53,983 bases of DNA from Chitinophagaceae bacterium (GTDB lineage Bacteria > Bacteroidota > Bacteroidia > Chitinophagales > Chitinophagaceae): assembly GCA_013140985.1 (NCBI GenBank), contig JABFRU010000027.1, positions 1 to 53,983 on the forward strand. The letters run 5' to 3'. This document shows positions 1 to 53,983 of this stretch, one piece after another. How positions within the stretch are numbered: position 1 is the first letter of the stretch; the number at the start of each line of letters is the position of its first letter. The notes beneath the pieces are model-generated. The model had not been told where the DNA came from and made no database searches. It saw only the letters and a program-made list of their open reading frames with translations. The translations under genes and the position numbers were made by a program.

Positions 1-2
1 TA

Positions 3-1010
3 TTTAGCGGGAGACAGGACGGAACACTCACAGAGATCACTTATGCGTCGCATGGAGATGTATCAGAATGGATCACCGGGATGAATTTGATAACAGAAGA
101 CTTCAAAGAAGCAAAAATAACTTCAACGCCATTGCGAAACTATCAGCAACTGACTACCGGCGTATTTGTACAGAATAACCAGAAGGTGAGTGAAACGTTC
201 CGGCTGGAAACCGGATTAAGAGGAGACTTTGTAAAAGATTATGGATTTGCTTTTTTACCAAGAGTATCGGCTTTGTTTAAATTCTCGCCCAAAGTATCAT
301 CGAGGATAGGTGGTGGCCTGGGATATAAGGCGCCGAATATTTTTACAGAAGAAAGTGAAAGGATGCAATACAAAAACATATTGCCCATTGATGATGCTGT
401 CAATAAACTGGAAAGAAGCTATGGCGTAAATGCAGATATCAACTACAAAACAAAATTCGGTGATGTGAGTTTCAGTATCAATCATCTTTTCTTTTATACC
501 CGGATCAGCGATCCATTGCTTTTGCAGCCTGCCGGAGCAAATTTTCGCCTCAATAATGTAAATGGGCATATTGATAGTAAAGGAGTAGAAACAAATATGA
601 AACTGGGATATAAGGATTTTAAATTGTTCCTTGGCTATACATTCACCCAGGCATACCTGCACCAGGGAAATAGTAAAATTGATAGTTACCTTACGCCAAA
701 ACACAGATTGAATTCTGTGTTACTCTATGAAGTACATGAAAAAATAAAAATTGGATTAGAAGGTTACTACTTCAGCAAACAAAAATTAAGTGATGGCGCT
801 ACCGGAAAATCCTATTGGATAATGGGCTTCATGGCCGAAAAGCTCTGGGAGAAACTTTCTTTGTATATCAACTTTGAGAACTTTTTCGATGCAAGACAAA
901 CAAAATTCGATACTATTTATACAGGCAGCATCAGCAATCCGCAATTCAGGGATATCTATGCGCCACTGGATGGATTTGTTATCAATGGAGGAATTAAACT
1001 CCGCCTTTGA
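3..1010 (+). CDS. TonB-dependent receptor, C-terminal part (5' truncated by window edge)
   Basis: This is the distal beta-barrel part of an outer-membrane TonB-dependent receptor, which would import a ligand such as an iron chelate at the expense of proton-motive force passed on by TonB. The reading frame is open to the first bases of the window, so the gene begins upstream; the first internal Met (base 81) is not the start. The sequence shows alternating aromatic and polar strands typical of these barrels (for example FXLNNVNG-like and SIYINFENFFDARQ-like strands). It closes with a short strand ending GGIKLRL, lacking the usual terminal Phe. The stop abuts the stop of the convergent ChaN-like gene, and that neighbour suggests haem or iron as substrate, but this is inference from context. 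The plug domain and TonB box lie outside the window. Confidence 0.85.
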   Translation, partial: FSGRQDGTLTEITYASHGDVSEWITGMNLITEDFKEAKITSTPLRNYQQLTTGVFVQNNQKVSETFRLETGLRGDFVKDYGFAFLPRVSALFKFSPKVSSRIGGGLGYKAPNIFTEESERMQYKNILPIDDAVNKLERSYGVNADINYKTKFGDVSFSINHLFFYTRISDPLLLQPAGANFRLNNVNGHIDSKGVETNMKLGYKDFKLFLGYTFTQAYLHQGNSKIDSYLTPKHRLNSVLLYEVHEKIKIGLEGYYFSKQKLSDGATGKSYWIMGFMAEKLWEKLSLYINFENFFDARQTKFDTIYTGSISNPQFRDIYAPLDGFVINGGIKLRL

Positions 1011-1886
1011 TCAATATGTTTTCTTCAGATCCGGATCGGTAAGAATAATATAATCGCCGAGATGAATAAATTTCTCCCAATCGGGATTGGAAAACGAAGC
1101 ATCGCTGAAACTGCTGATGTTTAAAATTTTCAATCCCTGTTTTCTTTTTTGCAATTGAGCCAATGTTCCCAGTTTTTCATCACAGTGAAAACGGCCTACG
1201 CAATGGAATATTTTTTTGTCTTTATTCTTCTTCCAGAATTTATACATACTGTAACTCATGCCCGCATCCCAAAGGCTCTGGCTATGATAAACCTTTGGGT
1301 TTTCACCCCCCGGGCTGCCTTTCATGATATCAAAAAATTTTTCCCGGTATCGCCCAGTCAGGGTGTCGTAGGGAAGAGGAGGCAAAAATGTTTTTGATTC
1401 TTTGGATAAACTGTCCAGCGATTTCATTCCTCTCCGGCTCACCATACTCACATAACGTCGGGGTGGGTTGGCTGCAATTACATGCAATTTGTTTTGTTTG
1501 GCAAATTCAATCATTGGCCGGTAATCCCGGTAATTGCTCCACAACCGGACATCTTTGGAAAACCGGTCTTCCGGTACAAAACCAGCGAGGTAATCATTTA
1601 AGGCAACCTGATTGTCGGTTTCAAACATTTCAAGGCTGAGGGCCAGTTTATCTCCAAATTTTTGCTGCAATGCTTTGAAGATGGCTGCTTCCATATAATG
1701 ACCGGCGCTGTCATTGTGCTCTTCTCCAAAAAACAACACATTGGCATCCGCCATGTCGGCAATGATTTTGTCAATAGTGATAATCTGTTTGGTGCGGGTG
1801 TCGTAGATCTTGTAATGATCTTCTATTTTATTCTGCGCAAAGAGTAAAGATGGGAGAAACGCTAATACTACAAGGGCTGCCTTCAT
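1011..1886 (-). CDS. ChaN-like haem-binding exported protein
   Basis: The 291-residue protein belongs to the ChaN/cofactor haem-binding family (DUF399, Tiki-like fold). Members bind haem at the cell surface or in the periplasm and are linked to haem-iron uptake. Residues 1–18 form a signal peptide (MKAALVV...LLFAQ). The family core is visible as VLFFGEEHND at about 50–59, LALSLEMFE at about 81–89 and a late HCVGRFHCDEKLG stretch that carries candidate haem ligands. I chose the Met at 1886 because it starts the signal peptide; the open frame runs to 1973, but its extra 29 residues are unlike a secretion signal and overlap the ileS start. The signal peptide ends in Ala-Gln without a lipobox cysteine, unlike lipoprotein ChaN. 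Convergent with the TonB receptor. Confidence 0.82.
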   Translation of the reverse strand: MKAALVVLAFLPSLLFAQNKIEDHYKIYDTRTKQIITIDKIIADMADANVLFFGEEHNDSAGHYMEAAIFKALQQKFGDKLALSLEMFETDNQVALNDYLAGFVPEDRFSKDVRLWSNYRDYRPMIEFAKQNKLHVIAANPPRRYVSMVSRRGMKSLDSLSKESKTFLPPLPYDTLTGRYREKFFDIMKGSPGGENPKVYHSQSLWDAGMSYSMYKFWKKNKDKKIFHCVGRFHCDEKLGTLAQLQKRKQGLKILNISSFSDASFSNPDWEKFIHLGDYIILTDPDLKKTY

Positions 1887-1962
1887 ACTATCAATTTTTT
1901 GTGAATGTAAAGCATCTCTCCGAAAACGTTTTCCGTAACTTCGCCATCTTTTTAGACAGGAT

Positions 1963-4900
1963 ATGAGTGCCAAATACAGAGAATTTTCCGGATTAAATTT
2001 ACCGGCCTTTGAGGCAGAAATACTGGCTCAGTGGTCTGAAAAGCAGGCTTTTGAAAAAAGTGTCTCCCTCCGGGAAGGAGCCACGCCATTTGTCTTTTAC
2101 GAAGGCCCGCCCAGTGCCAATGGTATGCCCGGCATTCACCATGTTATTTCAAGGACATTGAAGGACCTGGTTTGCCGCTACAAGACCATGAAAGGTTTCC
2201 AGGTAAAAAGAAAAGGCGGATGGGATACCCATGGCTTGCCGATCGAACTCGGCGTTGAAAAAGAACTGGGCATTACTAAAGAAGATATCGGTAAAAAAAT
2301 ATCGGTTGAAGAGTATAACCAGAAATGCCGTGAAGCAGTTTTAAGATACAAAGACAAATGGGATGATATTACCCGTAAGATGGGTTATTGGGTTGACCTC
2401 AACGATCCTTATATCACTTATCATAATGAATATATCGAAACTGTTTGGTGGTTGCTGAGTGAATTGTATAAAAAAGGATTGTTGTATGAGAGTGTGAGTA
2501 TCCAGCCATATTCACCGGCGGCAGGAACAGGACTGAGTTCACATGAATTGAATCAGCCGGGAACATATAAGGATGTGAAGGATACAAGTGCGGTGGCGAT
2601 GTTTAAAGCGATCAGGAATGAAAAGAGTGAGTTTTTATTTAAAGCAATTGAGACCGGAGGTTCGATCGACCACACACAGATTTTTGACCTCAAACAGATG
2701 CTCGAAGCCAAACCTCAGACTTCGGACACATTTTTCTTAGCATGGACGACAACACCATGGACACTTCCCTCTAATCTTGGTTTAACGGTTGGTCCGAACA
2801 TCGATTATGTTCTTGTAGAAACTTACAATCCATACCTGCACGTTCCGGTCAATGTTATTCTTGCCAAACAATTATTGAACAAATATTTTGATTTAACTGG
2901 TATCGATATCAATTCTATAAAAACCGGATTAAAATTAGTTAGCCACTTAGACACGAAGAAAATATCAAAGTGGAAAATATTAGCTGAGTTCAAAGGAAAA
3001 GATATCGAAGGTTGCGAATACGAACAGCTTATACCATACGAAGCAAACTCTCCCAAAGTAATTGAAGAAATAACTCCTGGTGCAAAACCATTCCGTGTGT
3101 TAGTTGATTCGTTTGTAACAACAGAAGATGGCACCGGTATCGTTCATACCGCTCCTGCATTTGGCGCAGATGATTTTAAAGTCGGGAAGAAATATGGTAT
3201 TGGCATATTGACAATGGTTGACAGACAAGGAAAATTTGTAGATGGTCTCGGTGAATTCAGTAATCGCTATGTAAAAAATTATAAGGATGACCCCAATTAC
3301 GTTGATGTCAACGTTGATATCGCCGTTAAATTAAAAAAAGAGAACCGGGCTTTTAAAGTTGAGAAATACGAACACAGTTACCCGCATTGCTGGAGAACTG
3401 ATAAGCCAATTTTATATTATCCTCTTGATGCATGGTTCATTAAAACGACAGCCATCAAGGATAGAATGGTTGAATTGAACAAGACCATCAACTGGAAACC
3501 CAAATCAACCGGCGAAGGAAGATTTGGCAACTGGCTGGAGAATATGGTTGACTGGAACTTAAGTCGGTCAAGATTTTGGGGAACTCCATTGCCGATCTGG
3601 AAATCGGAGGATGAAACAGAAGAAAAATGTATCGGCAGCATAGAAGAATTGAACAGTGAAATAAGAAAAGCAGCAGAAGTGTTAGGTGGCGAGACCAACA
3701 AACATTATTTGCATGAGGGCATTCTTGATCTGCATAAACCTTATGTAGATGAGATCATATTGGTAAGTGCATCAGGAAAGCCAATGAAAAGAGTTCCCGA
3801 CCTGATCGATGTTTGGTTTGATTCAGGTGCTATGCCCTATGCCCAATGGGGATTGCCCGATACAAGTTCAAATCAATTTGGTCCATTGAGTGCAGAAAAC
3901 TTTTTCAAATATCATGAGGCTTCGAAAACCCCTCCTTCGGAGGGGCTTGGGGAGGCCGTCTTTCCTGCAGATTTTATTGCCGAAGGCGTTGACCAGACAA
4001 GAGGATGGTTCTATACACTTCATGCAATTGCAGCATTGGTGTTTGATTCGGTGGCGTATAAAACTTGCGTATCGAATGGGTTGGTGCTCGATAAGAATGG
4101 CAATAAGATGAGTAAACGTTTGGGAAATGTGGTTGATCCATTTAAAACGATCGAGACATTCGGCGCAGATGCTACAAGATGGTATCTCATCACCAATGCA
4201 TCGCCATGGGATAATATGAAGTTCGATCTCGATGGTATCAAAGAAGTGCAACGGAAATTCTTTGGAACACTGTATAATACCTATCAATTCTTTTCACTGT
4301 ATGCCAATGTGGATGGATTTGCTTTTAAAGAAAAATATATTCCATTAAAAGATCGTTCAGAAATCGATCGCTGGATACTTTCTTCATTAAATACAGTCGT
4401 GAAGAAAGCCAATGAATACATGGATGATTATGAGCCGACACAAGCCGGTCGTGTGATCGAGGATTTTGTGGACAGTCATTTGAGCAATTGGTATGTTCGT
4501 CTTTGCCGCCGCCGCTTCTGGAAAGGAGAATATGAGCAGGATAAGATATGTGCCTATCAAACCTTGTATGAGTGTTTGGAAACATTGACAAGACTGATCG
4601 CACCAATATCTCCGTTCTTCAGTGATTACTTGTTTCAGAATTTAAACGCAATAACAAAAAGATTTGATGCAGCGTCTGTACATCATGTAAGCTATCCTTC
4701 CATTGATGAAACCCAGAACCCCCCAACGGGGGGCAGGGGGGCCATCGAAGAATCATTGGAGGAAAGAATGCAACTGGCGCAGGATGCTTCTTCATTGATA
4801 TTATCACTTCGTAAGAAAGTGAATATAAAAGTCCGCCAGCCTTTGCAAAAAGTATTGATACCGGCTTTGAATGCTTCTATGAAAAAGCAGTTACAGCAAA

Positions 4901-5496
4901 TAGAAGAGCTTATCAAAGCCGAAGTGAATGTAAAGGAGATCGAATATCCTGATCCGGGCAATACGATTATCAGCAAAAAGATCAAACCCAATTTTGTGGC
5001 ATTGGGTAAAAAGCTGGGACCAAAAATGAAAGCAGTATCAGCAGCATTGGCACAATTCACCCAGGAAGATATTGTACTGTTCGAAAAAGAAGGTCAATAT
5101 AATTTGTCAATTGATGGCGAACCTGTAATATTACAGATTGCCGAAGTGGAAATAAGCAGCGAGGATATTCCGGGCTGGACAGTGGCCAATAAAGGCAGCC
5201 TGACCGTAGCACTGGATATCACAGTGACCCCTGAATTAGAAGCAGAAGGTAATGCCCGGGAGTTTGTGAACCGTATCCAAAAGATCCGCAAAGACAGTGG
5301 ATTTGAATTGACAGACAGGGTGGAAGTGAGGGTAAAAGCTGCGAACGGATTAAAAGATTCTTTAGCTCAGTTTAAAGACTATATTTGCGCCGAAATTCTT
5401 GCTGACAAGCTTGAATTTGTGCCTGAAATCCAGGACGGAACTGAGATCGAGATAAACGATGTTTCGCTAAATGTGATTGTTTTAAAAAAAGGGTAA
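1963..5496 (+). CDS. ileS: isoleucyl-tRNA synthetase, type 2, with GXHH signature
   Basis: Cytosolic enzyme that charges tRNA-Ile with isoleucine and edits mischarged valine. The 1177-residue length, absence of a C-terminal zinc finger and the form of the signatures point to the long IleRS2 type, which is generally mupirocin tolerant. The first class I signature reads G57-I-H-H60 (within NGMPGIHHV) instead of HXGH, that is, first and third positions swapped. The second signature is KMSKR at 715–719. The WTTTPWTLPSN stretch marks the editing domain. Two GC-rich palindromic in-frame insertions encode TPPSEGLGEA (656–665) and NPPTGGRGA (about 919–927). An additional lineage-specific stretch (about 230–262) precedes the editing motif. 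The ATG at 1963 lies 76 bases from the divergent ChaN start. The next gene follows after 3 bases. Confidence 0.97.
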   Translation: MSAKYREFSGLNLPAFEAEILAQWSEKQAFEKSVSLREGATPFVFYEGPPSANGMPGIHHVISRTLKDLVCRYKTMKGFQVKRKGGWDTHGLPIELGVEKELGITKEDIGKKISVEEYNQKCREAVLRYKDKWDDITRKMGYWVDLNDPYITYHNEYIETVWWLLSELYKKGLLYESVSIQPYSPAAGTGLSSHELNQPGTYKDVKDTSAVAMFKAIRNEKSEFLFKAIETGGSIDHTQIFDLKQMLEAKPQTSDTFFLAWTTTPWTLPSNLGLTVGPNIDYVLVETYNPYLHVPVNVILAKQLLNKYFDLTGIDINSIKTGLKLVSHLDTKKISKWKILAEFKGKDIEGCEYEQLIPYEANSPKVIEEITPGAKPFRVLVDSFVTTEDGTGIVHTAPAFGADDFKVGKKYGIGILTMVDRQGKFVDGLGEFSNRYVKNYKDDPNYVDVNVDIAVKLKKENRAFKVEKYEHSYPHCWRTDKPILYYPLDAWFIKTTAIKDRMVELNKTINWKPKSTGEGRFGNWLENMVDWNLSRSRFWGTPLPIWKSEDETEEKCIGSIEELNSEIRKAAEVLGGETNKHYLHEGILDLHKPYVDEIILVSASGKPMKRVPDLIDVWFDSGAMPYAQWGLPDTSSNQFGPLSAENFFKYHEASKTPPSEGLGEAVFPADFIAEGVDQTRGWFYTLHAIAALVFDSVAYKTCVSNGLVLDKNGNKMSKRLGNVVDPFKTIETFGADATRWYLITNASPWDNMKFDLDGIKEVQRKFFGTLYNTYQFFSLYANVDGFAFKEKYIPLKDRSEIDRWILSSLNTVVKKANEYMDDYEPTQAGRVIEDFVDSHLSNWYVRLCRRRFWKGEYEQDKICAYQTLYECLETLTRLIAPISPFFSDYLFQNLNAITKRFDAASVHHVSYPSIDETQNPPTGGRGAIEESLEERMQLAQDASSLILSLRKKVNIKVRQPLQKVLIPALNASMKKQLQQIEELIKAEVNVKEIEYPDPGNTIISKKIKPNFVALGKKLGPKMKAVSAALAQFTQEDIVLFEKEGQYNLSIDGEPVILQIAEVEISSEDIPGWTVANKGSLTVALDITVTPELEAEGNAREFVNRIQKIRKDSGFELTDRVEVRVKAANGLKDSLAQFKDYICAEILADKLEFVPEIQDGTEIEINDVSLNVIVLKKG
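3925..3957 (+). repeat. palindromic repeat inserted in frame in ileS (copy 1)
   Basis: The core is CCCCTCC, a TTC loop and GGAGGGG (3929–3945), then C, TT and a third G-rich block GGGGAGGCC. It is read in phase as TPPSEGLGEA and sits between the conserved FF-Y-H-E and FPADFIAEGVDQTRGW regions of IleRS. Base composition is far richer in G and C than the surrounding gene. The second copy in the same gene (4717–4743) has the same architecture and phase. Confidence 0.75.
4717..4743 (+). repeat. palindromic repeat inserted in frame in ileS (copy 2)
   Basis: The core is CCCCCC, an AAC loop and GGGGGG (4719–4733), then C, A and GGGGGGCC. It is translated as NPPTGGRGA between a variable linker and an amphipathic helix of the anticodon-binding region. 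Stem length, 3-base loop, spacer and third G block all parallel the copy at 3925, so the two appear to be members of one repeat family. Confidence 0.75.
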
Positions 5497-5499
5497 TTT

Positions 5500-6297
5500 A
5501 TGGCAACTAAGAAAAAACAAGCCGCCAAAAAGGCTGCCAAACCCGCCCCTAAAAAAAAGCCGGTAGCTAAAAAGACGGCGACAAAGAAAACTGTGAAAAA
5601 GACTAAACCTGTACCCAAAAAAGCAGCACCGAAAAAAGCAGCTAAACCAGCTCCTAAAAAGCCTGTTGCAAAAGCCCCGGCAAAACCAGTTGTGAAAGCT
5701 GTTGCCAAGCCGGAGCCAGTTAAACCAGTTGTAAAAAAACCGGGAACTGCTGATCCCAAATCACTGGTATCAATAAAACAAAAAGTAAAACCGGTCATTA
5801 AAAAAGAACCGCCAAAACCTTTAAAAGTGGTGATACCAAAAACTACTACAAAGAGTTCGGTGAAGTATGAGCCGGAGTTCACTAAATCTGTTCTTGATGC
5901 TTCTTTGACCCAGTTCTCATCAGGCCCTACCATGCGGTATTCCGATACTGACCTTGCTGAATTCAGGGAGATCATCCAAAAGAAACTGGATGCTGCTAAA
6001 AAAGAGTTGAATTATCTGCAGGGACTGATCACCCGCAAAGACGAAGGTGGTGATATGGATGAGGCCCGTTACATGACCATGGAAGATGGCAGTGTAAGTA
6101 TGGAAAGAGAACAATTGAGCCAGATGGCAAGCCGGCAGATCACTTTTATTGATCACCTGGAAAAAGCCATGATGCGGATCGAGAATAAGACCTATGGCAT
6201 TTGCCGTGTGACTGGTAAATTGATCGATAAGGCCCGTCTCCGTGCAGTACCTCATGCTACGTTAAGCATTGAAGCAAAACAAATGATGAGCAAATAA
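5500..6297 (+). CDS. DksA/TraR-like protein with histone-H1-like lysine-rich N-terminus
   Basis: The 265-residue protein has two parts. Residues 1–about 115 are almost entirely Lys, Ala, Pro and Val in repeats such as KKAAKPAPKKP, resembling the C-terminal tail of histone H1 and expected to bind nucleic acid. Residues about 145–265 match the DksA/TraR family: a long coiled coil (FREIIQKKLDAAKKELNYL) and the terminal YGICRVTGKLI...RLRAVPHATLSIEAK block. DksA proteins act in the secondary channel of RNA polymerase. The C4 zinc finger is almost lost: only Cys235 remains, with Thr and Ala-type residues at the other positions, as is common in Bacteroidota homologues. It starts 3 bases after ileS, so the two are probably cotranscribed, and a strong terminator follows. 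Confidence 0.85.
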   Translation: MATKKKQAAKKAAKPAPKKKPVAKKTATKKTVKKTKPVPKKAAPKKAAKPAPKKPVAKAPAKPVVKAVAKPEPVKPVVKKPGTADPKSLVSIKQKVKPVIKKEPPKPLKVVIPKTTTKSSVKYEPEFTKSVLDASLTQFSSGPTMRYSDTDLAEFREIIQKKLDAAKKELNYLQGLITRKDEGGDMDEARYMTMEDGSVSMEREQLSQMASRQITFIDHLEKAMMRIENKTYGICRVTGKLIDKARLRAVPHATLSIEAKQMMSK

Positions 6298-6317
6298 CAA
6301 AGACTGATCTAATAAAG

Positions 6318-6349
6318 AAAAATCCCGGTCAAATGGCCGGGATTTTTTA
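6318..6349. terminator. bidirectional intrinsic terminator
   Basis: A stem of CCCGGTC and GGCCGGG (one G·U pair) closes an AAAT loop and is extended by an A-run on the left and a T-run on the right. It can end both the ileS–dksA-like transcript and the convergent beta-barrel gene. Confidence 0.85.
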
Positions 6350-6370
6350 TTTTATGATACGATTAAGCTT

Positions 6371-7126
6371 TTATTTCCTTGGTTCCAGGAAGATCTGGAA
6401 ACCTACACCCAGCACTACTCCATGATTAGAAAAATTGGAGGTTGGGTTTTTTTCAAATGTCACATCAATGCTTCCATTGTTACCATCATCTCTTTGTGTA
6501 ATGGTTTTATATGTATGCTTGTTACTGGAAAAATTATATCCCGCATAGAAATCAAGTCCTGTGTGTGAGTTCAGCATTTTTGTCATTCCAAGGGCCAGGG
6601 CAGCATTGAAAAAAAATCCCCCGGAAGATTTGCCATCATAAACTTCTTTATAGGCCCCTGATCCGCTGCCGCCGTAGAAAAATCCTTCTGTGCGCTGAGA
6701 GCTGAATCCAAGGTTGAGACTGAGCTGGCCAAAGGGTTTAAAAGATGATGAGCCGGAACTAAAATAATTTCTTGCAAAACCCCCAATGCCAAGATTGAAA
6801 ATAGTTGCTTTATCCTCCTGGTAAGTATTGCCGCCAGCTTCGTATGTTGTTTTATTATTTGAAGGATTAATATTTATTAAAACTCCTATGGCAGTATTAT
6901 CTGAAATAAACCAACCCATAGAAGGAGCAATACTAACCCCAAAAGAGCTTGTTTTGGAAGTATAGCCGGTAGTAGGAGCAGGGAAAGATACATCGGCCGT
7001 ACCTGCATTGAAAAAAAGGCTGCCTACATTGGCTCCAACCATGCGCACTCCTTTCTTAAATTGAGCCGATGCCAAGCCTGAAATTATCAGTAAAATAGAA
7101 AGAAAAAAGCCCGTTTTTTTATACAT
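6371..7126 (-). CDS. outer-membrane beta-barrel protein
   Basis: The 251-residue protein begins with a signal peptide (MYKKTGFFLSILLIISGLASAQ) and continues as repeated amphipathic strands typical of small OmpA-like or OmpW-like barrels of the outer membrane: SFGVSIAPSMGWFISDNTA, GIGGFARNYF, GLDFYAGYNF and a last strand ending GVVLGVGFQIFL. The start at 7126 is chosen because it begins the signal sequence; the longer open frame to 7216 adds 30 residues that resemble nothing exported. No ligand or enzymatic motif is visible. Function unknown beyond barrel architecture. Confidence 0.75.
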   Translation of the reverse strand: MYKKTGFFLSILLIISGLASAQFKKGVRMVGANVGSLFFNAGTADVSFPAPTTGYTSKTSSFGVSIAPSMGWFISDNTAIGVLININPSNNKTTYEAGGNTYQEDKATIFNLGIGGFARNYFSSGSSSFKPFGQLSLNLGFSSQRTEGFFYGGSGSGAYKEVYDGKSSGGFFFNAALALGMTKMLNSHTGLDFYAGYNFSSNKHTYKTITQRDDGNNGSIDVTFEKNPTSNFSNHGVVLGVGFQIFLEPRK

Positions 7127-7305
7127 AATATATTGTTTAGGGGACGACAAATATAGAGTTGTTGGGTGATAATAATCGGGGTAAATTATTTTAAAAAAGG
7201 GGCAATAAATGTACATTTTTTCCTTTACCTTTAAAATCAGTTGGTGAATCGGAAAATTCCCTTTACTTTTAAACCGAAACTAATTAAACAGCCAAATCAA
7301 CTTTT

Positions 7306-7962
7306 ATGAGAAAGTTCAGACTTCTTTCGCTTTTGTTATTAGCCATCGCTTTTATTGCAATTAATTGTACTAAGGAAGGTCCTGAAGGTCCTGCCGGTGC
7401 TACTGGTCCACAAGGCCCTGCTGGTCTTGGCGGTCCTGCTGGTCCTGCTGGTCCTGGTGGTCCTACTGGCCCTGCTGGCCCTACTGGTCCTCAAGGCCCT
7501 CCGGGAACAGCTAATGTTATCTATTCTGCGTGGGCTACAAGTCCATTCGCAATTAGAGATACAACTGTAGATGGTGCTACTTTTTTCAAAGTAACCCATA
7601 TTAATGCCCCATCACTTACTAATGCTATACTTGACCAGGGTGTTGTATTAACTTATATGAGACTTACAGGAGTTATCACACCTTCACTTCTTCCATTCAC
7701 AAGCATGGCGGGTGGCACAACAAGTATCATAGGAACATGGAATACGGTTCAAAAGATCTTTATCAACCGGCATACTATTAACTGTAATAATGCAGGTTGT
7801 GCAATTGGTATGAGTAATGCTCTTGAATACAGGTATATTATTATTCCTGGTGCAGTACCCGGGGGTAAAACTACAGGAGTAGGAGGTACAAATTATACTG
7901 CTGAGCAAGTAAAAGCAATGTCTTACGAGCAAATATGCAGCTTGTTTAAGATACCGAAATAA
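7306..7962 (+). CDS. lipoprotein with collagen-like Gly-X-Y repeat
   Basis: A 218-residue lipoprotein. The signal peptide ends in a lipobox AINC with the lipidated Cys at 21. It is followed by 15 uninterrupted Gly-X-Y triplets (residues 25–69, mostly GPA, GPT, GPQ), which would form a collagen-type triple helix. The C-terminal domain of about 150 residues is unrecognised and contains two close cysteines (NCNNAGC). This lipoprotein–short collagen stalk–globular head layout is recurrent in Bacteroidota and would project a trimeric head from the cell surface or into the periplasm. The repeat is very regular at DNA level (GGTCCTGCT words) and may vary in length between strains. A terminator follows directly. 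Confidence 0.85.
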   Translation: MRKFRLLSLLLLAIAFIAINCTKEGPEGPAGATGPQGPAGLGGPAGPAGPGGPTGPAGPTGPQGPPGTANVIYSAWATSPFAIRDTTVDGATFFKVTHINAPSLTNAILDQGVVLTYMRLTGVITPSLLPFTSMAGGTTSIIGTWNTVQKIFINRHTINCNNAGCAIGMSNALEYRYIIIPGAVPGGKTTGVGGTNYTAEQVKAMSYEQICSLFKIPK

Positions 7963-7982
7963 TTGTAACATATTAAATAAGT

Positions 7983-8015
7983 AAAGCCGTTTCGCTTTAG
8001 GCGAGGCGGCTTTTT
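7983..8015 (+). terminator. intrinsic terminator after collagen-like gene
   Basis: A 10-pair stem (GCCGTTTCGC with GCGAGGCGGC, including two G·U pairs) closes a 5-base loop and is followed by TTTTT. Confidence 0.85.
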
Positions 8016-8065
8016 CTTTTTATCACTTTGTTTCTGTCTTATCTTGCGGTACCAAAATCTTGCTG

Positions 8066-9406
8066 ATGAAAAAGTTTTTTTACCTCCTGCTTTTTACCCT
8101 TTTATCTTTTGCTATTAATGCACAACCCCGTATCATTTCAGGGCCAATGCTGGGGCCTGTTGAATTAAGAGATGCAAAAATCTGGGTCGAAGTTTCGCAA
8201 GAAGTGAAATCTGTTTCATTGCAATACAACAAAAAAGGAACTGCACAAAGCAAAACGGTCAATTATAAAGGAGGGCTTGGAAATGAATTTAATCCCATTT
8301 CATTTACTGTAGGTGGTTTGGACTTTAATACGACCTATCAATATAAGATATGGTTGAATGGGAAAGTATCTGCAAAAGGAGGTGAGTTTACTACCAAAGA
8401 CCTTTGGCAATGGAGAAAGCCACCGCCTGAATTTAGTTTCCTTACCGGGAGCTGCGCTTATTTTAATGAACCGGTATATGACCGTCCGGGTAAACCTTAC
8501 GGTGGCGATTCTTCCATATTTGAAATAATGGCAAAAGAAAGATCCGCATTCATGTTATGGTTGGGCGATGAGTGGTACACAAGAGAGGTAGATTATTATA
8601 GTGAATGGGGGCTTTGGTACAGAGCCAGTCATGACAGAGCCATTCCTGTATTACAAAATTTCTGGAAATCGATGCCACAATATGCCATTTGGGATGACCA
8701 TGATTATGGTCCGAATGATATTGGCACAAATTATATTCTAAAAGAGACCAGTCGGGAAATATGGAAGAAATATTGGTGCAATCCTTCTTATGGAGAGAAC
8801 GGGCAAGGCACTTATACAATGATAAGCTGGGGTGATGCAGATTTGTTTATGACGGATGCCCGTTGGTTCAGAAGTTCCGACAAAATAAAAGATTCATTAG
8901 AGGGCAAACCCAATCCAGAGAAAAGAATGCTCGGTAAACAGCAAATGGAGTGGTTAAAAAACTCGTTGTTGTACAGTACTGCTACATTCAAGATCATTGC
9001 TATGGGAAGCCAGGTGCTGAACCCGGTATCACCTTTTGATAAATTGAGCAAGTTTCCGGCAGAGTATGAGGAATTGATGATTTTTTTAAAAGAGTATAAA
9101 ATAAATGGAATTGTATTTCTTACAGGAGATCGTCATCATAGCGAGATAATCAAAGTGGACAGGCCCGACACTTATTCTTTATATGATGTTACTGTATCTC
9201 CGCTTACATCGGGAACTCATGCATTTGGTGGCGCCGAAAAAAATAACCCTTACCGTGTGTTGGGCATTGATCAAAAACAGAACTATGCCCGTTTCTCGTT
9301 CAGTGGTAAAAGAGGCGAAAGAAAATTGACGGTAAATTACCTTGGAGTGAAAGGAGACCCATTAGGAGAATGGAGCATCACAGAAAAGGAATTGAAGACA
9401 CCATAA
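8066..9406 (+). CDS. PhoD-like metallophosphatase (alkaline phosphatase D family)
   Basis: The 446-residue exported protein has a signal peptide (MKKFFYLLLFTLLSFAINAQ), an N-terminal fibronectin-like PhoD_N domain (about 20–115) and a metallophosphatase core. The core motifs FLTGSCAYF, MLWLGDEWY, IWDDHDYGPND and FLTGDRHHSEI supply the metal ligands typical of PhoD-type phosphatases and phosphodiesterases. Activity on phosphate esters in the periplasm is expected; the exact substrate cannot be read. The ATG at 8066 is preferred over an in-frame TTG at 8060. The next lipoprotein gene starts 10 bases downstream, so the genes through 10523 are likely one operon. Confidence 0.85.
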   Translation: MKKFFYLLLFTLLSFAINAQPRIISGPMLGPVELRDAKIWVEVSQEVKSVSLQYNKKGTAQSKTVNYKGGLGNEFNPISFTVGGLDFNTTYQYKIWLNGKVSAKGGEFTTKDLWQWRKPPPEFSFLTGSCAYFNEPVYDRPGKPYGGDSSIFEIMAKERSAFMLWLGDEWYTREVDYYSEWGLWYRASHDRAIPVLQNFWKSMPQYAIWDDHDYGPNDIGTNYILKETSREIWKKYWCNPSYGENGQGTYTMISWGDADLFMTDARWFRSSDKIKDSLEGKPNPEKRMLGKQQMEWLKNSLLYSTATFKIIAMGSQVLNPVSPFDKLSKFPAEYEELMIFLKEYKINGIVFLTGDRHHSEIIKVDRPDTYSLYDVTVSPLTSGTHAFGGAEKNNPYRVLGIDQKQNYARFSFSGKRGERKLTVNYLGVKGDPLGEWSITEKELKTP

Positions 9407-9416
9407 ATCACTACAT

Positions 9417-10031
9417 ATGAAATTTTTATCATTATTCTTATTTGCAGGAACAGTTATCATTATTTCCTGCAAAGACAAAAAACAAAGAACAGAGAATAAA
9501 ACTCAGCAACAGGCGGTTACTGTTGATCCTGCAAAGGATTCTGCAGAGATAAGAACTATTATTACCAGTTTTTATAACTGGTACAATACAAATTACACAA
9601 AGCTGATGAAGTATGATCTGTACAGCGGTATTAAAAAAGAAGATGAGCCCCCGTATAAGATCAATTGGAATGAAGTAGAAAAATATCAGCAGTTCATCAG
9701 GGATTCCATCCCACAATTAGGGAATGAATTTTTAGGTAATCAAAAGATCTTTTTTGAGCAATGCGATTCTGCATTTAAGAAAGATCTGGAAGATGATATT
9801 CCTTACGGATTCGGTTATGATTGGTACACTAACAGCCAGGAAGACCCTCAATACCTGCTTGATGGGATCAATAGTTCGGCCAAATGGATCATTAATATAA
9901 AAGGGAATGACGCTACTGTTGAAATAGGAGCTCCGGAAGATAGGAACTATGTTTCAGGCTCATTGCTGATACAACTGAATATGAAAAAAGAAAATGGCGG
10001 ATGGAGGATCGCTAAAATTGGAAACGACTAA
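9417..10031 (+). CDS. lipoprotein with DUF3828-like domain
   Basis: A 204-residue predicted lipoprotein with a short signal peptide and lipobox IISC (Cys at about 19), followed by a Lys/Gln-rich linker. The body, beginning with AEIRTIITSFYNWYNTNY, and ending with GGWRIAKIGND, resembles the DUF3828 and NTF2-like families, in which a small cone-shaped fold binds an unknown ligand. It is placed between the PhoD-like phosphatase and a YcxB-like membrane protein at short spacing, which suggests cotranscription. The biochemical role is unknown. Confidence 0.65.
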   Translation: MKFLSLFLFAGTVIIISCKDKKQRTENKTQQQAVTVDPAKDSAEIRTIITSFYNWYNTNYTKLMKYDLYSGIKKEDEPPYKINWNEVEKYQQFIRDSIPQLGNEFLGNQKIFFEQCDSAFKKDLEDDIPYGFGYDWYTNSQEDPQYLLDGINSSAKWIINIKGNDATVEIGAPEDRNYVSGSLLIQLNMKKENGGWRIAKIGND

Positions 10032-10040
10032 TATAACACA

Positions 10041-10523
10041 ATGACGATCTTTTTTGGATATGAAAAGAGACAGGTGATACAGGCACTGCGGTATCATTTT
10101 CTCAACCGGCCGGAGATACGCATCATGGTGATACTGGTCAATGTTTTTGCACTGACCTCTGTAATACTTTATATTCTGAAAAAAATCCGGCCGGAGCCTT
10201 TTTTACTCGGCTCCTTTTTATGGATAATGCTAATGGTTAGTTTTTGGTATATCCTTCCCATGATGGTGTACCGCCGGGCAATAACATTCAAGCATCATTT
10301 CAGCATGGATTTTAAGGAAGAAGGATTTACACTTGGACATGAGAAAGGATCAAAGACATGGCCATGGACAGCTTTGAAAACTTTTATTGAAAGCCCTCAT
10401 TTTTTCCACTTGTATTTCGACAACCGTTCTTTCATTCTTGTTCCAAAAGATGGTTGCAGGGATAAAGAAGAGGTAGCTGAGTTAAGAGAAATATTGAAAG
10501 AGAAAGTAAAAAAGAGAAAATAG
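10041..10523 (+). CDS. YcxB-like membrane protein
   Basis: A 160-residue protein with two transmembrane segments (about 30–50 and 58–78) and a C-terminal cytoplasmic domain reading HFSMDFKEEGFTL...WTALKTFIESPHFFHLYF...FILVPKDG, the pattern of the YcxB-like family. The family is uncharacterised; the domain resembles small PH-like folds. Starts 9 bases after the DUF3828-like gene and ends immediately against the stop of the convergent acetyltransferase. Confidence 0.7.
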   Translation: MTIFFGYEKRQVIQALRYHFLNRPEIRIMVILVNVFALTSVILYILKKIRPEPFLLGSFLWIMLMVSFWYILPMMVYRRAITFKHHFSMDFKEEGFTLGHEKGSKTWPWTALKTFIESPHFFHLYFDNRSFILVPKDGCRDKEEVAELREILKEKVKKRK

Positions 10524-10952
10524 TTACAGCCTTTTTTCCATTACAAAGTGTGGAATAGTGACCTCAGTAAATTCATCACTGGCAATTTTATATCCCATCT
10601 TTTCATAAAAGCCAATTGCATTTTTACGGGCATGCATGGAAAGTGTTTTATAACCTCTGTCTCTTGCCAGGTTCTCAGCAAAGTTCATCAATGCCCGGCC
10701 AATACCTTTTCCCTGAAGATCATTGAGCACAGCCATTTGGCGTAAACGAACAGTACCAGGATTTTCTTCCACCAGCATGCAGCAGCCCAGCATATCATCA
10801 TCTTCAAAGGCAGCGATCAGCATATTATCTTTTTCATTTTCCAGTTCCTGTGTACTAAATCCAAGACCGAGAGGTTTGCGCAAAATATCATCCCGCAGCT
10901 TTACCATTTGCCGGTATTCAACACTTCCATGATCAAGTATTTTTAAAGCCAT
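10524..10952 (-). CDS. GNAT-family N-acetyltransferase
   Basis: A 142-residue single-domain acetyltransferase. The acetyl-CoA-binding motif A is visible as RQMAVLNDLQGKGIGRAL, followed by motif B LSMHARKNAIGFYEKMGY. It should transfer an acetyl group from acetyl-CoA to an amine; substrate unknown. Its closest overall pattern is to small ElaA/YitI-like members. Transcribed from the 10953–11165 gap, divergently from acpP. Confidence 0.85.
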   Translation of the reverse strand: MALKILDHGSVEYRQMVKLRDDILRKPLGLGFSTQELENEKDNMLIAAFEDDDMLGCCMLVEENPGTVRLRQMAVLNDLQGKGIGRALMNFAENLARDRGYKTLSMHARKNAIGFYEKMGYKIASDEFTEVTIPHFVMEKRL

Positions 10953-11112
10953 AACTAAGGGAAAATTGTTCAGGTTTTCAAATTACAAATAACTTATAAT
11001 ACTGCCAACCCGCTGAATTTATTATTTCATGTCCATTCAGCAAATTTTATGACTATTATACCCTCGTTTTCAGGGTATTGGCTTAAAACGGGAAAAAATA
11101 GCCTTTCCGATG

Positions 11113-11139
11113 TTGATTAAGTCAAAAAGTATATTTTTG
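11113..11139 (+). promoter_or_regulatory. candidate acpP promoter
   Basis: A Bacteroidota-type -7 box TATTTTTG (fits TAnnTTTG) lies 26 bases before the acpP ATG. The nearest upstream TTG (11113–11115) is 16 bases away, shorter than the usual 19–20, so the -33 assignment is weak. Confidence 0.45.
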
Positions 11140-11165
11140 CTCCCTGTAATCAAAACTTAAAGAAC

Positions 11166-11402
11166 ATGTCAGACATCGCATCAAGAGTAAAAAAGATAAT
11201 CGTAGACAAATTAGGCGTTGATGAAGCAGAAGTCACCAATGAAGCTTCTTTCACCAATGATCTCGGCGCCGATTCTCTGGACACCGTAGAATTGATCATG
11301 GAATTCGAAAAAGAATTCAATATTTCTATCCCTGATGAGCAGGCTGAGACCATCACTACTGTTGGCCAGGCTATTGCTTACCTGGATGAACATGCCAAGT
11401 AA
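11166..11402 (+). CDS. acpP: acyl carrier protein
   Basis: The 78-residue acidic helical protein carries growing acyl chains on a 4'-phosphopantetheine arm in fatty acid synthesis. The attachment site Ser37 lies in the canonical GADSLDTVE motif. Length and the ending ...[10 protein letters not shown] are normal for the family. It leads the conserved acpP–fabF–rnc cluster. The 119-base gap to fabF contains a palindrome, a terminator and a separate promoter, so acpP can be expressed at a higher level than fabF. Confidence 0.97.
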
Positions 11403-11417
11403 AAAATAATTACCCGT

Positions 11418-11435
11418 TCCGATAGTTATCGGAAG
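11418..11435. repeat. 18-bp palindrome TTCCGATAG/TTATCGGAA
   Basis: A near-perfect inverted repeat with one central mismatch, directly downstream of acpP and before its terminator. It could be a transcript-end hairpin, a protein-binding site or a member of a dispersed palindrome family. Confidence 0.5.
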
Positions 11436-11450
11436 GGATGAATTGACATC

Positions 11451-11490
11451 CGCCTTCTCTGACTTTTGATTGAGCAGCGAAGGCGGTTTT
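11451..11490 (+). terminator. terminator between acpP and fabF
   Basis: CCGCCTTC (11451–11458) pairs perfectly with GAAGGCGG (11479–11486) and is followed by TTTT. The loop contains the -33 element of the fabF promoter. Confidence 0.75.
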
Positions 11491-11497
11491 ATCTTTG
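11465..11497 (+). promoter_or_regulatory. fabF promoter
   Basis: TTTG (11465–11468) and TATCTTTG (11490–11497) are separated by 21 bases, close to the Bacteroidota TTTG/TAnnTTTG pattern. The -7 box starts on the last base of the terminator T-run, so the two signals are interleaved. Confidence 0.6.
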
Positions 11498-11521
11498 CAT
11501 AAACTGAATTATCTTGCTGCT

Positions 11522-12775
11522 ATGGAATTAAAAAGGGTCGTTGTTACTGGTATGGGGGCTTTAACTCCGTTGGGCAATAACATTTCAGATTACTGGAATG
11601 GATTGATCAATGGTGTTTCAGGTGCAGATATGATCACCCTGTTTGATGCATCAAAGTTCCGCACCAAATTTGCCTGCGAAGTAAAAGGATTTGATCCTGT
11701 CCAGTTCCTGGATAAAAAAGAAGCAAGAAAGATCGACCGCTTTACACAATTTGCATTGGTAGTAAGCGACCAGGCTATGACCGATGCAGGGTTGAATAAA
11801 GACAATATCAATCCAGACAGGATAGGTGTTGTGTTTGCCAGCGGCATCGGAGGCCTTATCACATTCCAGCATGAAGTAACAGATTTTGCAAGAGGCGATG
11901 GCACTCCCCGTTTTAATCCTTTCTTCATTCCTAAGATGATATTGGATATTGCTGCAGGTCAGATCAGCATGCGGCATAATTTACGGGGGCCCAACTTTGC
12001 TGTTGTTAGCGCTTGTGCCAGCAGTACTAATGCCATTATGGATGCTTTCAATTTAATTCGTCTCGGTAAATCAGATATTATTTTAACCGGTGGAAGTGAG
12101 GCAGTGATCAGCGAAGCAGGTGTGGGCGGCTTCAATGCTATGAAAGCAATGAGTGAAAGAAATGATGATCCCAAAACTGCCAGCCGTCCTTATGATAAAG
12201 ACAGGGATGGTTTTGTAATGGGTGAAGCCTGCGGCATATTGGTATTGGAAGAATTAGAACATGCCAAAGCAAGAGGAGCCAAAATTTATTGCGAAGTAAT
12301 GGGATGCGGCGCTACTGCTGATGCACATCATATCACTGCGCCACACCCGGAAGGTTTAGGCGCAAAAAATGTAATGCTGGTTGCATTGGATGATGCAGGT
12401 ATGAAACCGGATGAGATCGATTATATCAATACACATGGCACATCAACACCTATTGGTGATGGGGCAGAAGTAAAAGCGATCACAGCTGTGTTTGGAGATC
12501 ATGCCTATAAATTAAATATCAGCGCTACAAAATCTATGACGGGGCATTGTCTCGGCGCTGCCGGCGTTATTGAAGCTATTGCCAGCATACAGGCCGTTAT
12601 TCATGATACGATACCTCCAACGATCAACCATTTTACAGATGATCCTGAACTGGATGCCAAACTCAACTTTACTTTTAATAAAGCTCAAAAACGTCCGGTA
12701 AGAGCTGCTTTGAGCAATACATTTGGTTTTGGGGGACATAATGCCTGTGTAATTGTAAAGAAGTTTACAAGTTGA
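11522..12775 (+). CDS. fabF: beta-ketoacyl-ACP synthase II
   Basis: Cytosolic condensing enzyme that extends acyl-ACP with malonyl-ACP in fatty acid synthesis. The 417-residue protein shows the catalytic Cys165 in VVSACASSTNA, His305 in NTHGTSTPIGD and His342 in SMTGHCLGAAG with Lys337 just before it. The start is set at the ATG at 11522 (MELKRVVVTGMG); an in-frame TTG at 11495 is part of the promoter box. It follows acpP and precedes rnc, a gene order widely kept in Bacteroidota. Confidence 0.97.
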   Translation: MELKRVVVTGMGALTPLGNNISDYWNGLINGVSGADMITLFDASKFRTKFACEVKGFDPVQFLDKKEARKIDRFTQFALVVSDQAMTDAGLNKDNINPDRIGVVFASGIGGLITFQHEVTDFARGDGTPRFNPFFIPKMILDIAAGQISMRHNLRGPNFAVVSACASSTNAIMDAFNLIRLGKSDIILTGGSEAVISEAGVGGFNAMKAMSERNDDPKTASRPYDKDRDGFVMGEACGILVLEELEHAKARGAKIYCEVMGCGATADAHHITAPHPEGLGAKNVMLVALDDAGMKPDEIDYINTHGTSTPIGDGAEVKAITAVFGDHAYKLNISATKSMTGHCLGAAGVIEAIASIQAVIHDTIPPTINHFTDDPELDAKLNFTFNKAQKRPVRAALSNTFGFGGHNACVIVKKFTS

Positions 12776-12847
12776 TTTGTTAGCAAGGAAAAAACTTTTC
12801 GACTATTAAACTTTTATACCTGTCAACTTTTCCGTAGCTTAACGTTC

Positions 12848-13603
12848 GTGGATTTTTTCAAATTCTTTTCTGGGAAATACTCTGGTTCAGCATTTAAGAA
12901 AGAACTTAAGAATATTCTGGGTTTTAAACCTGTTAATGTCTCCTTGTACAAAACGGCCCTCACGCACCGTTCCATTCGGGAAGGAATTGACGAGAATAAT
13001 GAACGCCTCGAATATCTTGGCGATGCCGTACTTAGCGCCATGATCGCCGACTATCTTTTCAAAAGATATCCTTACAAAGAAGAAGGGTTCCTCACAGAAA
13101 TGCGCAGCAAAATGGTCAACCGGCAGCAGTTGAATGATATTGCCATCCGGATGGGACTAAAAAAGATCACATTGTACAATAAAATGGATGGCTCTTTAAA
13201 AGTGAGCCAGATATTTGGCAATACACTGGAAGCATTGGTAGGGGCTATTTTTTTGGATCATGGTTATAAGAAAGCGGCCCGCTGGGTGCAGGAATATATC
13301 ATCCTTCCTCATATGTTCATGGACGACCTGGAAACCCTCGAGATCAATCATAAGAACAAGCTCTATGGCTGGGCCAATAAGAACGGCAAAGTGCTTGAGT
13401 TTGAAACGTTGAATGAAAAACTGGAGAATGGTCGGCGTTTATTTACTGTGGCTGCAGTGTTAGATGGCCGTAGTATTGGCGTGGGAAAAGCTTTTAATAA
13501 AAAAGATGCATCGCAAATAGCCGCTCAACTGGCTGTCGAGAAACTCGGTATTGTTAATGCAGATTCTATCGGCGAAGAAAAACAAGAGAAAACGGAGCCG
13601 TAG
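12848..13603 (+). CDS. rnc: ribonuclease III (GTG start)
   Basis: Double-strand-specific endoribonuclease for rRNA and mRNA processing. The 251-residue protein has the RNase III signature NERLEYLGDAVL at 51–62 with the metal-binding Glu/Asp residues, a second acidic site in LVGAIFLDHGY, and a C-terminal double-stranded RNA-binding domain (about 176–245, ending KKDASQIAAQLAVEKL). The start is GTG at 12848: no ATG lies in frame before the catalytic signature, and the 20 residues before the conserved region fit family length. The stop codon is inside the loop of a terminator hairpin. Confidence 0.95.
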   Translation: MDFFKFFSGKYSGSAFKKELKNILGFKPVNVSLYKTALTHRSIREGIDENNERLEYLGDAVLSAMIADYLFKRYPYKEEGFLTEMRSKMVNRQQLNDIAIRMGLKKITLYNKMDGSLKVSQIFGNTLEALVGAIFLDHGYKKAARWVQEYIILPHMFMDDLETLEINHKNKLYGWANKNGKVLEFETLNEKLENGRRLFTVAAVLDGRSIGVGKAFNKKDASQIAAQLAVEKLGIVNADSIGEEKQEKTEP

Positions 13604-13617
13604 CTCCGTAGTCTTTT
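13593..13617 (+). terminator. terminator overlapping the rnc stop codon
   Basis: CGGAGC and GCTCCG form a perfect 6-pair stem with loop CGTA, followed by TAGTCTTTT. The rnc TAG (13601–13603) lies across the loop and the 3' arm. Confidence 0.6.
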
Positions 13618-13712
13618 GTGCTTAACAGTATATGTTGAAGGGTACGACTTTCACCTACGAAAAAAAAGAAAACCCGGATTTTGAAGTGGAAAAATAATTG
13701 CAGAAGAAGGAG

Positions 13713-14114
13713 CTATTTTCTTTCCATGCAAAGCTCTATCAATACCCCATTGATATGTTTAGGATGAAGGAAGCAGACCAGCTTGTTATCGGCTCCATTC
13801 TTAGGCGCTTCATTTAGCAGCACAAATCCTTCTTTTTTTAGCCTTTTCATTTCTGCTTCAATATCTGCCACAGCAAAGGCAATATGATGCATTCCCTCGC
13901 CTTTTTTTTCTATGAACCGGGCTATTACTCCGTCAGGGTCAGTGCTTTCAAGCAGTTCTATTTTGTTATCACCTGTTTTAAAAAAGGCAGTATTTACTTT
14001 TTCGTTCTCGACGAATTCTGTTTTATAACAGGGGGTATTAAGTAGTTTTTCAAAAAGAGGTACAGACTGGGCCAGGCTTTTTACAGCGATACCGATATGT
14101 TCAATTTGCTGCAT
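13713..14114 (-). CDS. mce: methylmalonyl-CoA epimerase
   Basis: A 133-residue vicinal-oxygen-chelate protein that interconverts (S)- and (R)-methylmalonyl-CoA between propionyl-CoA carboxylase and methylmalonyl-CoA mutase. The metal ligands are visible: His in IEHIGIAV (residue 5), Gln/Glu around KIELLES, His in GMHHIAFAV and the late Glu in VLIELCMERK. Length is typical. The B12-binding mutase subunit is encoded at 46386–46793 in the same window but not adjacent. Divergent from iscS across a 131-base gap that includes a perfect palindrome. Confidence 0.9.
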   Translation of the reverse strand: MQQIEHIGIAVKSLAQSVPLFEKLLNTPCYKTEFVENEKVNTAFFKTGDNKIELLESTDPDGVIARFIEKKGEGMHHIAFAVADIEAEMKRLKKEGFVLLNEAPKNGADNKLVCFLHPKHINGVLIELCMERK

Positions 14115-14137
14115 AACTGCATCTTAGAAAAGTGTCC

Positions 14138-14151
14138 TTCCGAATTCGGAA
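14138..14151. promoter_or_regulatory. perfect 14-bp palindrome TTCCGAATTCGGAA between mce and iscS
   Basis: A perfect inverted repeat in the shared upstream region of mce and iscS, 24 bases before the mce start. It has the size and position of an operator for a dimeric regulator. Its outer half-sites TTCCGA/TCGGAA equal those of the palindrome at 11418. No regulator gene is nearby, so function is a guess. Confidence 0.4.
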
Positions 14152-14245
14152 AAATTGATTCTCAGGGCGAAATTACCTCTTTCAGTTAGAACCTTTTGGG
14201 CTAATTTTACGTTTGGAATAATAACAAAATGAACAGGAGAACTAT

Positions 14246-15463
14246 ATGTTGAAATTTCCCATTTATCTTGACCATAATGCTACTACCCCCTGCGACCCAA
14301 GAGTAGTGGAGACCATGATACCTTATTTCACCAATAGCTTTGGAAATGCAGCCAGCCGTAACCATCCTTTTGGCTGGCAGGCTGAAGAGGCGGTTGATTA
14401 TGCAAGAGAGCAGGTGGCCAAATTAATTGGCGCCGATCCTAAAGAGATCATCTTTACATCCGGTGCAACAGAAGCTGATAACCTTGCCATAAAAGGTGTG
14501 TTTGAAATGTATGCCAGCAAGGGCAATCATATCATTACCTGCAATATCGAACACAAAGCCGTGCTGGATACCTGCAAGCATATTGAAAAAGAAGGCGGAG
14601 AAGTTACTTACCTGAAAGTAAAAGATAATGGCCTTATTGATCTGGCAGACTTAGAGGCGGCTATCAAACCAACCACCATTCTTATCGCCATCATGTATGC
14701 GAATAATGAAATTGGAACGGTGATGCCGATGAAAGAGATCAGCGCTATCGCAAAGAAAAAGGGTATCCTTGTTTTCAGTGATGCTACACAGGCAGTTGGT
14801 AAAATACCTGTTGATGTAAACAAAGATGGTATTGACCTGATGGCTTTCTCTGCTCATAAAATGTATGGGCCAAAAGGCGTCGGCGCTTTGTATGTACGCA
14901 GAAAAAACCCAAGAGTGAAAGTAACAGCGCAGATGGATGGCGGCGGCCATGAAAGAGGAATGAGAAGCGGTACATTAAATGTGCCCGGCATTGTTGGTTT
15001 TGGTAAAGCCTGCGAGATCTGCATGAATGAAATGGAAGAAGAAACAACAAGAGTGATCAAACTAAGAGATAAATTAGAAACAGAATTACTGAAATTGGAA
15101 GAAGCCTACCTGAATGGCGATAAAGAACATCGCCTGCCACATGTATCCAATATCTCTTTCAAGTATGTCGAAGGTGAGGGTTTGATGATGGGCTTTAATA
15201 AAAACATTGCTGTGTCATCCGGTTCTGCCTGTACATCTGCATCTCTGGAACCATCTTATGTCTTAAAAGCATTGGGATTGGGAGATGATTTGGCACATAG
15301 TTCGCTTCGCTTTGGATTAGGAAGATTTACCACAGAAGATCAGATAGATTATACTATAGAACAAGTGACGAATACGGTGAATAAGCTAAGAGAAATGAGT
15401 CCGCTTTGGGAAATGTACAAAGAAGGGATCGATATGAATAGCATTGAATGGGCTCATCATTAA
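14246..15463 (+). CDS. iscS: cysteine desulfurase
   Basis: PLP-dependent enzyme that takes sulfur from L-cysteine as a persulfide for iron–sulfur cluster and thio-cofactor synthesis. The 405-residue protein is IscS-like in length. Lys205 in [11 protein letters not shown] binds PLP, and Cys329 in [10 protein letters not shown] carries the persulfide on the long mobile loop typical of group I enzymes. The N-terminal YLDHNATTP and the RSGTLNVPG motif are canonical. An AGGAGA sequence lies a few bases before the ATG at 14246. First gene of an iscS–iscU–iscA series without iscR, hscA, hscB or fdx, and with unusually wide gaps. Confidence 0.96.
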
Positions 15464-15561
15464 AATGTGTGAATGTGAAATTTGCCGTTCACAAAAGAAG
15501 ATCTTAAGAAGACAGGGATATTGAGAATAATGGAATTCATTTTCACATTTCCCACATTATC
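15464..15561. repeat. low-complexity inverted repeat between iscS and iscU
   Basis: The left arm AATGTGTGAATGTGAAA starts one base after the iscS stop; the right arm, TTTTCACATTTCCCACATT, pairs with it apart from three positions. The arms are built from the words AATGTG and GAAA. About 50 unrelated bases lie between. A transcript would fold back over the whole gap. Confidence 0.6.
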
Positions 15562-15581
15562 TAATTTTCAAATTAAGTACC

Positions 15582-16001
15582 ATGTCATATTCAGAAAAAG
15601 TGATAGACCACTACCAGAACCCTAAAAATGTAGGAACACTGGATAAAAGCAAATCAAATGTGGGCACAGGTCTTGTTGGAGCTCCTGAGTGCGGTGACGT
15701 AATGCGTTTGCAGATCGAAGTGGACGATGCAACCGGCCTTATCAAAGATGCTAAGTTCAAAACCTTTGGCTGCGGTTCTGCCATCGCCTCTTCTTCTTTG
15801 GCTACTGAGTGGCTGAAAGGAAAAACAGTGGACGAGGCTATAAAGATCGATAATATGGAAATAGTGGAAGAACTCAATCTTCCTCCCGTTAAGATACACT
15901 GTTCAGTATTGGCAGAAGATGCCATCAAAGCCGCAATCAATGACTACAGGAAAAAAAATGGCCTGGAAGAATTGAAGTTTGAAGAAAGTGTGGTTCATTA
16001 A
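15582..16001 (+). CDS. iscU: iron–sulfur cluster scaffold protein
   Basis: A 139-residue scaffold on which [2Fe-2S] clusters are built with sulfur from IscS. The three ligand cysteines are present: Cys37 in GAPECGDVM with Asp39, Cys64 in TFGCGSAIASS and Cys107 in KIHCSVLAEDAI. The N-terminal SYSEKVIDHYQNPKNVG is typical. The usual LPPVK chaperone-recognition motif is present (100–104), although no HscA gene lies in the window. Confidence 0.96.
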   Translation: MSYSEKVIDHYQNPKNVGTLDKSKSNVGTGLVGAPECGDVMRLQIEVDDATGLIKDAKFKTFGCGSAIASSSLATEWLKGKTVDEAIKIDNMEIVEELNLPPVKIHCSVLAEDAIKAAINDYRKKNGLEELKFEESVVH

Positions 16002-16163
16002 AGCGAGTAGGGAGTAGCTAGTAGCGAGTGGGGTGACTCACTTTACTATTTGGTTCGCTTCTGGCTATTAGCATAAAAACTGTACTATTAGTAATAACAA
16101 AGGCAGTAGGACAATGCAGGGAAACACGATCTCACTAACTACTTCCTACTAGCCACTAGCGTA
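16002..16163. repeat. low-complexity inverted repeat between iscU and iscA
   Basis: The left arm (16004–16024) is made of AGTAG, GAGTAGG and CTAGTAG words; the right arm (16131–16163) carries the complementary CTACTTCCTACTAG words. Over a 19-base core, 16 positions match. The inner part contains a small GAGT/ACTC hairpin. The element fills the gap except for six bases before the iscA start. Confidence 0.6.
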
Positions 16164-16168
16164 ACATT

Positions 16169-16522
16169 ATGAGTGTAGAATTAGCTAACGCAATTTATAT
16201 AAGCGATAAAGCAAAAGCCAAGGTTCAGCAATTGATGGCCGATGCCGGAATTGCCAACGACCCTTCTTATTTTGTAAGGGTAGGAGTTGTAGGCGGCGGT
16301 TGTTCAGGATTGAGCTATAAACTGGATTTTGATAATGAGTCAAAACCCATGGACCAGGCTTTTGAAGATAATGGTGTAAAACTGGTGACCGACCTAAAAA
16401 GTTTTTTATACCTCGTTAATACTACATTGGATTTTTCAGATGGCCTGAATGGCAAAGGGTTTTATTTCAGTAATCCCAATGCCAGCCGTACCTGCGGATG
16501 TGGTGAGAGTTTCGCTGTATAA
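16169..16522 (+). CDS. iscA: iron–sulfur cluster assembly protein, IscA/ErpA family
   Basis: A 117-residue A-type carrier that receives clusters or iron and passes them to target proteins. The three ligands are Cys45 in VVGGGCSGLSY and Cys109 and Cys111 in SRTCGCGESF. Length and spacing are normal for the HesB/IscA family. Its stop codon forms part of the left arm of the following inverted repeat. Whether it serves as IscA, ErpA or SufA cannot be decided from sequence. Confidence 0.93.
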   Translation: MSVELANAIYISDKAKAKVQQLMADAGIANDPSYFVRVGVVGGGCSGLSYKLDFDNESKPMDQAFEDNGVKLVTDLKSFLYLVNTTLDFSDGLNGKGFYFSNPNASRTCGCGESFAV

Positions 16523-16661
16523 ATAAGAAATAAAGAATAAGGAATAAAAAATGAGAAAGTCAACAAGCTTTCTCATTTTTGTTTTGATGCAGCCGGCATA
16601 CCTGCCGACAAGGGGATTTAACTTTCTTATTCTTTATTTTACTGTTTCTTATTTCTTATTT
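16521..16661. repeat. A+T-rich inverted repeat between iscA and gldF
   Basis: The left arm begins AAATAAGAAATAA and continues in AGAATAAGGAATAA words; the right arm ends TTATTTCTTATTT, a perfect complement of the first 13 bases, and repeats the same words inward. A terminator hairpin (16546–16580) and a smaller CGGCA/TGCCG hairpin (16594–16608) are nested inside. Confidence 0.6.
16546..16580 (+). terminator. terminator after iscA
   Basis: AAAAATGAGAAAG pairs perfectly with CTTTCTCATTTTT around an 8-base loop. Because it is flanked by A and T runs it could act on both strands. Confidence 0.75.
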
Positions 16662-16669
16662 TGCATTCC

Positions 16670-17389
16670 ATGTGGTCCGTTTGTAAAAAAGAACTTCGCC
16701 AATTTTTCAGCAGCCTCACCGGTTACATTGCCATCATTGTTTTTTTATTGGTGAATGGGTTGGTGTTATTCGTATTTGATGAGAATATCCTCGACTTTGG
16801 CTATGCCACACTGGACCGTTTCTTTCAACTAGCCCCCTGGGTATTGTTGCTGCTGATCCCCGCTATTACCATGCGTAGCTTTGCAGAGGAATTCAAGATG
16901 GGTACCTATGAAATATTACAGACCCGTCCGCTGACCCGCTGGCAGATCATTACTGGTAAATATTTCGGAAGCCTCATTGTTGTTTTCATTGCATTGCTTC
17001 CTACGATCATTTATATTTTTTCAATCCAGCGTTTGTCGAGCGGTGAGGGATTGGATATGGGAGCTACCATTGGCTCATATATCGGTTTGTTTTTTTTATC
17101 TGCTGTTTTTACAGCTATCAGTATTTGTTGCAGCAGTTTTACCAGTAATGCAGTGGTGGCTTTTATTGCCAGTTTGATAGGGTGTGCATTATTGTATTAT
17201 GGATTCAGTGCTATCAGCCGTATGCCGGCATTGGCTAATGGGCCAGACTATTATGTAGAAATGATAGGCATCAATTTTCATTATCAAAGTATCAGCCGGG
17301 GATTGATAGATACGAGAGATGTTGTCTATTTCCTGAGTGTGACCTTTCTGTTTCTTGTTATTACTAACCGTAATTTGTTGAAACGATAA
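16670..17389 (+). CDS. gldF: gliding motility ABC transporter permease GldF
   Basis: A 239-residue integral membrane protein with six predicted membrane segments, matching the permease of the GldA–GldF–GldG ABC transporter needed for gliding in Bacteroidota. The segment MRSFAEEFKMGTYEILQTRPLTRWQI is the conserved cytoplasmic loop of ABC-2-type permeases. The ATG at 16670 (MWSVCKKELRQFF) is chosen; an in-frame TTG nine bases earlier belongs to the repeat region. gldG follows after one base, so the pair is translationally close. The ATPase gldA is not in the window. Confidence 0.9.
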   Translation: MWSVCKKELRQFFSSLTGYIAIIVFLLVNGLVLFVFDENILDFGYATLDRFFQLAPWVLLLLIPAITMRSFAEEFKMGTYEILQTRPLTRWQIITGKYFGSLIVVFIALLPTIIYIFSIQRLSSGEGLDMGATIGSYIGLFFLSAVFTAISICCSSFTSNAVVAFIASLIGCALLYYGFSAISRMPALANGPDYYVEMIGINFHYQSISRGLIDTRDVVYFLSVTFLFLVITNRNLLKR

Positions 17390-17390
17390 C

Positions 17391-19139
17391 ATGAAAAAAG
17401 GAATTGAAAAAATAGTAGCTTCAAAATACTGGCTGATCTGGCTATTGCTCCTGCTGGCAGCTATCAACTATCTCGCTTCGGATTTTCATGCCCGTCTTGA
17501 TCTTACCAAGGAAAAGAGATATACACTCAGTAAAACAACAAAGGATCTTCTGAGGAATCTTGATGATGATATGCAGATCGATGTTTTTTTAAAAGGCGAT
17601 TTTCCTGCAGGATTCAGAAAACTGGCGAATAGTACGAACGATTTTCTACGGCTGTTAAAAGACAGGACGGGGAAGATACATTACCGGTTTATTTCACCAC
17701 AGGAGAAAATAGAAGATGCTGAAACTTTTTATGGAGATACACTCGCAGCGCTGGGAGCTATACCTATCAATCTTACTGTTCAAAAAGAAGCAGGCAAAAG
17801 CACCAATGTTATTTTCCCGGTGGCATGGATACATTATAAAGGGAAACAAGAGCTTGTGAACCTATACCCGGGTGCCAGCAGCAGGATTTCACAGGAAGAG
17901 ATTAATAGTGCAGAAGCCCTGATGGAATACCAGTTTGTAAAAGCATTTGACAGGATAACACAGGAAAAAAAGCGAGGTGTTGCTTATGCAACCGGTAATG
18001 GCGAACCTGTAGATGCAAGGGTATATGATCTTTCACAATCTCTGCAAAACGATTATGAGTTCAGGATGCTGGATCTGAAAACACAGCCACGCATTCCGGA
18101 TGCAGTCGATGTACTGCTGATCGTAAAACCAACGGAACAATTCGCCGAAGCAGAGAAATTAAAGATCGACCAGTTTGTAATGCACGGCGGGAAATTACTT
18201 TGTTTTATTGATAATCTTATTGCAGAACAGGACAGTCTTTCCTTTAAACCTGAAACCATTGCCTTTGACCGTAACTTAAATCTTACTGACCTGTTCTTTA
18301 AGTACGGTGTTCGTATCAATACAGACCTTGTAATGGACCTCCAGTGCGACCTGATACCATTTGTGGTAGGAGGGAACCAGGACAATCCGCAGATCGAATT
18401 GCTTCACTGGAATTATTTCCCCCTTCTTATGCCGGGAAGTAATAAACTGAATAAGAACATGGGTTATGTGACAGGTCATTTTGTGAATTCGATCGATACG
18501 ATACAGGCTGATGCTGTGCGAAAAACTCCTTTACTTGTTTCTTCACCCAATTCCCGCATCATCAGTACGCCAGCTTTGATAAGCCTGAATGAGAATAAGA
18601 ATGTACCCCAGGATGAGCAATTCAGACGTAACGCCATTCCTGTCGCTATGTTACTGGAAGGTAAATTCACCTCTTTATATAAAAACAGGTCAACACAGGC
18701 ACAAAGAGATTCGCTGACAGCCTACGGTATTCGTTTCAATAATGAATCGGATGAAAATAAAATGATCATTGTGTCAGATGGCGATATTGTCTTCAATGAT
18801 TACATACCTGACGAACAACCCGGACAACCGCCTGTTCCACTGCCTATGGGATGGAATAAGTATACATACAGAGAATACATGAACCAGACAGAGGCTGGAA
18901 AATTATTCGTACCTGCCGCTAACCGGGATTTTTTTATTAACTGTGTTGAATACCTCGTCAATAATGCAGCTATTGCAGAAACAAGAAATAAAGATATTGT
19001 TCTCCGATTGCTGGATTCCAAGAAAGTAAAACAGCAAAAAGTAACCTGGCAGTTCATCAATATTGCCCTCCCCGTTTTATTGATACTCTTATCCGGCCTC
19101 ATTTACCAGCAAATCAGGAGAAGAAAATATGCTTCTTAA
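17391..19139 (+). CDS. gldG: gliding motility protein GldG
   Basis: The 582-residue partner of GldF, from the ABC transporter auxiliary family (Pfam ABC_transp_aux). One membrane segment lies at about 13–30 and another at about 555–573; the long region between them is extracytoplasmic and would interact with substrate or envelope partners. Length and N-terminal pattern (DLTKEKRYTLSKTTKDLL) are characteristic of GldG. The exact transport substrate is unknown. A short CCGGT/ACCGG hairpin (19153–19166) follows the stop. Confidence 0.9.
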   Translation: MKKGIEKIVASKYWLIWLLLLLAAINYLASDFHARLDLTKEKRYTLSKTTKDLLRNLDDDMQIDVFLKGDFPAGFRKLANSTNDFLRLLKDRTGKIHYRFISPQEKIEDAETFYGDTLAALGAIPINLTVQKEAGKSTNVIFPVAWIHYKGKQELVNLYPGASSRISQEEINSAEALMEYQFVKAFDRITQEKKRGVAYATGNGEPVDARVYDLSQSLQNDYEFRMLDLKTQPRIPDAVDVLLIVKPTEQFAEAEKLKIDQFVMHGGKLLCFIDNLIAEQDSLSFKPETIAFDRNLNLTDLFFKYGVRINTDLVMDLQCDLIPFVVGGNQDNPQIELLHWNYFPLLMPGSNKLNKNMGYVTGHFVNSIDTIQADAVRKTPLLVSSPNSRIISTPALISLNENKNVPQDEQFRRNAIPVAMLLEGKFTSLYKNRSTQAQRDSLTAYGIRFNNESDENKMIIVSDGDIVFNDYIPDEQPGQPPVPLPMGWNKYTYREYMNQTEAGKLFVPAANRDFFINCVEYLVNNAAIAETRNKDIVLRLLDSKKVKQQKVTWQFINIALPVLLILLSGLIYQQIRRRKYAS

Positions 19140-19167
19140 AACCAATTCTCTCCCGGTTTTTACCGGC

Positions 19168-19175
19168 TATCTTTG
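19168..19175 (+). promoter_or_regulatory. -7 box upstream of terC
   Basis: TATCTTTG fits TAnnTTTG and ends 19 bases before the ATG. No convincing TTG element lies at the expected distance upstream. Confidence 0.45.
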
Positions 19176-19194
19176 CAATCTATCATAATCATCC

Positions 19195-20187
19195 ATGAAT
19201 AGAGAACAACTTACCTACCTAGTTTTTGGCGTTATACTGATTGCTTCACTGGTAATAGACCTCGGTTTGTTAAGCAAAAAGAATAAAAAGATAACCATCC
19301 GGCAGGCATTGCTACAGACTTCTTTTTGGGTGGGACTGGCGTTGGCATTTTTTGTTTTTATGTGGGTAGAGAATGGTTCCAAACCAGCATTGGAATATCT
19401 CAGTGCTTACCTGATGGAGTGGAGCCTGAGCATTGATAATATTTTTGTTTTCATTCTCATTTTTTCCGCTTTTTCAGTTAAGGAAAAACACTATGGAAGA
19501 GTGTTGCTGATCGGGATACTGATGGCGATCATCTTCCGGGTAATCTTTATTACGGTCGGGGTAGTGCTGGTAGAAAAATTCCACTGGATACTTTATGTGT
19601 TCGGCGCTTTCCTTGTTTTTACCGGTTACAAAATGTTTTCTGCCAGTGATGATGAAGAATTTGACCCGCATAAAAGCAAGATCTATCGCTGGATGAAAAA
19701 AGTTCTTCCGCTGGTACCGCATGATGGCGACGGAAAATTCAGGGTGATAGAAAATGGCAAACGATTTTATACTACTTTATTTGTAGTCATTATTATGCTG
19801 GCAGCTATTGATCTTGTATTTGCATTGGATTCTATACCGGCTGTAATGGGTATCGTGGATACAAAGACACCGGGCTATGAACCCATCGCAAGATTAGTGA
19901 TCTATACCTCCAATATTTTTGCAGTACTCGGATTGCGGTCCCTTTTCTTTTTATTGCGAAGCGCTGTCAGCAAATTTGATTACCTGCAACAAGGTATTGC
20001 GATCGTATTGGTATTTATAGGATTAAAAATGCTGGGGGCTCACTGGATAGATCAGTGGATGGATAAACAGGTCCAGGTATTCATCTCACTCGGCGTTATT
20101 CTTACCTGCATTTTCGGTTCTATTTTCTACTCAATATTTATTCAGAAGAAAGGGGTGCCGCCGGATGTGAATGATCAAAGTGTATAA
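19195..20187 (+). CDS. TerC/Alx-family integral membrane protein
   Basis: A 330-residue membrane protein with about nine membrane segments. The family signature is visible as WSLSIDNIFVFILIFSAF, with the conserved Asp in the membrane, and again as AAIDLVFALDSIPAVMGI. TerC/Alx proteins are linked to metal-ion (notably manganese) export and tellurite or alkaline stress; which applies here cannot be told. Its stop lies seven bases before the TTG start of the MurF–Alr fusion, in the same reading frame. Confidence 0.9.
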   Translation: MNREQLTYLVFGVILIASLVIDLGLLSKKNKKITIRQALLQTSFWVGLALAFFVFMWVENGSKPALEYLSAYLMEWSLSIDNIFVFILIFSAFSVKEKHYGRVLLIGILMAIIFRVIFITVGVVLVEKFHWILYVFGAFLVFTGYKMFSASDDEEFDPHKSKIYRWMKKVLPLVPHDGDGKFRVIENGKRFYTTLFVVIIMLAAIDLVFALDSIPAVMGIVDTKTPGYEPIARLVIYTSNIFAVLGLRSLFFLLRSAVSKFDYLQQGIAIVLVFIGLKMLGAHWIDQWMDKQVQVFISLGVILTCIFGSIFYSIFIQKKGVPPDVNDQSV

Positions 20188-20193
20188 AACTAC

Positions 20194-22680
20194 TTGAGCT
20201 ACTCAACCAGTCATATCGCTGCTGTTACAGGTAATGATGCTGCTATAAGGAATGACAGCATCATTGAGCATATTTTGCTGGACAGCCGAAGAATAATTGA
20301 TCCGGTTACTTCGTTATTTTTTGCATTGAAAGGCCCCCGAAGAGATGGTCACCAGTTTATCGTCGAGCTATATAAAAAGGGAGTAAAGAATTTTGTAGTG
20401 AGTGATGAGAGCTACGCTGATACATTCGCCGACGCTAATTTTATTTTTTGTGATGACACATTGGAAACATTGCAGCAATTAGTTGTTCATCACCGGGCCC
20501 GGTTCAACTATCCTGTTATTGGTATTACAGGAAGTAATGGAAAAACGATCGTAAAAGAATGGCTCTACCAGCTATTACATGAAAATTTTAATATCATTCG
20601 CAGTCCCAAAAGTTATAATTCACAAATAGGCGTGCCCCTGAGTGTGTGGCAAATGAATGAGCAACATACACTGGGCATATTTGAAGCAGGTATTTCGGAA
20701 TCAGGTGAAATGTTCCGGCTTCAAAAAATGATAAAGCCAACAATAGGAGTACTCACCAATATTGGCGAAGCGCATAGCGAAGGCTTTAATGACGCAGAAC
20801 ATAAGTTTCGGGAAAAAATATCACTCTTTAAGAGTTGTAAGGTCATCATTGGAAGAGAAATTGATCTTGAAGCGGGCAGGGAAGTGATAGAAATGATGGG
20901 AGACCAGATTAAACTGGTAACCTGGGGTTATACAGAAACAAGCAATGTGATCATTAAAGGAACCGATAAAATAGGTAATGCAACGTTTATTCATCTTTTA
21001 TCCGGCAACAGGAATTTTACAATTGAGATACCATTTACTGATGAAGCCTCTGTCGAGAATGCTATAACATGTTGCTGCGTATTGCTTCATTTGGAAATGG
21101 ATACCGAAATGATAGCTGCAGGGATGAAAAATATTCACCCGGTGAATATGCGGCTGGAACTGAAAAAAGGGATCAATCATTGTACCATTATCAATGACAG
21201 CTATAGCGCTGATCTGAGTTCACTGGAAATTGCTTTGAATTTTCTCGATCAGCAAAGCAGCAACGAAAGAAAAACCGTTATACTTTCTGATTTTTTGCAA
21301 AGCTCATTGCCAGATGAGGAATTGTATGAACAGGTAATGGAGAGTCTTGAGAAGCACCGGGTCACAAGACTTATTGGAATAGGGGAAAGGATCTCAACAC
21401 AACTCATGCATTTAACAGCAGCAGCAGCAGAGAAAAAAATAAATGTAGAGTTTTATTCTTCAACCAAAGACTACATCAATCATTTTCGGTCTTCCCATTT
21501 TAAGGAAGAAACAATACTGGTAAAAGGCGCCCGGTCATTCGCTTTTGAAAAAATTGTACAGCTCTTCGAGCAAAAAGCACACCAGACAGTATTAGAAATA
21601 AATCTCAACGCTATTGTACATAACCTCAGGCAATATCAAAAATTGCTGAAACCTTCTACCAAAGTAATGGCAATGGTAAAAGCTTTTGCTTATGGCAGTG
21701 GCGGAGCAGAGATCGCCGGTATTTTGCAATTTCATAAAGTGGATTACCTCGGCGTGGCTTATGCAGATGAAGGAGTGGAGTTGAGAAAAGCAGGTATTAC
21801 ACTCCCTATTATGGTAATGAATCCTGAAGAGAATGCGTTTGAAGCAATAGCAGAGTATAATCTTGAACCGGAGATTTATTCATTCGAATTGCTTCATTCT
21901 TTTGATCGTTTCCTTCAACAGGAAGGCTTGCTGCATTACCCGGTTCATATTGAAATTGAAACCGGGATGAACCGGCTTGGTTTTTCCAATGCCCAAATAG
22001 AAAAGCTGGGAGATGAATTGCAAAAGACATCTTCATTCAAAATACAATCTATCTTTTCTCATTTAGCAGCCAGCGAAGATCCGGCACAGGACGAATTTAC
22101 TTTTATGCAATGGGAAAAATTATCGATTGCTGTAGTTTCTCTTGAAAAAAAGATCGGCTACACCGTTCTGAAGCATATTGCTAATTCAGCAGCTATCGTT
22201 CGTCATCCTGCATTGGAATTGGATATGGTAAGACTCGGTATTGGGTTGTATGGAGTGGATAGTGCTGACACGAATAAATTGAATCTGCAAACTGTTACTA
22301 CATTAAGATCGACCATAGCGCAAATAAAACACCTGAAAGCCGGCGACTCGGTAAGCTATAACAGGAAAACTATTGTCAACAAAGATTCTGTTATTGCAAC
22401 CATCCGTATTGGCTATGCAGATGGTTATCCCCGCCGATTAGGAAATGGCATAGGAAAAATAGGGGTGAAGGATTGTTGGGTTCCTGTTGCAGGAACAGTT
22501 TGCATGGATATGATCATGGTGGATATCACAGGAATAGATGATGTACAGGAAGGAGATGATGTAGTGATCTTTGGCGGATCGTTACCGGTGCAAAAAATTG
22601 CTGAATGGGCCGGAACGATCCCTTATGAGATAATGACGGGTATTTCTCAACGGGTTAAGAGAGTATATTACGAGGAATGA
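20194..22680 (+). CDS. murF-alr: bifunctional MurF ligase / alanine racemase (TTG start)
   Basis: An 828-residue fusion for peptidoglycan synthesis. Residues 1–about 460 are MurF, which adds D-Ala-D-Ala to UDP-MurNAc-tripeptide using ATP; the P-loop is GITGSNGKT at 110–118. Residues about 465–828 are alanine racemase, which makes the D-alanine; Lys496 in MAMVKAFAYG should bind PLP, and RIGYADGYPRRLGNG and GTVCMDMIMVD are family motifs. The fusion is a Bacteroidota trait. The start is TTG at 20194 (MSYSTSHIAAVTG): the terC stop is in the same frame just before it, and no ATG lies in frame before the P-loop region that would keep the N-terminal domain. Confidence 0.95.
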   Translation: MSYSTSHIAAVTGNDAAIRNDSIIEHILLDSRRIIDPVTSLFFALKGPRRDGHQFIVELYKKGVKNFVVSDESYADTFADANFIFCDDTLETLQQLVVHHRARFNYPVIGITGSNGKTIVKEWLYQLLHENFNIIRSPKSYNSQIGVPLSVWQMNEQHTLGIFEAGISESGEMFRLQKMIKPTIGVLTNIGEAHSEGFNDAEHKFREKISLFKSCKVIIGREIDLEAGREVIEMMGDQIKLVTWGYTETSNVIIKGTDKIGNATFIHLLSGNRNFTIEIPFTDEASVENAITCCCVLLHLEMDTEMIAAGMKNIHPVNMRLELKKGINHCTIINDSYSADLSSLEIALNFLDQQSSNERKTVILSDFLQSSLPDEELYEQVMESLEKHRVTRLIGIGERISTQLMHLTAAAAEKKINVEFYSSTKDYINHFRSSHFKEETILVKGARSFAFEKIVQLFEQKAHQTVLEINLNAIVHNLRQYQKLLKPSTKVMAMVKAFAYGSGGAEIAGILQFHKVDYLGVAYADEGVELRKAGITLPIMVMNPEENAFEAIAEYNLEPEIYSFELLHSFDRFLQQEGLLHYPVHIEIETGMNRLGFSNAQIEKLGDELQKTSSFKIQSIFSHLAASEDPAQDEFTFMQWEKLSIAVVSLEKKIGYTVLKHIANSAAIVRHPALELDMVRLGIGLYGVDSADTNKLNLQTVTTLRSTIAQIKHLKAGDSVSYNRKTIVNKDSVIATIRIGYADGYPRRLGNGIGKIGVKDCWVPVAGTVCMDMIMVDITGIDDVQEGDDVVIFGGSLPVQKIAEWAGTIPYEIMTGISQRVKRVYYEE

Positions 22681-22721
22681 CATTTAACAAGCTTCCTCCA
22701 AATCCTGAAAACTGAAAGTAT

Positions 22722-22729
22722 TATATTTG
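22722..22729 (+). promoter_or_regulatory. -7 box very close to lspA start
   Basis: TATATTTG ends seven bases before the lspA ATG, so transcripts from it would have almost no leader. No TTG at -33. Confidence 0.4.
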
Positions 22730-22736
22730 CCAGATT

Positions 22737-23420
22737 ATGAGGTCGCTAAAACTGAAATATGTTATCCTTATTATTGCTGCCATCATCTTTGTTGACCAGG
22801 CATTGAAAATATGGATCAAGACGAGCTACCAGATCGGGGATACCAATGTTTCCGGTCTTCCCTGGTTCAGGCTTCATTTTATTGAGAACTCAGGTATGGC
22901 CTGGGGTTGGAAGTTTGGAAATGAAACAGGAAAAATGATCCTTACGCTTTTCCGGCTGGCCGCCGTCATCTTTGGTACATGGTATCTTGGCCGGCTTGTA
23001 AAAAAGAAATACAACCGCGGTTTTATTATTTGTGCTGCACTCATCTATGCAGGAGCGTTGGGGAATCTTATTGACAGCATGTTTTATGGAATGATATTCG
23101 ATAGGGGATATCATTTTGATCCTGCAGTAGGTGAATATGTGGATCAGCATTATGCCGGTATTGCGCAAATGTTTACCGGCGACAGTTATTCTTCTTTTCT
23201 GCACGGCAGCGTGGTCGATATGCTTTATTTCCCTTTATTTAAGATTAATGATTTTGAATTTTTCAGCGCCATATTCAATATATCTGACGCATCTATCTCT
23301 GTAGGCGTAATAACACTCTTACTTTTTCAGAAAAAATTCTTTAAGAAACATTCAAAGGAAGAACCTCAGCCTACCATCGAAACCAGCACTGATGTGAGTG
23401 ATAAAGTGCAGGTGTCATAA
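22737..23420 (+). CDS. lspA: lipoprotein signal peptidase (signal peptidase II)
   Basis: A membrane aspartyl protease that removes signal peptides from lipidated prolipoproteins. The 227-residue protein has four membrane segments. Catalytic Asp113 lies in GALGNLIDSMFYG and Asp161 in GSVVDMLYFPL; FIENSGMAWG is also conserved. An internal extension of about 30 residues between the two aspartates and a polar C-terminal tail of about 30 residues are typical of Bacteroidota LspA. The window encodes several lipoproteins that would be substrates. Confidence 0.95.
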   Translation: MRSLKLKYVILIIAAIIFVDQALKIWIKTSYQIGDTNVSGLPWFRLHFIENSGMAWGWKFGNETGKMILTLFRLAAVIFGTWYLGRLVKKKYNRGFIICAALIYAGALGNLIDSMFYGMIFDRGYHFDPAVGEYVDQHYAGIAQMFTGDSYSSFLHGSVVDMLYFPLFKINDFEFFSAIFNISDASISVGVITLLLFQKKFFKKHSKEEPQPTIETSTDVSDKVQVS

Positions 23421-23450
23421 CCTCCGTATAATAATTTGGTGAAATTATTG

Positions 23451-25742
23451 CTATTGTTTCAGTACTGTTTTTTGCAGAATGATATTTTCTGATATGATGC
23501 GCAGAAAATAAACTCCTGAAGGAAGAGAGGACATATTATTTAATGAAAGATCATTAGTGCCCTGGTTTATTTCAAAACCCTTTCGCCTGATGGTTGCTCC
23601 TGAAGAATTGATCAACTCTGCTGTTGCTTTGCTCTTATTGTCTGAATAAACATCAAACGACAGGACATTGCTAAAGGGATTGATCACAGAAATAAAATAG
23701 AAAGATTCACCCGATCCGGATAGCTGAACGATCCTGGAGTAAGTTACCTTACCTGCATTATTCCTCATCAGCAAACGATAATAGGTCTTTTGATTGGGCA
23801 AGAGAGCCGGGTCTGTAAAATAATAATTGTTCAGGTCGGCATTATTATTATAACTAGTTAGCGTTCCGATCTTGTAAAACGAAACACCATCATTACTTTT
23901 TTCTATATCAAAAAGAAGAGGTTCTGTTTCGGTCGCTGTTGTCCATTTCAACACAGCCCGTTGATTTTCTTTTTTGCCTTCAAATGTAAGGAGCTGGGTT
24001 TCGAGAGCATCCTGGCAGTCGATCACCGTCATGGTCACGATACTTCCAAGGTCAGTAAAACTGCATAAAACATCAGACAAATTTGCAAGAGTTGTTGAAG
24101 TGATAAGACGGTACAGATCTCCGCTGTTAGCTATTGTAGTTTCCGATGGAGGAACTGTATAGCTGCTGACAAATTCCCATTGAGTTCCGTTCCAGTAAGG
24201 AGATACGGGCCCTATCGCCCCGGTTACATCTGTCCATGTGGCTCCGCCATTGGTGCTTTTCTGCCATTTATAATAAATAAAATTGTTGAAAAAGTACCGG
24301 ACAGTATCTGTTAGTAGCAAGATGTTACTATCACATACAATCGGAGTTGTGTTAGGTGTATAGATCATGGTCGGCGAACAGGTAGCTACTGTAATATCAT
24401 CCAGGGCCCAGTCATTACCGCCTCCACCCGGTGCATTATTAAAATATTTTAATAAAAGAGATGTTTGTAATGGGCCTGTAAGAAAAGTAAATCCCTTTTT
24501 TACCCATTGACCCGTATAAAGAATATTACCTGTTGTATAATAGTCAATACCATCCACTTCAAATGTGATGTTGGGGTAAACCCCCGATGAATCACCCGGG
24601 GCAGTAGGAATATAATAAGGAGGTCCTGTACTATTAGTAGCACCTTTACCATTTGAGTCGCAACCGCATTTAGAGCAGATATTCCGCATCCAGCAGGAGA
24701 TCTCATAATAAGTGTTGGGACATAGGCCCGTAATAGTTTGCTGAAAGGCTGAATCAATACGATAAGCTGCATTCACAATCAGCATATAACCAGCATTTGA
24801 GTTGGCTACTGTATCAGCTGCAGGATTTCCTGCAGTGAGTGATGCTGCTCCAGTATGATCACCAATAATATCCCAAACCTGGAATACACGGTGAGTAGGG
24901 GAAGTCGCATCCGGCTTAGCCCATGTATTCACCGTAGAATAGTTTTGACGGGTGGATGTATTGTTAGCTATACCATAATAATAATCCTGCGGTGAATTAA
25001 CATCAAAAATATTATAGGTATAACCCAATGGCACATTCAGAGAAGTTCCACGGTTGCGTGCTATACCTGATCCAAAGGTTCCGTTGAATTCTGTGCCCAG
25101 CGAATTTGTACCTATGGTATTTGAACAAATACTAAAATTGGCATAGACCCTTAAGGTGTTTGCAGGAAATGTATATGTTGTTATTGGACTTATTCCATTT
25201 TTATAGGTGACAGTGCCACCGCCTGTACTGACATCAGTGCCTGTTGCAGCAGTAACTGTTACTCTGAAAGAAGCGATCATGATACAGGTGCTTCCGAAGT
25301 TGGAAGGTTTATGTGTGTTGGCAACCCTTCCTCTGCGAAATGCAGTAGCAGGAGATGAGCCGGTAACATAGCCAAGGTGAATGGTTACGGTGCTTCCGGA
25401 TATCCACCCGGGGTCATCACCATATGCATCGGTAAATTGTTTGTAGATCTTCCCTTCATTGGTAAGAACTCTTATGGTGCCGGCAATATAAGAAGTACCC
25501 GTTGGTATCACATCCCGGAAACGGCAGCTGTCATACGTTCCTGATCTTACAACAAATGATGCTCTTATCTCCAATACATCTCCTGTTTCTACTGTACCAC
25601 CATTTAACCCCTTTGTTACATTGATATAACTTTTTCCAAGATCAACATTTTGTGCATAGCTGAATGTGTTACTACAGATAAGCAGTAAGGGAGGGATAGT
25701 AAAACGCAGTAAAAAAAATATACGGCGGATATTTTTTTTCAT
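23451..25742 (-). CDS. large secreted protein with T9SS type A sorting domain
   Basis: A 763-residue exported protein with a signal peptide (about 1–30). The first part (about 35–190) resembles the DUF11/SdrD-like adhesive repeats found in surface proteins (TGDVLEIRASFVV, FRDVIPTGTSYIAGT). The middle contains a jelly-roll-like domain with a cysteine-rich NICSKCGCDSNGKG loop and a WALDDITVATCSP ending, as in carbohydrate-binding modules. The C-terminal about 90 residues form the type A sorting domain for the type IX system (NPFSNVLSFDVYSDN, SLPSGVYFLRI, QKTVLKQ). It is expected on the cell surface or in the medium. No catalytic motif seen. Confidence 0.8.
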   Translation of the reverse strand: MKKNIRRIFFLLRFTIPPLLLICSNTFSYAQNVDLGKSYINVTKGLNGGTVETGDVLEIRASFVVRSGTYDSCRFRDVIPTGTSYIAGTIRVLTNEGKIYKQFTDAYGDDPGWISGSTVTIHLGYVTGSSPATAFRRGRVANTHKPSNFGSTCIMIASFRVTVTAATGTDVSTGGGTVTYKNGISPITTYTFPANTLRVYANFSICSNTIGTNSLGTEFNGTFGSGIARNRGTSLNVPLGYTYNIFDVNSPQDYYYGIANNTSTRQNYSTVNTWAKPDATSPTHRVFQVWDIIGDHTGAASLTAGNPAADTVANSNAGYMLIVNAAYRIDSAFQQTITGLCPNTYYEISCWMRNICSKCGCDSNGKGATNSTGPPYYIPTAPGDSSGVYPNITFEVDGIDYYTTGNILYTGQWVKKGFTFLTGPLQTSLLLKYFNNAPGGGGNDWALDDITVATCSPTMIYTPNTTPIVCDSNILLLTDTVRYFFNNFIYYKWQKSTNGGATWTDVTGAIGPVSPYWNGTQWEFVSSYTVPPSETTIANSGDLYRLITSTTLANLSDVLCSFTDLGSIVTMTVIDCQDALETQLLTFEGKKENQRAVLKWTTATETEPLLFDIEKSNDGVSFYKIGTLTSYNNNADLNNYYFTDPALLPNQKTYYRLLMRNNAGKVTYSRIVQLSGSGESFYFISVINPFSNVLSFDVYSDNKSKATAELINSSGATIRRKGFEINQGTNDLSLNNMSSLPSGVYFLRIISENIILQKTVLKQ

Positions 25743-25878
25743 AGAAACGGATTTCTTTGTCAGTACATCTGACTTCAGGCGTTAAAAATAGATTAATGGA
25801 TTGTTTATAGCAATAAGGGGTTTTTATAAAAATTATACAGGGAAGTACTTAGTTGAAGATTTATTTGGAAAACTACTA

Positions 25879-25909
25879 TTGACTAGAAATATCTTACTCA
25901 ATAATTTTG
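25879..25909 (+). promoter_or_regulatory. promoter of the sugar dehydrogenase gene
   Basis: TTG (25879–25881) and TAATTTTG (25902–25909) are 20 bases apart, a full match to the Bacteroidota promoter pattern. It ends 17 bases before the chosen ATG and supports that start over the longer open frame. Confidence 0.65.
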
Positions 25910-25926
25910 ACCCTTATCCTGTACTT

Positions 25927-27762
25927 ATGAAAAGCCCCATGCTCTTCCGCTTCATCATTTTTATTGTTTTTTTCAATCCTGTAAAGCAATTGAACAGCCA
26001 GGTCATTGACTCCACCACCCTGCTGTTTAATATTGACACAATAGCGAAAAATATTGGTTATCCATGGGAGATCACTTACGGGCCTGATGATTCATTATGG
26101 ATAACAGAAGCAAGAGGATACCGGGTTTTAAGAATGAGTTCAACAAGAACGGGGCTTGACAAAAATGATCCTGCCCAGCAAGTGTTAAAAATACCATTGG
26201 GAACAGGAGAAATTAATTTTGGAAGATCGATCGGCACATGGCCGCAGGGGGGTATGCAGGGGCTTGCAATCCATCCTGAATTTTATAGCGGTAAACCATG
26301 GGTTTATTTAGCCTATGTTTTTAAAACTGTGGGAGGCACTTGTCCTTCCAATCCCGGCTCTCCATGTTATTTTCGAACCAAGATCGTACGTTGTCATTTT
26401 TATTTTGCCGGAGATGCGGGCAGCCCTGCTCCATTAAAAGATACATTGACAATTATGGATACAGTGATCTCAAACCTGCCGGGAAGCAATGATCATAATT
26501 CAGGCAGGATGGTAATAGGGCCTCAACCTGAAAATGGAACATATAAACTATATTATACGATCGGTGATATGGGAGCCGGTCAGTTCAACAATGCTTCAAG
26601 AACCAACTATGCCCAGAACAGGGATACCTGCGAAGGAAAAATACTTCGCTTCAATACAGAGCCTGATGCTGATGGAGTACCCGGTAGCCCGATTCATGAA
26701 TTTGATAAATGGCGCCAATGGATACCGAATGATAATCCATTTACACATAGTACGATTGGCGGAGGCAATATGAGAACGCCAATATATAGTTATGGCCACC
26801 GGAATGCACAGGGCATCGTATGGGGTAATGCAAACGGCACCTGGCGATTATATAGTTCCGAGCATGGAGATAAATCAGATGACGAAGTGAATGAGATAAC
26901 GAATGGAGCCAATTATGGTTGGCCCAAAGTTGCCGGCATGGGGTCTGACAATAACTATTCATCGCTGGATATTTATCCTAACAATGATAACCTTGCATCG
27001 CTGCCGGTCAATTATTCAGAAAATACCTGGGCAATCACCAATGGTATGCAACGTCCGTTATTTGTTACATTTAATTGGGGCGCTGCAGCCATACCATCCA
27101 GCGCTTCAAATATTTTTACCTGGGGCACTATCGCACCATCAAGTATTGATTTTTACAAAGGGAATATTCCCGGCTGGAAAAATTCTTTATTAGTTACCTC
27201 GTTGAAATATGGAATGTACAGGCTCAAATTAAAAGCGGATGGAACTTATGTCGATAGTTTAGCTTCTGCCAATACGGTTGATACATTTCCTTTGTTGCAT
27301 GGCTGGAGAGTAAGAGATGTCGCTATCCATCCTGTCGCAAACAGCGGCACTTTTTGGGTGGTGATGGACAGCACCGGCTCAACATCGGGCCCGACAGGTG
27401 GTTTTGGTGGCGGCAGTTCATCCACAAAAGATGGAGGTAAGGTTTTAAAACTTACTTATAAAACACTGATCACTTTACCGCTTAATAATAGTTCACCTGT
27501 TAGACCTCCTGTTGTAAAAGACCTGGTACAGATATTTCCCAATCCGGTTCAAAGCGTCATTAATATTCATAGTAAGAAAGAACTGCGCAAACCACTGCTC
27601 GTTCAAATATGCGATATATATGGACGTTTGCTGAAAGAAGAAAAAAGCTATAAGAATGATTTCTCCATCAATGTTTCTTCTCTTACGCCGGGAACTTACC
27701 TGCTAAAATTATTCAACGGGTATGATATGGAAGTGCAGATCGAAAAATTCATCAAAGAATAA
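25927..27762 (+). CDS. secreted PQQ-dependent sugar dehydrogenase-like protein with T9SS tail
   Basis: The 611-residue exported protein has a signal peptide (MKSPMLFRFIIFIVFF...LNSQ) and a six-bladed propeller of the glucose/sorbosone dehydrogenase family. The diagnostic motifs are DHNSGRMVIGP, YGHRNAQGIVWG and SSEHGDKSDDEVNEIT.GANYGWP. Members oxidise aldose sugars using PQQ; whether PQQ is bound here is not proven. The last about 85 residues (VQIFPNPVQSVINI...LTPGTYLLKLFNG) are a T9SS type A sorting domain. The start at 25927 is supported by the promoter at 25879–25909 and the signal peptide; the open frame extends 42 codons upstream to 25801. Confidence 0.85.
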   Translation: MKSPMLFRFIIFIVFFNPVKQLNSQVIDSTTLLFNIDTIAKNIGYPWEITYGPDDSLWITEARGYRVLRMSSTRTGLDKNDPAQQVLKIPLGTGEINFGRSIGTWPQGGMQGLAIHPEFYSGKPWVYLAYVFKTVGGTCPSNPGSPCYFRTKIVRCHFYFAGDAGSPAPLKDTLTIMDTVISNLPGSNDHNSGRMVIGPQPENGTYKLYYTIGDMGAGQFNNASRTNYAQNRDTCEGKILRFNTEPDADGVPGSPIHEFDKWRQWIPNDNPFTHSTIGGGNMRTPIYSYGHRNAQGIVWGNANGTWRLYSSEHGDKSDDEVNEITNGANYGWPKVAGMGSDNNYSSLDIYPNNDNLASLPVNYSENTWAITNGMQRPLFVTFNWGAAAIPSSASNIFTWGTIAPSSIDFYKGNIPGWKNSLLVTSLKYGMYRLKLKADGTYVDSLASANTVDTFPLLHGWRVRDVAIHPVANSGTFWVVMDSTGSTSGPTGGFGGGSSSTKDGGKVLKLTYKTLITLPLNNSSPVRPPVVKDLVQIFPNPVQSVINIHSKKELRKPLLVQICDIYGRLLKEEKSYKNDFSINVSSLTPGTYLLKLFNGYDMEVQIEKFIKE

Positions 27763-27784
27763 AATGATTATTGTATAGAAAAGC

Positions 27785-27820
27785 AAAACCCCGACGCTAT
27801 GGTCGGGGTATTTGTTTTTT
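27785..27820 (+). terminator. terminator after sugar dehydrogenase gene
   Basis: ACCCCGAC and GTCGGGGT pair perfectly around GCTATG, then ATTTGTTTTTT. Confidence 0.85.
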
Positions 27821-27864
27821 GGGTTATGCTCTAGGGTTACGGTATGAAAAAGGTTGGTTCGAAA

Positions 27865-28083
27865 TTATTTTCTTCTCAATAGCTTGCTGTCTCTTATATA
27901 ACGGGATGCAGCCTTGCGATCAGGATTTTCAATTTTCAGATCATCTTCTTGTTTTGAAATGGTTGCTTTTCCGGAAAGAATAGCCCTTAAATAGGGAGAC
28001 TCATTCCTTGAATGCATTTCGTTTGTAACAGCTTTTAGAGGATTTGAAATAAAAAATAGCGGTGGAAGGTTGATGCTTTTCAT
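27865..28083 (-). CDS. possible small protein of unknown function
   Basis: This 72-residue open frame is the only reasonable candidate in the 455-base gap between the terminator at 27785 and fumC. It is basic at the C-terminus (RYIRDSKLLRRK) and begins with a hydrophobic stretch that is too short for a membrane anchor. Codon use is normal for the region. I see no strong promoter or ribosome-binding signal and recognise no family. It could be spurious. The remaining 134 bases to fumC contain nothing I can name. Confidence 0.4.
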   Translation of the reverse strand: MKSINLPPLFFISNPLKAVTNEMHSRNESPYLRAILSGKATISKQEDDLKIENPDRKAASRYIRDSKLLRRK

Positions 28084-28217
28084 TAATTCGGATTTAAGTT
28101 TTACAAAAGGGTTGGATAAATCGGTCTGTTAAGATAGAAACAAAACCTTCCTATTTGCAAGTATTAAAGCATGAAAAATTACTACATGGTAATTATACGA
28201 GTTACATACCAGTAAAA

Positions 28218-29630
28218 TTACTTATCATGTTTTTTGAGCTTTCCCACCATATTTTCAGGCCTCACCCATTCATCAAACTGGTTGGGAGTTACATAACCAA
28301 GTTTTACAGCCATTTCTTTTAAAGTTGTTCCTTGCTTATGCGCTTTCTGTGCGATTTCAGCAGCTTTATAATAACCGATCTTAGTATTCAATGATGTTAC
28401 CAGCATCAGACTGTTGTCAACATGCTTTTTAATATTGGCTTCAATAGGTTTGAGGCCAACAGCACATTTATCATTGAAGGAAACACAGCCATCGCCGATC
28501 AATCTTGCACTGTGTAGGAAATTATATATCATTACCGGTTTAAAAACATTTAATTCAAAATGACCAGTAGCGCCACCGATATTTATTGTAACATCATTCC
28601 CCAACACTTGTGCAGCGATCATCGTCAGTGCTTCACATTGCGTTGGATTTACTTTGCCCGGCATGATGGAAGAACCTGGTTCATTATCGGGAATAAATAT
28701 TTCACCAATGCCACTTCTTGGTCCGGATGAAAGCATCCGGATATCATTAGCTATCTTCATTAAACTGACCGCCACAGTTTTCAATGCGCCATGTGCTTCC
28801 ACAATAGCATCATGTGCAGCGAGAGCTTCAAATTTATTTTCTGCAGTTTTAAATGGAAGGCCGGTAAGGTTTGCAATTTGTTTAGCGACATTTTCAGCAT
28901 AACCGGGAGGAGTGTTGATGCCGGTGCCAACCGCAGTTCCCCCGAGAGCCAGTTCACTTAAATGCGCCAGCGAATTCTTTATTGTTTTTAGTCCATGATC
29001 CAATTGAGAAACATACCCGCTGAATTCCTGTCCGACAGTTAACGGGGTGGCATCCATGAAATGAGTACGACCGATCTTCACCACTTTCATGTATTGCTTA
29101 CTCTTCTTCGCCAGTGTATCCCTTAATTTTTTTATACCCGGGATCGTTGTCCCGGTCAAAATTTGATAAGCAGCAATATGCATCGCTGTCGGAAAAGTAT
29201 CATTGGATGATTGTGATTTATTAACATCATCGTTAGGGTGCAGAAATTTTTCTTTATCGGTTAGCCTGCCACCTTTCAAAACATGACCCCGGTAAGCGAT
29301 CACTTCATTCACATTCATATTGCTTTGCGTTCCGCTCCCGGTTTGCCAAACTACCAGGGGAAAGTAATCATCGAGCTGACCTTTTACTATTTCATCACAA
29401 ACCTTTCCTATCAGAACAGATTTATTTTTTGGTAATACACCGGCTTCAAGATTTGTGACAGCGGCTGCTTTTTTCAAATACGCAAATGCCCGGATGATCT
29501 CTTTGGGCATTTTGTTAATGTCAACTGCTATTTTAAAATTATCAATGCTGCGCTGTGTTTGGGCTCCGTAATAGGCGTCAGCGGGGACTTTTACTTCGCC
29601 CATGGTATCTTTTTCGATCCGGTATGACAT
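28218..29630 (-). CDS. fumC: class II fumarate hydratase
   Basis: The 470-residue, iron-independent fumarase converts fumarate to L-malate in the citric acid cycle. The superfamily signature [17 protein letters not shown] is at about 317–333; the substrate-binding [13 protein letters not shown] and the [11 protein letters not shown] loops and the [16 protein letters not shown] segment are all present. Length is typical. The start is the Met of [16 protein letters not shown]. The same signature occurs in aspartase and argininosuccinate lyase, but the full pattern favours fumarase. Confidence 0.94.
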
Positions 29631-29765
29631 AAAGAATAGGGGTTATAATTGTGTGGCAAAGGTAGGCAATATGAGGATTGGGATTTAGGAATTGGGTATT
29701 GTACGGAGCTAAAATAAATTCATTGCCGATCATATTCAGTTCACCGCACGGTAGTAAATTGCCCT

Positions 29766-31580
29766 ATGAAAAGGCTTATTGTTTGCTGTTTTTCATTGCT
29801 GGCGGCTATCACTTCATTTACCCAGGTGAAACATGATTTTTCATTGAGCAGCAATGATTTTTTACTGGACGGTAAACCTATCCGGCTTATCAGCGGGGAA
29901 ATGCACCCGGCAAGAATTCCCAAAGAATACTGGCAGCATCGCATTCAAATGGCAAAGGCGATGGGGTGTAATACCATTGCCGCATATATTTTTTGGAATT
30001 ATCATGAAACCGCCCCGGGTGTTTTTGATTTTAAAACAGAGAACAGGGATATAGCTGAATTCATTCGCATTTGCCAGCAGGAAAAAATGTGGGTCTTGTT
30101 AAGGCCCGGGCCTTATGTATGTGCCGAATGGGATTTTGGAGGCTTACCCGCTTATTTATTGAAAATACCTGATATTAAGATCCGTTGCATGGATACAAGA
30201 TATATGAAAGCAGTGGAGGGGTATATAAACAGAATATCGAAAGAAATAAAACCATTGCTTTGCAGCAACGGCGGCCCGATACTAATGTTGCAAATAGAAA
30301 ATGAATACGGAAGTTTTGGTAATGATAAACAGTATTTGGAAGAATTGAGAAAGCTTTGGATAAAAAATGGGATCAACATTCCTTTTTTTACTGCTGATGG
30401 CCCTACGGCATTTATGCTAGAAGCAGGAAATATTGATGGCACTGCAATTGGTTTGGACAGCGGAAGCAGCGAGGCTGATTTTGAACAAGCAAAAAAAAGA
30501 AACCCGAATGTTCCTTCTTTCAGCAGCGAGACTTATCCCGGCTGGTTAACACATTGGGGAGAAACGTTTGCGAGACCTGATACAAATAATCTGAAAAAAG
30601 AAGTTGAATTTTTATTAAAGAGCAAAAGATCATTCAACTTATATGTAATACATGGCGGAACCAATTTTGGTTTTACGGCAGGTGCCAATGCTTTTTCTCC
30701 AACCCAATATCAACCCGATATTACCAGCTATGATTATGATGCGCCGATCAATGAACAGGGAAGACCAACAGCGAAATATTTTATGCTGCGTAACCTGATC
30801 AGTCAATATGTTTCCTATGCACTACCGGATCTTCCACAACCCATTCCTGCTATCGGGATACCATCTTTCAATATGGAAGCGACCAATTCAATATGGTATA
30901 ATCTTCCCGAGCCTATTTTTTCTCCGCAACCAAAACCAATGGAGGCTTTTGATCAGAACCAGGGATTGATCTTATACAGAACAAATTTGACAGGCCACAA
31001 AGAAGGTAAACTGACAATTACAGAACCGCATGATTATGCATTGGTCTTTCTGAATGGTAAGTTTATTGATACTATAAAACGGGATGGCGGAAACTGGACA
31101 ATTGATCTCCCTAAGTCAAACGCAAATATTGCCGATCCTGTGCTTGAGATCTTAGTAGAAGGAATGGGCCACATCAATTTTGCACAATACATGATAGACA
31201 GGAAAGGAATTACAGATAGAGTGACGTTGAACGGAATGACGCTGATGAACTGGAAGATTTTTTCTTTACCTATGGATCCTGCTTATGTTCAGAAAGCATC
31301 GCACAGTTCAAAAGGAAACCGTGTAGGCCAGCAGGGAACTTTTTTCAGAGGAGAGTTTGATCTTGATACTGCAGGAGATACTTATTTTGATATGAGTAAT
31401 TATGCAAAAGGTAATTTGTATGTGAACGGACATAATCTTGGCAGGTATTGGAATATTGGACCACAACAAAGATTATATTGCCCGGCCAGTTGGCTGAAGA
31501 AAGGAAAGAATGAGGTCATTGTATTTGATCTCCATAAACTGGAAGCAGCATCAATAAGCGGTAAAACCGAATTAGACTAA
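29766..31580 (+). CDS. beta-galactosidase, glycoside hydrolase family 35
   Basis: A 604-residue exported enzyme (signal peptide MKRLIVCCFSLLAAITSFTQ) that removes terminal beta-galactose from glycans. The family 35 catalytic residues are visible: acid/base Glu180 in QIENEYGSFG and nucleophile Glu255 in FSSETYPGW. SGEMHPARIP and LRPGPYVCAEWDFGGLP are the conserved early substrate-binding loops. C-terminal jelly-roll domains (GNLYVNGHNLGRYWNIGPQ) complete the family layout. It leads a three-gene series with a hydrolase 5 bases downstream and a fucosidase, all exported, pointing to joint attack on fucosylated, galactosylated glycans. Confidence 0.93.
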   Translation: MKRLIVCCFSLLAAITSFTQVKHDFSLSSNDFLLDGKPIRLISGEMHPARIPKEYWQHRIQMAKAMGCNTIAAYIFWNYHETAPGVFDFKTENRDIAEFIRICQQEKMWVLLRPGPYVCAEWDFGGLPAYLLKIPDIKIRCMDTRYMKAVEGYINRISKEIKPLLCSNGGPILMLQIENEYGSFGNDKQYLEELRKLWIKNGINIPFFTADGPTAFMLEAGNIDGTAIGLDSGSSEADFEQAKKRNPNVPSFSSETYPGWLTHWGETFARPDTNNLKKEVEFLLKSKRSFNLYVIHGGTNFGFTAGANAFSPTQYQPDITSYDYDAPINEQGRPTAKYFMLRNLISQYVSYALPDLPQPIPAIGIPSFNMEATNSIWYNLPEPIFSPQPKPMEAFDQNQGLILYRTNLTGHKEGKLTITEPHDYALVFLNGKFIDTIKRDGGNWTIDLPKSNANIADPVLEILVEGMGHINFAQYMIDRKGITDRVTLNGMTLMNWKIFSLPMDPAYVQKASHSSKGNRVGQQGTFFRGEFDLDTAGDTYFDMSNYAKGNLYVNGHNLGRYWNIGPQQRLYCPASWLKKGKNEVIVFDLHKLEAASISGKTELD

Positions 31581-31585
31581 AAATT

Positions 31586-32686
31586 ATGCGAAAGAGTATT
31601 GTCTTCATTTTTTTATTAGTGTTTTCGCTGGCAAAATCACAGCAGCAGACACAGAACATTATCATCATCACTACGGATGGTTTCCGCTGGCAGGAAGTAT
31701 TTAAAGGAATGGATTCATCGCTTGCCAATGATAAACGATACAACCAGGGCGATAGTTCTTACATCTATAAAACCTATTGGAATAATGATGAAAAAGAAAG
31801 AAGAAAACTATTGTTATCTTTTTTCTGGAACGTAATAGAAAAGAAAGGACAATTGTACGGAAACCGAAAAGCAGGATGCAAAGTGGATAATGCCAACCGG
31901 TATTGGTTCAGTTATCCGGGGTATAATGAAATATTGACCGGCTATCCCGATACAGCTATCAATAAGAACAGTTACCCGGCTAATCCAAATGTAACAGTTC
32001 TCGAATTTTTGAATAAACAACCAAAATTAAAAGGCAACGTGGCTGTATTTGGTGCATGGAATGCTTTTGACCGTATCATCAATGAAGAAAGAAGCGGCAT
32101 CCCTGTTTTTTCGGCGTTTGATGCTGTGGGTGGTAAAGCACCCACCGGCAATGAACGTCTTATTAATGCAATGAATAAAGATGCACACCGTCCTTTTGGT
32201 GAGGCAGAATGCTTAGATGTGTTCACTCATTATGCAGCTATGGAATATTTGAAAATAAGAAAACCAAGGGTGTTATATATTGCGTATGGAGAAACAGATG
32301 AGTGGGCACATGCGGGGCAGTATCGTTCTTATTTGGATGCGGCGCACCAGTTTGATGCATGGTTAAAAGAGATATGGGATTTTATACAAACAGATCCGCA
32401 GTATAAGAACAAGACGACCTTATTTATTACAACAGACCATGGCCGGGGTGATATAAAAAAAGAAGACTGGATGGAACACAATAAAGATTATGAGGGTTCA
32501 CAGGAAATGTGGTTTGCAGTAATGGGACCGGATACACCGGTTCGGGGAGAGCTGAAGTTTGAGAATACAGAACAATTTTACCAGGAGCAATTTGCGCAAA
32601 CAATAGCGAAACTGATGGGATATACTTATACAGCCAGTCATCCCATTGGAAAAGAAATACTCTATGTTTTAAAAATGAAAAAATGA
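31586..32686 (+). CDS. exported alkaline-phosphatase-superfamily hydrolase
   Basis: A 366-residue protein with a signal peptide (about 1–18). The alkaline phosphatase/phosphodiesterase superfamily metal sites are present: IIITTDGFRWQEVF (Asp31), YGETDEWAHAG and FITTDHGRGD. The residue at the nucleophile position after the first motif is not a canonical CXPSR sulfatase site, so a phosphodiesterase, phosphatase or nucleotide pyrophosphatase activity is more likely than sulfatase. Placed between GH35 and GH29, it may clear a phosphate or phosphodiester decoration from the same glycan; that role is inferred from position only. Confidence 0.75.
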   Translation: MRKSIVFIFLLVFSLAKSQQQTQNIIIITTDGFRWQEVFKGMDSSLANDKRYNQGDSSYIYKTYWNNDEKERRKLLLSFFWNVIEKKGQLYGNRKAGCKVDNANRYWFSYPGYNEILTGYPDTAINKNSYPANPNVTVLEFLNKQPKLKGNVAVFGAWNAFDRIINEERSGIPVFSAFDAVGGKAPTGNERLINAMNKDAHRPFGEAECLDVFTHYAAMEYLKIRKPRVLYIAYGETDEWAHAGQYRSYLDAAHQFDAWLKEIWDFIQTDPQYKNKTTLFITTDHGRGDIKKEDWMEHNKDYEGSQEMWFAVMGPDTPVRGELKFENTEQFYQEQFAQTIAKLMGYTYTASHPIGKEILYVLKMKK

Positions 32687-32782
32687 CATACCCGGAAAAA
32701 ATATTCGAGCAACTTTATATTGATCAGCGAAGAATGTTTTTCCGGATATACTATCTGGCCAAAAAACAAAAAAAGTGAACAG

Positions 32783-34195
32783 ATGAAACGATCCGCCCTT
32801 TCGTTACTGATGCTTGTTACATTTTATGCCAATGCACAATATGTTTCACCCGTTCCTACCCGGCAGCAATTGGCATGGCATGAAACAGAATTTTATCTCT
32901 TCATGCATTTTGGTCCGAATACATTTACCGATAAAGAATGGGGAGAGGGAAAAGAATCGGCCAGTATTTTCAACCCTGAATCGCTGGATTGCCGGCAATG
33001 GTGCCGTGTCGCCAAAGCATCAGGGGCAAAAGGGATTATTATTACTGCCAAACATCATGACGGATTTTGTTTGTGGCCAAGCAGATTTTCAACACATACC
33101 GTAAGAGAAAGTAAATGGAAAGAAGGGAAAGGTGATGTGCTGAAAGAATTGTCTATGGCCTGTAAAGAGTTTGGGCTGAAATTCGGTGTTTACATTTCTC
33201 CCTGGGACAGGAATCATCCTGACTATGGAACGCCGAAGTACAATGATGTATTTGTAAATATGATGAAAGAGATCTTTCAGAATTATGGCCCGGTGTGGGA
33301 ACTTTGGTGGGATGGCGCTAATGGGGAAGGTCCGAATGGAAAAAAACAAGTGTACGATTGGAGAAGATTTGAGAATACGGTAAAACAATTTTCACCCAAT
33401 ACAGTTGTTTTCAGTGATATTGGCCCCAACATCCGCTGGGTAGGGAATGAGAATGGCATAGCCGGAGATCCCAATTGGAATTTTTTGGATACGGCCGGAT
33501 TTAAAAGAGGAATAGGTGCGCCACATACAGATACACTCAACCAGGGAAATTATAATGGCAAGCAATGGATACCTGCTGAATGCGATGTCAGCATCAGGCC
33601 GGGTTGGTTCTATCATCCGGCAGAAGATAAAAAAATAAAGACACCACAAAAGTTATTTGAGTTGTATTTAAAATCAGTCGGTCGCGGAGCTAATCTTTTG
33701 CTGAATGTTCCGCCGGACAGGAGGGGATTGATCAATGAAAAAGATTCAATTGTTTTAGCTGATTTTAAGAAACTAAGAGATGCAAATTTTACAGATAACC
33801 TCCTGAAAGAGGCAGATACATATTATGAATTCAGCCAGAAAGATTTTTCTCAACGGCCATTATTGATCCGTGGTTTTGATTCTACTTCTTCTGCTTATAG
33901 TATCAACATGCAGAATTTTATCGTTCAGCTGGATCAGCCGACAAAGATCAACTGTGTTGTATTGAGAGAAGCGATCCATTTGGGACAAAGTATCCGCCGC
34001 TTCAATGTTGTATTGTTTAATAAAGACAAACCTGTAAGAGAAATACCCGGCACCAGTGTAGGTAGAAAAAGAATACTCACTTTTCCAACCACCAGCATCA
34101 CATCTTTCAGAGTGTATTTGGAAGATGCCGGCGGTAATGACAATATCAGCGGTATCGCTGCTTACCTGATCGATGAAAAATTAATAGAGAAGTGA
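32783..34195 (+). CDS. alpha-L-fucosidase, glycoside hydrolase family 29
   Basis: A 470-residue exported enzyme that removes alpha-linked fucose. The family 29 N-terminal pattern WHETEFYLFMHFGPNTFTDKEWGEG and the nucleophile Asp177 in WELWWDGANGEG are present, as is AKHHDGFCLWPS. A C-terminal galactose-binding-like beta-sandwich (about 350–470) is seen. The start at 32783 opens the signal peptide MKRSALSLLMLVTFYANAQ; the open frame upstream to 32720 is not needed. It forms a cluster with the GH35 enzyme. No SusC/SusD pair or dedicated regulator lies beside it, so this is a partial utilisation locus at most. Confidence 0.92.
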   Translation: MKRSALSLLMLVTFYANAQYVSPVPTRQQLAWHETEFYLFMHFGPNTFTDKEWGEGKESASIFNPESLDCRQWCRVAKASGAKGIIITAKHHDGFCLWPSRFSTHTVRESKWKEGKGDVLKELSMACKEFGLKFGVYISPWDRNHPDYGTPKYNDVFVNMMKEIFQNYGPVWELWWDGANGEGPNGKKQVYDWRRFENTVKQFSPNTVVFSDIGPNIRWVGNENGIAGDPNWNFLDTAGFKRGIGAPHTDTLNQGNYNGKQWIPAECDVSIRPGWFYHPAEDKKIKTPQKLFELYLKSVGRGANLLLNVPPDRRGLINEKDSIVLADFKKLRDANFTDNLLKEADTYYEFSQKDFSQRPLLIRGFDSTSSAYSINMQNFIVQLDQPTKINCVVLREAIHLGQSIRRFNVVLFNKDKPVREIPGTSVGRKRILTFPTTSITSFRVYLEDAGGNDNISGIAAYLIDEKLIEK

Positions 34196-34200
34196 TAAGC

Positions 34201-34779
34201 TTATTTTTCTTCCAGCAGGTCTTTTAAAGGAGAATCTTTTACATCCGTGGTTTTTTGATCTTTCAGTGATTGTTCAATAAATAATGACATTCCTTCTTTT
34301 TTCAATTTGAAATCAGAAACAAACATCAGTTTCCCTGATTGAAATTCCACATCGCTCAGATCAACGTATGTAACAAAGGCCTTGTATCTTACCGGAACCA
34401 CAATAAACATTTCTGGCCACCAGCCTCTTGATGATGCGTTCGATATTTTAAATACAATGATTTTTTCCCAGGCAAAAAGATGCCTGCCATGTTTGAACTG
34501 GTTGAAAGTTGAACTATCCCTGGTCTTGTCCGATTCGATATAATACTGGCAGGTGATATCGCCGGGTAACAATGAAGCAAAATCAATTTTGGAGGTGTCA
34601 TTTGAGAACCAATTGTTTCTTTCCGTCAATTTTTTTGGTTCACAAACTTTCATTTCAATTTTATAACGGGAGCTTTCCGCTTTGACCGAATCCATTTTGA
34701 GTTTTACGGATAAATAAGGTGTTTGGGTTTTTGCCAAACAATGAAGAAATATGCAGCTTAATAAAAGAAAATACCTCAT
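34201..34779 (-). CDS. exported protein of unknown function
   Basis: A 192-residue protein with a signal peptide (MRYFLLLSCIFLHCLAKTQT). The mature part is a mixed beta protein with Trp-rich SRGWWPEMFIVVPVRYKAF in the centre and an acidic, Lys-rich C-terminus. I recognise no family. Convergent with the fucosidase, with 5 bases between the two stops; 36 bases separate its start from the crotonase stop, so it may be the last gene of a crotonase transcript. Confidence 0.6.
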   Translation of the reverse strand: MRYFLLLSCIFLHCLAKTQTPYLSVKLKMDSVKAESSRYKIEMKVCEPKKLTERNNWFSNDTSKIDFASLLPGDITCQYYIESDKTRDSSTFNQFKHGRHLFAWEKIIVFKISNASSRGWWPEMFIVVPVRYKAFVTYVDLSDVEFQSGKLMFVSDFKLKKEGMSLFIEQSLKDQKTTDVKDSPLKDLLEEK

Positions 34780-34815
34780 TTTGTATATTTAAGATAGCGG
34801 TAAGACTGATGACTA

Positions 34816-35592
34816 CTATTTACCTGAGAAAGTTGCTTTTCTTTTTTCCAAAAAAGCAGATACGCCTTCTTTCATATCATCGGTATCAAAGCATCCTCCG
34901 AATTCTTTTATTTCAAGATCATATCCATTAACGGATTCATCAAATACAGCATTGGCTGTTTTGATACAACCCGCCACAGCCAGCGGAGCTTTGGAATTGA
35001 TGATAGTTAGAATTTTTTTTGCTTGCCCTAATAATTCCCCGTCTGTGGTTACATAGTTTACCAATCCTAATTGTTTGGCTTCATTCGCATCGATCATTCC
35101 GGCGCTCATTAATAGTTCCATGGCTTTCCCTTTGCCGATGAGTTGAACAAGACGTTGTGTGCCACCATAGCCAGGTATCAAACCTAGGTTCACTTCAGGT
35201 TGCCCAAACTTTGCATTATCAGAAGCTATTCTGAAGTGACAGGCCATTGCCAGCTCACAACCACCACCCAATGCAAAACCATTCACGGCAGCAACAATGG
35301 GTTTGGATGAATTCTCGATCCTGGCAAATATATCTTGACCTTTTTTTGCCATCGCCATAGCCTGCTCTTTATTTAATCCATTGAATTCAGAAATATCTGC
35401 GCCGGCCACAAATGCTTTAGGCCCTGCACCCGTTATGATGACAGATTTTATTGCCGCATCAGGTTCAATTTCATCAAGCGCCCTGTTTAAATCATTGAAC
35501 ACATCTTTATTAAGGGCATTCAGCTTGTCGGGCCGGTTGATGGTAATAGTGAAAATATTATTCTCAAGCGAAGTGAGCAGGGTTTGGTACAT
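34816..35592 (-). CDS. enoyl-CoA hydratase/crotonase family protein
   Basis: A 258-residue cytosolic enzyme that hydrates trans-2-enoyl-CoA, or a closely related short-chain version. The crotonase pattern is complete: TINRPDKLNALN, the oxyanion-hole segments KAFVAGADISEF and ALGGGCELAMACHFRIA, and catalytic Glu residues in FGQPEVNLGLIPGYGGTQRL (both Glu positions occupied). Length is standard. A decayed relative of its first 60 residues lies at 45,370–45,630, fused to a different gene. Likely roles are fatty acid or amino acid degradation. Confidence 0.9.
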   Translation of the reverse strand: MYQTLLTSLENNIFTITINRPDKLNALNKDVFNDLNRALDEIEPDAAIKSVIITGAGPKAFVAGADISEFNGLNKEQAMAMAKKGQDIFARIENSSKPIVAAVNGFALGGGCELAMACHFRIASDNAKFGQPEVNLGLIPGYGGTQRLVQLIGKGKAMELLMSAGMIDANEAKQLGLVNYVTTDGELLGQAKKILTIINSKAPLAVAGCIKTANAVFDESVNGYDLEIKEFGGCFDTDDMKEGVSAFLEKRKATFSGK

Positions 35593-35644
35593 AAAGGAAA
35601 TTTATTCAAAAATAAGGTGAATAAATTTCCGGATACTGAAGAAG

Positions 35645-35749
35645 TTAAATGATTATCGCCAGCAGCACAACGGCCGATACCAGTACAATCAGCATAAGTA
35701 TATCTATCAGCATTTCCTTACGGCCCTTTATTTTTTTAAGAATTTTCAT
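35645..35749 (-). CDS. 34-residue single-span membrane peptide
   Basis: A very short open frame: a basic N-terminus (MKILKKIKGRKEM) followed by one hydrophobic span (LIDILMLIVLVSAVVLLAIII) and a stop. The composition is exactly that of a small membrane protein with a positively charged cytoplasmic end. A TAATTTG sequence resembling a -7 box lies just upstream on the same strand. It is the only coding candidate in the 350-base gap 35593–35942. The rest of the gap contains no feature I recognise, and it precedes the promoter area of the large surface protein. Confidence 0.45.
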   Translation of the reverse strand: MKILKKIKGRKEMLIDILMLIVLVSAVVLLAIII

Positions 35750-35942
35750 ACCGCAAATTAAGTGGCGCACCTTCCCGTTGTTTACGCATATTAGTAAAAG
35801 GCAGATTTGATTTAGTAAAAGGGGAAGTCATTTGTCCCCTCGCCCTTATTTTCCCGGATAGTAGTCAGCAGCAGCCATTCAGTAATAATTGCAGGCATGT
35901 GGTTATTCCGGATAATAGCTTTAATGTATTAAAGCAGATACA

Positions 35943-38489
35943 ATGAAAAAAGCAGTTTTACTTTTGATTATTGCCTTTATTTCTTTCAATACATTTTCGC
36001 AGGTGGCTATTAATAGCACTAATGCATTGCCAGATGTAAGTTCCATGCTGGATGTTGCTTCACAGAGTAAAGGCGTTTTGATTCCACGTATGAATACGTT
36101 TAGGAGGACAAATGATATTGTAAACCCTGCAGAGGGATTGCTTGTTTTTGATACCGACACTAAATCATTCTGGTACTACCATCTTGGCTGGAAGGAAATA
36201 GTATTCAACGGTATCCCCTTTTTTACCGCTCAAAGCGCTGTGATTAATACAACAGGCGCCCCGGCCGATGCATCCGCTATTCTGGATATCAACAGCCATG
36301 ATAAAGGGATATTAATCCCAAGATTAAGAACAATAGAAAGAACCGCCATTACAAGCCCGGCAGAGGGGTTGCTGGTATTTGATATAGATTTAAAAACATT
36401 CTGGTACTATGATCTTGGCTGGAAAGAAATACTGCACAACGGTGCCATTATCACTCCGGGAGGTAATGCTTCAGGTGACCTGAGCGGCAACTACCCTGCC
36501 CCAACTGTTTCTAAAATCCAAAACCTGGATGTTTTATTCGGCGTTCCTTTTGATAAACAAACATTGAAATGGGATATGCTGAATAACCGCTGGCAGGGAA
36601 TGAATGACTCACTCTTTCTTCCATACAATGTTACGTTTGGCAGTTCAACAAAACTTTTCGGAATAACAAATGCAAATATCACACCCGGCTCAGCAGCTAT
36701 TTATGGGAAAAGCGGTAATACCGGTAGCGGGTTTTCTACAACAAGTACTGCTGGTATTTGGGGAGATAATTCAACGGGCTATGGGATCTATGGTACAAGC
36801 AGTAATAATTATGGTGTATCTGGCATTAGTTTAAATAGTCACGGAATGAATGGTTTTTCTTTCGCTGATAGTTTCGCCGGTGTGTATGGTTCAAGGGGTG
36901 CAAACTTTGGCCCTGCGGTTTTAGGGGAAGTGAATTTTGCAGGGATGGGTGTTTATGGAAAAAGTAACGGGACGGTTGGCAAAGCCGCATGGTTTGAAAA
37001 CATACACACCTCAAATACAGATACAGTTGCAAAATTTATTCATAAAGGTCTTGGAGTTAACAGCTACCTGGTAAACAGTAATAGTAATAACACAGGAAGT
37101 TTATTAAAAGGAGAACACAATGGAAATGGAAGCGGTATTCAAATGTCATTAACCAATATCAATAACACAAGCCCGTTGATCACGGCAGAGCACTATGGCA
37201 AAGGGGCCGGTATGCAACTATCCCTGCATAATTCACAAAACAGTAATATTGGAATTACTGTAAATCAATCTGGAAATGGAACCGGCCTGTATGTGGGCGC
37301 TGAAAAATCAAAGGCTGCAGAATTTTATGGCAATGCACTTAATACAGACACTGCTGTTTATATACGGCATGATGGCAGCGGAAAAGGGTTTCAATTAGAT
37401 TTAAACAAGACAACAAACAGTAATACTGCACTTACCACTATTACAAAAGGAACAGGCGGCGCTGGCAGTTTTGAAATTAATAATTTGTCAAACAATGTTG
37501 CGGCACTTACCGTACAGACAAATGGGACCGGTGAAGCAATAAATGCTGTTAACAGTAATACCGGTACAAACGTTCCGGCAATAAATGGCACCAGCCTTGG
37601 CACAACAGGTATTGCGGGGTATGGAAAACAGGCCGGGGTCTTTGGCTTTTCATCTGATAATAGCATTAATAATCTTGCGGTAGGTGTGTTGGGACAAGTT
37701 TCTATTGGTAACGCAAGCGGAACGGGTGTAAAAGGTATTGCCTATAGCAATAGCTCCTCCAATGGTGGCGTTGTTGGCAGCAATACCGGGAACGGCCCCG
37801 GGGTGTTTGCAGAATCTACAGACGGGGCAGGGCTAAGGTGCAGAACTTATGGAGATGGAAAGTTCAGCCTGATTGCTGAAGCCGGGTTTAATAATTCAGA
37901 ATCTTCTGCTGCCAATTTCATCAATGCATTTACGCTTAATCCCAAAGAAGTTGTTAATGTCAGCAACAGCGGTACTGGTACTGAACTCAGCATTCAAAGC
38001 CTGCATACAGGAAAAATAAACAACGTAATCTCCATTACAAACGCCGGAACAGGAAATTTCATTTCGTTTCGCGATGGCACACTCAATGAAAAATTTTCTG
38101 TGGCTAAAACAGGTGACCTTGCCACAGATGGAGATATAACTGCTGCCGGTACCGTAACAGTAAAAAATAATAAAGGTATTATCCGGAACTCATCTGCCAC
38201 ACAAATGAGGATGCAGGAACTAACGGTATCTGTGCCAGGCAGCAGCTTAAATCATTTTGACGAAATCAATTCAGTATATAGCGTCAATGTAACTTGCTCA
38301 CCGGCATTTTCTGCTACACCTTCAGTTTATCTTGGAAATATTATTACAGACGGTGGTATTTCTGCCTTGCATGTATATATTGATGATGTTTCAGTATCAG
38401 GCTTTACCCTTTATGTAAGAAACCTCACCAGCAGGGACCTTACCTGGTCCGCATCATCTTTTAAAGTAATGGCTATTGGGGCGGAATAA
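35943..38489 (+). CDS. large repetitive surface protein with possible lectin-like end
   Basis: An 848-residue exported protein (signal peptide MKKAVLLLIIAFISFNTFSQ). Two tandem copies of a domain of about 75 residues follow (about 21–95 and 98–168): each has a SxxLDxxSxxKGxLIPRxxTxxR start and a PAEGLLVFDxDxKxFWYYxLGWKEI end, a module found at the head of many Bacteroidota phage-tail-fibre-like proteins. Residues about 230–750 are Asn/Gly/Ser/Thr-rich and repetitive (GIYGTSSNNYGVSG, NGTGEAINAVNSNTG), suggesting a fibrous beta structure. The last about 60 residues end SSFKVMAIGAE and resemble an H-type lectin-like domain. Function is likely adhesion; no T9SS tail is visible. Confidence 0.65.
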   Translation: MKKAVLLLIIAFISFNTFSQVAINSTNALPDVSSMLDVASQSKGVLIPRMNTFRRTNDIVNPAEGLLVFDTDTKSFWYYHLGWKEIVFNGIPFFTAQSAVINTTGAPADASAILDINSHDKGILIPRLRTIERTAITSPAEGLLVFDIDLKTFWYYDLGWKEILHNGAIITPGGNASGDLSGNYPAPTVSKIQNLDVLFGVPFDKQTLKWDMLNNRWQGMNDSLFLPYNVTFGSSTKLFGITNANITPGSAAIYGKSGNTGSGFSTTSTAGIWGDNSTGYGIYGTSSNNYGVSGISLNSHGMNGFSFADSFAGVYGSRGANFGPAVLGEVNFAGMGVYGKSNGTVGKAAWFENIHTSNTDTVAKFIHKGLGVNSYLVNSNSNNTGSLLKGEHNGNGSGIQMSLTNINNTSPLITAEHYGKGAGMQLSLHNSQNSNIGITVNQSGNGTGLYVGAEKSKAAEFYGNALNTDTAVYIRHDGSGKGFQLDLNKTTNSNTALTTITKGTGGAGSFEINNLSNNVAALTVQTNGTGEAINAVNSNTGTNVPAINGTSLGTTGIAGYGKQAGVFGFSSDNSINNLAVGVLGQVSIGNASGTGVKGIAYSNSSSNGGVVGSNTGNGPGVFAESTDGAGLRCRTYGDGKFSLIAEAGFNNSESSAANFINAFTLNPKEVVNVSNSGTGTELSIQSLHTGKINNVISITNAGTGNFISFRDGTLNEKFSVAKTGDLATDGDITAAGTVTVKNNKGIIRNSSATQMRMQELTVSVPGSSLNHFDEINSVYSVNVTCSPAFSATPSVYLGNIITDGGISALHVYIDDVSVSGFTLYVRNLTSRDLTWSASSFKVMAIGAE

Positions 38490-38528
38490 AAACCCGGAAT
38501 TTGAATGATCAACGGTTAAGGTTCGGAT

Positions 38529-38572
38529 GGTTAATGGGTAAGGGTGGCTACCCGGCTGCCCATTACCTTTTA
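38529..38572 (+). terminator. branched hairpin after the surface protein gene
   Basis: GGTTAATGGG and CCCATTACC pair as an outer stem with an inner GGGT/ACCC hairpin; TTTTAG follows. It probably ends transcription before the sensor gene. Confidence 0.55.
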
Positions 38573-38686
38573 GTAATTAGGAAATACCGCAGAGTAGTTT
38601 ATAGCCCCCGGTAAAAACATTAAGCTACATTTTGATTTGTATTTTATAGCTAATACTCAGATTGGGTTTACTTTTAGGCAAGTACT

Positions 38687-41600
38687 ATGCAAAAAGCCGT
38701 TTACATAATTATACTCATTTTTTGCGGAGCCGCTGCCATAGCTCAACAGGGTTTCAGCTTTCAACGGCTTAGTACAGTTAATGGCCTTTCATATATCGGA
38801 ATAAATGATATGTGCACCGACCAGAAAGGCAACCTGTGGATTGCAACCGGTAATGGCCTCAATATGTTTAACGGAAAAACGGTTGACAAATATTATGCAT
38901 CCGGTTATCCGCAACTGCAAAACAGCGATGTAATACATGTTACCTGCGATCGCCGCAACCGGATCTGGGTATTAACCGCCGGGGGCAACGTAACCATGCT
39001 GGATGAAAAAAGGCAGCTGCGCCGGGCAGGCCTGTATATAAAGAATGAATTTGTAAAGACCCGCTGGATACTCAACTCCCAAAACAATGGCATCATCCTC
39101 CTTACAGAAAAAGGATGCTATCAGTACCAGGATAAAGTAAACCCGGCAAAAAATGATTCAATTACACTGCAGTTATTTACTTTTTTATCCATTCCTGGGT
39201 TTGATACACTGCTTACTAAAAGGTTCAGCCAGGTATTTTATTTTGATGATGATAACTATCTGCTGGTAAATGAAAATGAATTCTATAAAATCAACTTCCG
39301 CACCCGGCAAATTGAAAAAAAACACCCGGTACCGCAGGCCACGACCCTAGCAAAATGGGGAAAGGATGAACTACTTTTTTATGACCGGGAAGCCGGGGAA
39401 GTAAAAACATATGATTTTTCCACCGGCCATACCGGTTTTCCGTTTAAAGGATTAAAGGATCAGCAGGGCAAAGAAATAAAAGCAGTTTTCCGGTATGCAG
39501 AAAAAATAAATGAACATCAGTATCTTCTTACCACGTTAAATGAAGGCATATACATTTATGATGCTGCTACCGGCAAAATTGTAAACTACCGCCATGATGT
39601 GGCAGACCCTTCATCTCTCGCCAATTATTCCGCCACCACTATAGCTGTTGGAAAAGATGGCTGGGTATTTATTACCTGCAGTGCCAATGGTATCAGTTAT
39701 TTTAATACCCGGGCTTATATTGGAGAGAAACAGGTTTTTTCTGACGGAAAGGGGAATGCATACGACGGCTACATAGAAGGACTGGCCACAGTGGACAATA
39801 ATACTTTTTATGCCGGCACAGGCTCCGGTTTGCTTGAGTGGAAACGAAATGGTAATACCACCTCTTTTATTGACATTACCGGAAACGATGGAAAATCTTT
39901 GCTGAACAAGCAGCAGGTAAAATCCATCATCATTGACAGTAATGGCCGCATATGGGCTACCACAATTGATAACGGTATTGTAGTAATTGATAGAAACAGG
40001 AAGCTTGTAAAACAATTGGAGTATGATGAAACTGACAAAGGCAGTTTAAAAATAAAACGGGTATCGTCACTACAGTGGGGCCCTGATGGTTATGTGTGGG
40101 CTACAGGCAGCAGGGGCATCAGCCGCATCCATCCTGTAACATTTGCAGTGGATAACCTGGAGAACTCACCTCTGGCGGCACTGGATTCATTTTTTACAAT
40201 TCCGTTATTATTTACAGACAAAGAAAACATCTGGGCAGGCACTGACGGGCAGGGTGTTTTTCATTTTAACCTCGCTTCAAAAAAAATAAAACGATTTACA
40301 ACGGACAATGGGTTGGCAAGTGACAGATTGTTCGCCGTTCATGCAGATAACAACGGACATATTTATATCGGTGGAAGGGGCGGCCTGAATATTTTATTTA
40401 AAGATGGAAGGATAAAAACTTTTACGCAAAATGAAGGGTTGCTTATCAACCGGGCCGAAGGATTACTGTTAGACAGGCACAACCGCATGTGGATCGGTAA
40501 TGATATCGGGTTGGCCTGCTATAATCCTGCCGACTCCACCTTGCGGACTTTCGATGAACGCTACGGTCTGAGTATTTATGGTTTCAGGGTAGGCTCCTAT
40601 TATCAAACGGCAAATGGCGAGTTTGTGCTGGGTACTCCCAGGGGGCTTCAATATTTTCACCCTGATTCTTTGTTTGATAAAAAAGTAAGACTGAATGTGG
40701 CCATTACAAAAATTGAGACAGAAAATATTCTTTCAACCATTACTGGCACTGAAACATTCAGGCTGGCTGCGGCTGATAACCAGGTTACCTTTTATTTTGG
40801 CTCAGTGGACTATAGTCAGCACCTCCGCACCTATTATAAATATAAACTGGAAGGCATTGATAATAACTGGATATTGGTTAACGACCAGAATTCAGTAAGG
40901 TACAATTCTTTGCCACCGGGCAAATATGTTTTTAAAGTACAAATCAGTAACGATAATAAAAACTGGCAGGAGTCGGATAACCAGGTAAAAATAATTATTG
41001 CTGCCCCATTTTATAAAAGCTGGTGGTTTAAATTACTCAGTTTACTATTGGTGCTGGGCGTTATTGCTTATGTAATTAATTATTTTAGAAAAAAACAGGT
41101 AGAAAGACGAGGCAGGTTAGAAGCTGAATTGGTCATCAACTATTTTGCCTCGGAGATAAACAGTCGTTATAAAACTGATGAGATGCTTGGAGACGTAGCT
41201 AAAAACCTGATTGGGAAAATGAGGTTTGAGGAATGTATGATTTATCTGTGGAATGATGACAAAACAGTTTTAATTCAAAAAGCAGGCTATGGTTCCAAAG
41301 GTTCTATGCAGGAAATATTAGACAAGACAGCCTATCATATCCCTGCCGGTAAAGGAATAGTGGGTGCTGCCGCAGAAAGCAAACAAAGCCTGCTGGTAAA
41401 TGATACATCAAAAGACATGCGTTACTTTTCTGCTGATGGAAAAATAATGCTGAGTGAGCTTTGTGTACCGCTGGTGCATGACAATGAAGTGCTGGGTGCC
41501 ATTAATATTGAACATCAACAGAAAAATTTTTTTACAGCTAAGCACCAGCAAATGCTTACCACCATCGGGGTATTATGTGCTAACCAGGTACAGCGTATCC

Positions 41601-42295
41601 GGGCCGAAGAAGAAAAACAAAAAGCAACGATTGAATTGCTGGAAAACAAACAAAAAGCTGCAGAAAGCCGTTTGCAAAGCCTGCGCCTGCAAATGAACCC
41701 CCATTTTCTTTTCAACAGCCTGAACTCTGTACAACAAATGATACTGGCCAACGAAGAAATGGTGGCAACAAAATATTTGTCCCGGTTTTCAAAGCTGCTT
41801 CGCACCATTTTAATACATAGCGACAAAGAGGTTATTTCCCTGAAAGAAGAAATAGAAATTATTAAACTGTATGTGGAACTGGAGTCTATCCGGTTTAAGG
41901 ATGCTTTTCGCTTTATTTTTTATTGCGATGAAGCCATTGATACAGAAGAAGTACAAATACCAACGCTGTTGCTTCAGCCATTTGTAGAAAATGCTATCTG
42001 GCACGGACTGATGCATAAAGAAGGCGAAAGGGTGCTGCAGGTGCACTTTGCCGAATCGGATGATACGATTACCTGCATTATAGAAGATAACGGAGTGGGC
42101 AGAAAAAAAGCTGCAACCCGTAACGTAATTTCTAATGTAAAGCAGCACACCGGTAAGGGGATCGAAGTATCCAAAGAAAGACTGAAAGCATTAAAAACTA
42201 AAGATGGCAGGCAGGGGAATATTGAAATTACTGACAAACAAAATGAAGCTGGCCTGCCGCTTGGCACCAGGGTTGAAATTAATTTTCCTGTATAA
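38687..42295 (+). CDS. sensor histidine kinase: periplasmic propeller, GAF and LytS-type kinase
   Basis: The 1202-residue membrane sensor begins with a signal peptide (about 1–19). Residues about 20–690 form the two-component regulator propeller repeats (NGLSYIGINDMCTDQKGNLWIATGNG, NGLASDRLFAVHADNNGHIYIG), followed by a Y_Y_Y domain (about 690–770). One membrane span lies at about 777–800 and a GAF domain at about 815–970. The kinase is of the LytS type: phospho-acceptor His1006 in MNPHFLFNSLNS and the N-box at about 1094 in LLQPFVENAIWHGL. It should phosphorylate the LytTR regulator encoded 10 bases downstream. This differs from the usual polysaccharide HTCS because the regulator is a separate protein with a LytTR domain. 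Confidence 0.92.
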   Translation: MQKAVYIIILIFCGAAAIAQQGFSFQRLSTVNGLSYIGINDMCTDQKGNLWIATGNGLNMFNGKTVDKYYASGYPQLQNSDVIHVTCDRRNRIWVLTAGGNVTMLDEKRQLRRAGLYIKNEFVKTRWILNSQNNGIILLTEKGCYQYQDKVNPAKNDSITLQLFTFLSIPGFDTLLTKRFSQVFYFDDDNYLLVNENEFYKINFRTRQIEKKHPVPQATTLAKWGKDELLFYDREAGEVKTYDFSTGHTGFPFKGLKDQQGKEIKAVFRYAEKINEHQYLLTTLNEGIYIYDAATGKIVNYRHDVADPSSLANYSATTIAVGKDGWVFITCSANGISYFNTRAYIGEKQVFSDGKGNAYDGYIEGLATVDNNTFYAGTGSGLLEWKRNGNTTSFIDITGNDGKSLLNKQQVKSIIIDSNGRIWATTIDNGIVVIDRNRKLVKQLEYDETDKGSLKIKRVSSLQWGPDGYVWATGSRGISRIHPVTFAVDNLENSPLAALDSFFTIPLLFTDKENIWAGTDGQGVFHFNLASKKIKRFTTDNGLASDRLFAVHADNNGHIYIGGRGGLNILFKDGRIKTFTQNEGLLINRAEGLLLDRHNRMWIGNDIGLACYNPADSTLRTFDERYGLSIYGFRVGSYYQTANGEFVLGTPRGLQYFHPDSLFDKKVRLNVAITKIETENILSTITGTETFRLAAADNQVTFYFGSVDYSQHLRTYYKYKLEGIDNNWILVNDQNSVRYNSLPPGKYVFKVQISNDNKNWQESDNQVKIIIAAPFYKSWWFKLLSLLLVLGVIAYVINYFRKKQVERRGRLEAELVINYFASEINSRYKTDEMLGDVAKNLIGKMRFEECMIYLWNDDKTVLIQKAGYGSKGSMQEILDKTAYHIPAGKGIVGAAAESKQSLLVNDTSKDMRYFSADGKIMLSELCVPLVHDNEVLGAINIEHQQKNFFTAKHQQMLTTIGVLCANQVQRIRAEEEKQKATIELLENKQKAAESRLQSLRLQMNPHFLFNSLNSVQQMILANEEMVATKYLSRFSKLLRTILIHSDKEVISLKEEIEIIKLYVELESIRFKDAFRFIFYCDEAIDTEEVQIPTLLLQPFVENAIWHGLMHKEGERVLQVHFAESDDTITCIIEDNGVGRKKAATRNVISNVKQHTGKGIEVSKERLKALKTKDGRQGNIEITDKQNEAGLPLGTRVEINFPV

Positions 42296-42305
42296 AAGTA
42301 ATAAT

Positions 42306-43046
42306 ATGCTGAAAGCGCTTATAATTGATGATGAGGAAAGAGCAACAGATTCTTTACGGCTCATGATAGAAAAATTAGTGCCCGAAATAATCGAAGTAAA
42401 GGCCTGCATTGATGCAAGAAAGGCCGCAGAAGTGATACAGGAGTATAAGCCCGGCCTCGTGTTTTTAGATATACAAATGCCGCACCTTAACGGTTTTGAG
42501 GTACTGGAAAAAATACCCAACAAGGATTTTAAACTCATTTTCACCACCGCTTATAATGAGTATGCCATCCAGGCCATTCGTTTCAGTGCATTTGATTATT
42601 TACTAAAGCCCATAGATGCAGAAGAACTGCAGCAATCAGTAAAAAGATTTATACAAACTGCCCATGACTATAAGCAGCAGTTTGATTTATTAAAGAACAT
42701 TATGCACAATATTAATGCCGCATCTGCAGATGGTTTCAGGCTGGCATTGCCAACCAGGGAGGGCATCCATTATCTGATACCAGGTGAAATTATCCGCTGC
42801 GAATCCGTAGGTAATTACACAAAGTTTCACACAAAAACCGGAAAACAGTTTCTTATTTCCAGGACATTGGCAGAATACGATACCCTGCTCAGCCCGCATG
42901 ATTTTATCCGCACACATAAAAGTCACCTGGTGAACAAAAAATTTATCTCCTTTATTGACCATGACGGCTTTGTCATTTTAGCAGATAAAACCAAAGTGGA
43001 TGTAAGCCGGAGAAGAAAAGAAGAAGTAATGAAAGCGCTGAAATAA
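42306..43046 (+). CDS. LytTR-family response regulator
   Basis: A 246-residue two-domain regulator. The receiver (about 1–125) has the acidic pocket DDEE, phospho-acceptor Asp55 in LVFLDIQMPHLNG and Lys in DYLLKPID. The LytTR DNA-binding domain (about 145–245) reads GIHYLIPGEIIRCESVGNYTKFHT and ends FVILADKTKVDVSRRRKEEVMKAL. The start at 42306 is chosen because the receiver begins there (MLKALIIDDEERA); the longer open frame overlaps the kinase. It follows the kinase by 10 bases and forms the cognate pair. Targets unknown; the exported genes on both sides are candidates. Confidence 0.93.
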   Translation: MLKALIIDDEERATDSLRLMIEKLVPEIIEVKACIDARKAAEVIQEYKPGLVFLDIQMPHLNGFEVLEKIPNKDFKLIFTTAYNEYAIQAIRFSAFDYLLKPIDAEELQQSVKRFIQTAHDYKQQFDLLKNIMHNINAASADGFRLALPTREGIHYLIPGEIIRCESVGNYTKFHTKTGKQFLISRTLAEYDTLLSPHDFIRTHKSHLVNKKFISFIDHDGFVILADKTKVDVSRRRKEEVMKALK

Positions 43047-43196
43047 TAATTCCTGGCTCAATATACAAAACCATACCTCCGGTTACAGGCTTACATTTTA
43101 CTTTACCGCACAGTAGCTATCAGCACCCGCATAATAAAATAGAGCCCTGCCAGCCTGTTCTTTGATATTTCTTTGTTGGTAAATAAAACAAAGAAT

Positions 43197-44255
43197 ATGA
43201 AAACAAGTTCCCGGCATAATAACTATGCGTTTAGCCGCCTGGCTATGAATACAGCAGTAATCATAACTGCTTTATTTTTTTTAAGCTGCAAAAAAACAAA
43301 AACAGACCCGCCACCGGCATCAGGCCCTAAATCAGTTTACATTGGTGGTTATGAAGATGGTTCGGCGAACACAGTTGCTAAAACCTGGAAAGATGGAACA
43401 GTATCGGTACTTTCCGATGATACAAAAAATGAAGCCGTAAATGGAATATCCGTGTCAGGCACTGATGTATATGCCGGAGGCTATCAGTCCGGGGTTGTAA
43501 ACACAGCAAAAATTTGGAAGAATGGTGCAGCTACCAATATTACTGATGGCACAAAGAATGCAATTATCTATGGTATTTATGCAGCAGGAACTGATCTATA
43601 TGCGGCCGGGTTTGAATATAATGGTACACGGAATGTTGCTAAGGTTTGGAAAAACGGTATAGCTACCAGTCTTACAGATGGGACGAATGCCGCATTGGCA
43701 TACTCAGTTTTCGTTACAGGCACAGATGTATATGTCTGCGGTACAGAGTTTGTTGGCGGAGGCAGTAGCAGCGGTGTGATAAGGCTTTGGAAGAACGGGG
43801 TATTGCAAACAATTACAGGAGGTACCAGCAGCGCTGCAGGGTATTCTGTATTTGTTTCAGGCAGTGATGTATATATAGCAGGCGTTGAAGTGATAGCCGG
43901 AAAGCAACAGGCAAGGTATTGGAAAAACGGGTCGCCAGTTGTGGTTTCCGATCCTACAAAAACAGCAGAGGCCCGCTCCATATTTGTTTCCGGAAGCGAT
44001 GTTTATGTGGCAGGCTACGAATCTGCATCGGGTCCTGTTGCAAAAGTTTGGAAAAACGGTATTGGTACAGACCTTGGGGGAGGTACGTTTTCTTCAACAG
44101 CTTTCTCAGTGGCGGTGGACGGAACCGATGTGTATGTATGCGGATTTGAAAACTCAGCAACAAAACGATTTGCCAAACTTTGGAAAAACGGCGTAGCTAC
44201 CAACATTACAGATGGAACAAAAAATGCTGCAGCTTATTCAGTTGTTGTAAAATAA
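43197..44255 (+). CDS. lipoprotein with seven-bladed WKNG propeller
   Basis: A 352-residue predicted lipoprotein. A hydrophobic stretch ends in a lipobox FLSC and is followed by the basic, Pro-rich KKTKTDPPPASGP linker. The body contains seven repeats of about 45 residues, each with a VxGxDVYVxGYE start and a (A/V)KxWKNGxxTxLTDGT end, giving one seven-bladed propeller. The start is the ATG at 43197, or the internal ATG at 43242 (MNTAVIITALFF) that directly precedes the signal core. The next gene follows two bases after the stop. Function unknown. Confidence 0.7.
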   Translation: MKTSSRHNNYAFSRLAMNTAVIITALFFLSCKKTKTDPPPASGPKSVYIGGYEDGSANTVAKTWKDGTVSVLSDDTKNEAVNGISVSGTDVYAGGYQSGVVNTAKIWKNGAATNITDGTKNAIIYGIYAAGTDLYAAGFEYNGTRNVAKVWKNGIATSLTDGTNAALAYSVFVTGTDVYVCGTEFVGGGSSSGVIRLWKNGVLQTITGGTSSAAGYSVFVSGSDVYIAGVEVIAGKQQARYWKNGSPVVVSDPTKTAEARSIFVSGSDVYVAGYESASGPVAKVWKNGIGTDLGGGTFSSTAFSVAVDGTDVYVCGFENSATKRFAKLWKNGVATNITDGTKNAAAYSVVVK

Positions 44256-44257
44256 AA

Positions 44258-45322
44258 ATGTTTACAAAGGCTATCAATTTGTTTGTCTCCTTAATGGCTA
44301 CCGGGCAAATTTTTTGCCAGGACAAGATTGTTGAATTTTATAAAGGATTACAATTAAAGGGCAGCGTAAAATCAGTGAAACAAAGGATATATGAGGTGAA
44401 CGCCGTGGACTCTCTGACTGCCACTAATATAGTTGCTAAGTACAGGACTACAAATGCCCGTATGGAAGTGATTAAAGGAGAAGAATCGGGTGATGTATTC
44501 TACTATGTGCATATTAATAAAAAGGGGTTGCCCGACAGTACTACATTTCTGAATGAAGAAGGAAGACAATATAATTTTACCCTGTATGAGTATGATGAAA
44601 AGGGAAATATCACCCGTGCTTATGGAAAAGACGCACTTACATCCATAAATGTGGAGGTGGACAAACGTTATAATTACCAGTACGATACTGCCGGCAATAT
44701 TGCCGAAAAGGTTGCCTTCATATACGATAAACAAATATGGTATGAAAAATACAGCTATACTTTTTTTTCAGGCAATGGGATAAAAAAGTTGACTATTAAA
44801 AGAGATTATGATAAAGAAAAATTGGTGCACACACAGCATTTCAACTATGATGAAGACGGTCGTATAGTAGAATATAAAAGAAACCTGAGCGGCGAAGAAT
44901 ACCTGAAAGGCGAAAAATACCTGGTTGACAGTTCAGTGCGTTATATAAAGAATTGGGAGTACGATGCGAAAGGGAGGTTGATATACGAGAAAGAAAATAT
45001 TATTGTACAGGCTAACCGGATTATGGAAATAAGGTATGACTATAGTAAAGGAACTCGTAGTGCTAAATTAACCAATGAAGACGGCACCCGGTTATATGCT
45101 TACGATTCACTGGGTAAAATTTTATCGTACAAGTTGATAAACAGTGATGGATTTCTGCTAAGAGATTTTTCTTTTACTTACGAGATGGATGAAAACGACA
45201 ATTGGGTAAGACGCTATTGGTTTGATAATATTGATAACAGGCAGCGATTTTGCACTGAAAGGGAAATTGAGTATTATAAACAATGGGAACCGGAGAAGCC
45301 AGAGCATTGTCTTTTACAATAA
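44258..45322 (+). CDS. exported protein with YD/RHS-like repeats
   Basis: A 354-residue protein with a signal peptide (MFTKAINLFVSLMATGQIFCQ). The mature part holds at least six YD-type motifs spaced about 30–40 residues apart: YEYDEKGNITRAYG, YQYDTAGNIAEKV, FNYDEDGRIVEYK, WEYDAKGRLIYEKE, YAYDSLGKILSYK, TYEMDENDNWVRR. Such repeats form beta-sheet wraps in RHS/teneurin-like proteins, but here there is no toxin domain or autocleavage motif, so it is more likely a structural or binding surface protein. The start at 44258 is chosen because it opens the signal peptide; it follows the propeller lipoprotein by two bases in one operon. Confidence 0.65.
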   Translation: MFTKAINLFVSLMATGQIFCQDKIVEFYKGLQLKGSVKSVKQRIYEVNAVDSLTATNIVAKYRTTNARMEVIKGEESGDVFYYVHINKKGLPDSTTFLNEEGRQYNFTLYEYDEKGNITRAYGKDALTSINVEVDKRYNYQYDTAGNIAEKVAFIYDKQIWYEKYSYTFFSGNGIKKLTIKRDYDKEKLVHTQHFNYDEDGRIVEYKRNLSGEEYLKGEKYLVDSSVRYIKNWEYDAKGRLIYEKENIIVQANRIMEIRYDYSKGTRSAKLTNEDGTRLYAYDSLGKILSYKLINSDGFLLRDFSFTYEMDENDNWVRRYWFDNIDNRQRFCTEREIEYYKQWEPEKPEHCLLQ

Positions 45323-45369
45323 TTTGTAATAGTTAAGGGTTATATGAGATACGGGGCTAAAACTGACGG

Positions 45370-45630
45370 TTAACGGCAACCCATTCTTTTATTCACACGC
45401 AATTTTGCCAGTCGGTGTACACACTGCTAATAATTTCCCCATCCTCATTTTTTTCATTGTCTTCTTATCATGCTCCGGAATAATACCGCCACCGGTTATA
45501 ATAGCTGACCTTATTTCTGCATTGTTTTCAATTTCATTCAATGCTTTATTGAGTTCATTTCAATACTTCCTGGTTCAATGCATTCAATTTATCAGGTCTG
45601 TTAATAGTGACAAAGCAGAGTATTGTACAT
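45370..45630 (-). pseudogene. chimeric pseudogene: crotonase 5' part joined to B12-binding mutase 3' part
   Basis: Reading the reverse strand from 45630, ATG and MYNTLL match the crotonase start (MYQTLL at 35592). About 28 bases are then missing with a frame change, and the crotonase body resumes as VTINRPDKLNALNQEVL. One extra base (near 45560) shifts the frame to NELNKALNEIENNAEIRSAIITGGG. From the shared ITGGG point the sequence turns into the methylmalonyl-CoA mutase B12 domain: GGGIIPEHDKKTMKKM, then RMGKLLAVCTPTGKIA, against [16 protein letters not shown] and [16 protein letters not shown] in the intact gene at 46386–46793. The mutase part matches 17 of 27 residues over GGGII...CTP. A TAA occurs near 45392 with faint similarity beyond it. 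No product is expected. Confidence 0.8.
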
Positions 45631-45713
45631 GTAAAAATAGTTTACTCAAAAAAACGAATAAAGGCCCGTCATTGCTTTTTACTCACTGATAGCCGCCAAT
45701 CACTAAAAAATAT

Positions 45714-45859
45714 CGGCCGGTGGTAGTGTATCAGTTTCAATTTTGTTTCCCACAAAGACACTAAGAACACAAAAAAGGCATATTGATCTTAACCACTTTG
45801 TGGTTTTTGTGTCTTTGTGGGATGCCTTTATTTTTCAAAATGAGACACTACTCGGCCGG
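45714..45859. repeat. nested inverted-repeat element, MITE-like
   Basis: The element is about 146 bases. The outer ends carry CGGCCGG and GTAGTGT, matched on the other side by ACACTAC and CGGCCGG. Inside is a perfect 14-base pair of arms, TCCCACAAAGACAC (45748–45761) and GTGTCTTTGTGGGA (45809–45822), and in the centre AACCAC/GTGGTT around TTT (45791–45805). The CACAAAGACAC words belong to a low-complexity type that is widespread in environmental bacteria. It has no coding capacity. Confidence 0.6.
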
Positions 45860-45894
45860 TTATTCTGAAAAAATGATTCTTTGTAAAAAAAATC

Positions 45895-46389
45895 ATGGCA
45901 ACCTATTATCCTCTTGCTGCCGGTAACGAATGGCAATACAAACAAAAAGACGGAAGCACTTATGTCAACAAAGTGACTGCAGCCAATGGCAACGAATACC
46001 AGATGCACAACAGTGCTGCCAATACCAGCAGTACAATGAAATTGGAAGGACAGAAATATATCATGGATGCACTGGAAGCTGGTAATTTCCAGCAATGGCT
46101 GGGCAATGACCTGAACAATGGCGATAGCTGGGAAATAAAGTTCAAAGCTAATGGACTTGATTGTATCCTTATCATGACCGTAAAAGATACCAATACAACC
46201 AAGGAAGTTGAAGGCAAGACTTACAACAATGTTTTATTCATTGAAGCGGAAAATAAAATTGTAATGAACGGAACCATCATGCCGCTCAATTTTTTTACGC
46301 AATATTATTATGCAGATGGAGTAGGGCTTGTGCTGACTACCTCTTCAGCGGGAGATATTCATGCATTGGTTTCTTACAAGCTTATTTAA
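45895..46389 (+). CDS. protein of unknown function
   Basis: A 164-residue protein without an obvious signal peptide at the chosen ATG. It begins [20 protein letters not shown], a pattern seen in small beta-rich Bacteroidota proteins that are usually exported (FYPLxxGNxWxY), and continues with alternating strands to [14 protein letters not shown]. The export signal may have been lost when the upstream repeat element arrived; the 35 bases upstream offer no in-frame start. Its TAA overlaps the TAA of the convergent mutase gene in TTAA. Function unknown. Confidence 0.6.
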
Positions 46390-46793
46390 AAAGAACGGTG
46401 TTCCTTCACCCAGGTAGTAATGTATTCGCTGATCTCAGAGGTGGGAGTGCCGGGAGCAAATAGTTTGCCTACACCCATTTTATTGAGCGTTTGCATATCA
46501 TCTTCAGGAATGATACCGCCACCGGTAAGCAATACATCATTCATGCCTTTTTCTTTCATGGCATCAGCCACTTTTGGGAAAACGGTCATGTGGGCACCGG
46601 AGAGGATGCTGATACCGATCGCATCCACATCTTCCTGCAGGGCGGCATTCACCACCATATCAGGTGTTTGGCGAAGGCCTGTATAGATCACTTCCATGCC
46701 GGCATCTCTTAGTGCTGTAGCAATAACTTTAGCGCCGCGGTCATGGCCATCGAGCCCAACTTTTGCTACCAATACCCTGATAGGTCTTTTCAT
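46386..46793 (-). CDS. methylmalonyl-CoA mutase, cobalamin-binding subunit/domain
   Basis: A 135-residue stand-alone B12-binding domain. It has the DxHxxG motif (Asp15-Gly-His17-Asp-Arg-Gly20), where His17 is the lower cobalt ligand, then [16 protein letters not shown] and [12 protein letters not shown], which line the nucleotide tail of cobalamin. In classical MCM this is the C-terminal domain; here it is separate, as in the split mutases (such as isobutyryl-CoA or ethylmalonyl-CoA type enzymes and some archaeal MCM). The catalytic subunit is not in the window. gltX ends 9 bases upstream of its start, so the two are probably cotranscribed. Confidence 0.9.
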
Positions 46794-46802
46794 ATTTTAA
46801 AA

Positions 46803-48326
46803 TTAACCAAATACTTTTAAAGCATTTTGTATGCGAAGTATCGTTTCATTTTTGCCCAATAGCTCAGCAATATTAAATACAGGCGGGCCAAATTTTCCGC
46901 CCACCAGCATTATCCTGAATGGTAATTGTAATTCGCCGGGCTTGATATTTTGCAAGGCGGCCATTTTTTTAAATGCATCTTCAATAACTGCAGATTGCCA
47001 ATTTTCCAGGGCATTTATTTCTTCGATAAATAACTCAAAGAATTTTTTCTTCTCTTCATTCCATTTTGGTTTCACTGCATCCACATACCATTGCTCAGGC
47101 GTTTTGAAAAAGAAAGAAGACTGTTGCACAAAATCAGGAAGCAGTGTGCAACGATCTTTTACAAGCTCAATCACTTTATACAGTAAAGAAATATCAGAGA
47201 CAGGGATATCATTTTTTTCTAACAGGCTCTTAACTTCAAACCTCAAACCCGAAACTTCAAACTTTTTTATCCATTCATGGTTGAACCACTTTGCTTTTTC
47301 ATAATCAAATTTAGCCCCGGCGCTATGTATTCTTTCCATTGAAAATTTTTCGATCAGCTCTTCTTTGGAAAAAATTTCCTGTTCTGTTCCGTCATTCCAA
47401 CCAAGCAAGGCAAGCAGGTTGATAAATGCTTCGGGTAAAAATCCTTTTTCTTTAAATCCTTCTGTCAGTTCATTGGTTTTTGGATCGGTCCAGTTCATCG
47501 CAAAAACCGGAAAGCCATATTTGGCGCCATCTCTTTTACTTAACTTACCATTCGGTCCTAATATCAATGGAAAATGTGCCCATTGCGGCATATTCTCAAT
47601 GCCAAACAAATATTTCCAAAGTAAAATATGAACAGGGGCAGAGGGCAGCCATTCTTCGCCACGGAAAGCATGGCTTATTTGCATCAAATGGTCGTCAACA
47701 ACCACAGCCAAATGATAGGTTGGCATCCCATCTCCCTTCAATAATACTTTATCATCTACAATGGAAGTATCAAAACTTACTTTACCACGGATCATATCAA
47801 TAAAGGAAACGGTTTCTTTTTCCGGCACCTTGATCCGGATAACATGTTTTGTCCCGGCATCCAGCAGTGTTTTTACTTCATCAGGCGGAAGGGTCAGTGA
47901 GTTCCGCATTTTCATACGGATAGTATGATCATATTGTGGTGATGGGTTTTGCTCTGTCTTATAATCATGTCGCATTTTTTCCAATTCTTCTGTTGTATCA
48001 AATGCATAGTAAGCAAAACCATCTTTTACCAACTGCTCTGCATATTTCCGGTAGGTTTCTTTTCTTTCGCTTTGGCGATATGGGCCATAATTGCCTTCAT
48101 GCTGAACACTTTCATCAGGTTCCAGTCCGCACCATTTTAGTGTATCGAAAATATATTCTTCGGCCCCGGGCACATAGCGGCTTTGGTCAGTGTCTTCAAT
48201 CCGTACCAAAAAATCGCCCCCATGTTTTTTGGCAAATAAATAATTGTACAGAACGGTTCTCACACCACCCAGGTGCAAACCACCCGTAGGACTGGGAGCA
48301 AACCGGACCCGGACTCTTTTTGACAT
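46803..48326 (-). CDS. gltX: glutamyl-tRNA synthetase
   Basis: A 507-residue class I synthetase that charges tRNA-Glu. The HIGH-type motif is HLGG (18–21) in FAPSPTGGLHLGGVRT and the KMSKS-type motif is KLSKR at 261–265. The start is ATG at 48326 (MSKRVRVRFAPSP); the open frame extends 25 residues further but overlaps the divergent promoter. A low-complexity segment (47231–47265) encodes KFEVSGLRFEVKS in the anticodon-binding half and looks like a repeat taken up into the coding frame. A TATCTTTG box lies four bases before the ATG. Confidence 0.95.
   Translation of the reverse strand: MSKRVRVRFAPSPTGGLHLGGVRTVLYNYLFAKKHGGDFLVRIEDTDQSRYVPGAEEYIFDTLKWCGLEPDESVQHEGNYGPYRQSERKETYRKYAEQLVKDGFAYYAFDTTEELEKMRHDYKTEQNPSPQYDHTIRMKMRNSLTLPPDEVKTLLDAGTKHVIRIKVPEKETVSFIDMIRGKVSFDTSIVDDKVLLKGDGMPTYHLAVVVDDHLMQISHAFRGEEWLPSAPVHILLWKYLFGIENMPQWAHFPLILGPNGKLSKRDGAKYGFPVFAMNWTDPKTNELTEGFKEKGFLPEAFINLLALLGWNDGTEQEIFSKEELIEKFSMERIHSAGAKFDYEKAKWFNHEWIKKFEVSGLRFEVKSLLEKNDIPVSDISLLYKVIELVKDRCTLLPDFVQQSSFFFKTPEQWYVDAVKPKWNEEKKKFFELFIEEINALENWQSAVIEDAFKKMAALQNIKPGELQLPFRIMLVGGKFGPPVFNIAELLGKNETILRIQNALKVFG
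47231..47265 (-). repeat. low-complexity repeat in frame in gltX
   Basis: On the coding strand the words GTTTGAAGTT, TCGGGTTTGAGG and TTTGAAGTT succeed each other, giving FEVSGLRFEV. The two FEV copies are separated by SGLR. The region is less conserved than its surroundings in this family, and the word structure resembles the low-complexity arms found in the window's gaps. Confidence 0.55.
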
Positions 48327-48330
48327 GCGG

Positions 48331-48362
48331 CAAAGATAGCGAGGAGAAGGTACAAGGAACAA
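48331..48362 (-). promoter_or_regulatory. gltX promoter with almost no leader
   Basis: On the reverse strand, TTG (48362–48360) and TATCTTTG (48338–48331) are 21 bases apart. The -7 box ends four bases before the ATG at 48326, so the transcript should be leaderless or nearly so. Confidence 0.55.
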
Positions 48363-48367
48363 GCAGT

Positions 48368-48375
48368 TATCTTTG
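48368..48375 (+). promoter_or_regulatory. -7 box of the deacetylase gene
   Basis: TATCTTTG ends five bases before the ATG at 48381. It is divergent from the gltX promoter and nearly its mirror image across a 54-base gap. Confidence 0.5.
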
Positions 48376-48380
48376 TAACG

Positions 48381-49082
48381 ATGACATTCATTGCACCACA
48401 TTATCAGAAAGCAAAGAAGAAAGCATTGTTTCCTTTTTTAAGGAAAGACAGGTTCCTTGTAAAAACCCCCTGGTGGTTAAAGAAATTATATTCCGGCTGT
48501 TTATGGGATATGCCAGTGAAAGAAAAAAAACTGTACCTCAGTTTTGACGATGGGCCTCATCCAACTATTACACCTTTCGTTTTGGATGAATTGAAAAAAT
48601 ACAATGCAAAAGCTACTTTCTTTTGTATCGGTGATAACGTAAAAAAATTCCCGGACACCTATCAGCAATATATAGAGGAAGGCCATGCTGTCGGCAATCA
48701 TACCCAGCATCATATTAACGGGTGGAGGACAAAAGATGCTGTTTACTTAAATGATATCAAAGAAGCTGCAGACGTCATTAATAGCTCATTATTCAGACCA
48801 CCTTATGGAAGAATGAAAAGAGCACAAATGAGAAAATTACTTAAGGGAGATAAAAAAATGGTCATTGTAATGTGGAATATCCTGGCTGGTGATTGGGTGC
48901 CTGATCTGCCGCCTGAAAAATGCTATCAAAGGATAAAAAGAAGAATTTCCGCCGGAGACATAATTGTACTTCATGAAAGCGATAAGGCATGGGAAAGGAT
49001 GAGCTACTGTCTTCCCTTGCTTCTTAAAGAATTTTCCGAACAAGGTTTCAAGTTCGATGTCATCGGCCTATCTAAGCAATGA
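48381..49082 (+). CDS. polysaccharide deacetylase (NodB-like)
   Basis: A 233-residue carbohydrate esterase family 4 protein that removes N-acetyl or O-acetyl groups from cell-wall or surface polysaccharide. The core motifs are LSFDDGPHPTITP (about 53–64, the metal Asp in DD), HTQHH in VGNHTQHH, RPPYGRMKRAQ and VLHESDK at the end. The N-terminus (MTFIAPHYQKAKKKALFPFL) is basic and hydrophobic and may act as a weak anchor. Divergent from gltX. The exact substrate is unknown. Confidence 0.88.
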   Translation: MTFIAPHYQKAKKKALFPFLRKDRFLVKTPWWLKKLYSGCLWDMPVKEKKLYLSFDDGPHPTITPFVLDELKKYNAKATFFCIGDNVKKFPDTYQQYIEEGHAVGNHTQHHINGWRTKDAVYLNDIKEAADVINSSLFRPPYGRMKRAQMRKLLKGDKKMVIVMWNILAGDWVPDLPPEKCYQRIKRRISAGDIIVLHESDKAWERMSYCLPLLLKEFSEQGFKFDVIGLSKQ

Positions 49083-49155
49083 TATTCTCAAAAAAAGGTA
49101 ATAAGATCAGAAGAGATGGGCCAAAAACCCAGTTAGGGGTTGGAGTAAAAAGTTA

Positions 49156-49185
49156 GGGCCTGGGTAGAAACCCTGGCCCGTTTTT
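49156..49185 (+). terminator. terminator between deacetylase and lipoprotein genes
   Basis: GGGCCTGGGT and ACCCTGGCCC pair with one central T·T mismatch around AGAA, followed by GTTTTT. Confidence 0.75.
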
Positions 49186-49232
49186 AATCCGTACCCTATG
49201 AAAACTGGTTTAAAGGTATAATAATTTTTGAA

Positions 49233-50132
49233 TTACGGCAAAGTAATTTGGGTGGAAACCCCGTTGATAGTGACCACCGCCTGGTTGTCGCAATTGCCAT
49301 TTCCAAAGTTCAAAATCGCCACCCAGGGACTGTTTACAGCGATATTAGGGCGGGTGGTCCTGACTGCACCCTTTACGATCCAGCGGCAGTTAAAACGCTT
49401 AATAAGTGGTTCAATAATCGTTGATTGCCATGTTACTAATAGATTCCCTTTTTTGGCTGTACCATAAGCATTGCCTTCCACTTTGAAAGCATCATCATGA
49501 GGAATAGCAATTGTAGCCCCGCCTTCAAATTGTGTGATTATTTTGGTACTGTTCCAACTGACATAATCACCACTTGGATAGCTAAGCTTTCCGTTTTCTA
49601 CCTTGATCTCGAACTTGCGGATGACCGGGTTAGTATTAAGTGGATTGCTGATGTTAGTGATCTTATGTATGCCTTCAACTTTGGTACCATCAAAATAAAA
49701 TCCATCAAATAGGGTGGTAGCTATAGCGCCGGGATTAATAAGACGGTTTGTATATTCAGTTATGATCCTTCCTTTTCTTAAATGACCATCAGCCCCAACA
49801 CAACCATTCGCCCCAAAATCCAGGATGACCTTAATAGGAAATTGGTTAGCTGTTAAATGAATAACAGTAACATTTGGACAGGAAGAGGCTGTTCCGAAAA
49901 CACCGATGCCGGCCATGCCTACTGTATCGTCAACACCCATTGCATCGTCAAAAACCCGGTTGAAAACTATTTCAGATTGTGCATCTGACTCGCTGGTTAC
50001 CTTTGATGCGGAAATTTCCTGTTCAGTCTCCGAGCCATCAAGGCTGGTCTCTTTTTTACATGAAACCGCAGCAAAAAGAGTAAAAAAGATCATGAAAGCA
50101 ACCAGTTGAAAAGGGCTAAAGCGGGGTTTCAT
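49233..50132 (-). CDS. lipoprotein of unknown function
   Basis: A 299-residue predicted lipoprotein with lipobox AVSC (Cys at about 25) in LFAAVSCKKETS. A Ser/Glu-rich linker follows; the rest is a beta-rich domain with paired cysteines (SSCPNVTV, NGCVGADG) and repeated RxIxxxYxN and GNAYGTAKKG patterns. The same layout is common among uncharacterised Bacteroidota lipoproteins. Transcribed toward the deacetylase and separated from tatD by 117 bases that hold the two divergent promoters. Confidence 0.65.
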   Translation of the reverse strand: MKPRFSPFQLVAFMIFFTLFAAVSCKKETSLDGSETEQEISASKVTSESDAQSEIVFNRVFDDAMGVDDTVGMAGIGVFGTASSCPNVTVIHLTANQFPIKVILDFGANGCVGADGHLRKGRIITEYTNRLINPGAIATTLFDGFYFDGTKVEGIHKITNISNPLNTNPVIRKFEIKVENGKLSYPSGDYVSWNSTKIITQFEGGATIAIPHDDAFKVEGNAYGTAKKGNLLVTWQSTIIEPLIKRFNCRWIVKGAVRTTRPNIAVNSPWVAILNFGNGNCDNQAVVTINGVSTQITLP

Positions 50133-50249
50133 AAACTTATGGTTTTAGAGAGTAGAACAAAATAACGCCTTTAAGATGAGTTTTATTGAGGTAAGTTTAA
50201 AGGAATCTTAAAGTTTTTTACTGACTTTTGAGGAGTAAAAGCCTTGAAA

Positions 50250-51014
50250 ATGACGCTGATAGACACCCATTCCCATATCTACCTATCCGAATTTGATGTG
50301 GATCGGTTAGATATGATGGAGAGAGCTCACAAGGCGGACCTCTCAAAGATACTCATGCCGGCCATTGATTCGGCTACTCATGAGGCCATGCTTTTACTGG
50401 AAGAAAAAGACCCTGATTGTCTTGCTATGATGGGGCTTCATCCCTGTTCCGTAAAAGAGAATTACAAAGATGAATTGAAAATTGCGAGGGATCATTTTGA
50501 CAAAAGAACATTTAATGCAGTAGGAGAGATCGGTCTTGATCTTTATTGGGATAAAACTTTTATTGAGCAACAATATGCCGCTTTTCATGAGCAATTGGAA
50601 TGGGCCTTGCATTTTGATATTCCCGTTTCCATTCATTCCCGCAATGCAACGGATGAATGCATACAAGTGGTGTCGGCGCATCAGAAAGGAAAATTGAAAG
50701 GGGTGTTCCATTGTTTTTCGGGGAATAATGAGCAGGCACAACAGATCATTGATCTTGGATTGTATCTCGGCATTGGCGGAGTGGTCACATTCAAAAATTC
50801 TGGATTGGATAGAGTGATGGAAACAATATCACTTGAAAACATAGTGCTGGAAACAGATGCTCCTTATTTGGCCCCGGTTCCTTTCAGGGGTAAAAGAAAT
50901 GAACCTTCTTATTTGAAATATGTGGTGGAGAAACTAAGTGAGATAAAAGGAGTTTCTGCTGGTGAAATAGCTGTCATCACAACGGCGAATGCAGAAAAAT
51001 TATTTGCATTGTAA
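50250..51014 (+). CDS. TatD-family metal-dependent hydrolase
   Basis: A 254-residue TIM-barrel hydrolase; TatD homologues act as Mg-dependent nucleases or deoxyribonucleases. The metal motifs are DTHSHIY near the N-terminus, GLHP, GEIGLDLYWD, FHCFSGN and ETDAPYLAPVPFRGKRNEP near the C-terminus. The ATG at 50250 is used; an in-frame TTG at 50244 lies 8 bases from an AGGAG sequence and is a possible alternative, adding two residues. Followed after 4 bases by the convergent tRNA-Ser gene. Confidence 0.92.
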   Translation: MTLIDTHSHIYLSEFDVDRLDMMERAHKADLSKILMPAIDSATHEAMLLLEEKDPDCLAMMGLHPCSVKENYKDELKIARDHFDKRTFNAVGEIGLDLYWDKTFIEQQYAAFHEQLEWALHFDIPVSIHSRNATDECIQVVSAHQKGKLKGVFHCFSGNNEQAQQIIDLGLYLGIGGVVTFKNSGLDRVMETISLENIVLETDAPYLAPVPFRGKRNEPSYLKYVVEKLSEIKGVSAGEIAVITTANAEKLFAL

Positions 51015-51018
51015 AAGC

Positions 51019-51104
51019 GGAGACTAAGGGATTCGAACCCTTGATACAGTTTCCCGTATACACACTTTCCAGGCGTGCTCCTTCAACCACTCGGACAAGT
51101 CTCC
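51019..51104 (-). tRNA. tRNA-Ser (anticodon GGA)
   Basis: The reverse strand folds as a class II tRNA with acceptor stem GGAGACT/AGTCTCC, a D arm (GTCCGAGTGGTTGAAGGA), an anticodon stem-loop CCTGGAAAG with anticodon GGA (51070–51068), a long variable arm and TTCGAATCC in the T loop. The discriminator is G. The CCA end is not encoded. The GGA anticodon reads UCC and UCU serine codons. Confidence 0.95.
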
Positions 51105-51139
51105 ATTTATAAAGGGGAGCAAAAATAAGGATTCTGATC

Positions 51140-51598
51140 TTACCAGTTATTTGCCTGGTCGGGGTTCATCCTTTCAGAAACATCTTCTGGTTTATGTTCC
51201 TTCCAGTAGGGGTCATATTTTACAAACCAACTTATCCATAAGCTCCGGCTTAACCGCATCAACCAGGGTTGAAGGAGTATTAAAAACACAGCATTAAAAC
51301 CCAACCAGTAAAAGAAACGATTATCTGAAGTTGACATGCCAATGATCACATACCAGGCAACCAATGTAGCTACACTTATTGCAACCGTCAGCGCATAGCT
51401 AACATAACTGGTGCCGTAATAAAATCCCACTTCAATTTCTGTAGCTTGCCCGCAAACAGGGCAATCCTTATTCATCTCCATCGTTTTTTTGAAACGAAAG
51501 GAAACAGAATTTTTAAATAACTTTCCTTCACGACAGCGGGGACAACGACAGCCAAATGCAGAGGCGAGGTAACTTCTGCTTTTCATTTTCTCTTTCAT
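51140..51598 (-). CDS. DUF983 family membrane protein
   Basis: A 152-residue protein with an N-terminal zinc-ribbon-like region ([12 protein letters not shown] and CPVCGQ, four cysteines in two pairs) and two membrane spans (about 70–92 and 98–117). This is the DUF983 family, which is uncharacterised. The ATG at 51598 is preferred over the GTG at 51601. Two bases separate it from the thioredoxin stop; it probably ends the sulfur-related transcript. Confidence 0.85.
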
Positions 51599-51604
51599 CA
51601 CGGG

Positions 51605-51928
51605 TCAACTTTTTGAATGCTGTACAATGATAGCTTCCAGTTGCGAAGCCTGCATGACCCCGGATCTTCGCCAAAGAGCTTTTCCTTTTTGAAATAAGAT
51701 CAGCGTAGGTACGCTTTGTATCTGGAATACTTCTGCAATAGTACGACTTTGATCGGTATCAATTTTAAGAATCCGGACCTTGTCGCCCATATTCCTGTGC
51801 AATTCTTCCAAAACAGGTTTCATCATTTTACAGGGGCCACACCACTCTGCAGAAAAATCTACCAGTACCGGCTTATCACCATTAATGATATCTGCAAAGT
51901 TTTCTTTCTTATTTGCCCCTGGGTCCAT
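51605..51928 (-). CDS. thioredoxin
   Basis: A 107-residue cytosolic thioredoxin with the redox site WCGPC (Cys30 and Cys33), the buried Asp in VDFSAEWC and cis-Pro in SVPTLILF. It reduces protein disulfides and may reduce persulfides formed by neighbouring enzymes. The start overlaps the end of the DUF6132-like gene by 20 bases, which indicates translational coupling. Confidence 0.93.
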   Translation of the reverse strand: MDPGANKKENFADIINGDKPVLVDFSAEWCGPCKMMKPVLEELHRNMGDKVRILKIDTDQSRTIAEVFQIQSVPTLILFQKGKALWRRSGVMQASQLEAIIVQHSKS

Positions 51929-52121
51929 TTTTTTCTTTTTTAAAAATGCTGAACAACAAAGCTCCCATCAATGCACCATATGCAGTACTGTTTTGCCATT
52001 TGGATGTAATGCGGCAAGTACCGTTGCTACATCCAATTTGTTGCCAATATAAATAACCACAAATGGCTCCAATAATAATACCGGTTAGCAGCAACCAGTT
52101 ATTTGCTATCCATTTCTTCAT
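51909..52121 (-). CDS. DUF6132-like small membrane protein
   Basis: A 70-residue protein with two membrane segments (about 7–25 and 45–62) around a short loop with two cysteines (GCSNGTCRI). It matches the pattern of the DUF6132 family often found beside rhodanese and YeeE/YedE genes; the loop cysteines could carry sulfur. The start at 52121 (MKKWIANNW) is used because the longer open frame overlaps the rhodanese gene. Confidence 0.75.
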   Translation of the reverse strand: MKKWIANNWLLLTGIIIGAICGYLYWQQIGCSNGTCRITSKWQNSTAYGALMGALLFSIFKKEKNGPRGK

Positions 52122-52137
52122 GTCGTTTTTTTGCTGA

Positions 52138-52449
52138 CTAACTGATTTTTGACCGGAGTCCTGCCCATCCGCCGCCATTGTACACTTCTATTCCTGCCTG
52201 GGTTAACATTCTTTTTGCCACACTACTTCTTCCACCGCTAAGGCAGCAAGTTATTACAGGCTTGTTCATTTTCCTGATCCTTGCTGTTTCCTTAGTAATG
52301 GAATGCAAAGGAATATTGATAGATCCTTTTATATGGCCTGATCTGAATTCATCCGGGCTTCTTACATCAATGATAATTGCTCCGTTTTGCTGAAGTTGTT
52401 TAAAGTCAACGGTAGCTTTTGTTCCGAAAAGTTTTTTTAACCAATTCAT
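52138..52449 (-). CDS. rhodanese-like sulfurtransferase
   Basis: A 103-residue single-domain rhodanese. The active cysteine is Cys69 in ITCCLSGGRS, and IIDVRSPDEFRSGHIKGSINIP is the standard upstream region. Such proteins pass sulfane sulfur from thiosulfate or persulfides to acceptors. A second cysteine (Cys68) directly precedes the active one. Placed with thioredoxin and a sulfur transporter, it likely handles imported sulfane sulfur. Confidence 0.93.
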   Translation of the reverse strand: MNWLKKLFGTKATVDFKQLQQNGAIIIDVRSPDEFRSGHIKGSINIPLHSITKETARIRKMNKPVITCCLSGGRSSVAKRMLTQAGIEVYNGGGWAGLRSKIS

Positions 52450-52545
52450 GTTGTTAGATTTTAAACAAAGTTCAACTGCTGAAATAACAACAACAGTGAT
52501 AATAGTTACAAAGGGCGATTAATTTTAATACAAATGCTTCTGTAA

Positions 52546-52974
52546 TTACTCTACTTTAATTACAGGTTCAAAAATAATAGCAGATTTTACGGAGTTGGAT
52601 ATGAGGCATGCTTTTTCACTCATCGCAAGTACCCGTTTTGCTTTATCCATCAGTTCGGGATCGTTAATGACCAACGTAGGCCGTAATATCACTTCGGTCA
52701 TCATATATTTTCCATCCACTTTATCAAGCTTGCCAATGGCCGTAGTATTTAAAGATGCAAATTCAAGTTTAGAATTTTCAGCCACCGCAAGAAAAGTTGT
52801 CATCAGGCAACTTTCTATAGCTGCTACAAATAAATGCTCCGGTGACCAGATACCTTTAATGCCTTTTGGAAATTCAGGAGGCGTGGCAATTTCAATTGAT
52901 TGCGTTAATGCAGGAGAGCTTATGGTACCTTTTCTGTTTTCCAACCAGGAAAGGTTTACTTCATAGTTGTGCAT
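52546..52974 (-). CDS. OsmC-family peroxiredoxin-like protein
   Basis: A 142-residue protein of the OsmC/Ohr family. The two redox cysteines are Cys56 in AAIESCLMTTF and Cys123 in SEKACLISNSV. The family reduces organic hydroperoxides or binds persulfides. No separate promoter is evident in the 125-base gap to the next upstream gene, but the gap is large enough for one. Fits the thiol/sulfur theme of the series. Confidence 0.88.
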   Translation of the reverse strand: MHNYEVNLSWLENRKGTISSPALTQSIEIATPPEFPKGIKGIWSPEHLFVAAIESCLMTTFLAVAENSKLEFASLNTTAIGKLDKVDGKYMMTEVILRPTLVINDPELMDKAKRVLAMSEKACLISNSVKSAIIFEPVIKVE

Positions 52975-53099
52975 ACGATTATTTTTACTGCCTGGTAAAA
53001 ATATGCGACACTTTTATCCTTTTGTGTGATAAGGGTCACCTGATAAAAACCATTTGATATGATTCTTATCAGTCTTATAGTGAGCTAAAAGGATCATTC

Positions 53100-53624
53100 T
53101 TAATGAGGTAATTTTTCTCTAAGATAGCCGTAAGTAAAAGTGCCTGCAATGGCGCTTAATAAAGTAACAATGACAACAGTGGCTCCTGTTCCTATTTGTG
53201 CAAATAAGGGTCCCGGGCATGCCCCGGTAATAGCCCATCCAAAACCAAACAGCACGCCTCCGTAAATATTCCCTTTATTGAATTTTTTATTGACGAACTC
53301 TATTGGTTCGCCATAAATGGTTTTGATCTTATATTTTTTTATAAGCCATACAGCAATCATACCCACCACAACAGCCGAACCAATAACCCCGAACATGTGA
53401 AAACTTTGCAGCCGGAACATCTCCTGGATCCGAAACCAGGAAATAACTTCTGACTTAACGAGTATAACGCCAAATAACAAACCGAATAATAAATATTTCA
53501 AATTATACCACCACGGATGTTTTAATTCCGATTCGTTTACACATACAGAATCAAGCGAACGTACCTCAAAATCAGTATTTTGAGTAAGGAAATTATGATG
53601 TAGCTTTTCTTGTATTTTTTTCAT
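53100..53624 (-). CDS. YeeE/YedE-type sulfur transporter, second half
   Basis: A 174-residue membrane protein with about four membrane spans after a polar N-terminal region of about 35 residues. The family motif GWAITGACPGPLFAQIGTG with its conserved cysteine is at about 130–148. YeeE/YedE proteins import thiosulfate or related sulfur species. In many Bacteroidota the transporter is split into two small proteins; this is the downstream half, starting 6 bases after the stop of the other. Confidence 0.88.
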   Translation of the reverse strand: MKKIQEKLHHNFLTQNTDFEVRSLDSVCVNESELKHPWWYNLKYLLFGLLFGVILVKSEVISWFRIQEMFRLQSFHMFGVIGSAVVVGMIAVWLIKKYKIKTIYGEPIEFVNKKFNKGNIYGGVLFGFGWAITGACPGPLFAQIGTGATVVIVTLLSAIAGTFTYGYLREKLPH

Positions 53625-53630
53625 GGCAGG

Positions 53631-53983
53631 TTACAATTTTAAAAGATAAGGAAGAACAATATTAGCAACAAGGAACCCACCTGCCATAAAACTGATGGTT
53701 GCAACCAATGATGGCCATTGCAAATTGGATAATCCCATAATGGCATGGCCGGATGTGCAGCCGCCGGCATATCTCGTTCCAAAACCAACTAAGAAGCCAC
53801 CACCCACCATCATAATAATTCCTTTCAGCGATAGCAGGTTATTCCAATTAAAAATTTCTTCAGGTACAAGGCCATTATAATTGCTGATACCCAATTGCTC
53901 CAGTTCACCGCTCAGCTTTGCATTTATCCGGACAGGTTCGGGATCTTGTAACAATAAAGCCACCAGTATTCCGCCAAGTAAAA
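53631..53983 (-). CDS. YeeE/YedE-type sulfur transporter, first half (truncated by window edge)
   Basis: The frame is open to the end of the window, so the N-terminus is missing; the apparent start at 53963 is an internal GTG. It contains membrane spans and the family motif GTRYAGGCTSGHAIMGLSNLQ, whose cysteine (paired with that of the other half) lies in the transport path. A soluble, charged loop (NAKLSGELEQLGISNYNG) separates the first span from the second. It pairs with the adjacent gene. Confidence 0.88.
   Translation of the reverse strand, partial: LLGGILVALLLQDPEPVRINAKLSGELEQLGISNYNGLVPEEIFNWNNLLSLKGIIMMVGGGFLVGFGTRYAGGCTSGHAIMGLSNLQWPSLVATISFMAGGFLVANIVLPYLLKL

Follow-up and report, generated by a model that had tools for sequence, protein, structure and literature searches.

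A decayed crotonase–mutase chimera in a Chitinophagaceae genome and its possible origin at a repeated gene boundary

How does the start of a crotonase gene come to be joined to the end of a B12-binding mutase gene? Such a joint lies on the minus strand of the window (the whole stretch of DNA analyzed, 53,983 nt), in a fragment of 274 bases that runs from a crotonase ATG at 45630 to a mutase stop codon at 45357. The original prediction had located it at 45370–45630, which is correct in place and slightly too short, as it stops before the mutase stop codon. The fragment, its parts and the intact genes of the two families are as follows.

45357..45630, minus strand: whole chimeric pseudogene fragment, crotonase ATG to mutase stop codon (profiles and alignment)
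45485..45630, minus strand: crotonase half, about codons 1–57 (DNA profile match and alignment)
45357..45499, minus strand: mutase B12-domain half, C-terminal ∼46 codons including the stop (DNA profile and alignment)
45486..45499, minus strand: joint, 14 nt, overlap of both family alignments, ITGGG
46386..46793, minus strand: intact resident mutase B12-binding gene (M), TIGR00640 methylmalonyl-CoA mutase C-terminal domain, E 1.3e-51
34816..35592, minus strand: intact resident crotonase (C), enoyl-CoA hydratase family, Pfam ECH_1, E 4.8e-68

The chimera is real. We built one DNA profile per family, from 31 intact crotonases and from 26 intact mutase genes, and excluded the fragment from both. 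The crotonase (enoyl-CoA hydratase) profile matches the fragment at 45616–45485 (E 2.5e-26) and the mutase B12-domain profile matches it at 45499–45361 (E 2.3e-13), so that two significant matches to different families lie next to each other on one strand, in a disrupted frame. Both families had been named from the reverse-strand reading, and both assignments stand. The two matches overlap by 15 nt, solely at ITGGG, in agreement with the predicted junction in a shared I-T-G-x-G motif. At E up to 1, each profile has two matches in the window, the fragment and the intact gene, the latter at the position where an intact relative had been predicted. Pairwise alignment of the fragment with the resident genes gave scores of 72.5 and 77.0, compared to 36.0 and 34.5 for the best of 500 letter shuffles each. 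By blastn, the mutase half matches the resident mutase at 75% over 71 bases; plain blastn returned no match between the crotonase half and the resident crotonase. In translation, the crotonase part reads MYNTLL, VTINRPDKLNALNQEVL and ELNKALNEIENNAEIRSAIITG, and the mutase part reads GGGIIPEHDKKTMKKMRMGKLLAVCTPT followed, in a shifted frame, by IKEWVAVNRQF and a stop. Searched against Pfam, the 55 residues that are open across the joint matched no family, and NCBIfam gave sub-threshold matches only, to both families (mutase E 0.003, crotonase E 0.02) and to others.

Could the joint be an artifact? The genome is a draft of 83 contigs, in which an assembly chimera or binning error is conceivable, but the fragment lies inside a 54-kb contig and both halves are decayed. 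Moreover, the halves differ from every gene found in the same genome, so the fragment is no false join of two genes present there. We consider an artifact extremely improbable.

Alignment revealed three frame breaks. The crotonase half has lost a net 26 nt in its N-terminal part (near 45615) and gained one base near 45559; the mutase half has lost one base near 45400. A deletion and a one-base insertion had been predicted. Stops are present in all three frames. Because its frames are broken, the fragment is a pseudogene, and judging from the sequence it most likely yields no working protein now. Metabolism need not be affected, as both parent families are represented by intact genes. A 56-codon frame does stay open across the joint, as it might if a short fusion protein were under selection, but this frame begins inside the crotonase half, without the crotonase start, and nine of the 33 mutase residues do not occur in relatives. 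We regard this idea, together with gene conversion between the resident genes, as highly unlikely.

Are the resident genes the parents? Compared with C, the crotonase half shows 64.2% identity over 120 aligned columns, and compared with M, the mutase half shows 59.0% over 139; exact runs in common with these two genes reach at most 11 and 14 nt. These values rule out recent duplication and recent gene conversion, and by this measure the fragment was not copied recently from the resident pair. Gene conversion, which had been proposed as an alternative, should leave a tract of high identity, and the runs of 11 and 14 nt contain none. The original prediction of recombination at microhomology followed by decay thus holds for the chimera, the short shared stretch and the decay, but not for the resident genes as recent direct parents. 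Among 66 intact crotonases and 52 intact mutases, the sequences nearest to the crotonase half come from family members outside the genus (G376, 80.0%; G068, 79.2%; G260, 77.5%), with G003 the best inside the genus (75.0%), and the best match to the mutase half is in G012 (67.6%).

Phylogenetic tests gave a mixed answer. A sister relationship between the crotonase half and C was disfavored at 0.05 in two of four tree tests. In a tree of 67 rows and 120 columns, the p-AU value was 0.317. It was 0.188 when the rows were restricted to the genus (22 of the 36 genus crotonases); 0.040 when named rows were added to the same 22 (22 of the 80 named loci); and 0.0084 on a full-length backbone, which comprised these 22 genus crotonases (more divergent or small-genome ones were left out) and nine of 16 out-of-genus loci, chosen because they resembled the fragment. 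A group made up of the fragment, C and the G017 crotonase was not rejected (p-AU 0.112 on the full-length backbone; 0.188 in the set with the genus-only and named-row trees). These data hint weakly that the crotonase half may descend from a gene other than C; as two of the four tests do not reject it, an older descent from C may also apply. For the mutase half, a sister relationship with M had a p-AU of 0.056, and the two are not clearly separated. We also considered whether C is itself a foreign replacement and dropped the idea: C groups with the G017 gene at 95/85 in one full-length tree, and at 82/59 or without resolution in others. An rpoB tree left the genome itself (G000) unresolved among G012, G029, G005 and others.

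The two halves have decayed unequally. Only one of 40 residues in the crotonase half is unseen in relatives (66 intact crotonases), compared to nine of 33 in the mutase half (52 intact mutases; Fisher p 0.004 between halves). In simulations, 10 random changes to a crotonase leave one or no unseen residue in 0.6% of draws, and the mutase half fits ∼15 to 20 changes. End branches in the full-length-backbone tree are 0.20 for the crotonase half and 1.37 for the mutase half; the crotonase branch is 0.36 in the 120-column tree, and 0.68 and 0.36 in the genus-only and named-row trees, respectively. This pattern suggests that the mutase part lost constraint first.

Why these two genes? The answer appears to lie in gene order, which the original prediction overlooked. 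In relatives, M is often the immediate upstream neighbor of C, and the run gltX-M-C-fumC lies on one strand. The outer two genes, tentatively named from their sequences, have counterparts in the window.

46803..48401, minus strand: gltX-like gene, presumably glutamate-tRNA ligase, upstream neighbor of M (synteny in relatives)
28218..29630, minus strand: fumC-like gene (g470), which we take to be fumarase, downstream neighbor of C in relatives by synteny

We examined 42 genomes of the genus, the present one included; 35 have both genes and 29 have both on one contig. In 29/29 of these (again counting the present genome), the two genes share a strand and M precedes C. The spacing is 12–45 bp in 19 genomes and 3–20 kb in the other 10, among them the present one (10.8 kb). 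Of 80 loci from a named collection, taken with 5-kb flanks, 22 contain both genes, in the order M then C in every case; the two sets overlap, some genomes being in both. The regions covered were those of all nine separated relatives and of seven genomes from the 19 with adjacent genes, plus G026 and G015. Given this order, a joint of crotonase start to mutase end is the expected product of a second copy of the boundary, and no fusion of unlinked genes is needed; ectopic fusion of that kind is rejected on the same grounds. For crotonase 5' to be joined to mutase 3', the boundary has to be present twice, at least in part. What looks like an odd fusion of two families turns ordinary once the order in relatives is known: the parents are neighbors there, and the start of the downstream gene is joined to the end of the upstream one, as in the joint of a tandem duplication.

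No M-C-M-C arrangement was found in any genome. At E 1e-60, 36 of the 42 genus genomes have exactly one crotonase match, and at E 1e-20 the mutase match is single in 36 of 37 genomes. In the exception, G035, the two mutase matches lie on separate contigs and probably come from a single gene that the assembly divided. In the M-C gaps of the nine separated relatives no scar was detected, and only intact genes matched at E up to 1. Comparison of the 34.0–47.0-kb region with the window by blastn showed no second full M-C tandem copy, only the 75% mutase match and unrelated repeats.

The joint itself falls where the two genes have a short sequence much alike. In this region, M reads ACCGGTGGCGG and the G068 crotonase reads ACCGGTGCCGG, a difference of one base in 11; C and M match at 8/11 bases. 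Other instances of the joint were not seen, as far as our searches reach. Among the best matches listed for 394 genomes of the family, only the present genome gave a protein match spanning it, and the same was true for DNA at E 1e-8, with two candidates scored per genome; within these limits, the same joint, sought in related genomes as had been suggested, was absent from the other 393. It was found in only the present one of the 42 genus genomes. Pattern searches gave 193 matches in the GTDB contig collection and 32 in viral contigs, none of which was confirmed; for plasmids, no match across the joint was listed. No genome of the same species, or above about 90% identity, was encountered in these searches. 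One caveat here is that all these searches favor close copies, and hence a diverged joint could escape them. A limited literature search, judged by titles and the opening lines of abstracts, revealed nothing on such a joint, which does not prove its absence in print.

In the window, 0.76 kb separates the fragment from M and 9.8 kb separates it from C. It is flanked by two open frames.

45895..46389, plus strand: 164-aa gene without assigned function, between M and the fragment
44180..45322, plus strand: open frame adjoining the fragment on the side away from M, weak RHS-repeat match (E 4.2e-6)

Among the 41 other genus genomes, only G030 has a relative of the 164-aa gene, likewise within the M-C gap. 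The G030 gap contains relatives of a histidine kinase, a LytTR regulator and the 164-aa gene in the same order as in the window, without the fragment. Homology to G030 by blastn ends with the LytTR gene (43046) and restarts at 45882, shortly ahead of the 164-aa gene. The intervening ∼2.8 kb, with the fragment and two genes, has no such counterpart in G030. Either gain of this stretch in the present genome or its loss in G030 could account for the difference.

We favor the following history, partly inferred, at about even odds (probability roughly 0.5): the fragment was left by the collapse of a repeated mutase–crotonase boundary. A second, diverged mutase–crotonase copy, probably introduced as DNA from a related bacterium, would have come to lie beside the resident one (M1-C1-M2-C2). 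The redundant M2 would have decayed first, and a deletion between C1 and M2 at a short shared sequence would then have produced the chimera (c1'/m2'). Further insertions must be assumed to place the fragment at its present distances from M and C. Given the unequal decay, an account with a second M-C pair is the simplest, and a single event acting on intact genes fits less well.

A simple tandem duplication in place would take the fewest steps. Here, a resident unit of ∼313 bp (mutase 3' end, spacer and crotonase 5' end; 313 bp is calculated with an assumed 13-nt spacer) would be repeated by way of the short sequence common to both genes to give M-c/m-C, followed by decay of both halves and flanking insertions. 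The adjacency and order of M and C predict exactly such a joint, and descent from the resident crotonase went unrejected in two of the four tree tests. However, this route predicts even decay of the two halves if the copy is old, and likeness to the resident genes if it is recent, and neither is seen. In addition, remnants of the boundary were not recognized on either side: no spacer or mutase 3' end upstream of the fragment ATG, and no spacer with crotonase start downstream of its stop. The flanks show no repeat of the resident boundary (blastn gave the 75% mutase match only; the spacer was judged by eye). We think this route rather unlikely.

Homology-facilitated illegitimate recombination is a third and still less likely candidate. 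DNA from a relative would pair by homology at one end and join by microhomology at the other, linking the crotonase start of one bacterium to the mutase end of another. The microhomology end is seen at the joint, the M-C gap is variable in the genus (12 bp to 20 kb), and the G030 gap shows window-gene relatives in conserved order. Such events have been proposed for other loci (PMC5361080). Against this, no donor above 82% identity was found in the 394 family genomes (two candidates scored per genome), the placement of the halves is weak, and one join alone leaves the unequal decay unexplained.

Duplication and deletion joints arise at short repeats between neighboring bacterial genes. The fragment resembles these in having one joint at ∼7–11 nt of near identity, between genes that are adjacent on one strand, with decay thereafter. 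It differs in that its parent copies do not resemble the resident genes and its halves have decayed unequally. For arrays of type VI secretion system (T6SS) effectors, homology-facilitated illegitimate recombination has been proposed (PMC5361080; PMC3240628); remnant gene pieces beside inserted genes at a variable locus are common to those arrays and to our case, but the fragment derives from metabolic genes, with no identified donor or intermediate. In experiments with Streptococcus pneumoniae, transformation is reported to yield merodiploids with tandem duplications of ∼100–900 kb (PMC3784515). A transient second copy beside the resident one is also what the collapse of a repeated boundary would need, although nothing of that size is shown for the fragment. 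Overall, the mechanism seems ordinary, and the fragment looks like a real but dead scar of a local duplication or an imported copy.

By its unequal decay, a 274-base scar may order past events. Tentatively, one can imagine that it records a passing state, in which two M-C pairs of different species lay side by side, brought about by DNA from another Chitinophagaceae genus; that the mutase was lost before the joint formed; and that the M-C boundary is a repeated entry point for foreign DNA in the genus. The M-C gap may be a recurrent landing site, and its variability may interest those who study where foreign genes land in Chitinophagaceae.

Several observations were made along the way. In eight of the nine separated relatives (L098, L099, L100, L102, L103, L105, L106 and L107), M is followed by a three-gene operon (circularly permuted ATP-grasp, Alpha-E and transglutaminase-like), named from the copies in G030. 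We considered this operon as a former neighbor and dropped it, as the present genome has no ATP-grasp match; that search had no positive control, and its empty answer alone shows nothing. Defence-type genes occupy the M-C gap in two relatives. The gap of G011 (L106, 6586–11532) contains type II CRISPR Cas9, Cas1 and Cas2; that of G001 (L102, 703–6272) contains HerA-like and NurA-like genes, together with a gene that partially matches an Argonaute model (E 6.2e-18). The same gap in G001 (L101, 2989–9105) also includes a gene of 2038 aa in which a glycosyl hydrolase 94 domain was recognized. A contig titled as a Streptomyces griseus MAG (L179) contains a Chitinophagaceae-like gltX-mutase-crotonase run and is probably from a mislabelled or contaminated bin. 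Finally, an imperfect inverted repeat around CACAAAGACACTAAG lies beside the fragment, at 45748–45822. The pattern CACAAAGACACNAAG has 32 matches in the genome, compared to 0 for the reversed control, and some of these are close inverted pairs; it is a dispersed palindromic repeat.
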